DNA of 38,815 nt. Source: Actinomycetales bacterium (GTDB lineage: Bacteria > Actinomycetota > Actinomycetes > Actinomycetales > Dermatophilaceae). Under the pieces are notes generated by a model, which saw nothing but the letters and a program-made list of their open reading frames with translations, was not told the DNA's origin and made no database searches. Every line of letters begins with the position of its first letter. The first letter of the stretch is position 1. This document shows positions 1 through 38,815 of this stretch, piece after piece. Where the stretch lies: assembly GCA_012729695.1 (NCBI GenBank), contig JAAYCP010000093.1, positions 1-38,815 on the forward strand, in the 5' to 3' direction. A program made the translations under genes and the position numbers.

Positions 1-530
1 CCGATCTGCACCCCGTCCCCGATATCGATCGCCCCGAGGATCTTCGCGCCGGCACCGACGGTCACCCCGGAGCCCAGGGTCGGGTGCCGCTTGACCTTCT
101 CGAGTGACCGGCCGCCGAGTGTCACCCCGTGGTAGAGCATGACGTCGTCACCGATCTCCGCGGTCTCGCCGATGACGACACCCATCCCGTGGTCGATGAA
201 GAATCGTCGGCCGATCTGCGCTCCCGGATGGATCTCGATCCCGGTGACCGCACGCGACGCGGTCGACAGCAGCCGGGCAGCGGGCTTGAGCCGCTTACGC
301 TGCCACAGGCGGTGCGCGACCCGGTGTGACCAGATCGCATGTAGGCCAGGGGAGTTGAAGGCGACGTCAGCGCGCGACTCGGCAGCCGGGTCGCGCGCGA
401 TCGCGGCGTCCAGGTCTTCGAGTACCCGGTCCCGGGCCTGCTGAGCGACAGTCCGCACCCGCCCCACCACGCCCTTGGCGCGGCGGGAGCGCGACTTGCC
501 ACCCGCATACAGAGCCGTGGGACCTGTCAT
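1..530 (-). CDS. cysE: Serine O-acetyltransferase (partial, C-terminus runs off window)
   Basis: Manual minus-strand translation from ATG at 530: [20 protein letters not shown]...[17 protein letters not shown]...[44 protein letters not shown]...; hexapeptide-repeat CysE signature. Start overlaps the cysK stop (TGATG). Absent from the ORF track because the frame is open at the window edge. Confidence 0.95.
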
Positions 531-1456
531 CACTGCGCGAGGCCCTCGAAGAGGATCGTGGAGAGGTAGCGCTCGCCGAAGCTCGGGATGATGACGACGA
601 TGGTCTTCCCGGCGTTCTCCGGGCGGGTCGCGACCTCGTTGGCGGCAGCCAGTGCCGCCCCGGAGGACAGGCCGACGAAGAGGCCCTCCTGGGTCGCGGC
701 CTTGCGGGCCCACTCGACCGCCGTCGCGGCATTGACGTCGATGACCTCGTCGTAGATCTCGGTGTCGAGGATCTCGGGGACGAAGTTGGCCCCGATGCCC
801 TGGATCTTGTGCGGCCCGGGCGCACCACCGTTGAGGATGGGCGACTCCTCGGGCTCGACGGCGATCATCTGCACGCCGGGCTTGCGCTCCTTGAGGACCT
901 GACCCACGCCGGTGATGGTGCCGCCGGTGCCGATGCCCGCGACGACGATGTCGACCTCACCGTCGGTGTCCTTCCAGATCTCCTCCGCCGTGGTCCGGCG
1001 GTGGATCTCGGGATTCGCCTCGTTGGCGAACTGGCGGGCGAGGATGGCCCCACGCTCCTTGGCGATCTCCTCGGCCTTGGCGACCGCCCCCTTCATGCCC
1101 TCGCTGCCGGGAGTGAGGACGAGCTCCGCGCCGTAGGCACGCAGGAGGGCCTTGCGCTCCTGGCTCATCGTCTCCGGCATGGTCAGCACGACCTTGTACC
1201 CCTTGGCCGCCCCCACCATGGCCAGGGCGATGCCGGTGTTGCCCGAGGTGCCCTCCACGATCGTCCCACCGGGCTGCAGCTCACCGCTGGCCTCAGCGGC
1301 CTCGATGATCGAGACCCCGATCCGGTCCTTGACCGAGCTCGCCGGGTTGTAGAACTCGAGCTTGGCTGCGACGGTGGCGTCCGACTCGATGATCCGGTTG
1401 ATCCGCACCAGCGGGGTGTTGCCGATGAGCTTGGTGACGTCGTCGTAGATGGGCAC
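530..1456 (-). CDS. cysK: Cysteine synthase A (O-acetylserine sulfhydrylase)
   Basis: [47 protein letters not shown] motifs. Confidence 0.97.
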
Positions 1457-1707
1457 AGGGGTCTCCTCGTTCGGGGATGGGGCGCACGGTCGGCCGCGCT
1501 CGAGACAGCACGGATCCAGTTATGGCAATGCTAACCGTCCGTTATCTCGAGGGTATTCCCCCGTTCGGGAGGAACACAGCAGGAGTAATGCGGGAGGACG
1601 TCGGAGCCGCCTAGTCTGCGCAGGTGAGCGGGTGACTACACCGGGGTGAGGCGCGTCTCGTCCCCTCGGCAGGTATCCAACGACAGGCCGGACGTAGACT
1701 CCCGCTC

Positions 1708-4035
1708 ATGGACCTGGACCTGAGCCCACTGCAGATTGCGCTCATCGCCGTGTGTTTCACCGTTCCACTCCTCGGGTGGGCGCTGCTGTTCCGGCAGATC
1801 GCGCGGTTCTGGAAGTACTTCCAGCTCGGTCAGCCCGTGCAGCGCACGGACAACCCGACCGCGCGGACGATGACCCTGCTCAAGGAGTTCTTCGGTCACA
1901 CCCGGATGTCGCGCCTGCCGGTCGTCGCGATCGCGCACTGGTTCACAGCGCTGTCCTTCTTCCTGCTGTTCGCCACCCTCGTCAACGCGTTCTTCCAGCT
2001 GCTCTGGGCGGACTTCCGGCTGCCGCTCATCGGGCACTTCCCGCCCTTCGAGTGGGTCATCGAGTTCTTCGCCTGGACCGGGTTCATCGGCATCATCGTC
2101 CTCGTCGTCATCCGGCAGCAGAAGCACCCGCGCTCGGCCGCCGGAGAGCAGGGCCGCCGTTCCCGCTTCTTCGGGTCGATCTGGTGGCAGGCCTACTACG
2201 TCGAGTTCACGATCTTCGCGGTGACGACGTGCATCCTCCTGCTGCGCACACTCGAGGCTGCGCATCTGAAGATCGCCGAGCCGGACCAGAGCGTGGGCCT
2301 GCACTTCCCGCTCACCGGGTGGCTGTCGGGCATGTGGTCCGGCCTCTCCCTCGAGGGGATCGAGAACTGGATCTACGTCATCGCCGCGATCAAGATCATG
2401 GTCAGCTTCGCGTGGATGATCACGATCTCGCTCCAGCCGACCATGGGTGTCGCCTGGCACCGCTTCCTGGCGTTCCCCAACATCTGGTTCAAGCGCTTCG
2501 CCTCCGGACGCACCGCCCTCGGCGCCCTCGAGCCCATCCGGATCAAGGGTGAGGAGCTGAACTTCGAGGAGATCGAGGACCTCGACGAGGACGCCGCGCT
2601 GGGCGTCGGGAAGGTCGAGGACTTCACCTGGAAGGGTCTGCTCGACTTCTCGACCTGCACCGAGTGCGGCCGCTGCCAGAGCCAGTGCCCGGCCTGGAAC
2701 ACCGACAAGCCGCTCTCGCCGAAGCTCCTCATCATGTCGCTGCGGGAGCACGCCAACGCCAAGGCTCCCTACCTGCTGGCCACCGAGGAGGAGCGGGAGA
2801 ACCTCGACCCGAAGGTCAAGGCCGCCGCAGAGCTGCCGCTCATCGGCTCCACCGGCTACGACATCACCCGCCCGCTCGACGCATACCAGCCCTTCGCCTC
2901 CGGCGAGGCAGGCGCCGTCATCGACGAGGACGTCCTGTGGTCCTGCACCACGTGCGGCGCCTGCGTCGAGCAGTGCCCGGTCGACATCGAGCACGTCGAC
3001 CACATCGTCGACATGCGTCGCTACCAGACGCTCATCGAGAGTGCCTTCCCGAGCGAGCTGGGCGGGCTCTTCAAGAACATGGAGAACAAGGGCAACCCGT
3101 GGGGTATGGCTCCCCGGGCCCGGCTCGAGTGGGCCAAGGACCTGCCCTTCCCCGTCAAGATCGTCGGCGAGGACATCGAGTCGATGGACGAGGTCGACTA
3201 CCTCTTCTGGGTCGGCTGCGCCGGCGCCTACGAGGACCGTGCCAAGAAGACCACGCGCGCGGTGGCCGAGCTGCTCGACGCCGCAGGTGTCTCCTTCGCC
3301 ATCCTCGGCGACGGCGAGACCTGCACCGGTGACTCCGCCCGCCGCGCCGGCAACGAGTTCCTCTACCAGATGCTGGCCCAGCAGAACGTCGAGGTCCTCA
3401 ACGAGGTCGGCGCGACGAAGATCGTCGTGACCTGCGCGCACTGCTTCAACACCATCAAGAACGAGTACCCGCAGCTCGGCGGCAAGTACGAGGTCGTCCA
3501 CCACACCCAGCTGCTCAACCGGCTCGTGCGGGAGAAGCGGCTCGTGCCCGTGGCCCGCCCGGACCAGGCCCCCGGGATGTCGAGCGCCAAGAACGCCGCG
3601 TCGACGGCTCCGACGGTCACCTACCACGACCCGTGCTACCTCGGTCGGCACAACCAGGTGTATGCCCCGCCGCGTGAGCTCATCGGCGCCCTCCCGGGGG
3701 TCGAGCTGAGGGAGATGGAGCGCAGCGGCGAGAAGTCGTTCTGCTGCGGCGCCGGCGGTGCACGCATGTGGATGGAGGAGAAGCTCGGCACCCGGGTCAA
3801 CATGAACCGGACCGAGGAGGCTCTCGCCACCGGCGCCGAGCGGATTGCCATCGGCTGCCCGTTCTGCCGGGTGATGATCTCCGACGGCCTGACCGCCAAG
3901 CAGTCCGAGGGCGTCGGCGAGAACGTCGAGGTCGTCGACGTCGCACAGATGCTGCTCGCCGCCGTCAAGCGCGGCCAGGAGCCCGAGGCCGTCGAGGCGG
4001 CCGAGCCCGAGCCGGCGCCTGCACCGGCGAGCTGA
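1708..4035 (+). CDS. Membrane (Fe-S)-binding heterodisulfide-reductase-like protein (HdrD/GlpC-like CCG domains, Rv0338c-like)
   Basis: N-terminal TM helices, two 4Fe-4S motifs (CTECGRCQSQCP, CTTCGACVEQCPVD), C-terminal CCG motifs (HDPCYLGRHN..., SFCCGAGGARMW). TAGACT-N7-ATG upstream. Confidence 0.9.
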   Translation: MDLDLSPLQIALIAVCFTVPLLGWALLFRQIARFWKYFQLGQPVQRTDNPTARTMTLLKEFFGHTRMSRLPVVAIAHWFTALSFFLLFATLVNAFFQLLWADFRLPLIGHFPPFEWVIEFFAWTGFIGIIVLVVIRQQKHPRSAAGEQGRRSRFFGSIWWQAYYVEFTIFAVTTCILLLRTLEAAHLKIAEPDQSVGLHFPLTGWLSGMWSGLSLEGIENWIYVIAAIKIMVSFAWMITISLQPTMGVAWHRFLAFPNIWFKRFASGRTALGALEPIRIKGEELNFEEIEDLDEDAALGVGKVEDFTWKGLLDFSTCTECGRCQSQCPAWNTDKPLSPKLLIMSLREHANAKAPYLLATEEERENLDPKVKAAAELPLIGSTGYDITRPLDAYQPFASGEAGAVIDEDVLWSCTTCGACVEQCPVDIEHVDHIVDMRRYQTLIESAFPSELGGLFKNMENKGNPWGMAPRARLEWAKDLPFPVKIVGEDIESMDEVDYLFWVGCAGAYEDRAKKTTRAVAELLDAAGVSFAILGDGETCTGDSARRAGNEFLYQMLAQQNVEVLNEVGATKIVVTCAHCFNTIKNEYPQLGGKYEVVHHTQLLNRLVREKRLVPVARPDQAPGMSSAKNAASTAPTVTYHDPCYLGRHNQVYAPPRELIGALPGVELREMERSGEKSFCCGAGGARMWMEEKLGTRVNMNRTEEALATGAERIAIGCPFCRVMISDGLTAKQSEGVGENVEVVDVAQMLLAAVKRGQEPEAVEAAEPEPAPAPAS

Positions 4036-4063
4036 GACCCAAGACGCTGGGATTGAAGACACG

Positions 4064-4102
4064 GCGCCCCCTGCCGTCGACCTGACCGACGGCAGGGGGC
4101 GC
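4064..4102. terminator. Hairpin between convergent genes
   Basis: GCGCCCCCTGCCGTC / GACGGCAGGGGGCGC perfect 15-bp arms followed by TCTGTTGT. Confidence 0.8.
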
Positions 4103-4109
4103 TCTGTTG

Positions 4110-5594
4110 TCAGCGGAGGGTGCCGGTGTTGTGTCCGATGGCCGCCTGCATCGTGCGCACGACGAGGAACGCGTCGCGCAGGTGACCGCGTTCGAAGTGC
4201 GAGAGATCGTCCGGGTCGAGGAAGTTGTCCGGCTGCCGGCCGGCCTCGACGAGCCGCGCCTGGTGCTCGAGCCGGATGGTGGCGATGACGTCATATGCGG
4301 CCACCAGGTCCCGACCACCGGACGCCGAGATCACGTCGGCCCGCTCCGCGGCCAGCAACCGGTCCCGGGTGTTCACCGCCGTGAGCCGGCCCTTGAGGGC
4401 GTACACCCGGCCCAGGTCGACGACCGGGATGACACCGCTGTGCTTGAGGTCGATGGTGTGCTTGTGCTCCCCGGAGCGTGCTGTCGCGATCTGGCGGAGG
4501 AAGTTCAGCGGCGGGTGGTGCTTCATCGAGTTCGAGATCATGTGTGCCACAAAGATCTGGTTGGCGGCGGCCCTGCGCAGCGTGTCGCGCTGGAGCTCGC
4601 TGAACAACGTCGCGTCCCCGCTGATCGGGCGCAGGTCGAACATCACCGAGGCCAGCATCTGCGCCATCGGATCCGGCTGCTCGATCCACGCGTCGAAGTA
4701 CTGCCGCCAGACCCGGACCGGTTGGCGCCACTGCGGATTCGTGGCCATCATGCCGCCCGAGCAGTAGACGTAGCCGCACTCGTTGAGCCCGTCCGAGACG
4801 ATCCTGGCGAGGGCTGCGAAGTACTCGTCGTCGCCCGCGCTCATCGAGTCGTCGATGATCAGGCCGTTGTCCTGGTCGGTCACACCCGTCTGCTCCTGGC
4901 GACCCTGCGAGCCGCAGGCGGCCCACACATACGGCACCGGCGGGGGTCCGAGCTCGGCCTCGGCGAGAGCGAGGAGGCGGCTCGTGGTGGCATCGGCGAC
5001 GTCGGTGATGCGTCGGGTCACCGTCGAGTGCGGCTGGTTGCTTCGCACGAGCTGCACGAGAAGTCTGGGCAAACCTGCGGTCGCCCGCACCATCTCCTGG
5101 ATCGACGTCGCCGAGGCGATGTCGTAGGTGAGCAGGTCGCTGGCCATCGCGTGCACCCTGGTCACGTCGGTGACCGTGACGATCCCGATGAGCACCGAGT
5201 CCTCGACGATCGGGACGTGCCCGATGTCGAGGCGGAGCATGAGCCGGAGCAGGTCGGCGACCCGTGCTGTCGGTGGCAGCGAGGTCGGGTTCGGCGTCAT
5301 CGCGTCGGCGACCGGTCCGCTCGGCGCGCGCCCCTCGGCGACCACCCGGTTGGTGAAGTCGCCGTCCGTGATGATGCCGACCAGTCCCGAGTCGTCGACG
5401 ACGGGCAGGCACGAGATGTCCCGGTCGCGCATGAGGCGGGCCGCCTCAGCGATCGTCGTGCCGGGGTCGCAGGAGATCGGCGAGCGGGTCATCAGCTCCC
5501 GCACGCGGGTATCGATGAGCGGCTCGGTGCGCGCCGCCGGCTCCGGCCGGTCGAAGAAGCCTTGCCGACCCGGTGCACTGCCGTCCTGGGGCAT
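4110..5594 (-). CDS. CBS-domain DUF294 nucleotidyltransferase-like protein
   Basis: Paired CBS domains (IDTRVRELMTRSPISCDPGTTIAEAARLM...) then CGSQGRQEQTGVTDQDNGLI nucleotidyltransferase-like motif. TACCCT-N8-ATG upstream. Confidence 0.9.
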   Translation of the reverse strand: MPQDGSAPGRQGFFDRPEPAARTEPLIDTRVRELMTRSPISCDPGTTIAEAARLMRDRDISCLPVVDDSGLVGIITDGDFTNRVVAEGRAPSGPVADAMTPNPTSLPPTARVADLLRLMLRLDIGHVPIVEDSVLIGIVTVTDVTRVHAMASDLLTYDIASATSIQEMVRATAGLPRLLVQLVRSNQPHSTVTRRITDVADATTSRLLALAEAELGPPPVPYVWAACGSQGRQEQTGVTDQDNGLIIDDSMSAGDDEYFAALARIVSDGLNECGYVYCSGGMMATNPQWRQPVRVWRQYFDAWIEQPDPMAQMLASVMFDLRPISGDATLFSELQRDTLRRAAANQIFVAHMISNSMKHHPPLNFLRQIATARSGEHKHTIDLKHSGVIPVVDLGRVYALKGRLTAVNTRDRLLAAERADVISASGGRDLVAAYDVIATIRLEHQARLVEAGRQPDNFLDPDDLSHFERGHLRDAFLVVRTMQAAIGHNTGTLR

Positions 5595-5735
5595 AGCAAG
5601 TCAGGGTAGTGGTCGGGGCCCCAGGTGCGGGGGAAGGCCGCGTGCCCTGGCCCGCATCGTCCGACCGGCCAATCTTTGTGTGATCTGGGTCGGTGGGTTC
5701 AGGTTTTCGGAGGGTAGTCAGACACCCTGGAAGCA

Positions 5736-5780
5736 GGGCGCGCCGCCCTCACCGGGTGGGGTGGTGAGAGCGGCGCGCCC
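5736..5780. terminator. Long GC-rich hairpin downstream of the substrate-binding protein gene
   Basis: GGGCGCGCCGC (5736-5746) pairs with GCGGCGCGCCC (5770-5780), extended by CTCACC/GGTGAG; flanks CCTGGAAGCA ... TGCTTCCTGG extend the dyad imperfectly. Confidence 0.6.
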
Positions 5781-5831
5781 TTCGTGCTTCCTGGATGCTG
5801 CCCGTCGACCACCCTGGCCACCCGGAGCCCG

Positions 5832-5867
5832 CGTACCAGAACGTGACAATAGGAACGTTCTGGTACG
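5832..5867 (+). repeat. 36-bp palindromic repeat, copy 1
   Basis: CGTACCAGAACGT-GACAATAGGA-ACGTTCTGGTACG; 13-bp perfect arms. Confidence 0.95.
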
Positions 5868-5881
5868 GCTCGTACCGGGCT

Positions 5882-5923
5882 GCGCGTACCAGAACGTGAC
5901 AATTGGAACGTTCTGGTACGCGC
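5882..5923 (+). repeat. 36-bp palindromic repeat, copy 2 (arms extended to 16 bp)
   Basis: Core 5885-5920 CGTACCAGAACGTGACAATTGGAACGTTCTGGTACG; GCG/CGC flanks extend the stem; loop variant AATTGG. Confidence 0.95.
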
Positions 5924-5945
5924 CCTACATGGCGGGCTCAGGCGG

Positions 5946-6887
5946 TCAGAGCGAGTCCAGGAACTCGCGGGCGACATCCTCCGGGTTGCGCTGCTGGACG
6001 TCGGTCTGCTCGAGCATCGCGCTGACCTTCTCCGTCGTCAGGACGGCCGACACGGCGTCGAGGACCTCACGGACCCGGTCGGCGTCCTCGGCCCGCACCA
6101 GCGGGACCATGTTCTGGCTGCCGAAGAGGGACTCGGTGTCCTTGAGGACGACGAGATCGTTGACGACGATTGCCGGGTCGGTCGTGAAGATGTTGGCCAC
6201 CTGGATCTGGCCGTTGACGAGCGCCTGGACGAGCGCGTTGCCGGTGAGCGGCTGGAACGCGGCGAAGGTCAGTCCGTAGGTGGACTCGAGGCCTGGGATT
6301 CCCTGTGGTCGGGACTGGAACTCCGGAGGGGCCCCGAGCGTCATCTCCCCGGCGACCTCGGCCAGGTCCGCGATCGTCGTCAGACCGTGCTCCTGCGCGG
6401 TCTCGGCGGTGACGGTGAGCGAGTCGTTGTCCTCGGCCTCGGAGCGGGCGAGCATCGTGAACTCCTCGGGCAGGAGCTCAAGGACCGCGTCGTAGACAGC
6501 GTCCGGATCGGTCTCGCTGAAGGCGTCGTCGTAGAAGAAGCCAAGAGCGCCGGTGTACTCCGGGATGACGTCCACCGACCCGTCCTCCAGCGCTCTCAGA
6601 TAGATCTCGCGCGAGCCGATGCCGGTGTTGGTCGTCGCGTTGATCCCCGCGTCGTTGAGCGCTCCCGCGTAGATGTGCGCCATGAGGATGCTCTCGGAGA
6701 AGTCGGCCGAGCCGACGACGATCGGCTCACCGTCGTCCCCGGTCGTCGCGGTCTCGGTCCCGCCGTCCGCGGACTGGGTCGGCGAGTCGGTGTCGAGCGG
6801 GTCCGACCCGCCGCCACAGGCGGCCAGACCGAGCATGGCGGCGACTCCGAGAGCGAGGACACGGGCCGTGTGGGAGGTGCGGTGCAT
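5946..6887 (-). CDS. Glycine betaine/choline-type ABC transporter substrate-binding lipoprotein (OpuAC/OsmX family)
   Basis: Lipobox LGLAACGGG, VVGSADFSESILMAHIYAGALNDAGI, VIPEYTGAL, PLTGNALVQALVNGQIQVANIFTTDPAI. Confidence 0.93.
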   Translation of the reverse strand: MHRTSHTARVLALGVAAMLGLAACGGGSDPLDTDSPTQSADGGTETATTGDDGEPIVVGSADFSESILMAHIYAGALNDAGINATTNTGIGSREIYLRALEDGSVDVIPEYTGALGFFYDDAFSETDPDAVYDAVLELLPEEFTMLARSEAEDNDSLTVTAETAQEHGLTTIADLAEVAGEMTLGAPPEFQSRPQGIPGLESTYGLTFAAFQPLTGNALVQALVNGQIQVANIFTTDPAIVVNDLVVLKDTESLFGSQNMVPLVRAEDADRVREVLDAVSAVLTTEKVSAMLEQTDVQQRNPEDVAREFLDSL

Positions 6888-7026
6888 GAGCGTGCTCCTT
6901 CAGGTGGAGGGTGAGAGCGGTCCTACTGCGGTGATGCCTTCGGCACCAGGTCGTGCGAGAGGGTGGCGTGCTGTTGGGTCTCGTGCTGGCAGGAGGGGGC
7001 CTGGCAGAGGAGGTATGCGGTGGTCG

Positions 7027-7749
7027 TCATGACGGTGCACCCGCCTCCGCGACAACACCGACGTTTCCCGGGTGCTTCCCGGTGAGGCCGGGCGAGACGA
7101 TCCGGCGCTCGACGAGGGCGAGGACACCGTCGATCCCGAGCGCCAGGACGGAGACGAGCAGCGCGCCGCCGGCGGTGACGACGTAGTTGCCGGTGGCCAG
7201 GCCGTCGATGAGGAACCGACCCAGGCCGCCGAGGCCGACGAAGGCCGCCACCGTCGCCGTCGCGATGACCTGGAGCGTCGCCGCACGGATGCCGGACATG
7301 AGCAGGGGCAGGGCACACGGGAGCTCGACCTTGCCGAGCACCTGCAGCGGGCGCATGCCGATGCCCTTCGCGGCGTCCCGGGCGGCGGGATCGACAGCCT
7401 CGACCCCCGCATACGCACCACTGAGGACCGGTGGGATGGCAAGCAGGACCAGGACGACGATGCTCGGGATGACGAAGGCGAGCTGGCTGCTGATGCGCGG
7501 CCCCACCCAGAGGGTGACCGCGAAGAGCAGACCCAGCGTGGGCACCGCCCGGGCCGCGTTGCTGGCCGTGATGATCCATCTGGCCCGGCCTGAGTGACCC
7601 ACGTACAGACCCATGGGGATCGCGATCGCGCACGTGACGATGAGGACGATCCCGCTGTAGAAGATGTGCTCCCACAGCCGGGTCCCGATGCCCCCGGGAC
7701 CGCTCCACGACTCGGATGACGTGAGCCATTCGATGATCTGCTGGATCAT
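7027..7749 (-). CDS. Osmolyte ABC transporter permease (OpuCB/ProW-like)
   Basis: Inner-membrane permease (IPMGLYVGHS, ARDAAKGIGMRPLQVLGKVELPCALPLLMSGIRAATLQVIATATVAAFVGLGGLGRFLIDG); 4-bp overlap with next permease. Confidence 0.92.
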   Translation of the reverse strand: MIQQIIEWLTSSESWSGPGGIGTRLWEHIFYSGIVLIVTCAIAIPMGLYVGHSGRARWIITASNAARAVPTLGLLFAVTLWVGPRISSQLAFVIPSIVVLVLLAIPPVLSGAYAGVEAVDPAARDAAKGIGMRPLQVLGKVELPCALPLLMSGIRAATLQVIATATVAAFVGLGGLGRFLIDGLATGNYVVTAGGALLVSVLALGIDGVLALVERRIVSPGLTGKHPGNVGVVAEAGAPS

Positions 7750-8384
7750 GTCGCTGCCCTCGTCCAGGGCGTGAGTGCCCGGCCGGCGGCGGTGATGACG
7801 ACATCGAAGATCAGGGCGAGGAGCAGCGTCGCGACGATGCCGAGCCAGAGCTCAGCAGGGATGTTCCGGCGGTACCCGTCGATGAGCAGGTCACCGAGCT
7901 GACTCACCCCGACGAGGGATGCGACCGAGACGATGCTGACGTTGCTCACCGCCGCCACCCGCAGCCCGGCGGTGATGACCGGCACCGCCAGTGGCAGCTC
8001 GATCGTGTGGAAGCGCCTGAAGCGTCCGTAGCCCATCGCGATCGCCGACTGCTGCACGTGGTCGGGGACCGATCCGATCCCGTCGGCGACCGTGCGCACG
8101 AGGAGCGCGACGGTGTACACCGTCATCGCGGCCACGACGTTGATCGGATCGAGGATCCGGGTGCCGAGGAGGAGCGGCATGAGGATGAAGAGCGCAAGGC
8201 TCGGGATCGTGTAGAGCAGTCCGCTCGTGGAGACGACGACAGGGTATGCGCGGGGCCAGTTGCGCGCGGCCCAGCCGAGCGGGATGGCGATGAGCAGGCC
8301 GATGAGGAGCGGGAGCCCGGCGAGCACGACGTGGGCCCCCGCGAGGGGGAAGACGTCCGTCCAGTTGTCCTGGAGCCAGGTCAC
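7746..8384 (-). CDS. Osmolyte ABC transporter permease (OpuCD/ProW-like)
   Basis: AIAMGYGRFRRFHTIELPLAVPVITAGLRVAAVSNVSIVSVASLVGVSQLGDLLIDGYRR; overlaps ATPase gene by 4 bp. Confidence 0.92.
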   Translation of the reverse strand: MTWLQDNWTDVFPLAGAHVVLAGLPLLIGLLIAIPLGWAARNWPRAYPVVVSTSGLLYTIPSLALFILMPLLLGTRILDPINVVAAMTVYTVALLVRTVADGIGSVPDHVQQSAIAMGYGRFRRFHTIELPLAVPVITAGLRVAAVSNVSIVSVASLVGVSQLGDLLIDGYRRNIPAELWLGIVATLLLALIFDVVITAAGRALTPWTRAAT

Positions 8385-9472
8385 GGCTCGTCCAGGGCAG
8401 GGCGGTCGGCATCCTCGATCGCCGCGAGCACCTCATGGGCGCGGACGGTCCCGATGAGCTCGCCGGAGTCGTCGACGATGACGCCACGCCGGCTCGGTGC
8501 GGACAGCGCGGCGTCGAGCGCGCTGCGGAGGCTCCCGCTGGCCTGGGCCACGGTGCCCCCGCGCTGCAGGTCCGACTCGGTCACCGACCCGTTGACGCGG
8601 GCCGTCTCGACCCAACCGAGCGGGTGGTTCCGCTCGTCGACGACGAGAGCCCACTCTCCTGCCCCGTCGACGGACTCTCCGAGGACGAGCGTCCGCTCGC
8701 TGTGGAGCGGCAGCTGCGGGGCGGCCTGGAAGGACAGCGCCCGGTAGCCCCGGTCGCGTCCCACGAACCCCGCGACGAAGTCGTCCGCGGGATGGGTGAG
8801 CAGGTATGCGGGGTCGGCCACCTGGGCGAGCCGCCCACCCACACGCAGGACGGCGACCTGGTCACCGAGCTTGATCGCCTCGTCGATGTCGTGGGTGACG
8901 AAGACGATGGTCTTCTCGAGCTCGTCGTGCAGCCGGAGGAACTCGTCCTGGAGCTGTTCGCGCACGATGGGGTCGACTGCGGAGAACGGCTCGTCCATGA
9001 GCATCACGGGTGGATCGGCGGCGAGGGCTCGGGCGACCCCGACGCGCTGCTGCTGGCCACCGGAGAGCTGCGCCGGGTAGCGCTTGGCGAGAGCGGGGTC
9101 CAGCCCGACGCGCTCGATGAGCTCCATGCTCCGCTCGCGGACCCGCTTCTTGTCCCAGCCGAGGAGAGTGGGGACCGTGCCGACGTTCTCCAGGATGGTC
9201 CGGTGCGGGAAGAGGCCGGCGTGCTGGATGACGTAGCCGATGCCCCGCCGCAGCTCGGCGGCCTTGAGGTCGGCGACGTCGCGACCGTCGAGGTAGATCG
9301 CCCCCGAGGTCGGCTCGATCATCCGGTTGATCATCCGCAACGACGTCGTCTTGCCGCATCCTGACGGGCCGACGAGGACGGTGATCTTTCCTGTCGGCGC
9401 GGTGAGGTCCAGCTCATCGACGGCCAGCGTGCCGTCGGGGAACCGCTTACTCACGTGGTCGAACCGGATCAT
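8381..9472 (-). CDS. Osmolyte ABC transporter ATP-binding protein with C-terminal CBS domains (ProV/OpuCA-like)
   Basis: Walker A VGPSGCGKTTS, signature LSGGQQQRVGVARAL, Walker B PPVMLMDEPFSAVDP; C-terminal CBS repeats. Confidence 0.93.
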   Translation of the reverse strand: MIRFDHVSKRFPDGTLAVDELDLTAPTGKITVLVGPSGCGKTTSLRMINRMIEPTSGAIYLDGRDVADLKAAELRRGIGYVIQHAGLFPHRTILENVGTVPTLLGWDKKRVRERSMELIERVGLDPALAKRYPAQLSGGQQQRVGVARALAADPPVMLMDEPFSAVDPIVREQLQDEFLRLHDELEKTIVFVTHDIDEAIKLGDQVAVLRVGGRLAQVADPAYLLTHPADDFVAGFVGRDRGYRALSFQAAPQLPLHSERTLVLGESVDGAGEWALVVDERNHPLGWVETARVNGSVTESDLQRGGTVAQASGSLRSALDAALSAPSRRGVIVDDSGELIGTVRAHEVLAAIEDADRPALDEP

Positions 9473-9624
9473 CCGTCGTCACCCGCTTCCGCCCATCTCG
9501 GGGACAGGGCCTGGCGACCAACCTAACGCAGGGTGCGCCTCGGGAGCACCGACGAAGGGTCGGCGCCTGTGGCCCGTTGAGCATGACCGATACCGTAGGG
9601 TGCGGGCCGCAGTAGGGTGAGGAT

Positions 9625-10083
9625 GTGGGTGAGCTGCACGTGACGTCGACGGTCCGGATCGCACGCCCGGTGTCCGAGGTGATGGCAGTCCTGCGCGACA
9701 TCGGAGCCCAGCACGAGTGGTGGCCGGGGCAGTACCGCTCCGATCCGCTCGAGTCCGACGCCCAGGGTCGCGTGACCCGCGCCAGGATCGGCAACGACGT
9801 CAAGGTCGCCAAGGACGAGTTCGAGGTCGTCTACACCCACGATGGCGGCGCCGTGGACGAGAACGCCCAGGGTTACCGCTGGGAGCTCGCGGCTCCGAGC
9901 ACCATCCAGCGCTCGCAGGAAGGATCCTGGGAGGTGCGCGCCGACGGCGACGCGGCCAGCGAGGTGACCCTGAACCTGATGGTCGACTCGGTCCTGCCGC
10001 TGCCGGGGTTCCTCCTGCGCAAAGCGCTCCAGGACACCGCGAACGGGGCGACCAAGGGTCTGCGGCAGCGCTGCGAGGGCTGA
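9625..10083 (+). CDS. SRPBCC family protein
   Basis: Polyketide cyclase/START-like layout (TSTVRIARPVSEVMAVLRDIGAQHEWWPGQYRSDPLE...). TAGGGT-N6-GTG leaderless-type start. Confidence 0.8.
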   Translation: MGELHVTSTVRIARPVSEVMAVLRDIGAQHEWWPGQYRSDPLESDAQGRVTRARIGNDVKVAKDEFEVVYTHDGGAVDENAQGYRWELAAPSTIQRSQEGSWEVRADGDAASEVTLNLMVDSVLPLPGFLLRKALQDTANGATKGLRQRCEG

Positions 10084-10094
10084 GCGCCGGGGGC

Positions 10095-10128
10095 AACGTC
10101 CCTCACGGGTCGGCCCGTCAGGGACGTT
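10095..10128. terminator. Hairpin between convergent SRPBCC and SNF2 genes
   Basis: AACGTCCCT-C-ACGGG-TCGG-CCCGT-C-AGGGACGTT. Confidence 0.7.
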
Positions 10129-10202
10129 CGGCGAGATCACAGCGCACATGGACTTCGCCGGTGATCACCAAGCCTCGTCGATCACAGCGACGGCTGGTGC
10201 CG

Positions 10203-13200
10203 TTACTCCAGCAGCGCCCGGATCTCCTCCGCCGAGATCCGACCGGTGAGCGACCCGCCCTTGTCGACGACCTTGGTGAAGAGGTCGCGCTTGTGCGCCT
10301 GCAGCGCGAGGACCTTCTCCTCGATGGTGTCGGCCGAGACGTACCGGTAGACGAAGACCGTCTTGTCCTGCCCGATCCGGTGCACCCGGTCGATGGCCTG
10401 CTCCTCGGCGGCAGGGTTCCACCACGGGTCGAGGACGAAGACGTAGTCGGCCTCGGTCAGGGTGAGGCCGAACCCCCCGGCCTTCAGCGAGATGAGGAAG
10501 ACAGGCGCCTCTCCCTCCCGGAAGTCGCCGACCACGCCCGCCCGGTCGGTCGTGCTCCCGTCGAGGTATGCGGTTGTCAGGCCCTCTGCATGGAGCCGCT
10601 CCTGGGCCATCCGCAGAAACCTCGTGAAGGACGAGAAGACCAGAGCCCGGTGCCCTTCTGCCGCGAGCTCACGAACCTGGTCCACGAGGGCGTCGAGCTT
10701 CGCCGCCGAGGTCCGTTCGCGGTACTCCTCCTGCACCAGGCCGGGGTGCAGTGCCATCTGTCGCAGCGTCGTCAGCGAGGACAGGATCGCCACCCGGTGC
10801 TCGTCCGGGTCCTCGGCCAACAGGCGCAGGACCCGCTGACGCTCCCGCTGCAGGTGCTGCTGGTAGATCCGCTCGTGGGCCGCGGTCATGGGCACCGAGA
10901 TCACCTGCACCTGCTTCTCGGGCAGCTCGGCCGCCACGACCGACTTCGCCCTGCGCAGCATGAGGGGTCGGATCCTGCGCCGCAGCCGGGCCAGCGCCAG
11001 CTCGTCGCCGCTCTCGATCGGCCGGCGGTAGCCCGTGACGAAGGTGTCCACCTTGGGGAAGAGCCCCGGCGCGGTGAGCGAGAGGAGCGCCCACAGGTCC
11101 ATGAGGGAGTTCTCCATCGGTGTCCCCGTGATGGCTACCACGCTGTCGGCCTTGAGGCTGCGCAGCACGAGGTGGGTCTTCGAGCCGGGATTCTTGACGA
11201 ACTGCGCCTCGTCACAGACGAGGAGGGACCAGCGCTGCTCCCGCAGGTGGTCGGCGTCGATCCTCGCCACGGTGTAGGAGGTGACGACGACGTCCGCACC
11301 GGCGATCCGCTCGGCGAACGGCTTCCTCGCCTTGCGGGAGGTCTCGCTGAGGACGACGACACGCAGGTCCGGGGTGAACCGGGCAGACTCACCTGTCCAG
11401 GCGGAGAGCACCGAGGACGGGGCGACGACGAGGACCGGGCGCTCCAAACGGTCCTCCTCCTTGAGGCGAAGCACCGCAGCGAGGGTCTGCAGGGTCTTCC
11501 CCAGTCCCATGTCGTCGGCGAGGATCCCGCCGAGACCCGCGTCGAGAAGGTGGCTGAGCCAGGCGAAGCCGGCCTGCTGGTAGGGCCGCAGCTCGGCCCG
11601 CAGCCCGCCAGGTACGGCCACCGTGCCGGCCGACTCTCCTCCGTCCGCGTCGGGTCCCGTCAGCTCGGTGAGCCGGCGCGCAGACTCGACCCACGCGGAC
11701 GCAGCGAGGTCGTTGACGGACAGGTCGACGAGGTCGTGGATGTCGGCGACACGGTGCCGGTGCACCCGGAGCACCGCCGGCCGGTCCGGGTCGCGCAGGT
11801 CCTTGGACTCCTCGATGAGCTCGACGAGGCGCCGCAGGGCCGGCTGGTCGAGACTGAACCAGACCCCGGAGGGCAGGACCATGATGTCGTCACCACGCAC
11901 GAGGGCGGCGAAGACGTCGGCGAAGGGCACCTCCTCACCATCGACGGTCACCGTGACCCGCAGCGAGAGCCAGTCCCTCACCTCCTCGATCGGCGTGACC
12001 TCGACGCTCGCCTCGTCAGCGGCCTCCTCGAAAGCCGGCATGGTGCCGGTCTCCTGCACGAGGATGTCGGGGTCTGCGCGCAGCTCGGGCAGCACGAGGG
12101 CCATGACCTCGACGAGGTCGGCGCCGAGGACGGTGGTGCGTCCGGGCAGCATCCGCCGCCCGCTCCGGTCCCGCCGGGTGAGCCCCGGCACGGCGTCGAG
12201 GATCTCGAGGCGCTGGATCAGCTCCTCCTCCGCGGCGTAGTCCCGCATCGCGTCCCACCCGGTATGCGCGGCGAACCGCTCCAGGTCCTCACCGCTGCGG
12301 TAGGCGACGGTCGCGACGACGTCGAGACTGAGCCGACCGGTCGGCGAGAAGAGGAGGTGGATGAAGGGCCCCCCGACCTCGACCTCGTCCTCCGGCTCGG
12401 GCTCGAGCGCGCGAAGGGTGCCGTCGAGATCCCGCACGTCGACGACGGTGGCGACTTCAGGGAGATAGCCGGTGACGAGCTCGTCGATCTCGTCAGCCGG
12501 GATCTCGAGGGTCACCGCTCGCGCAAGCATCTGCGCCACCCACCCGGGGACCGGGGTGCGCACCGGCGCGAGGACCCGGGCCTCCTCGGAGGGGGCCAGC
12601 GACCCCACTGCCGGGCTCCCCGGACTCATGGGTCCCATCAGGAGCAGACCGTGGACAGGCTCGCCGATCGGGATGATGCGCCACCCCTCGTCCACGGAAG
12701 CGGCGTGCCCCACGATGGACATGGCCATCCGGGCCGAGCCGTCCGGCTCGCTCCACACGTCACAGACGATGTCGAGAGCATCGGAAAGCTCCACAGGCTC
12801 TGCCGGATTCGCCGTCTGGAGCTCGATCCCGGCCCGGCGGCCGGCCGCGAGCACGGCCCACACACCCGGCCCGAGCCGCCCCAGGTCCATCGCGCGCGGA
12901 GCCTCGAGGCGCAGCACGGGTGACGCGCTCCCCGTGGCGAGGTCGACGAGCCGCCGCGCGATGGTGGCCTGAGCGGGCCGCACCCCGGAGCCCAGACCAC
13001 GCCCGGACACCTCGGCCCAGGTCAGGGTCGTGATCCACGACCCAACGCGGGACTCCTTGCGCGGCACGAGGACGACCGTGTCCACGGGGGTGTGGTCGGA
13101 GGTGCTGCGGGGTCGCTGCTCGACGAGGACCCCGAACCCGAGTCGCGCGGCACCCCAGCCCTGCCCGGCAGACCCGCCTCCTGACTGCGCCCCCCTCGCC

Positions 13201-13625
13201 CGGGACGTCCAACCACCGGAGTCCACCTCGGGCAGGACCTCGTCGAGAACCTCAGCCCAGGACCGGCCCGCGCCACCCGTCGCGTGTGAGTCGGAGCGGG
13301 CCTGGAGGACGAGCGCCACGGCGTGCTTGCAGCGCGTCGCCACCGGGCAGCTGCACCGGGACACCCACTGCGGCCCCCGCGGACCGTCCCCGGCATGGGT
13401 GACGAGCGTGGAGTAGGGGGTTGGACGGGTGCCCTCAACCTCCCCCAGGATCATCCGGCCCCGGTCGGCGGAGGTGACGGAGCGGACCATGCCGGCACGC
13501 GCATACTCCCGACCGCGCGCGAGCGCGCTCGCCCCACAGACCCGCTCGAGCTCGGCGTCGGTCACGGCGGCAACCCAGGCGGGAATGTCTCCTCTCCCCC
13601 CACCGTGCCCTACCGCGCTGCCCAT
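10203..13625 (-). CDS. SWIM zinc finger SNF2-family helicase (HepA-like)
   Basis: SWIM motif CSCPVATRCKH, helicase motifs DDMGLGKTLQTLA, CDEAQ, TGTPMENSLMDLW, IDRVHRIGQ. Start placed at 13625 rather than 13634 because TACCGT-N7-ATG precedes it. Confidence 0.9.
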   Translation of the reverse strand: MGSAVGHGGGRGDIPAWVAAVTDAELERVCGASALARGREYARAGMVRSVTSADRGRMILGEVEGTRPTPYSTLVTHAGDGPRGPQWVSRCSCPVATRCKHAVALVLQARSDSHATGGAGRSWAEVLDEVLPEVDSGGWTSRARGAQSGGGSAGQGWGAARLGFGVLVEQRPRSTSDHTPVDTVVLVPRKESRVGSWITTLTWAEVSGRGLGSGVRPAQATIARRLVDLATGSASPVLRLEAPRAMDLGRLGPGVWAVLAAGRRAGIELQTANPAEPVELSDALDIVCDVWSEPDGSARMAMSIVGHAASVDEGWRIIPIGEPVHGLLLMGPMSPGSPAVGSLAPSEEARVLAPVRTPVPGWVAQMLARAVTLEIPADEIDELVTGYLPEVATVVDVRDLDGTLRALEPEPEDEVEVGGPFIHLLFSPTGRLSLDVVATVAYRSGEDLERFAAHTGWDAMRDYAAEEELIQRLEILDAVPGLTRRDRSGRRMLPGRTTVLGADLVEVMALVLPELRADPDILVQETGTMPAFEEAADEASVEVTPIEEVRDWLSLRVTVTVDGEEVPFADVFAALVRGDDIMVLPSGVWFSLDQPALRRLVELIEESKDLRDPDRPAVLRVHRHRVADIHDLVDLSVNDLAASAWVESARRLTELTGPDADGGESAGTVAVPGGLRAELRPYQQAGFAWLSHLLDAGLGGILADDMGLGKTLQTLAAVLRLKEEDRLERPVLVVAPSSVLSAWTGESARFTPDLRVVVLSETSRKARKPFAERIAGADVVVTSYTVARIDADHLREQRWSLLVCDEAQFVKNPGSKTHLVLRSLKADSVVAITGTPMENSLMDLWALLSLTAPGLFPKVDTFVTGYRRPIESGDELALARLRRRIRPLMLRRAKSVVAAELPEKQVQVISVPMTAAHERIYQQHLQRERQRVLRLLAEDPDEHRVAILSSLTTLRQMALHPGLVQEEYRERTSAAKLDALVDQVRELAAEGHRALVFSSFTRFLRMAQERLHAEGLTTAYLDGSTTDRAGVVGDFREGEAPVFLISLKAGGFGLTLTEADYVFVLDPWWNPAAEEQAIDRVHRIGQDKTVFVYRYVSADTIEEKVLALQAHKRDLFTKVVDKGGSLTGRISAEEIRALLE

Positions 13626-13698
13626 TCCCGACACGGTAGCGACTCACCCCGACAGCCGTTCCGCACTATCCACACGCCGCTCCTGACAGACTGACCGG

Positions 13699-15126
13699 GT
13701 GCGCGCATTCCCCCTCGCCCCCGGCGCCGCAGCGGCAGCCCGCCGCGCGCTCGCCGATGCCGAGCCGGCGGTGTTCTGGACCAGTCAACCGGGCCGCCCA
13801 CCGGTCCGCGAGCCCCTCAACCGGGTCGACCGGGTCTGCGACCTCGCGATCATCGGTGCCGGCTTCACCGGGCTGTGGGCCGCCATCCAGGTCAAGGAGG
13901 ACAACCCGAGTCTCGACGTCGTCGTCCTCGACCAGGCGCGCGTCGGTGACGGTGCCTCCGGACGCAACGGCGGCTTCGTCTCGCCCTCGCTCACCCACGG
14001 CCTGCACCAGGGAGTAGCGATGTGGCCGGAGGAGATCGACCTCCTCCAGGAGATGGCTGCGGCGAACTTCGCCGGCTTCCAGGCGACGCTGGAGCGCTAC
14101 GGCATCAACGCCGACTTCCACCTGCCTGGTGAGCTCACGGTGTCGCTCTCGGAGCACCAGGACGCGGCAGTGCGTGAGGCCTACGAGCTGCACGTGGAGC
14201 ACGGCGTCCCCGCTGAGCTGCTGACCCAGGAGCAGGCGTATGCGCGGGTCAGGTCACCGCTGTACCGCGGCGGCATCCTCGATCCCGGCGTCGGGCTCGT
14301 CGATCCCGCTCGCCTGGCCTACGGCCTCGCTGAGGCCGCCGAGTCCCTCGGCGTGACGATCCACGAGCACTCCAAGGTGGTCGGCTTCGACGACGGTGGG
14401 CGCGGCAGCGGCGCGGTCGTCGTCCGGACCGAGCAGGGCAGCCTGCTCGCCAACCGCGTCGTGCTCGGCACCGGTGCCTGGCCGGTGCTGAGCCGGACGA
14501 GGCTCTACGTGATCCCGGTGTACGACCACGTCCTCATGACCGAACCGCTCACCTCCGAGCAGCTGTCCTCGATCGGGTGGGAGGGCCGCGAGGGGCTGGC
14601 CGACGCAGGCAACCAGTTCCACTACTACCGAAGGACGCTCGACGACCGGATCCTGTTCGGCGGCTACGACGCGAACTACCACTTCCCCGGTCGCATCGAC
14701 CCTCGCTTCGAGCAGGGCGAGTCGCACACCCTGCTCGCCGAGCACTTCTTCTCGATCTTCCCGCAGCTCCAGGGGCTGCGCTTCACCCACCGCTGGGCGG
14801 GCGTCATCGACACGACCTCCCGGTTCACCCCGATGTTCGGCAAGGCCCTGGGCGGCAAGCTCGCGTATGCCGTCGGCTACACCGGCCTCGGCGTCGGCTC
14901 CACCCGCTGGGGTGCCCGGGTCGCGCTCGATCTCGCGCTCGGTCAGGAGACCGAACGGACGCGCCTCACGATGGTGCGGCGCAAGCCGATCCCCTTCCCG
15001 CCCGAGCCGGTGCGCGGCATCGGCGTCAGGCTCACCCGTTCCGCGCTCGCGAAGGAGGACGCCACGGGCCACCGGAACCTCTGGCTGCGGGCGCTGGACA
15101 AGATCGGGATCGGGTTCGACTCATAG
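13699..15126 (+). CDS. FAD-dependent amino acid/amine oxidoreductase (DadA/PuuB-like)
   Basis: DLAIIGAGFTGLWAAI Rossmann motif, GDGASGRNGGF, C-terminal WAGVIDTTSRFTPMFG...GYTGLGVGSTRWGARVALDLALG. Confidence 0.9.
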   Translation: MRAFPLAPGAAAAARRALADAEPAVFWTSQPGRPPVREPLNRVDRVCDLAIIGAGFTGLWAAIQVKEDNPSLDVVVLDQARVGDGASGRNGGFVSPSLTHGLHQGVAMWPEEIDLLQEMAAANFAGFQATLERYGINADFHLPGELTVSLSEHQDAAVREAYELHVEHGVPAELLTQEQAYARVRSPLYRGGILDPGVGLVDPARLAYGLAEAAESLGVTIHEHSKVVGFDDGGRGSGAVVVRTEQGSLLANRVVLGTGAWPVLSRTRLYVIPVYDHVLMTEPLTSEQLSSIGWEGREGLADAGNQFHYYRRTLDDRILFGGYDANYHFPGRIDPRFEQGESHTLLAEHFFSIFPQLQGLRFTHRWAGVIDTTSRFTPMFGKALGGKLAYAVGYTGLGVGSTRWGARVALDLALGQETERTRLTMVRRKPIPFPPEPVRGIGVRLTRSALAKEDATGHRNLWLRALDKIGIGFDS

Positions 15127-15238
15127 GGTTTCCAGGCCGGGCTGGGCGGGACCGTCCACCCTTGCATGATGGGCCGCGGCTTCTCGTCGTCGTGACCCGG
15201 TCTTCGACTATGTCCCTCGACTCTTGGAGGATGGACGC

Positions 15239-16474
15239 GTGACGACTCCCCCGACCTCATCGCCCGCCGGACCCGGAGCGGACGGGCCGACTCCCGCACA
15301 CCCGGCCCCCGCATACCCGAACCCTGCGTCCACACCTCCCGGACAGCCTGCGCCAGGACAACCCCCGCCTGGCTATCCGGTCCAGGGCTATCCGCAAGGG
15401 CCGCCTCCCGGCTACCAGCCCGGACCGTATGCGCCAGGCACCTATCCCTCGGGCGCCTACCCCCCTGGTATGTACCCAGGCGGGGCGTACGCCTACCTGC
15501 CCGCCAAGCCGCCGGCTCTTCCGGCAGAGCCGGTCGAGTACCAGCACCTGCTGCGCGGTCCGCGCCGGAAGTGGTGGCGGCCGATCGTCTCGTTCCTCCT
15601 CGTCGTCGCCGGGGTCGCCGCTGCCTCGATCGGTCTGCTGATCTTCATCGTCGTGGGCTGGCTCGCCACCGGGGAGGACCTCTCGGCGTTCGAGGAGCTG
15701 AGCCTCGACTTCAACAACCCGGTGACGTTCGCCGGGCAGAACCTGTGGCTCGCCATGCTCATCCCGATCGCAGGGCTAGCGACGTGGATCGCTCACGGCG
15801 TTCGTCCGGGGTTCGTCTCCTCCGTCGTCGGCCGCTTCCGGTGGGGCTGGTTCGCGTGGTGCCTGCTCGTCGTCGTGCCGCTCTGGCTGCTCTACCTCGG
15901 CCTGTCTGTGGTGATCTTCGACGGCGGGAGCGGGGACGTCGTCGACACGGCCGGACGACCGGCGACGTGGGTCGCGCTCCTCGTCCTGACCTTCCTCACG
16001 ACACCGCTGCAGTCGGCCGGCGAGGAGTACCTCTTCCGCGGCTGGCTCATGCAGCAGATCGGGTCCTACGTGAAGAACACGTATGCGGCACTCGCCATCG
16101 CGATCGTCGCTTCCTCGGTCGTCTTCGCGCTGGCGCACACGTCCCTGGACCCGTGGATCCTCATCGATCTCGGCGCCTTCGCCACCGCAGCCGTGCTCCT
16201 CACGTGGCGGACCGGCGGACTCGAGGCTGCGGTCGCCCTCCACCTTGTCAACAATGTCGTCATCCTCAGCCTGGCCACCCTCACCACCGGACTGAGCGAC
16301 AGCTTCATCACTCCGGAGACGACGGGTACCCCGGCCGAGGCAGCGATGTCGGTCACCTCGCTCGCCATCGTCACTGCGGTGATCTGGTGGGTTGCCGGCC
16401 GGCGTGGTGTCGCGCGGCGCAGCACGCCGGTGTCATCGGGCTCTGCGGAGGCGGACGTCGCGGTCGGCCGCTGA
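15239..16474 (+). CDS. CPBP family intramembrane metalloprotease with Pro/Tyr/Gly-rich N-terminus
   Basis: SAGEEYLFRGWLMQQI (EExxxR), FALAHTSLDP, HLVNN motifs; GGAGGA RBS before GTG 15239 (ORF track starts at 15224). Confidence 0.88.
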   Translation: MTTPPTSSPAGPGADGPTPAHPAPAYPNPASTPPGQPAPGQPPPGYPVQGYPQGPPPGYQPGPYAPGTYPSGAYPPGMYPGGAYAYLPAKPPALPAEPVEYQHLLRGPRRKWWRPIVSFLLVVAGVAAASIGLLIFIVVGWLATGEDLSAFEELSLDFNNPVTFAGQNLWLAMLIPIAGLATWIAHGVRPGFVSSVVGRFRWGWFAWCLLVVVPLWLLYLGLSVVIFDGGSGDVVDTAGRPATWVALLVLTFLTTPLQSAGEEYLFRGWLMQQIGSYVKNTYAALAIAIVASSVVFALAHTSLDPWILIDLGAFATAAVLLTWRTGGLEAAVALHLVNNVVILSLATLTTGLSDSFITPETTGTPAEAAMSVTSLAIVTAVIWWVAGRRGVARRSTPVSSGSAEADVAVGR

Positions 16475-16599
16475 GCGCGGCACGGCGGACCCTGCCCTGA
16501 CGCCTCGGCGGCGCGCGGCGGACCAGGTCTTCCGGCTGCGGCCAGGTGCGTGGCCCGGCGGTGGCCGGCCGGGGGCCGGGCCTGGCGGAAGGTCGGCGG

Positions 16600-17202
16600 C
16601 TACCGGTGCCGCTTGGTCGGGTAGAGCAGGGTGAGGCGCTCGAGGACGAACTGGGTCCGCGGGTCGAGTCCCTCGCTCTGCACGGGGACGGCGAGCTCCT
16701 CGTGCGGCAGCTCACCGAGCGTCACGACACTCACGTCGCTCGTCGCGACGAGCGCGCGCGGACTGCCTGACCCGTCCAGGAGGATCGCGACGGCGCCGAC
16801 CTCCGGCTGCGGACCGGCCGCGGTCTCGTAGTCGCTCAACGGCTCCGCCGTCGCGACGGTGGCGCGTGAGAGGACCTCCTCGACGAAGGCGTCCGCGTCC
16901 TCGGGGGTCGATCCGAAGGCCCAGGCCGGCGGACGGAGCGCCCCGAGGACGGTCAGCCCGCCGTAGGCGCCGAGCCAGTCGAACCGTGCCCGCATACGCG
17001 CGTTCTGCCAGAACGCCTCGAGGAGGGCCTCGTGCTCGTCGACCTCATCTGCGTCTGTGGCGTCCGTGTCCACAGCGAGACCGCCTGCCTCGTCCCCGCT
17101 TGCTGCGTATTGGTCGGGGGCCAGCTCGTCTGCGGCGCGTGGGTCCCTCACAGCGGAGGCCTCGGGGGTGTCGGGTCGGTCGGTGCCGCCGTCGTCGCTC
17201 AT
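16600..17202 (-). CDS. ASCH-domain-like protein
   Basis: FDWLGAYGGLTVLGALRPPAWAFGSTPEDADAFVEEVLSRATVATAEPLSDYETAAGPQPEVGAVAILLDGSGSPRALVATSDVSVV resembles the ASCH family. Start set at MSDDGG (17202); ORF track extends to 17244. Confidence 0.7.
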   Translation of the reverse strand: MSDDGGTDRPDTPEASAVRDPRAADELAPDQYAASGDEAGGLAVDTDATDADEVDEHEALLEAFWQNARMRARFDWLGAYGGLTVLGALRPPAWAFGSTPEDADAFVEEVLSRATVATAEPLSDYETAAGPQPEVGAVAILLDGSGSPRALVATSDVSVVTLGELPHEELAVPVQSEGLDPRTQFVLERLTLLYPTKRHR

Positions 17203-17243
17203 ACCCCCATCCTGACAGCACGAGCGCCATGTGACCGGAGCCA

Positions 17244-17249
17244 TATACT
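17244..17249 (+). promoter_or_regulatory. Candidate -10 (TATACT) for the orphan transcript
   Basis: TATACT in an AT-richer intergenic patch; no well-spaced -35 seen. Confidence 0.35.
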
Positions 17250-17255
17250 CACGAG

Positions 17256-17407
17256 TAAAGATTGTGCCGCCGATCGCTTTACTTCCCCCTTACCTTCTGC
17301 TTAGATCGACATTGCCAGCAACGCTGCGAATTCCCTGCCTCGTAGCGCATGCGGTGCCTGATGAGGGGTCGAGAGGACTGTCCATGACAGTCCTCTCGAC
17401 TTTTTTT
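17256..17407 (+). ncRNA. Candidate small RNA (start approximate)
   Basis: Orphan intrinsic terminator in a ~410-bp gap between divergent genes; 5' stem AGTAAAG (17254-17260)/CTTTACT (17277-17283) and C/U-rich tract TTCCCCCTTACCTTCT; no convincing ORF. Confidence 0.5.
17368..17407 (+). terminator. Intrinsic terminator
   Basis: GTCGAGAGGACTGTC-CAT-GACAGTCCTCTCGAC followed by TTTTTTT (17401-17407). Confidence 0.92.
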
Positions 17408-17474
17408 ATGCCCAGTTCGGGTGCGGACCAGGCCTGGCCTTGACCTTCGCAAGGGATCTGCGGCGAGTTCGCGT

Positions 17475-17510
17475 GGAGGATCGTTGCTGCCATGGCAACA
17501 CTGATCCTCC
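17475..17510. other. Compound hairpin upstream of metallophosphoesterase gene
   Basis: GGAGGATC/GATCCTCC outer stem with GTTGC/GCAAC inner stem. Confidence 0.5.
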
Positions 17511-17612
17511 CCGTGAGGTGCAGGGCGACAGCCATCCTCCCCACGAAGGCCATGACGTCGAGCGACTCGCTCGTCAGTGCACACGAGAGCCCGGTGACCT
17601 CCGCATACTGAC

Positions 17613-18782
17613 GTGGTGTCGCTCGCGCTTCTCGTGCCCCTGGTGATCCTCGGACTCTTCGGGCTCCTCCTCTACCGCCGCCTCGTCCGGGCACCCGGGT
17701 ACACCTCGCTCGCGGTGCGAGTGGGCGGGGTCCTTGTGCTCATCGCCATGACCGCGGCGATCTTCGTCGGCATGGCGTACCAGCTGGGTGGTCTCGACGG
17801 CCGACTCCCACGGCTCATCGGCATCGTCGGCATGACGTGGCTCGCCGTCTTCTTCTACCTCCTCCTGGGCATCCTCGTCGGCGCGATCGGAGCGCTGGGG
17901 CTGCGGATCGCCCGCCGCGACGAGGAGGCCCGGCGGACCTGGCACCGGCGCAGCGTGCCAGTCATCGTCGCAACAAGCCTCGTCATCACCGCCTATGGCG
18001 TGTTGGAAGCACAGCGCGTGGGCGTCAGCGAGGTGGAGGTCCGGGTCACCGGGCTACCGGCTGCGCTCGAGGGTTACCGCGTGGCGGTCGTGAGCGACCT
18101 GCACGTGGGCCCGATCCGCGGCGCCGACCTCACGGCGCAGGCCGTTCGGCTCACCACGGAGGCCGAGCCTGACGTCATCCTCCTGGCCGGCGACCTCACC
18201 GACGGCACGACAGCCCAGTTCGCGCAGGTCCTGGATCCGCTCGCGGACCTGTCGGCACCCGACGGCGTGTATGCGGTGACCGGGAACCACGAGTACTACG
18301 CCGGGGACGCGGAGGGCTGGGTCGCGCGCTGGCGGGAGCTGGGCCTCGAACCGCTGCTCAACGCCTCGACGACGATCGATCGGGACGGCATCCGGCTGCA
18401 GATCGCCGGCGTCAGTGACGCCGCTGCGGAGGAGGTCCCGATGACGGAGACGAGCGACCCCGACCTGCTCCCGCGGCTCGATGCCGCCCTGGCCGAGGTC
18501 GATCCGGGGCAGCCGAGCATCCTCATCGCGCACCGCCCCGGCGTCGGCGAGGACCCGCTCGTGCGCGCCGCCGGCGTGGACCTCATGGTCTCGGGGCACA
18601 CCCACGGCGGTCAGATCTGGCCGTTCACCCTGCTCGTCCCGCTCGTCAACCCCACGATCGCCGGGCTCGACGTCATCGACGGGACCACCGCATACACGAC
18701 CCGTGGGGTGGGCACCTGGGGTCCTCCCACGCGGGTGCTCGCGCCGCCGGAGGTCTCCGTCCTCACCCTGACCGTCGGCTGA
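17613..18782 (+). CDS. Membrane-anchored metallophosphoesterase
   Basis: VVSDLHVGP, LLAGDLTDG, VTGNHEYYAG, MVSGHTHGGQIWP motifs after N-terminal TM helices. Confidence 0.93.
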   Translation: MVSLALLVPLVILGLFGLLLYRRLVRAPGYTSLAVRVGGVLVLIAMTAAIFVGMAYQLGGLDGRLPRLIGIVGMTWLAVFFYLLLGILVGAIGALGLRIARRDEEARRTWHRRSVPVIVATSLVITAYGVLEAQRVGVSEVEVRVTGLPAALEGYRVAVVSDLHVGPIRGADLTAQAVRLTTEAEPDVILLAGDLTDGTTAQFAQVLDPLADLSAPDGVYAVTGNHEYYAGDAEGWVARWRELGLEPLLNASTTIDRDGIRLQIAGVSDAAAEEVPMTETSDPDLLPRLDAALAEVDPGQPSILIAHRPGVGEDPLVRAAGVDLMVSGHTHGGQIWPFTLLVPLVNPTIAGLDVIDGTTAYTTRGVGTWGPPTRVLAPPEVSVLTLTVG

Positions 18783-18791
18783 GCGGCGCCC

Positions 18792-19658
18792 CTAGCGGAA
18801 GATCCGCGGCTGGTACCGCGGGTCGACCTTCTCGGCGACCGCCTTGCGCACGGCCTTGGTGTTCGTCGCGGCGAGCAGGACCACCTGCTCGAGCCGCTCC
18901 CAGCGGAAGGTCCCCCGCGGCCCAGAGGTCCAGGTCCGCTCGAAGACCCGCTTGGTCGCCGCGACCGAGTCGGGCGAGCGCGTCGCGATCCGCTCGAGCA
19001 GTTCGTATGCGGCGCTCACCGGATCCTCGGACGCCTCGGTGGCAAGGCCCAGGCGGACCGCCTCGGCGCCGTCGATGACGTCGCCGGTCATGGTGAGCCG
19101 CTTGGCGACATCGAGGCCGACCTGCTGGGAGAGCGCCTGGACCCCGGACATGTCGGGGATGAGCCCCCACTTCGCCTCGAGCACCGACCACTTGGCGTCG
19201 GGCGTGGTGAACCGGAAGTCGGCGCCGAGCGCGATCTGCAGGCCGCCGCCGAAGCAGTGTCCCTGGACCGCTGCCACCACCGGAACAGGGATGCGCCGCC
19301 AGGCCCAGCACGCCTCCTGGAAGGTGTTCGTGCCCAACCACGGCCGCGGGACGAACGAGCGGGCCACCCGGCCCGGGTCCTTCATGACGGTCCCGAAGTC
19401 GAGACCCGCGCAGAAGCTGCTGCCCTGACCTGTGATGACGATGCCGCGCAGGGACGTGTCCGAGCGCAGCCGGCGTGCCGCCGCGACGAGGCCGTCGAGC
19501 ATGTCGAGGGTGAGGCCGTTGAGCTTGTCGGGCCGGGCCAGCTCGACGCGCGCGATGTCGCCGGTCACCGTCGCGACGACGTGGTCGCCGAAGGTGAGCT
19601 GGTCTCGATGAGCGCCGCTATCGACGGGCGGGAGGGAGGTCTCGGGTGCGGACGACAT
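18792..19658 (-). CDS. Crotonase-fold protein / enoyl-CoA hydratase
   Basis: ARPDKLNGLTLDM, ITGQGSSFCAGLD, AVQGHCFGGGLQIALGADFRF. Start 19658 (MSSAPETS) preferred over 19715, which would place an upstream hairpin in the CDS. Confidence 0.88.
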   Translation of the reverse strand: MSSAPETSLPPVDSGAHRDQLTFGDHVVATVTGDIARVELARPDKLNGLTLDMLDGLVAAARRLRSDTSLRGIVITGQGSSFCAGLDFGTVMKDPGRVARSFVPRPWLGTNTFQEACWAWRRIPVPVVAAVQGHCFGGGLQIALGADFRFTTPDAKWSVLEAKWGLIPDMSGVQALSQQVGLDVAKRLTMTGDVIDGAEAVRLGLATEASEDPVSAAYELLERIATRSPDSVAATKRVFERTWTSGPRGTFRWERLEQVVLLAATNTKAVRKAVAEKVDPRYQPRIFR

Positions 19659-19691
19659 ACCGGTCACGCTACCCAGCCCGGAGACGACGGC

Positions 19692-19730
19692 GGCGCGGGT
19701 CGCCATGTGATCCACATGACGACCCGCGCC
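19692..19730. terminator. Hairpin between antitoxin-like gene and crotonase gene
   Basis: GGCGCGGGTCG ... CGACCCGCGCC arms with inner CATGTG/CACATG; no T-tract. Confidence 0.6.
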
Positions 19731-19767
19731 GTGTTCGGGTCAGAGTGTCCGGGTCAGACAGCCCGGG

Positions 19768-20208
19768 TCAGAGCTTGTCGGTCTCCGAGGCCCAGGGGTT
19801 GGGGTCCTCACCCTGCGAGGGAGCCGCGTCAGCGACGGGGGTCTCCTCGCCGGTGTGGGCGGGGGCTGGGAAGGTGGTCGCGGTGGCCGTGGTGGCTGAG
19901 GCCTCGGTGGACTCGCCCGTGCGGGCCTCGGCGGCCAGCTTGTCGAGGCCGCTGGCGAAGGACGCCTTGGCCTTGCTGACCTTGTCGTGGTACTTCCCCT
20001 CGGTCTTCTCGTCGATGACCGTGGTCGCCTTCTCGATGATCTCGTCGACCTTCTCGCGGTTCTCGGCCAGGAAGGTCCCCGCCTGCTCCTTGACCTGATG
20101 GAAGGCCTTCTCGGCCTGCTCCTTGACCTGGGTGATCTTGGTGTCAAGGTCGAGCTCGTCGATCTTGGCCTTGATCTGCTCGTTGATGTTCTGCTCGCGC
20201 TCGGACAT
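19768..20208 (-). CDS. Rv0909/MT0933 antitoxin-like coiled-coil protein
   Basis: Core VDEIIEKATTVIDEKTEGKYHDKVSKAKASF resembles the MT0933 antitoxin family (VIDKAGEFVDEKTQGKYSDTI...), with extra N-terminal coiled coil and low-complexity tail. Confidence 0.65.
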   Translation of the reverse strand: MSEREQNINEQIKAKIDELDLDTKITQVKEQAEKAFHQVKEQAGTFLAENREKVDEIIEKATTVIDEKTEGKYHDKVSKAKASFASGLDKLAAEARTGESTEASATTATATTFPAPAHTGEETPVADAAPSQGEDPNPWASETDKL

Positions 20209-20371
20209 GTGTGCTCCGCTCGTCGTGATGCTGTGAACGCGATTGCGCCCCTCGTACCCATCCAACCCGTTGTCGAGGCCTCATGTTCCCAGGACCGACC
20301 CTGACCCGCCCCTGAACCGTCCCTGAGTTGCGGGTGCAGGACTGACGGGGCCGCCGCATACGCTGGACGCC

Positions 20372-21166
20372 ATGACCCTGCACATCGGTGCCCACGTCGA
20401 CGGAGCCGACCCCATCACCGCCGCCGAGGCCCGCGGCGCGGGCCTGGCCCAGTTCTTCCTCGGCAACCCGCAGTCCTACAAGGGACCGGTGATCGAGTAT
20501 GCGGCGGGCGCGGCAGCGCTCAAGGCCGCCGCGGAGGCGGCCGGCATCGATCTGTATGTGCACGCCCCCTACCCGATCAACGTCGCCTCGACGAACAACC
20601 GGATCCGCATCCCCGGCCGCAAGCTCCTCCAGCAGCACCTCAACGCTGCGGCGGAGATCGGGGCCAAGGGGGTCGTGGTCCACGGCGGCCATCTCGGCGC
20701 CGACGAGGACGCGGCGATCGGGTTCGACAACTGGCGCAAGTGCATCGACGGACTCGACATGCCCGTGCCGCTGCTCATCGAGAACACCGCGGGCGGCGAC
20801 AACGCCATGGCCCGGCGCCTCGAGGCGATCGACCGGCTCTGGAGCGCGATCGGTCAGGCCTCCGGCGGCGACACCGTCGGGTTCTGCCTCGACACCTGTC
20901 ACGCATGGGCCGGCGGCGCCGATCTCACTGACGTCGTCGAGAAGGTGCGTGCCGTCACGGGCCGCATCGACCTCGTCCACGCCAATGACTCGCGGGACGC
21001 CTTCGACTCGGGAGCGGACCGGCACACGAACATCGGCTCAGGGTTCATCGACGGAGCGGCGCTGGCTGCGGTCGTCCGCGAGGCCGCTGCGCCCGTCGTC
21101 GTCGAGACCCCTGGTGGAGTCGAGGGTCAGGCCGCCGACATCGCCTGGTTGCGCGCCAACGCCTGA
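20372..21166 (+). CDS. nfo: Deoxyribonuclease IV / AP endonuclease
   Basis: IGAHVDGADPITAAEARGAGLAQFFLGNPQSYK, LIENTAGGDNAMA, GFCLDTCHAWAGGADL, HANDSRDAFDSGADRHTNIGSGFI. Confidence 0.92.
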   Translation: MTLHIGAHVDGADPITAAEARGAGLAQFFLGNPQSYKGPVIEYAAGAAALKAAAEAAGIDLYVHAPYPINVASTNNRIRIPGRKLLQQHLNAAAEIGAKGVVVHGGHLGADEDAAIGFDNWRKCIDGLDMPVPLLIENTAGGDNAMARRLEAIDRLWSAIGQASGGDTVGFCLDTCHAWAGGADLTDVVEKVRAVTGRIDLVHANDSRDAFDSGADRHTNIGSGFIDGAALAAVVREAAAPVVVETPGGVEGQAADIAWLRANA

Positions 21167-21205
21167 GTGCGGGCCGCCGCCCTTTCTCTCCCCCGGAGGG
21201 GAGGG

Positions 21206-21259
21206 CGACTTCGCAAGGATCCTTACTGCGGCGGAGACCGAGCTGGTCGTGCGAAGTCG
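21206..21259. other. Inverted repeat enclosing smaller dyads (possible terminator or structured RNA)
   Basis: CGACTTCGCA (21206-21215) / TGCGAAGTCG (21250-21259), inner AAGGATCCTT and GACC-GAGCT-GGTC. Confidence 0.6.
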
Positions 21260-21290
21260 GCCGAGGGTGACCTGCGGGGCGCCGCCCGGG

Positions 21291-22724
<1,434 letters not shown>

Positions 22725-22813
22725 GCCGCACAGGCTACCTGGGCACCTGCGGACGAACTAAACGGGTTCTCCGCACGCGGGGCACCACGAGCCGCACTCT
22801 CCCCGCCGCAGTC

Positions 22814-24310
22814 TCACCACCCGCGCGGCCCATCCGAGCCCGCAGCGTAGGACTGCAGCGGCACCTCGCCCTTCGCCCAGGCCTTGAGGACCGGCTCGAC
22901 GATGCGCCAGCACTCCTCCGCGACGTCACCGCGGACCGAGAGCAGAGGTATGCCGTCGAGGATTCCGGCGAGGATCTCACCGTAGGGTCGGACGTGGCTG
23001 TTCCCGATCACCGCCGAGAGCACGGTGTCCTCGAGCTCGAACATGTCGCCCGCGCCGTTCGTCGTGATGCCGAGCTCGATGGTCTCCGGTGACATCCCGA
23101 GCTTGAGGTAGTTGGGCGTCGCCGTGTTGACCAGTCCTTGGAGGTCGTGCGACACCGGCTTGAAGTGCACATAGATCCCACGGCGCTCCGTCCCGAGCGC
23201 CTTGCCGCTGCGCAGCCGGAAGGGCACCCCCGCCCAGCGCGAGTTCTTGATCTCGACGGTGATCTCGGCGAGGGTCTCGGTGCGCCGGTCCGGGTCCACA
23301 CCCGGCTCGGCGACGTAGTCCGGCACGCGCCGCCGCCCGATCCGGCCGGCCGTGTAGCGCGCCCGGCGAGAGGCCTCCTTCGGGGTACCCATGAGTCGGG
23401 TCGCGCGCAGCACATGGGCCATGAGGTCGCGCAGCTCCACCTCGTCGACGGTGGCCATCTCCTCCATCGCCACGAGCGCCATGACGAGGAGCAGGTGGCT
23501 CTGGATCATGTCCTTGAGGGCGCCGGCCCCGTCGTAGTAGCCCGCACGACCCTCGAGCGCCAGCGTCTCGTCGGCGACGATGTCGACGCGCTCCACGTTG
23601 ACGTTGTTCCACACCGGCTCGAAGATCCGGTTGCCGAAGCGCAGCCCGAGCAGGTTGAGCACCGCGGCCTTGCCGAGGTAGTGGTCGATCCGGAAGGTGC
23701 GCTTCTCCGGCACGATCCGTTCCAGTAGTCGGTTGAACTCCGCCGCACTGGCCTTGTCGGAGCCGAACGGCTTCTCGATCGCGAGCCTGAGACCGCGGGG
23801 CAGACCCTTCATCTCCGCGAGCAGCTCACAGGCCGCGATGGACACCTTCGGCGGCAGGGCGAAGTACAGCACCGAGTCGGGCGGCAGGTCCGACACGAGC
23901 GCCGTCAGACCGGCCTCGTCCATGACGTCGGTCCTGCGGTACTCGGTGCTCGCCAGGATCCGGTCCCTGACGCCCTTGTCCACCTTCGCCGTGGTCAGCG
24001 AGTCCCTGACCCGCTTGCGCCACTCCGTCGCCGTGAAGCTCTCCGTCGCGGCGCCGATGACCCGCACCTGCCGCTCGGGCTCGTTCTTCAGGAGGGTCGC
24101 CAGGCCGGGCAGGAGCAGCCGGGTGGTGAGGTCGCCGCTCGCGCCGAGGATGACGAGGGTATGCGGCGCGGACGAGGTCTTCCTCCGCCTCCGGGCTCTC
24201 CTGGCCGGCTTGGTTGAGGAAGACCTGGCAGACGACGTGGTTGACGGTTTGGCTGATGTCTTTGCCGGCTTCCCTGCCGACGTCCGTGCTGGCTTCGTCG
24301 CGGCGCTCAC
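22814..24310 (-). CDS. zwf: Glucose-6-phosphate 1-dehydrogenase with basic N-terminal tail
   Basis: VILGASGDLTTRLLLPGL, RIDHYLGKAAVLNLLGLRFGN; tail MSAATKPARTSAGKPAKTSAKPSTTSSARSSSTKPARRARRRRKTSS; TAGCCT-N7-GTG upstream supports this start. Confidence 0.92.
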   Translation of the reverse strand: MSAATKPARTSAGKPAKTSAKPSTTSSARSSSTKPARRARRRRKTSSAPHTLVILGASGDLTTRLLLPGLATLLKNEPERQVRVIGAATESFTATEWRKRVRDSLTTAKVDKGVRDRILASTEYRRTDVMDEAGLTALVSDLPPDSVLYFALPPKVSIAACELLAEMKGLPRGLRLAIEKPFGSDKASAAEFNRLLERIVPEKRTFRIDHYLGKAAVLNLLGLRFGNRIFEPVWNNVNVERVDIVADETLALEGRAGYYDGAGALKDMIQSHLLLVMALVAMEEMATVDEVELRDLMAHVLRATRLMGTPKEASRRARYTAGRIGRRRVPDYVAEPGVDPDRRTETLAEITVEIKNSRWAGVPFRLRSGKALGTERRGIYVHFKPVSHDLQGLVNTATPNYLKLGMSPETIELGITTNGAGDMFELEDTVLSAVIGNSHVRPYGEILAGILDGIPLLSVRGDVAEECWRIVEPVLKAWAKGEVPLQSYAAGSDGPRGW

Positions 24311-24344
24311 AGCGCCGAGGCTATCGGTGCTGCAGGGGCGCTGA

Positions 24345-25403
24345 TCAGGTCTCAGCCGCAGGAGGCTGCTCGCGGTTGACGATGACCCGCTCCCTGGGCA
24401 TCACCCGCGGAAGGACGTCCTGCAGGGTGACGATCCCGAGCCGGACCCCACCCTTGGTGACGACAGCGACATGGGTGCGCTGGCGCTGCATCCGGGCCAG
24501 CGCCTCGTAGACCGTCGTACGGGCGTCGAGCACCATGACCCGGCGGATGAAGTTGTCGATCTCCTGGGCCGGGTCGGCGTCCATCGTGTCGCGGACGTGG
24601 ACGACTCCGTTGATCCGGTCTCCGGCCATCGTGAGAATTCGTAGGTGCCCGGAGGCCACGGTTGCGGCCTGGACGTCGGCGACGGTCGCCTCGACAGGAA
24701 CCCAGACGACGTCCTCGTCCGGGATGGTGATCTCCTCGAGGGTGGTCTCGGAGAAGTCCAGCGCGCTGACGACACCGCGGTGATAGCTGGCGGCGAGGGC
24801 CCCGACGCTCGCGGAGTGCTCCACGAGGTGCCGGAGACTCTCAGCGTCCTGGGCCGATGCCACCGCGTCGACGGGGGTGGCTCCGCTCTTGCGGACGAGC
24901 CAGTTCGCGGCGTGGTTGAGGGCCCGCAGGAGCGGACGGTTGATCCACAGGAAGCCGCGCATGGGGAGAGCCAGCGTGATCGCCGTGCGCTCCGGGTGGG
25001 CGAGTGAGAAGGACTTCGGCGCCATCTCCCCGATGACGAGGTGGAGGAAGGTGACGATGACGAGCGCCAGGATGAAGGACCCCGCCGAGGCCCAGGCCAC
25101 GGGCACACCGGTGGCCTCGAGGAGAGGCTCTAGCGCATGGTGAACGGCCGGCTTCGTGACCGCGCCGAGGGCGAGGGTGCACAAGGTGATGCCGAGCTGG
25201 GCTCCCGCGAGGAGGAGGGTCAGGTCCGAGGCGTTGCGTAGGGCTGCCCGTCCCGCCCGCGACGTCAGCGCGGCCTCCTCGAGCCGGTAGCGGCGCGAGG
25301 CCATGAGCGAGAACTCGACCATGACGAAGAACGCCGAGCCGGCGATGAGGGCGACGGTGACGAGGAGGACGCTCACTCGTTGTCCCCCTTGCGTCCCCGC
25401 CAC
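24345..25403 (-). CDS. CNNM/CorC-type (hemolysin family) transporter, DUF21-CBS
   Basis: DUF21 TM domain plus CBS pair (FIRRVMVLDARTTVYEALARMQRQRTHVAVV). Confidence 0.9.
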   Translation of the reverse strand: MAGTQGGQRVSVLLVTVALIAGSAFFVMVEFSLMASRRYRLEEAALTSRAGRAALRNASDLTLLLAGAQLGITLCTLALGAVTKPAVHHALEPLLEATGVPVAWASAGSFILALVIVTFLHLVIGEMAPKSFSLAHPERTAITLALPMRGFLWINRPLLRALNHAANWLVRKSGATPVDAVASAQDAESLRHLVEHSASVGALAASYHRGVVSALDFSETTLEEITIPDEDVVWVPVEATVADVQAATVASGHLRILTMAGDRINGVVHVRDTMDADPAQEIDNFIRRVMVLDARTTVYEALARMQRQRTHVAVVTKGGVRLGIVTLQDVLPRVMPRERVIVNREQPPAAET

Positions 25404-26818
25404 GACCCCTGACCGTTGTCCTCGCCGCGCCGCTCGTCCCCGGACTCAGGGCGTTCCCCGCTCCGCTCCTCCTCGTGCTGGGAGATCCGCACCCGGGACG
25501 GCACGTAGTTCTCGACCTCGAGGATCTCCGCGGTCAACCAGCGGCGGGGCGGCGGACCGAGCTCGAGAAGGTCGTCCGGATCCACCGGCAGGTCGATCTC
25601 GACGCGGTCCCCGACCTCGGGGAGTCCACCGAAGCGCTCGATGACCAGCCCGCCGATCGTCTCCTTCTCGCCCTGCGGGAGCTCGAGGTCGAGCTCCTCC
25701 TCGATCTCGTCGAGGTGCAGGTCCGCCGGCATGATCCAGCCGTCCTCGGTCTCGACGATGACACGGTCCGGCTCCCCGTCGTCGTGCTCGTCCTCGATCT
25801 CACCGACGATCTCCTCGGCGAGGTCCTCGAGGGTGACGATCCCGACGAAGGTCCCGAACTCGTCGACGATGCAGGCCAGTCGGGAACGGCCCTGCATCTC
25901 GCGGGCCGCGTCCGGCAGGGAGGTGACGTCCGAGAGCACGAGCGGCTCGCGGACGTGCTCGCTGATCGGTTCGGTCGAGTCCGGGCTCAGTCTCAGCAGG
26001 TCGACGAGGTGGGCGACGCCGACGATCCGGTCGTCGTCGTCCAGGACGGGGTAGCGGGTGTGGTCGTAGGCCATCAGGTCGCGCACGTGCTCGACCGTGT
26101 CGTGCGCCCGGACGATGTCGACGCGGCTGCGAGGAACCATGGCGTGCTCGACGTCGCGCTGGGGGAAGTCGATGATCCGCTCCAGCAGCTCGGCGAGCTC
26201 CTCGTCGAGCTCACCACGTTCGGCGGACTGGCTGACGACGTGGGCCAGGTCTGAGGCGCTCGCGGCCTGCTCGACGTCGTGGACCGGCTCCTGCCCGAAG
26301 GCGCGCAGGATGAGCTCCGCGGCCTTGTCGAAGATCCAGATGATCGGCCCGAAGACGGTGAGGTAGATCCGCGTGGAGGGTGCGAGCCACCCCGAGACCT
26401 TGTCCGGCTCGGCGATCGCATAGTTCTTCGGATAGAGCTCACCGATGAGCATCTGCACGATCGTCGAGAACACGATCGCGATGACCCCGCCGATGGCCAC
26501 CGAGACCCCTCGGGGGATACCGCCGGACAGGAGCTCTCCGAGCGCGGAGCCGATGAGGGGCTCGGCGACATACCCGACGAGGAGTCCGGTGACCGTGATC
26601 CCGAGCTGGGCGCCAGAGAGCATGAACGATGTGCGCCTGGTGACGGCGAGGACGGACTTCGCCTCCTCCGCCTCCGGGCCGGTACCGGCGGCCTTGGCCT
26701 GCAGCCGGGTGCGGTCGACCGCGAGGAAGGCGAACTCCTGCGCGACGAAGTAGCCCGTCGCCACGGTGATGAGGAAGACGACCAGGACGCCGACGATGAT
26801 CGACGAAGCGATGCTCAT
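25373..26818 (-). CDS. CNNM/CorC-type (hemolysin family) transporter, DUF21-CBS-CorC_HlyC
   Basis: DUF21 domain, CBS (MVPRSRVDIVRAHDTVEHVRDLM...), IVDEFGTFVGIVTLEDLAEEIVGEIEDEHD, C-terminal CorC_HlyC domain. Confidence 0.92.
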   Translation of the reverse strand: MSIASSIIVGVLVVFLITVATGYFVAQEFAFLAVDRTRLQAKAAGTGPEAEEAKSVLAVTRRTSFMLSGAQLGITVTGLLVGYVAEPLIGSALGELLSGGIPRGVSVAIGGVIAIVFSTIVQMLIGELYPKNYAIAEPDKVSGWLAPSTRIYLTVFGPIIWIFDKAAELILRAFGQEPVHDVEQAASASDLAHVVSQSAERGELDEELAELLERIIDFPQRDVEHAMVPRSRVDIVRAHDTVEHVRDLMAYDHTRYPVLDDDDRIVGVAHLVDLLRLSPDSTEPISEHVREPLVLSDVTSLPDAAREMQGRSRLACIVDEFGTFVGIVTLEDLAEEIVGEIEDEHDDGEPDRVIVETEDGWIMPADLHLDEIEEELDLELPQGEKETIGGLVIERFGGLPEVGDRVEIDLPVDPDDLLELGPPPRRWLTAEILEVENYVPSRVRISQHEEERSGERPESGDERRGEDNGQGSWRGRKGDNE

Positions 26819-26826
26819 CTGGGTGC

Positions 26827-27252
26827 TCAGGCCACCTCGGGGTCAAGGGAGATGGCGACGCCCACGCGCTTCTTGTAGCCCGACCAGACCCGCATCAGGA
26901 CGGCCTCCCCGGCGGCGAAGAGGTGGTACCAGGCGCCGTACTTGTTCCCGATCGCGCGCTTGGTGGCGCGCACGTCGTCGGGGTCGTCGAGGATCCGGCC
27001 CGTGCCGACATAGGTCACGGCGTCCGGCTCGACCCGCCCGCGGGCGTCACACTCACGCAGCTCGACCCGCGAGTTCCGGCGCAGCCGCTTGACCTTGAAG
27101 GAGTCCGCCAGGCTGACGAAGACGAGCTCATCGGAGCGAAAGGGCGACCCCGAGAGGGCGGGCGCGATCCAGACCGGGCACGACACGGGGTTCCCGTCGC
27201 GTTTGAAGGTGGTCAGCGAGACGTATCTCGCCGACCCCACGGTATGACCCAC
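26827..27252 (-). CDS. PPOX-class (probable F420-dependent) oxidoreductase
   Basis: YVSLTTFKRDGNPVSCPVWIAP...LVFVSLADSFKVKRLRRNSRVELRECDARGRV; TAGAGT-N7-GTG start. Confidence 0.85.
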   Translation of the reverse strand: MGHTVGSARYVSLTTFKRDGNPVSCPVWIAPALSGSPFRSDELVFVSLADSFKVKRLRRNSRVELRECDARGRVEPDAVTYVGTGRILDDPDDVRATKRAIGNKYGAWYHLFAAGEAVLMRVWSGYKKRVGVAISLDPEVA

Positions 27253-27291
27253 GACGCCAACTCTAGAGGGTCGCGGACGCGGACGAATCCC

Positions 27292-28440
27292 TCAGACGAA
27301 GGGAGTGTGGGCGTCGAGCCAGCTGATCCGGCGCAGGTCGTAGGCCCGGCAGGCCGTGCGCAGGTCCGGCCAGACCGTGCCCTCGTTGCGCAGCACGAGA
27401 CCCTCCGGGGTCATCAGTCCGCTCGCGATGAGCGTGACCGGCAGTCCCTTGCGCCCGAGGAGGACGGTCGAGAACTCGACAGCGGACCCCCCGCCGGTGG
27501 TGACGAAGGCGGTCGTCTGGAGCTGCCCGGCGCTCAGACCGTATGCGTAGATCAGCATCCGCCGTTCCCTCGCCAGGTCGACGGCGAGGGTGACGTCGGT
27601 CTGGCTGCCGGTGAACCCCGTGGGGCGGCGCGGTGCGAGCACCCGACGGGTGCTCTTCTGGGCGAAGGCCGTCGCCCCGCTCAGGGTCTCGGTCACGATC
27701 CCGGCGCGCACCGCATACCCCTTGGGCAGGGCGAGCCGGACGCTCAGCCGCTGTGCGCGACCCGCGGCGTGCGGGATGAGCACGACCGGCTCCCGGTGCG
27801 GCTCGAGGAAGGATCGACCGTGCTCGTAGGCCGCCTGCGTCGGGACCGGCTGCGGCGCGACCGGCCGCCGGGGCGCCTGGATGTGCGGGCCGTCGACGTC
27901 GAGGTCGTTGCTCCGGCTGATCTCGGCGAAGCGCTCGCGCAGGAAGCGCGCCTGGATGACGAGAGCGCGCTCGTCGTGCTCGTTCTCCGCACGCTCGATG
28001 TGCTGGGCGACGTCGTAGAGCAGCCGCAGCTGGGTGAGGAGGAGCTCCTGCGCGGGGGTGTGTGGCCCACGCCGCGTCGAGGCGACATAGGCGTCGAGGC
28101 TCTCCGGGACGTACTTGCCGAGGAGATCTCTCAGCGCCGGGCTCATCCTGTCCCCGATCGGTGGGGCGGTGTCCGTAATCGCCCGACCGAGCACGACGGC
28201 CTCGGCGGGTAGCGAGCCGGAGAGGGCGTTGATGCGGGTCACCACCTCGTGTCCGGCCCGGCGCACCGGCGGGCGGGTGGGGTCGCCGTCGCGCAGGTCC
28301 GCGAGCACCTCCTGCCCGGTCCACCCGGTGTAGTCCCGCTCGATCCGCCGCGACGTGATCGTGCGGGCCAGCGACCGCACACCGCCGGCGACCTGGGCCG
28401 CCTGGGCGATCGGTCGCGTGAGCGGATCAGGCAAGGGCAT
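27292..28440 (-). CDS. Uncharacterised protein
   Basis: Long ORF with coding-like composition; start set at MPLPDPLTRP (28440) by TAACCT-N7-ATG and to avoid overlap with idi. No recognised domain. Confidence 0.75.
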   Translation of the reverse strand: MPLPDPLTRPIAQAAQVAGGVRSLARTITSRRIERDYTGWTGQEVLADLRDGDPTRPPVRRAGHEVVTRINALSGSLPAEAVVLGRAITDTAPPIGDRMSPALRDLLGKYVPESLDAYVASTRRGPHTPAQELLLTQLRLLYDVAQHIERAENEHDERALVIQARFLRERFAEISRSNDLDVDGPHIQAPRRPVAPQPVPTQAAYEHGRSFLEPHREPVVLIPHAAGRAQRLSVRLALPKGYAVRAGIVTETLSGATAFAQKSTRRVLAPRRPTGFTGSQTDVTLAVDLARERRMLIYAYGLSAGQLQTTAFVTTGGGSAVEFSTVLLGRKGLPVTLIASGLMTPEGLVLRNEGTVWPDLRTACRAYDLRRISWLDAHTPFV

Positions 28441-28477
28441 GCTCTCTAGGTTAGGTGACCTGTTAGCGTCGCTGTTC
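28441..28477. promoter_or_regulatory. Divergent leaderless-type promoters
   Basis: Minus: TAACCT (28448-28453) N7 ATG 28440. Plus: TAGCGT (28464-28469) N8 GTG 28478. Confidence 0.6.
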
Positions 28478-29170
28478 GTGAGTGAGACGCCGTCGACCGG
28501 CTCGGACGAGCCCCTGGATCCTGCCGCCTCGAGTGCCGCGGCACCGGAGGGCATAGCAGAGGGCGCGTGGGCCGACGCCGAGTGGAACGACGACACCGTC
28601 GTCCTCGTCGACGAGTCGGGCCGGGCGACCGGCACAGGCGCCAAGTCGCAGATCCACCACGAGAGCACCCCGCTGCACCTCGCCTTCTCCTGCTACATCT
28701 TCGACGCGCAGGACCGGTTCCTCGTGACCATGCGTGCGCGCTCCAAGCCGAGCTTCCCCGGCGTCGTCACGAACTCGTGCTGCGGCCACCCCCGCCCCGG
28801 AGAGGCACTGGCCGAGGCCGCCCGGCGGCGGGCCGGGAGCGAGCTCGGGCTGAAGCTCGATGAGATCTGGCTCGTGCTGCCCGAGTTCCGCTACCGGGCG
28901 ACGTCGGCCAACGGTCTGGTCGAGAACGAGATCTGCCCCGTGTATGCGGCGCGCACCTCCTCCCCCGACCTCGCCCTGGATCGCAGCGAGGTGGAGGAGG
29001 CCGAGTGGGTGCCGTGGCAGGAGTTCGCCGCCTCGGTCCTCTCGGGCGAGCGCGAGGTCTCGCGGTGGTGCGCCGAGCAGGTGCCCCAGCTCACCGCCCT
29101 CGGGAGCACCCCGGCCGACTGGCCGGCAGCCGACGAATCGCGGCTGCCGGCGGCAGCGCGCCAGGCCTGA
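28478..29170 (+). CDS. idi: Isopentenyl-diphosphate delta-isomerase type 1
   Basis: TPLHLAFSCYIFDAQDRFLVTMRARSKPSFPGVVTNSCCGHPRPGE Nudix/IDI motifs. GTG at 28478 chosen; ORF track extends to 28355. Confidence 0.9.
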   Translation: MSETPSTGSDEPLDPAASSAAAPEGIAEGAWADAEWNDDTVVLVDESGRATGTGAKSQIHHESTPLHLAFSCYIFDAQDRFLVTMRARSKPSFPGVVTNSCCGHPRPGEALAEAARRRAGSELGLKLDEIWLVLPEFRYRATSANGLVENEICPVYAARTSSPDLALDRSEVEEAEWVPWQEFAASVLSGEREVSRWCAEQVPQLTALGSTPADWPAADESRLPAAARQA

Positions 29171-29262
29171 GCCCGCCTGAGCCACACTCTGGCGCAGCCG
29201 CCCGTAACGGGCCGAGCGCACCCGCGCCACGCATACCCGGGAAGCCTGAGATCCCTTGGGAA

Positions 29263-30159
29263 TCAGTCGCCTTCGGTCAGCTTCGCGCGACGGACGATGA
29301 GGTCATCGGGCGGGTAGACGACCGAGGCGTCCTTGCCCTCGTAGTCGAACTGGTTGAGGAAGGCGCGCATCGCGTTGATCCGACCGCGCTTCTTGTCGTT
29401 GCTCTTGACGGTCAGCCAGGGGGCGTACTTCTTGTCCGTGAGGGCGAACATCGCCTCCTTGGCGGCCGTGTAGTCGTCCCAGCGGTCGAGGGACTCCAGG
29501 TCCATCGGCGAGAGCTTCCAGCGACGGACCGGGTCGATCTGCCGGATCGCGAAGCGGGTGCGCTGCTCGTCCCGGGTGACGGAGAACCACAGCTTCGTCA
29601 CGGTGATGCCGGACTCGATGAGCATCCGCTCGAAGGCCGGCGCCTGGCGCATGAAGACGTCGTACTCCTCGTCCGTGCAGAACCCCATGACACGCTCCAC
29701 ACCCGCGCGGTTGTACCAGGACCGGTCGAACAGGACGATCTCACCGGAGGTGGGGAGCCGCTGGATGTAGCGCTGGAAGTACCACTGCCCGGCCTCGGTG
29801 TTCGACGGCTTGTCGAGCGCGACGACGCGCGCAGCACGAGGGTTGAGGTGCTCCATGAAGCGCTTGATCGTGCCACCCTTGCCGGCTGCGTCGCGCCCCT
29901 CGAAGATGACGATGTGCTTGTGTCCCTGGTCCTGGGACCAGTACTGGAACTTGAGGAGCTCGACCTGGAGCAGGTACTTCTCCCGGTCGTAGACGTCGCG
30001 GTCCAGGAGCTCGTCGTAGGGGTAGTCCTCGCGCCAGGTCTCGACCGCCTTGCCGTCCGGACGCAGCAGGATCGCGTCCTCCCCCTCGCGGTTGCCGACG
30101 GTGTAGCCCTCTTCCACGAGTGAGTCGATGTACTCGCGAAGGGCCATCTTCTGGACCAT
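29263..30159 (-). CDS. ppk2: Polyphosphate kinase 2
   Basis: FEGRDAAGKGGTIKRFMEHLNPR, FDRSWYNRAGVERVMGFC, KLWFSVTRDEQRTRF, YPPDDL; start 30159 or internal ATG 30147. Confidence 0.95.
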   Translation of the reverse strand: MVQKMALREYIDSLVEEGYTVGNREGEDAILLRPDGKAVETWREDYPYDELLDRDVYDREKYLLQVELLKFQYWSQDQGHKHIVIFEGRDAAGKGGTIKRFMEHLNPRAARVVALDKPSNTEAGQWYFQRYIQRLPTSGEIVLFDRSWYNRAGVERVMGFCTDEEYDVFMRQAPAFERMLIESGITVTKLWFSVTRDEQRTRFAIRQIDPVRRWKLSPMDLESLDRWDDYTAAKEAMFALTDKKYAPWLTVKSNDKKRGRINAMRAFLNQFDYEGKDASVVYPPDDLIVRRAKLTEGD

Positions 30160-30270
30160 GAGCGTCTCCTTCTTCCTTCGGCCGCGTCGTTGTCGGCCGT
30201 GTGTGTCTTCCAGTCCTCTTGTCTTTCAGTCCCGGCCCGTGCTTCCCCGCGGTCTCATCAGGCCTTCTCC

Positions 30271-31383
30271 TCAGCCGTGCTCGTCAAGTGTGGTCGCGTC
30301 CGGATCGCCGTCGTGCTCACCTTCGTGGGCGAGCCCGGCCTGTGCATCCCCTGGGTCCCGCGAGTCCCTGGCACCACTCGCAGCAGGAGCCGCCGCAGCC
30401 AATGCGCTTGCCACCGGCTCGATCTCGGCGATGTGCGCGATCGCGTCCCCGCGGTTGACCAGGGGCGCCTCGGTCAGTCCGACGACCACCCCGGAGCGGT
30501 CCGCGCGCACGAGCCGCAGCGTGCGTCCGAAGGAGTTGGTGAGCGATCCGAGCCGGTCGCCCACGGTGACCTGGTCGCCGAGCTCGACGTCGGTCTTGAG
30601 GATCCCGGTCGTCCGCGCTCTGACCCACCCGCTGCGCCGGGTGACGAGCGGTGGGGTCTCCGGCGGCGGCGGTGCCGAGTCGACCATGTCGAGGTGGTGC
30701 AGCACCCGCAGCACGCCCGCGACCCCCGCGTCGATGGCCCAGTCGTCGAAGCGCCAGGCCTCGCCGGCCTCGTAGAGGAGCACGCGTGAGCCCCGCTCCC
30801 GGGCGGCCGAGCGGAGCGACCCGTCGCGCAGTCGCGCGTGGTAGAGCAGCGGGGCGTGGAACGCCTCGGCGAGAGCACGGGTATGCGGGTCGTCGAGGTC
30901 GCAGCGGATCTGCGGGAGGTTCGAGCGACGATCCGACCCCGTGTGCAGGTCGATGCCGACCGAGCACTTGTCGACCACCTCGGTCATCATCAGGTGCGCG
31001 ATACGGGAGGCGAGCGATCCACGAGGCGATCCCGGGAAGCTGCGGTTGAGGTCGCGCCGGTCGGGCAGGTAGCGGTCGCCGCTCGTGAAGCCGAAGACGT
31101 TGACGATCGGGACGGCGATGAGGGTGCCGCGCAGGGTCTTGGCGGAGAGCCGGCTCATGACCTGCCGGATCACCTCGACACCGACCACCTCGTCCCCGTG
31201 GATGGCCGCGTTGATCCACACCGTCGGGCCGTCCGTGCGGCCGTGGATGACCCGCACCGGAAGGCTCACGGCGGCGCCGGTGACGAGAGTGGTGATGGGG
31301 ATCTCGAGCTCCCGGCTCGAGCCCGGGCGGACCCGGACCGCCCCGATCCCGAACGACGGTCGTCGGGAGCGGGTGGCGGTCAC
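30271..31383 (-). CDS. Succinylglutamate desuccinylase/aspartoacylase family protein
   Basis: WINAAIHGDEVVGVEVIRQV, GDRYLPDRRDLNRSFPG, DLHTGSDRRSNLPQIR zinc carboxypeptidase-like motifs. Confidence 0.9.
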   Translation of the reverse strand: MTATRSRRPSFGIGAVRVRPGSSRELEIPITTLVTGAAVSLPVRVIHGRTDGPTVWINAAIHGDEVVGVEVIRQVMSRLSAKTLRGTLIAVPIVNVFGFTSGDRYLPDRRDLNRSFPGSPRGSLASRIAHLMMTEVVDKCSVGIDLHTGSDRRSNLPQIRCDLDDPHTRALAEAFHAPLLYHARLRDGSLRSAARERGSRVLLYEAGEAWRFDDWAIDAGVAGVLRVLHHLDMVDSAPPPPETPPLVTRRSGWVRARTTGILKTDVELGDQVTVGDRLGSLTNSFGRTLRLVRADRSGVVVGLTEAPLVNRGDAIAHIAEIEPVASALAAAAPAASGARDSRDPGDAQAGLAHEGEHDGDPDATTLDEHG

Positions 31384-31463
31384 GCGCCCATCCTTTCATC
31401 CCAGGTTCCCGCGGAGTCGGGAATCCCCTTGCCCCGCGTGGCAGCCCGCACCAGCATGGAGCG

Positions 31464-32489
31464 ATGACCAGCGCATACCTCCTGCGGACCGAGCGGCTCA
31501 CGGTCCGCCCGGTGCGCGAGTCGGACATCGACGCCCTCACGGCCTACCGCAACGACCCGGAGGTCTCGGCCCTCCAGGACTGGGACCTGCCCTACCCGCG
31601 CGAGCGGGCCGAGCGGCTCGTGGCCGCGCAGGCCGGCCGCGAGGACCTCTCGCCCGGGACGAGGACGCAGCTCGGCATCGAGCTGGATGGCGCGCTCGTT
31701 GGCGACGTCTATGTCGGGGTCGTCGAGGAGGGCGGCGTCGCCGAGATCGGATTCACCCTCGCGCGGGAGCACCAGGGCATGGGGTATGCGGTGGAGGCCG
31801 TCTCGGCAGTCGTCGACGACCTCGTGGACCGGCTCGGCATCCACCGGGTCACCGCGCAGCTCTCGCCGCAGAACCTTGCCTCGGCTCGGCTGCTCGAACG
31901 GATCGGCATGGAGCTCGAGTCGCTGTCGCCGAAGTCCTACTGGTGGCGCGGGGCCTGGGACGACAACCTCGTCTACGCGATGAGCGCGGACGACCGGCGC
32001 TCGTGGCGGGCGCGGCCACTCACGCCGCCGGCCGAGGTGCGACTCGTGCCGATCACCGAGGCCACCCATCGCACCTACGAGCGACTGGCCACCCACTGGA
32101 CGCAGCAACGGTTCGTCGCCACCGTGTCGCAGTCCTTCGGCGATGCCCTCTTCCCGGGTGAGCACGAGGGGGTGCCGATCGTGCCCGTGCTCCACGGCAT
32201 CGAGGCCAACGGCGAGCCGGTCGGGTTCCTCATGTATGCGGCGGGCGACGAGGTGCAGCCCCGGCCCTACCTCTGGCGGTTCCTCATCGACCGGCGGCAC
32301 CAGGGCCGCGGGATCGGCCGGCGCGCGCTGGGCGCCTTCGTCGACCAGGTCCGCAGCGAGGGTCGCCCCGGGATCATCGTCAGCTGGGTGCCCGGCCCGG
32401 GCACTCCCGAGGCGTTCTACCTCGCGGTCGGCTTCGTCCCCACCGGAGAGATCCACGACGGCGAGGTGGTCGCCCGGCTCACCCTCTGA
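31464..32489 (+). CDS. Tandem GNAT N-acetyltransferase
   Basis: N-terminal GNAT (LTVRPVRESDIDALTAYRNDPEVS...GFTLAREHQGMGYAVEAV...LLERIGMELE) plus a second acetyl-CoA loop RRHQGRGIGRRALGAF in the C-terminal half. Confidence 0.85.
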   Translation: MTSAYLLRTERLTVRPVRESDIDALTAYRNDPEVSALQDWDLPYPRERAERLVAAQAGREDLSPGTRTQLGIELDGALVGDVYVGVVEEGGVAEIGFTLAREHQGMGYAVEAVSAVVDDLVDRLGIHRVTAQLSPQNLASARLLERIGMELESLSPKSYWWRGAWDDNLVYAMSADDRRSWRARPLTPPAEVRLVPITEATHRTYERLATHWTQQRFVATVSQSFGDALFPGEHEGVPIVPVLHGIEANGEPVGFLMYAAGDEVQPRPYLWRFLIDRRHQGRGIGRRALGAFVDQVRSEGRPGIIVSWVPGPGTPEAFYLAVGFVPTGEIHDGEVVARLTL

Positions 32490-32514
32490 AACCGGCCCTC
32501 GCCAGATCAGCGGC

Positions 32515-32550
32515 CGTACCAGAACGTGACAATAGGAACGTTCTGGTACG
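32515..32550 (+). repeat. 36-bp palindromic repeat, copy 3
   Basis: CGTACCAGAACGTGACAATAGGAACGTTCTGGTACG between convergent genes. Confidence 0.95.
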
Positions 32551-32572
32551 CCCCGCTCGACCCAGGTGCCGA

Positions 32573-33058
32573 CTACTTACCCCAGTTCTTCCGGCGGGTA
32601 GACCGCTTGGGGCGAGGTCCCGCATACGAGAGCCGGGCGTCGACGAGATAACCCTGGGCGAGCGCCTCGCGCCCGATGAGCATCCGGAAGCCCATCTCGT
32701 CGCGGTCCGTGAGGGTGACCTCGGCGGTGATCTTCTTGCGGGCCAGCGTCATTCCCATGAGGACGACATAGCGTTCCTCGACGTGCCCGGAGGAGCTGCG
32801 GACCGGCCTGCGGTCGTGGACGGGGAGCTCGACGACGACCGCGTCGGCATCAGTCGCCTGCCACGGGTGGATGGCGAACCGGACGCACGTGCGACCGTCC
32901 GAGACGACCTCCTGGAGGTGGAAGGCGTGCAGTGCGGAGGTCTTGGCGCCGGTGTCGATCTTGGCCTTGGTCCACGGCACACCTAGGCTGCTCATCCGGA
33001 CCCACTCTCGCCAACCGACGACGACGTCCGAGTCGTCTCTGTCGGAGGGCTGGGTCAC
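32573..33058 (-). CDS. RimK-associated ATP-dependent zinc protease family (RimB-like)
   Basis: VVGWREWVRMSSLGVPWTKAKIDTGAKTSALHAFHLQ...RPVRSSSGHVEERYVVLMGMTLARKKITAEVTLTDRDEMGFRMLIGREAL; retropepsin-like Zn_protease family pattern. Confidence 0.9.
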   Translation of the reverse strand: MTQPSDRDDSDVVVGWREWVRMSSLGVPWTKAKIDTGAKTSALHAFHLQEVVSDGRTCVRFAIHPWQATDADAVVVELPVHDRRPVRSSSGHVEERYVVLMGMTLARKKITAEVTLTDRDEMGFRMLIGREALAQGYLVDARLSYAGPRPKRSTRRKNWGK

Positions 33059-33105
33059 CGCTCAATCTTGTCATCCGCCCACCTCACCTCTGGCAGGTTC
33101 GCTCC

Positions 33106-34293
33106 ATGAAGCTTGCGATTCTCTCGCGCGCGCTGACGTCCTACTCCACCCAACGCCTCCGGGCGGCGGCGCTGGACCGCGGGCACCAGGTGCGGGTGCT
33201 CAACACCCTCCGCTTCGCGATCGACCTGTCGGGCAGCGAGCCCGACCTGCACTACCGCGGCCGGCCGCTGTCGACCTACGACGCCATCCTGCCTCGTATC
33301 GGGAACTCGGTGACCTACTTCGGCACGGCGGTCGTGCGTCAGTTCGAGCAGATGGACGTCTACACCCCGAACACGGCGAACGGCATCGCCAACTCGCGGG
33401 ACAAGCTTCGCGCGACCCAGATCCTCTCCCGGCACAACATCGGTATGCCGGCGACGGCCTTCGTGCGTAACCGGGCCGACGTCATCCCCGCGATCGAGAT
33501 GGTCGGCGGCGCACCCGTCGTCATCAAGCTCCTCGAAGGCACGCAGGGCATCGGCGTCATCCTCGCCCCGGAGCTCAAGATCGCCGAGGCCATCATCGAG
33601 ACCCTCCACGGCACGAACCAGCAGGTGCTCATCCAGGCCTTCGTCCGGGAGAGCCGCGGGCGTGACATCCGCGCCATCGTCGTCGGGGACCGGGTCGTGG
33701 CGGCGATGCGGCGGGTGGCCCAGGGCGACGAGTTCCGCTCCAACGTCCACCGCGGCGGCCTGGTCGAGCCGGTCACGCTCGACCCGGCGTTCGAGGAGGT
33801 CGCCGTGCGCTCGGCCCAGATCATGGGGCTGCGGATCGCCGGCGTCGACATGCTCGAGGGCAACGACGGACCGCTCGTCATGGAGGTCAACTCCTCTCCA
33901 GGCCTCGAGGGGATCGAGTCGGCGACCAAGCTCGACGTCGCGGGCGCGATGATCGACTACATCGCGAACCAGGTCGGTTTCCCCGAGATCGACGTCCGGC
34001 AGCGGCTCACCGTCTCCACCGGCTACGGCGTCGCCGAGATCGTCGTCCTCCCTGGTGCGGACCTCGTCGGCAAGACGCTGAGCGAGTCGGGTCTGCTCGA
34101 GCGGGACATCACCGTCCTCACCCTGCACCGGGGTGCGCACGTCCAGCCGAACCCGCGCGGCAACCGCAAGCTCGAGGACGGCGACCGGCTGCTCTGCTTC
34201 GGCAAGCTCGAGGAGATGCGCGACCTCATCCCGCAGCGCCGCAAGCGTCGCCAGCGGGTCAAGAAGCTGCCGAAGCAGCCGATCCACGACTGA
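33106..34293 (+). CDS. rimK: RimK-type ATP-grasp alpha-L-glutamate ligase with C-terminal RCK_C/TrkA-C domain
   Basis: MKLAILSRALTSYSTQRLRAAALDRGHQVRVLNTLRFAI...PVVIKLLEGTQGIGVIL...VMEVNSSPGLEGIE then VAEIVVLPGADLVGKTLSESGLLERDITVLTLHRGAHVQPNPRGNRKLEDGDRLLCFGKLEEM. Start reset from 32932 to 33106. Confidence 0.92.
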   Translation: MKLAILSRALTSYSTQRLRAAALDRGHQVRVLNTLRFAIDLSGSEPDLHYRGRPLSTYDAILPRIGNSVTYFGTAVVRQFEQMDVYTPNTANGIANSRDKLRATQILSRHNIGMPATAFVRNRADVIPAIEMVGGAPVVIKLLEGTQGIGVILAPELKIAEAIIETLHGTNQQVLIQAFVRESRGRDIRAIVVGDRVVAAMRRVAQGDEFRSNVHRGGLVEPVTLDPAFEEVAVRSAQIMGLRIAGVDMLEGNDGPLVMEVNSSPGLEGIESATKLDVAGAMIDYIANQVGFPEIDVRQRLTVSTGYGVAEIVVLPGADLVGKTLSESGLLERDITVLTLHRGAHVQPNPRGNRKLEDGDRLLCFGKLEEMRDLIPQRRKRRQRVKKLPKQPIHD

Positions 34294-34331
34294 GCCGCTC
34301 CTGCCCGGAACGCGCTTGCGTGAGCGGCGCT

Positions 34332-35036
34332 CTACTGCCTGAGTCGCTGGGTCAGCCGGGCGGCGAGGCGGTTCATCTGCTCGACGTGCGCGTCGTCGCC
34401 GTCCGACTGGCGCACAGCCGGACCGACGGCGTCGGTGATGATCGCCACCGCATACTCACCGACGATGCCCATCTGCCGGGTCTCGGTGGTCGGGGTGAGC
34501 CACCCGCCCTTGACTGCCCGCGCGCCGATGGTCGCCAGACCCCAGCGCTGGGAGGCGATCGGCTGCATGGCCCCGAGGAGGTATGCGCTGGTCGCCGGGG
34601 AGACGATCTCGCCCCTCGCGAGGGCCGCCATGAAGGTGACCTGGTCCTCGACCGCCCACTCCATCGCCACCTCCCGTTCGACGGGCACCGCGGTGCGTTC
34701 GTCACCGGCGTCGGCGAGGACCGCCTGCACCTTCGCCTGGCGGTCGCCGGCGATGGCCTGTCTCATGGCGAGGAGAGAGTCCTGGTCCGACTCGCTCATT
34801 GCACGCCGGACCCACTCGTTCTGCTCGCTCGCGAGGCGGGCCGGGTCCCCGCCGACCCGGTCGGTGATGAACGCAGCGGCGATGAGCACCTTGGACGTCG
34901 ACCAGGCCCGCTGCCTCGGCACCGAGCCCTCGACGACGATCCTGTGCGGCTCCTCGATGGGGGCGAACGCCCAGGCGTTGACGGTGTCGCCGCGCAAGGA
35001 GGGCTCGGCGCGCTCGTCGGACGGGATCGGGGGCAT
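34332..35036 (-). CDS. Class A beta-lactamase-like serine hydrolase, no evident signal peptide
   Basis: WSTSKVLIAA (SxxK), S-D-Q region, VKGGW (KTG-like); GAGGAG RBS before ATG 35036 (ORF track starts at 35096). Confidence 0.75.
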   Translation of the reverse strand: MPPIPSDERAEPSLRGDTVNAWAFAPIEEPHRIVVEGSVPRQRAWSTSKVLIAAAFITDRVGGDPARLASEQNEWVRRAMSESDQDSLLAMRQAIAGDRQAKVQAVLADAGDERTAVPVEREVAMEWAVEDQVTFMAALARGEIVSPATSAYLLGAMQPIASQRWGLATIGARAVKGGWLTPTTETRQMGIVGEYAVAIITDAVGPAVRQSDGDDAHVEQMNRLAARLTQRLRQ

Positions 35037-35126
35037 GGGACTCCTCAGCTGGGCTGGCGAGTGGGGGCCGGCGGCGACTCTCGTCGGCGAAATCACGACG
35101 CCGTCCCCTGGGGTGCAGGGGTGGGG

Positions 35127-35807
35127 TCAGTTGGTGCTCGGCGGGGTGAGGCCGTACCTGTCCACCGGCGTCAGGCGCATCCCGGCGAACAGGTGCGTCT
35201 CCCGGTGCAGGAGGCGGGCGACGGTGTGCAACCGCTGGACCGGGTCGTCCGCCTCGAGCACGGCCTGGCGGTCCTCGAGCGGCAGGCGGATCGCCTGGGC
35301 CAGCTCGTAGGCGAGGCGCTCGGGCGGGATGGCGTCGGCGACCGCATCGCGCGGCGGGGGCTGGCCGGTGGCCGCGAGAACGAACGCGTCGAAGGCCTCC
35401 CTCGCGCGAGCCGCCGCCTGGGCGAGGGCCTCCGGCGCGACGGGGGCGTCCTCGAGCCAGGCCACCTCCCCGACGAGGTAAGGCTTCTCGTCCTCGATGA
35501 CCTCCACGATGCGCATCCGCTGGCCGCCCACCGAGTCGATGGCGAAGGTCACCCCCGTCGGGCCGCCGACGCCGCGGACGGCAGCGGTGAGCAGTGCGGC
35601 GGTGCCGACCGACTCGAGCTCGGGCAGCCGTTCGTCACCGACCTCGTGCCCTCGGCGGATTGCGACGACACCGAACCGTCGGTCCCCCTCGGGCCGGCGG
35701 CTCAGGTCGCTCAGCAGCTCGAGGTAGCGCGGCTCGAAGAGGCGTAGGGGCAGGCGTCCTCCGGGGAAGAGCACGGTCCCCAGCGGGAAGAGCGGCAGCC
35801 TCGACAT
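35127..35807 (-). CDS. Lon substrate-binding (LON N-terminal) domain protein
   Basis: LPLFPLGTVLFPGGRLPLRLFEPRYLELLSDL; RFGVVAIRRGHEVG. Confidence 0.9.
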   Translation of the reverse strand: MSRLPLFPLGTVLFPGGRLPLRLFEPRYLELLSDLSRRPEGDRRFGVVAIRRGHEVGDERLPELESVGTAALLTAAVRGVGGPTGVTFAIDSVGGQRMRIVEVIEDEKPYLVGEVAWLEDAPVAPEALAQAAARAREAFDAFVLAATGQPPPRDAVADAIPPERLAYELAQAIRLPLEDRQAVLEADDPVQRLHTVARLLHRETHLFAGMRLTPVDRYGLTPPSTN

Positions 35808-35851
35808 AGCACCACCGTAGGACGGTGTGCGCAGGCGCTCGAGGGTGGGGA

Positions 35852-36667
35852 CTACGAGCCGACCAGGCTCGCCATCTTCTTGGCGATCATCTCGGTGGCC
35901 CGCTGCGGCGACAGCCGGGTGAAGCGGTCGAGCATTGCGGCGTCCTTGCCGATCATCATCCGGTAGGGACCCTTCTCGACAGCCTCGATGACCTGGGCGC
36001 CGGCATCCGGGGCGGGAGTCATCGGGAAGGACGAGCCACCCCCCTTCTGCTCGGCCATCTGCTCCGCGGTCGCGACGCCGGAGTTGACGGAGATGTCGGT
36101 GCCGATCGCGCCGGGGAAGACCGCGGTCACCGCGACGTCGGTGCCACGCAGCTCGGCGTACAGGCCCTCGGTGAAGAGCTTCACGGCCGCCTTGCTCGCG
36201 CCGTAGGCAGTCTGGCCGGGCACCGGTGTGAAGCCACCCATGCTGGAGACGTTGACGATGCAGGCCTCGGGGCGCTCGAGCAGGAGCGGCAGGGCAGCCT
36301 TTGTCGTGTAGACGACGCCCCAGAAGTTCACGGCCATGACCTTCTCGATCTCGGCGATGTCGAGCTCGGCGATCGGGACGAACCGCTGGATGATGCCGGC
36401 GACGTTGATCAGACCGTCGATCTGCTTGTGCGCGGCCAGCGCCTCGTCGAAGGCCTTCTTCACCGCGCCGTTGTCGCTGACGTCGGTCGCGTGGAGGGTG
36501 AGCCGGTCCTGGACGTCATCGGCGAGGTCGGCGGTCTTCTCGAGGGAGTCCGCGCGCAGGTCGAGGGCAGCGACTCGCGCTCCGCGCTCCAGTAGTCCGA
36601 GGACGACCTCGCGTCCGATGCCGTTGCCGCCGCCGGTGACGACGAAGACCTTGTCGGTGATCTGCAT
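35852..36667 (-). CDS. SDR family NAD(P)-dependent oxidoreductase
   Basis: VFVVTGGGNGIGREVVLGLLERGA, NVAG, YGASKAAV; GAAGGAGG RBS before ATG 36667 (ORF track extends to 36931). Confidence 0.92.
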   Translation of the reverse strand: MQITDKVFVVTGGGNGIGREVVLGLLERGARVAALDLRADSLEKTADLADDVQDRLTLHATDVSDNGAVKKAFDEALAAHKQIDGLINVAGIIQRFVPIAELDIAEIEKVMAVNFWGVVYTTKAALPLLLERPEACIVNVSSMGGFTPVPGQTAYGASKAAVKLFTEGLYAELRGTDVAVTAVFPGAIGTDISVNSGVATAEQMAEQKGGGSSFPMTPAPDAGAQVIEAVEKGPYRMMIGKDAAMLDRFTRLSPQRATEMIAKKMASLVGS

Positions 36668-36884
36668 GGGGTCCTCCTTCGAGGGTGGATGCGAGGTGGT
36701 GCTGGTTCTACGACACAGTGTAGTACTAAGCGGCTGGGGCGCACGAATCGCCCAGCACCCCCAGTCCTGCGCACCACTCCCCGCCCGACCGACCCGGCCA
36801 CCGCGGATCGGCGCCGGCATGCACGACCCGACCTGCGCATACCCTCTCGGCCGGAGCCGCCGCCCCACTCGCGCCCCACAGACG

Positions 36885-36922
36885 ACGAGAGCGCGCGGAC
36901 CGGTCGGTCCGCGCGCTCTCGT
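36885..36922 (-). terminator. Strong hairpin downstream of the YceI gene
   Basis: ACGAGAGCGCGCGGACC-GGTC-GGTCCGCGCGCTCTCGT, 17-bp perfect arms. Confidence 0.8.
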
Positions 36923-36962
36923 GCTGCGCACTAGGGGCGTTCACGCCTCAGCGGCGTTTGGC

Positions 36963-37517
36963 TCAGGCAGCCTTGATGGCCGAGACCTCGAACTCGAGGG
37001 TGACCTTCTCGCTGACCAGGACACCACCGGTCTCCAGGGCGGCGTTCCAGGTGATGCCGAAGTCCTTGCGGTTGACGACGACCGAGCCCTCGAAGCCGGC
37101 GCGCTGGTTGCCGAACGGGTCGGTCGCGACACCCTCGTAGGTGAAGGGGATCGTGAGGGACTGGGTGACGTCCTTGATGGTGAGGTCGCCGGTGATCTCG
37201 AAGGAGTTCGGCCCGGTCTCGCGCACCGAGGTGGAGCGGAAGATGATCTCGGGGTGCTCTTCGCTGCCGAAGAAGTCGCCGCTGCGCAGGTGCTCGTCAC
37301 GCTGCTCGTTGCGGGTGTCGACGCTGTTCGCGACGATCTTCACCTCGACGGTGCTGTCGGCCAGGTTCTCGCCGACGACCGCGGTCCCCGAGAAGTCGTT
37401 GAAGTTGCCGCGGACCTTGGTCACCATGGCGTGCCGGGTGACGAACCCGATCCGGGTGTGCGCGGGGTCGAGGTTCCAGGTGCCGGTCAGCTGGTGGAGG
37501 GTGGTGGCGGTGCTCAT
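36963..37517 (-). CDS. YceI family protein
   Basis: GTWNLDPAHTRIGFVTRHAMVTKVRGNFNDFSGT, GDLTIKDVTQSLTIPFTYEG; start MSTATTLHQ at 37517. Confidence 0.93.
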   Translation of the reverse strand: MSTATTLHQLTGTWNLDPAHTRIGFVTRHAMVTKVRGNFNDFSGTAVVGENLADSTVEVKIVANSVDTRNEQRDEHLRSGDFFGSEEHPEIIFRSTSVRETGPNSFEITGDLTIKDVTQSLTIPFTYEGVATDPFGNQRAGFEGSVVVNRKDFGITWNAALETGGVLVSEKVTLEFEVSAIKAA

Positions 37518-37546
37518 GATCGGAAAGAGTCCTTTCGGGGCTTTTG

Positions 37547-37596
37547 GTTGATCCGTCAACTACATAGTGCATGAACCATTAGTGATGTGTCAACTA
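37547..37596. promoter_or_regulatory. Candidate MarR operator between yceI-like and marR-like genes
   Basis: GTTGA-TCCG-TCAAC dyad (37547-37560) and two GTCAACTA direct repeats (37555-37562, 37589-37596); on minus, TTGACA-N18-CACTAT overlaps them. Confidence 0.5.
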
Positions 37597-37614
37597 ATCC
37601 CGTATTCTGGACAT

Positions 37615-38085
37615 ATGACGCATCTCTGGCTCTCCGCCGACCAGCAACAGGCCTGGCGCTCGATGGTGTCCATGCACACCCGGCTGCACGCCCACCTCGG
37701 GCGGGAGCTGCAGGCCAACTCCGACCTCTCCTACGCGGACTTCGTCGTCCTCGTCCAGCTCACCGACGCCGAGGACGACCGTGCCCGCATCTCCGAGCTC
37801 GCCGACCAGCTGCAGTGGGAGCGCAGCCGGCTGTCCCACCACCTCAAGCGGATGGAGGCCCGCGCCCTCATCGAGCGGACGAGCTGTCCCGAGGACGGCC
37901 GCGGACAGTATGTGTCGGTCACCCCGATCGGCCGGGCCGCCATCGAGCAGGCCTCCCCCGAGCACGTGGCTCTCGTCCGCTCCCTCGTCTTCGAGGACAT
38001 GACGCCTGAGGAGCTCGAGGTCATCGCCCGGGTGAACGAACGGATTCTCCAGCGGCTGGCTCAGGTCCCGCAGAAGGTCACGTAA
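37615..38085 (+). CDS. MarR family transcriptional regulator
   Basis: LSADQQQAWRSMVSMHTRLHAHLGRELQANSDLSYADFVVLVQL...LADQLQWERSRLSHHLKRMEARALIERTSCPEDGRG; TATTCT-N6-ATG sets start at 37615 (ORF track 37567). Confidence 0.93.
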   Translation: MTHLWLSADQQQAWRSMVSMHTRLHAHLGRELQANSDLSYADFVVLVQLTDAEDDRARISELADQLQWERSRLSHHLKRMEARALIERTSCPEDGRGQYVSVTPIGRAAIEQASPEHVALVRSLVFEDMTPEELEVIARVNERILQRLAQVPQKVT

Positions 38086-38815
38086 GTAGCGGTGAAGCGC
38101 TCCGGAGCCGGCTCGGCGTAGCGGCTCCACTCCGGCCGCTCCTCGAACGGATGACGCAGCACCTCGAGGAGCTCCTCGAACGGCATGAGGTCGCCTTCGC
38201 GGGCCGCGTCCAAGGCCTCCTCGACGAGGTGGTTCCGGGGGATGTATGCGGGGTTCACCTCGTCCATCCGCCGCGCCGTCTCCTCAGGGTCGGCTCCGAC
38301 GCGCAGCAGCGCCGCCTGCCAGCCCTCGACCCACTCGGCAAGCGCCGTCCCTCGTGCAGCCGCCTCGCTGTCCGCCCCCGTCTCGCCAGGCTTCTTCTCT
38401 GCCGTACCAGAACGTGACAATAGGAACGTTCTGGTACGCCCCGAGTCCGACTCCCCGCCTGCGACTGGCTCGCCAGACTCCTTCTCTGCCGTACCAGAAC
38501 GTGACAATAGGAACGTTTTGGTACGCCCAGGATCCGGGCCGGCAGCCCCCTCTGCAGGCGTCTCGCCCCGCAGGGTCTTCGCGAGCACACGGAACGTGCC
38601 GGTGAAGTCGAGCGACTCACGCTCCATCACGCGGAGCAGACCCGCGATGAGCGCGTCGGCGGTCTCGCCGTCCACCCCCGCAGGCAGACCGAGCTTGGCC
38701 GCCATCCGCCGACGGAAGGCAGCCGCATACCTGTCCTCGAAGTCCCCGACCCGGGTCGTCGCCTCCTCCACCACCTCGTCCGGCGCCTCTGTCAGCCCCG
38801 GCTCGACGGCGAGAG
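38061..38815 (-). CDS. selO: SelO/YdiU family protein adenylyltransferase (partial, N-terminus beyond window)
   Basis: RRMAAKLGLPAG...ADALIAGLLRVMERESLDFTGTFRVL, WVEGWQAALLR, NPAYIPRNHLVEEALDAAREGDLMPFEELLEVLRHPFEE...; frame stays open past 38774 to the edge; convergent 25-bp overlap with marR. Confidence 0.9.
   Translation of the reverse strand, partial: LAVEPGLTEAPDEVVEEATTRVGDFEDRYAAAFRRRMAAKLGLPAGVDGETADALIAGLLRVMERESLDFTGTFRVLAKTLRGETPAEGAAGPDPGRTKTFLLSRSGTAEKESGEPVAGGESDSGRTRTFLLSRSGTAEKKPGETGADSEAAARGTALAEWVEGWQAALLRVGADPEETARRMDEVNPAYIPRNHLVEEALDAAREGDLMPFEELLEVLRHPFEERPEWSRYAEPAPERFTATYVTFCGT
38403..38438 (+). repeat. 36-bp palindromic repeat, copy 4 (inside selO CDS)
   Basis: CGTACCAGAACGTGACAATAGGAACGTTCTGGTACG. 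Confidence 0.95.
38490..38525 (+). repeat. 36-bp palindromic repeat, copy 5 (inside selO CDS, one substitution)
   Basis: CGTACCAGAACGTGACAATAGGAACGTTTTGGTACG; exactly 87 bp after copy 4. Confidence 0.95.

Follow-up and report, generated by a model that had tools for sequence, protein, structure and literature searches.

A short REP-like palindromic element of an actinobacterial genus, usually intergenic, occurs in frame within selO

Tandem palindromes within the selO reading frame

The window (the whole stretch of 38,815 nucleotides that was analysed) ends within selO, encoding the protein adenylyltransferase SelO/YdiU. The minus-strand frame at 38064-38813 is uninterrupted, comprises the C-terminal 250 codons (250 amino acids) of the gene, and matches the Pfam SelO family (PF02696, 1.3e-12) and the PDB SelO entries 6eac and 6k20. 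Within this frame lie two 36-bp quasi-palindromes (38403-38438 and 38490-38525, both plus strand in our orientation of the element), spaced 87 bp start to start and in frame with the gene. Read on the minus strand the first gives RTRTFLLSRSGT and the second, with one base different, RTKTFLLSRSGT; their consensus is CGTACCAGAACGTGACAATAGGAACGTT(C/T)TGGTACG. An initial annotation of this DNA had the coordinates and sequence of both copies correct. It had also described a shared upstream sequence, CTCGCCAG(G/A)CT(T/C)CTTCTCTGC, as part of an 87-bp repeat, which was confirmed as two direct units (38360-38446 and 38447-38533, together 38360-38533) that are 83% identical and contain both elements. 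The duplication is old: the elements differ at 1/36 bases, compared with 11/44 in the adjoining aligned spacer (Fisher p 0.009), so that the element portion of the repeat is better conserved than its surroundings.

Three further copies in the window are all on the plus strand and intergenic: one at 5832-5867, a tandem copy 53 bp on at 5885-5920, and a single copy at 32515-32550, which sits between two convergent genes approximately 25 bp from each stop codon. The five copies compare with none in 100 dinucleotide shuffles of the window. The proposal that an element which is intergenic elsewhere has become coding sequence in selO is supported.

The contig stops at 38815, cutting the gene 290 bp past the insert. 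The N-terminal half of selO is on a separate contig (C239) and the middle is absent from the assembly, so the intactness of the whole gene cannot be shown. Since the gene is split in this way and contigs tend to terminate at these hairpins, an artefact of sequencing or assembly, or a pseudogene in decay, might be suspected. However, the units differ at many positions and so represent neither a collapsed nor a duplicated read, the sequence either side of the insert has coding composition in the same open frame, the C-terminal SelO motifs are intact, and the same kind of insert is found in independent genes and in a second species. We consider an artefact or pseudogene very unlikely.

The insert occupies a variable loop of SelO

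The coding insert (38403-38537, minus strand; approximately residues 93-137 of the fragment) adds approximately 50 amino acids that are probably floppy. AlphaFold gives pLDDT <50 for residues 93-137, flanked by confident helices at 70-81 and 147-171, in agreement with the earlier suggestion of a surface loop: the loop is of surface type and predicted to be disordered. In the Pseudomonas syringae SelO structure 6eac the insertion site corresponds to the stretch between residues ~375 and 397. This loop is short and length-variable among other SelO proteins. Both congeneric SelO proteins that were found (those of G003 and of G001, the latter being Nostocoides sp. F2B08) lack the inserted segment, and in the aligned SelO proteins of other actinobacteria it is likewise missing or short; no SelO match was found in a third congener, G002. 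An Rfam search of the selO region gave no real match. In Actinoplanes italicus SelO (L122:3001-3747) an unrelated tandem peptide repeat, approximately GDLAFSRTPTA, occupies the same loop, which thus seems prone to repeats.

An ancestral SelO insert that relatives have since lost is extremely improbable: no supporting evidence was found, the aligned relatives lack it, and the exact core was not recovered from other species in genome_contigs (85,462 species genomes, a collection that may omit records near the window). The repeated TFLLSRSGTAEK peptide might instead confer a new interaction or regulation on SelO, in keeping with a frame that is still open despite the divergence of the 87-bp units. 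However, the loop is predicted to be disordered, it varies in length among SelO proteins in general and carries an unrelated repeat in A. italicus, and other proteins read the same DNA in different frames. An adaptive loop is therefore unlikely, and the insert is most likely a tolerated passenger, presumably neutral, rather than a new SelO function.

Genome-wide distribution of the element

The 3.04-Mb draft genome (G000, 95% complete) contains approximately 99 copies in approximately 54 clusters. Conservation ends at approximately 36-40 bp, comprising a 13-bp stem around a 10-nt, partly asymmetric centre. Of the 36 clusters for which gene order was resolved, only three fall within coding sequences, which make up 87% of the DNA. 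These in-frame clusters, called by codon-usage scoring, lie in selO, in a type III polyketide synthase and in an RNase H/histidine phosphatase protein. Each insert coincides with a gap or variable linker of relatives: homologues of the polyketide synthase skip approximately residues 457-495, where the element is inserted, and in the RNase H/phosphatase protein it occupies the interdomain linker. SelO reads the element in the frame RTRTFLLSRSGT and the other two proteins in the frame VPERDNRNVLV; five of the six frames of the element lack a stop codon. Four clusters near gene starts whose flanks are in the same frame (L097, L115:1555, L112 and L117) were not counted as coding, as they are probably 5′ untranslated.

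The remaining clusters that could be placed are intergenic, most lying only some tens of bases from a stop codon. Between codirectional genes the element is closer to the upstream stop codon in 15/19 cases in this genome and 17/18 in G002, with median element-to-stop distances of 42 bp and 15 bp respectively and no orientation bias. The RNA hairpins are predicted at -22 to -31 kcal/mol. Stem covariation within this genome was no better than in shuffles. At two loci (L082 ~1760-1780 and L115 ~4330-4350) truncated copies (GTACCAGAACGTGAC...) that end in the loop adjoin full copies, and resemble the leftovers that slippage at a hairpin would leave. The element is also frequent at contig ends (the starts of L267, L271, L278 and L288; the ends of L265 and L106), where strong hairpins or arrays probably bring sequencing or assembly to a halt.

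Tandem copies show an apparent helical spacing

Arrays occur in the window (5832-5920 and 38403-38525) and among loci L073-L117, and in every array but one all copies point in the same direction. Start-to-start distances between neighbouring copies are 44-45, 51-56, 63-67, 74-77, 87 or 96 bp, apart from a single case of 135 bp. The classes of 44, 54, 65, 75, 87 and 96 bp correspond to steps of approximately 10.5 bp, about one turn of the DNA helix. When each locus contributed a single spacing (n=27), Rayleigh R at 10.5 bp was 0.72, a value reached in 0/200,000 trials of a ±5 bp jitter null, in a test that was post hoc, having been devised after the list of spacings was seen. The phasing persists when the 65-bp class is left out (p=0.0006). 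The spacer is a copy of a flank in approximately half of the arrays and is unlike either flank in approximately 10. These latter arrays rule out tandem duplication as the sole source of arrays. The phasing may point to a DNA-bound protein at some stage, which we put forward tentatively.

Related elements in congeners and loci shared with G002

A covariance model recovered related elements in two of the three congeners; a wide search of the other 184 genomes of the family, with stricter filters, recovered none. When the outer arms were left open in a pattern search, G002 yielded 34 forward matches, G003 a few and G001 a single one, probably due to chance. Almost all G002 copies are single, and 10-12 of 12 arm positions are paired in every full-length copy. 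The arms diverge between species yet stay complementary: among 16 hand-chosen representative sequences from three species, with G002 copies taken from the open-outer-arm pattern, 9/13 stem pairs have changed on both sides while 99% of cells are paired. Hairpin symmetry has therefore been retained between species through compensating changes. Neither the exact core nor the congener variants had a match in IMG/VR, where records near the window may likewise be missing, and the element was not found in phage and plasmid collections.

Three ORFs of G002 contain the element in frame: the RNase H/phosphatase gene, a gene for a CysG-like protein and an ORF that has no Pfam match. The RNase H/phosphatase orthologues (L098:2126-2159 here, L284:2112-2147 in G002) both carry it in the interdomain linker and in the same frame, each with its own species' sequence (VPQPGNYQVVA in G002). 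In the CysG-like siroheme synthase (L293:3394-4677) it is inside the NAD-binding domain, at approximately residues 56-68.

Comparison of flanking genes identified approximately six loci at which the two species each carry an element in the corresponding gap or gene (L083/L257, L091/L273, L092/L296, L098/L284, L107/L269 and L115/L263). The element is bracketed by alignable flanks at L092/L296 and, less tightly, at L115/L263; the others match at the gene level only. Approximately 0.9 shared slots would be expected by chance if all slots were equal, a figure that is optimistic because slots behind genes are preferred. The copies of the present genome at L091 have a G002-like arm, CCACAAC...GTTGTGG. 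We infer common ancestry of the shared loci followed by species-wide drift or replacement of the element sequence. Part of the element set would therefore be ancestral, and recent mobility is not proven.

Possible protein-binding sites or probable hairpins at transcript ends

One possible though less favoured reading is that the elements are sites of a dedicated DNA-binding protein (a regulator, chromosome organiser or recombinase) that has changed in step with its sites in each species, the copies within genes being translated by happenstance. The helical spacing, the common orientation within all arrays but one, the symmetry conserved across species with several compensated arm changes, and the six or so loci where G002 retains an element of its own sequence in the orthologous gap or gene are all consistent with this. 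However, no cognate protein was identified, the nearly uniformly single copies of G002 would make phasing unnecessary there, and a position a few bases past stop codons suits an RNA role better than that of a promoter or operator. We hold as rather doubtful the more specific idea that a putative protein reading these sites genome-wide also governs where new copies arise, which would account for whole-helix-turn spacing and for the joint shift of sequence in each species at kept loci, and would make the in-frame copies in SelO and elsewhere by-products.

Starting from the demonstrated sequence, frame, distribution and absence from relatives, we think it probable that the feature is a short, REP-like palindrome belonging to one Intrasporangiaceae/Dermatophilaceae genus, usually a 3′-end hairpin, of which a copy entered the selO loop and is carried as a tolerated passenger. 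At its usual site, a few tens of bases past a stop codon, it would give the transcript a strong 3′-end hairpin and may act in mRNA end formation or stabilisation in either orientation. One copy would have inserted into the length-variable loop of selO and then have been duplicated with approximately 50 bp of flank, or a second copy would have arrived next to it. Such an insert could survive because 36 bp is 12 codons, most frames are free of stops and the loop is disordered. A 3′-end RNA role leaves the helical spacing of tandem copies unexplained.

The palindrome had been described as mobile. Its movement is only presumed: the analysis identified no transposase, and a congener shares several of the loci. 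A search for the Y1 transposase (RAYT, PF01797) in this genome (95% complete) and in G001-G003 found none, and a control search found the E. coli copy. Spread may have depended on an enzyme other than RAYT.

Relationship to known palindrome families

The literature searched mentioned neither this element nor any coding palindrome in SelO, in line with the initial annotation; the phenomenon is, however, no peculiarity of SelO, given the two other genes here and the three congener ORFs. Palindromes within genes are already known from other phyla, REP-type palindromes among them (PMC3733652). None of the papers searched describes the element family, its lineage, its occurrence in SelO or the helical spacing. 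The present case extends protein-coding palindromes to an actinobacterial lineage. Moreover, orthologous loci in which the same slot holds a different palindrome in each species make the spread and uniformity of transposase-less REP-like elements testable, and helix-turn spacing is a clue that arrays are shaped by a DNA-bound protein and not by transcript folding alone.

Like CRISPR repeats, the element is 36 bp long with gaps of approximately 29 bp in many arrays. However, its spacers copy the local flank or are unrelated and often repeated within the array, and it is found behind genes at approximately 54 dispersed loci; a CRISPR reading was rejected, as in many arrays the spacers are near-identical or flank-like. 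In comparison with MITEs, the flanks inspected show no constant target duplication.

The element shares more with the GTAG/CGTC REPs (PMC3733652), which are genus- or species-restricted stem-loops of 20-40 bp, high in copy number and mainly extragenic, close past stop codons. At 36 bp, with 99 copies, three of 36 resolved clusters in coding sequences and the upstream stop favoured between codirectional genes, the element fits this description. Complementary stem substitutions between variants, grouped copies that bring flanking DNA and some copies in frame within genes are also common to both, REPs having been reported inside genes of many bacterial species, including clusters coding for 43-82 residues (PMC3733652). 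However, the element differs in its 13-bp stem and partly asymmetric 10-nt centre, its helical spacing and its lack of a RAYT gene; head-to-tail arrays are its rule, whereas they are under-represented among GTAG REPs; and its host is actinobacterial, Actinobacteria not being among the phyla listed (PMC3733652). Column counts of the 99 copies lacked the GTAG/CGTC terminal tag, the ends being CGTAC...GTACG, and the (C/T)GTCC with which G003 copies begin inside the stem is probably a fortuitous likeness to CGTC. With neither tag nor RAYT found, membership of this family is not claimed.

Rickettsia palindromic elements, to which the selO insert had been likened, are 105-146 bp long and in frame in 19 genes, and a guanylate kinase carrying one remains active (PMC2229807). 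The comparison is apt in that a translated palindrome that is also intergenic lies in frame at tolerated places of conserved proteins, which on sequence grounds appears to hold for selO, the polyketide synthase and the RNase H/phosphatase gene here, and for the latter gene, the CysG-like gene and one ORF in G002. However, size (approximately 36-40 bp), mostly extragenic location and actinobacterial host set our element apart, and it is better placed with short REP-like 3′-end hairpins. It is therefore filed neither as a Rickettsia palindromic element nor as a GTAG/CGTC REP, but is REP-like and behaves like the Rickettsia type.
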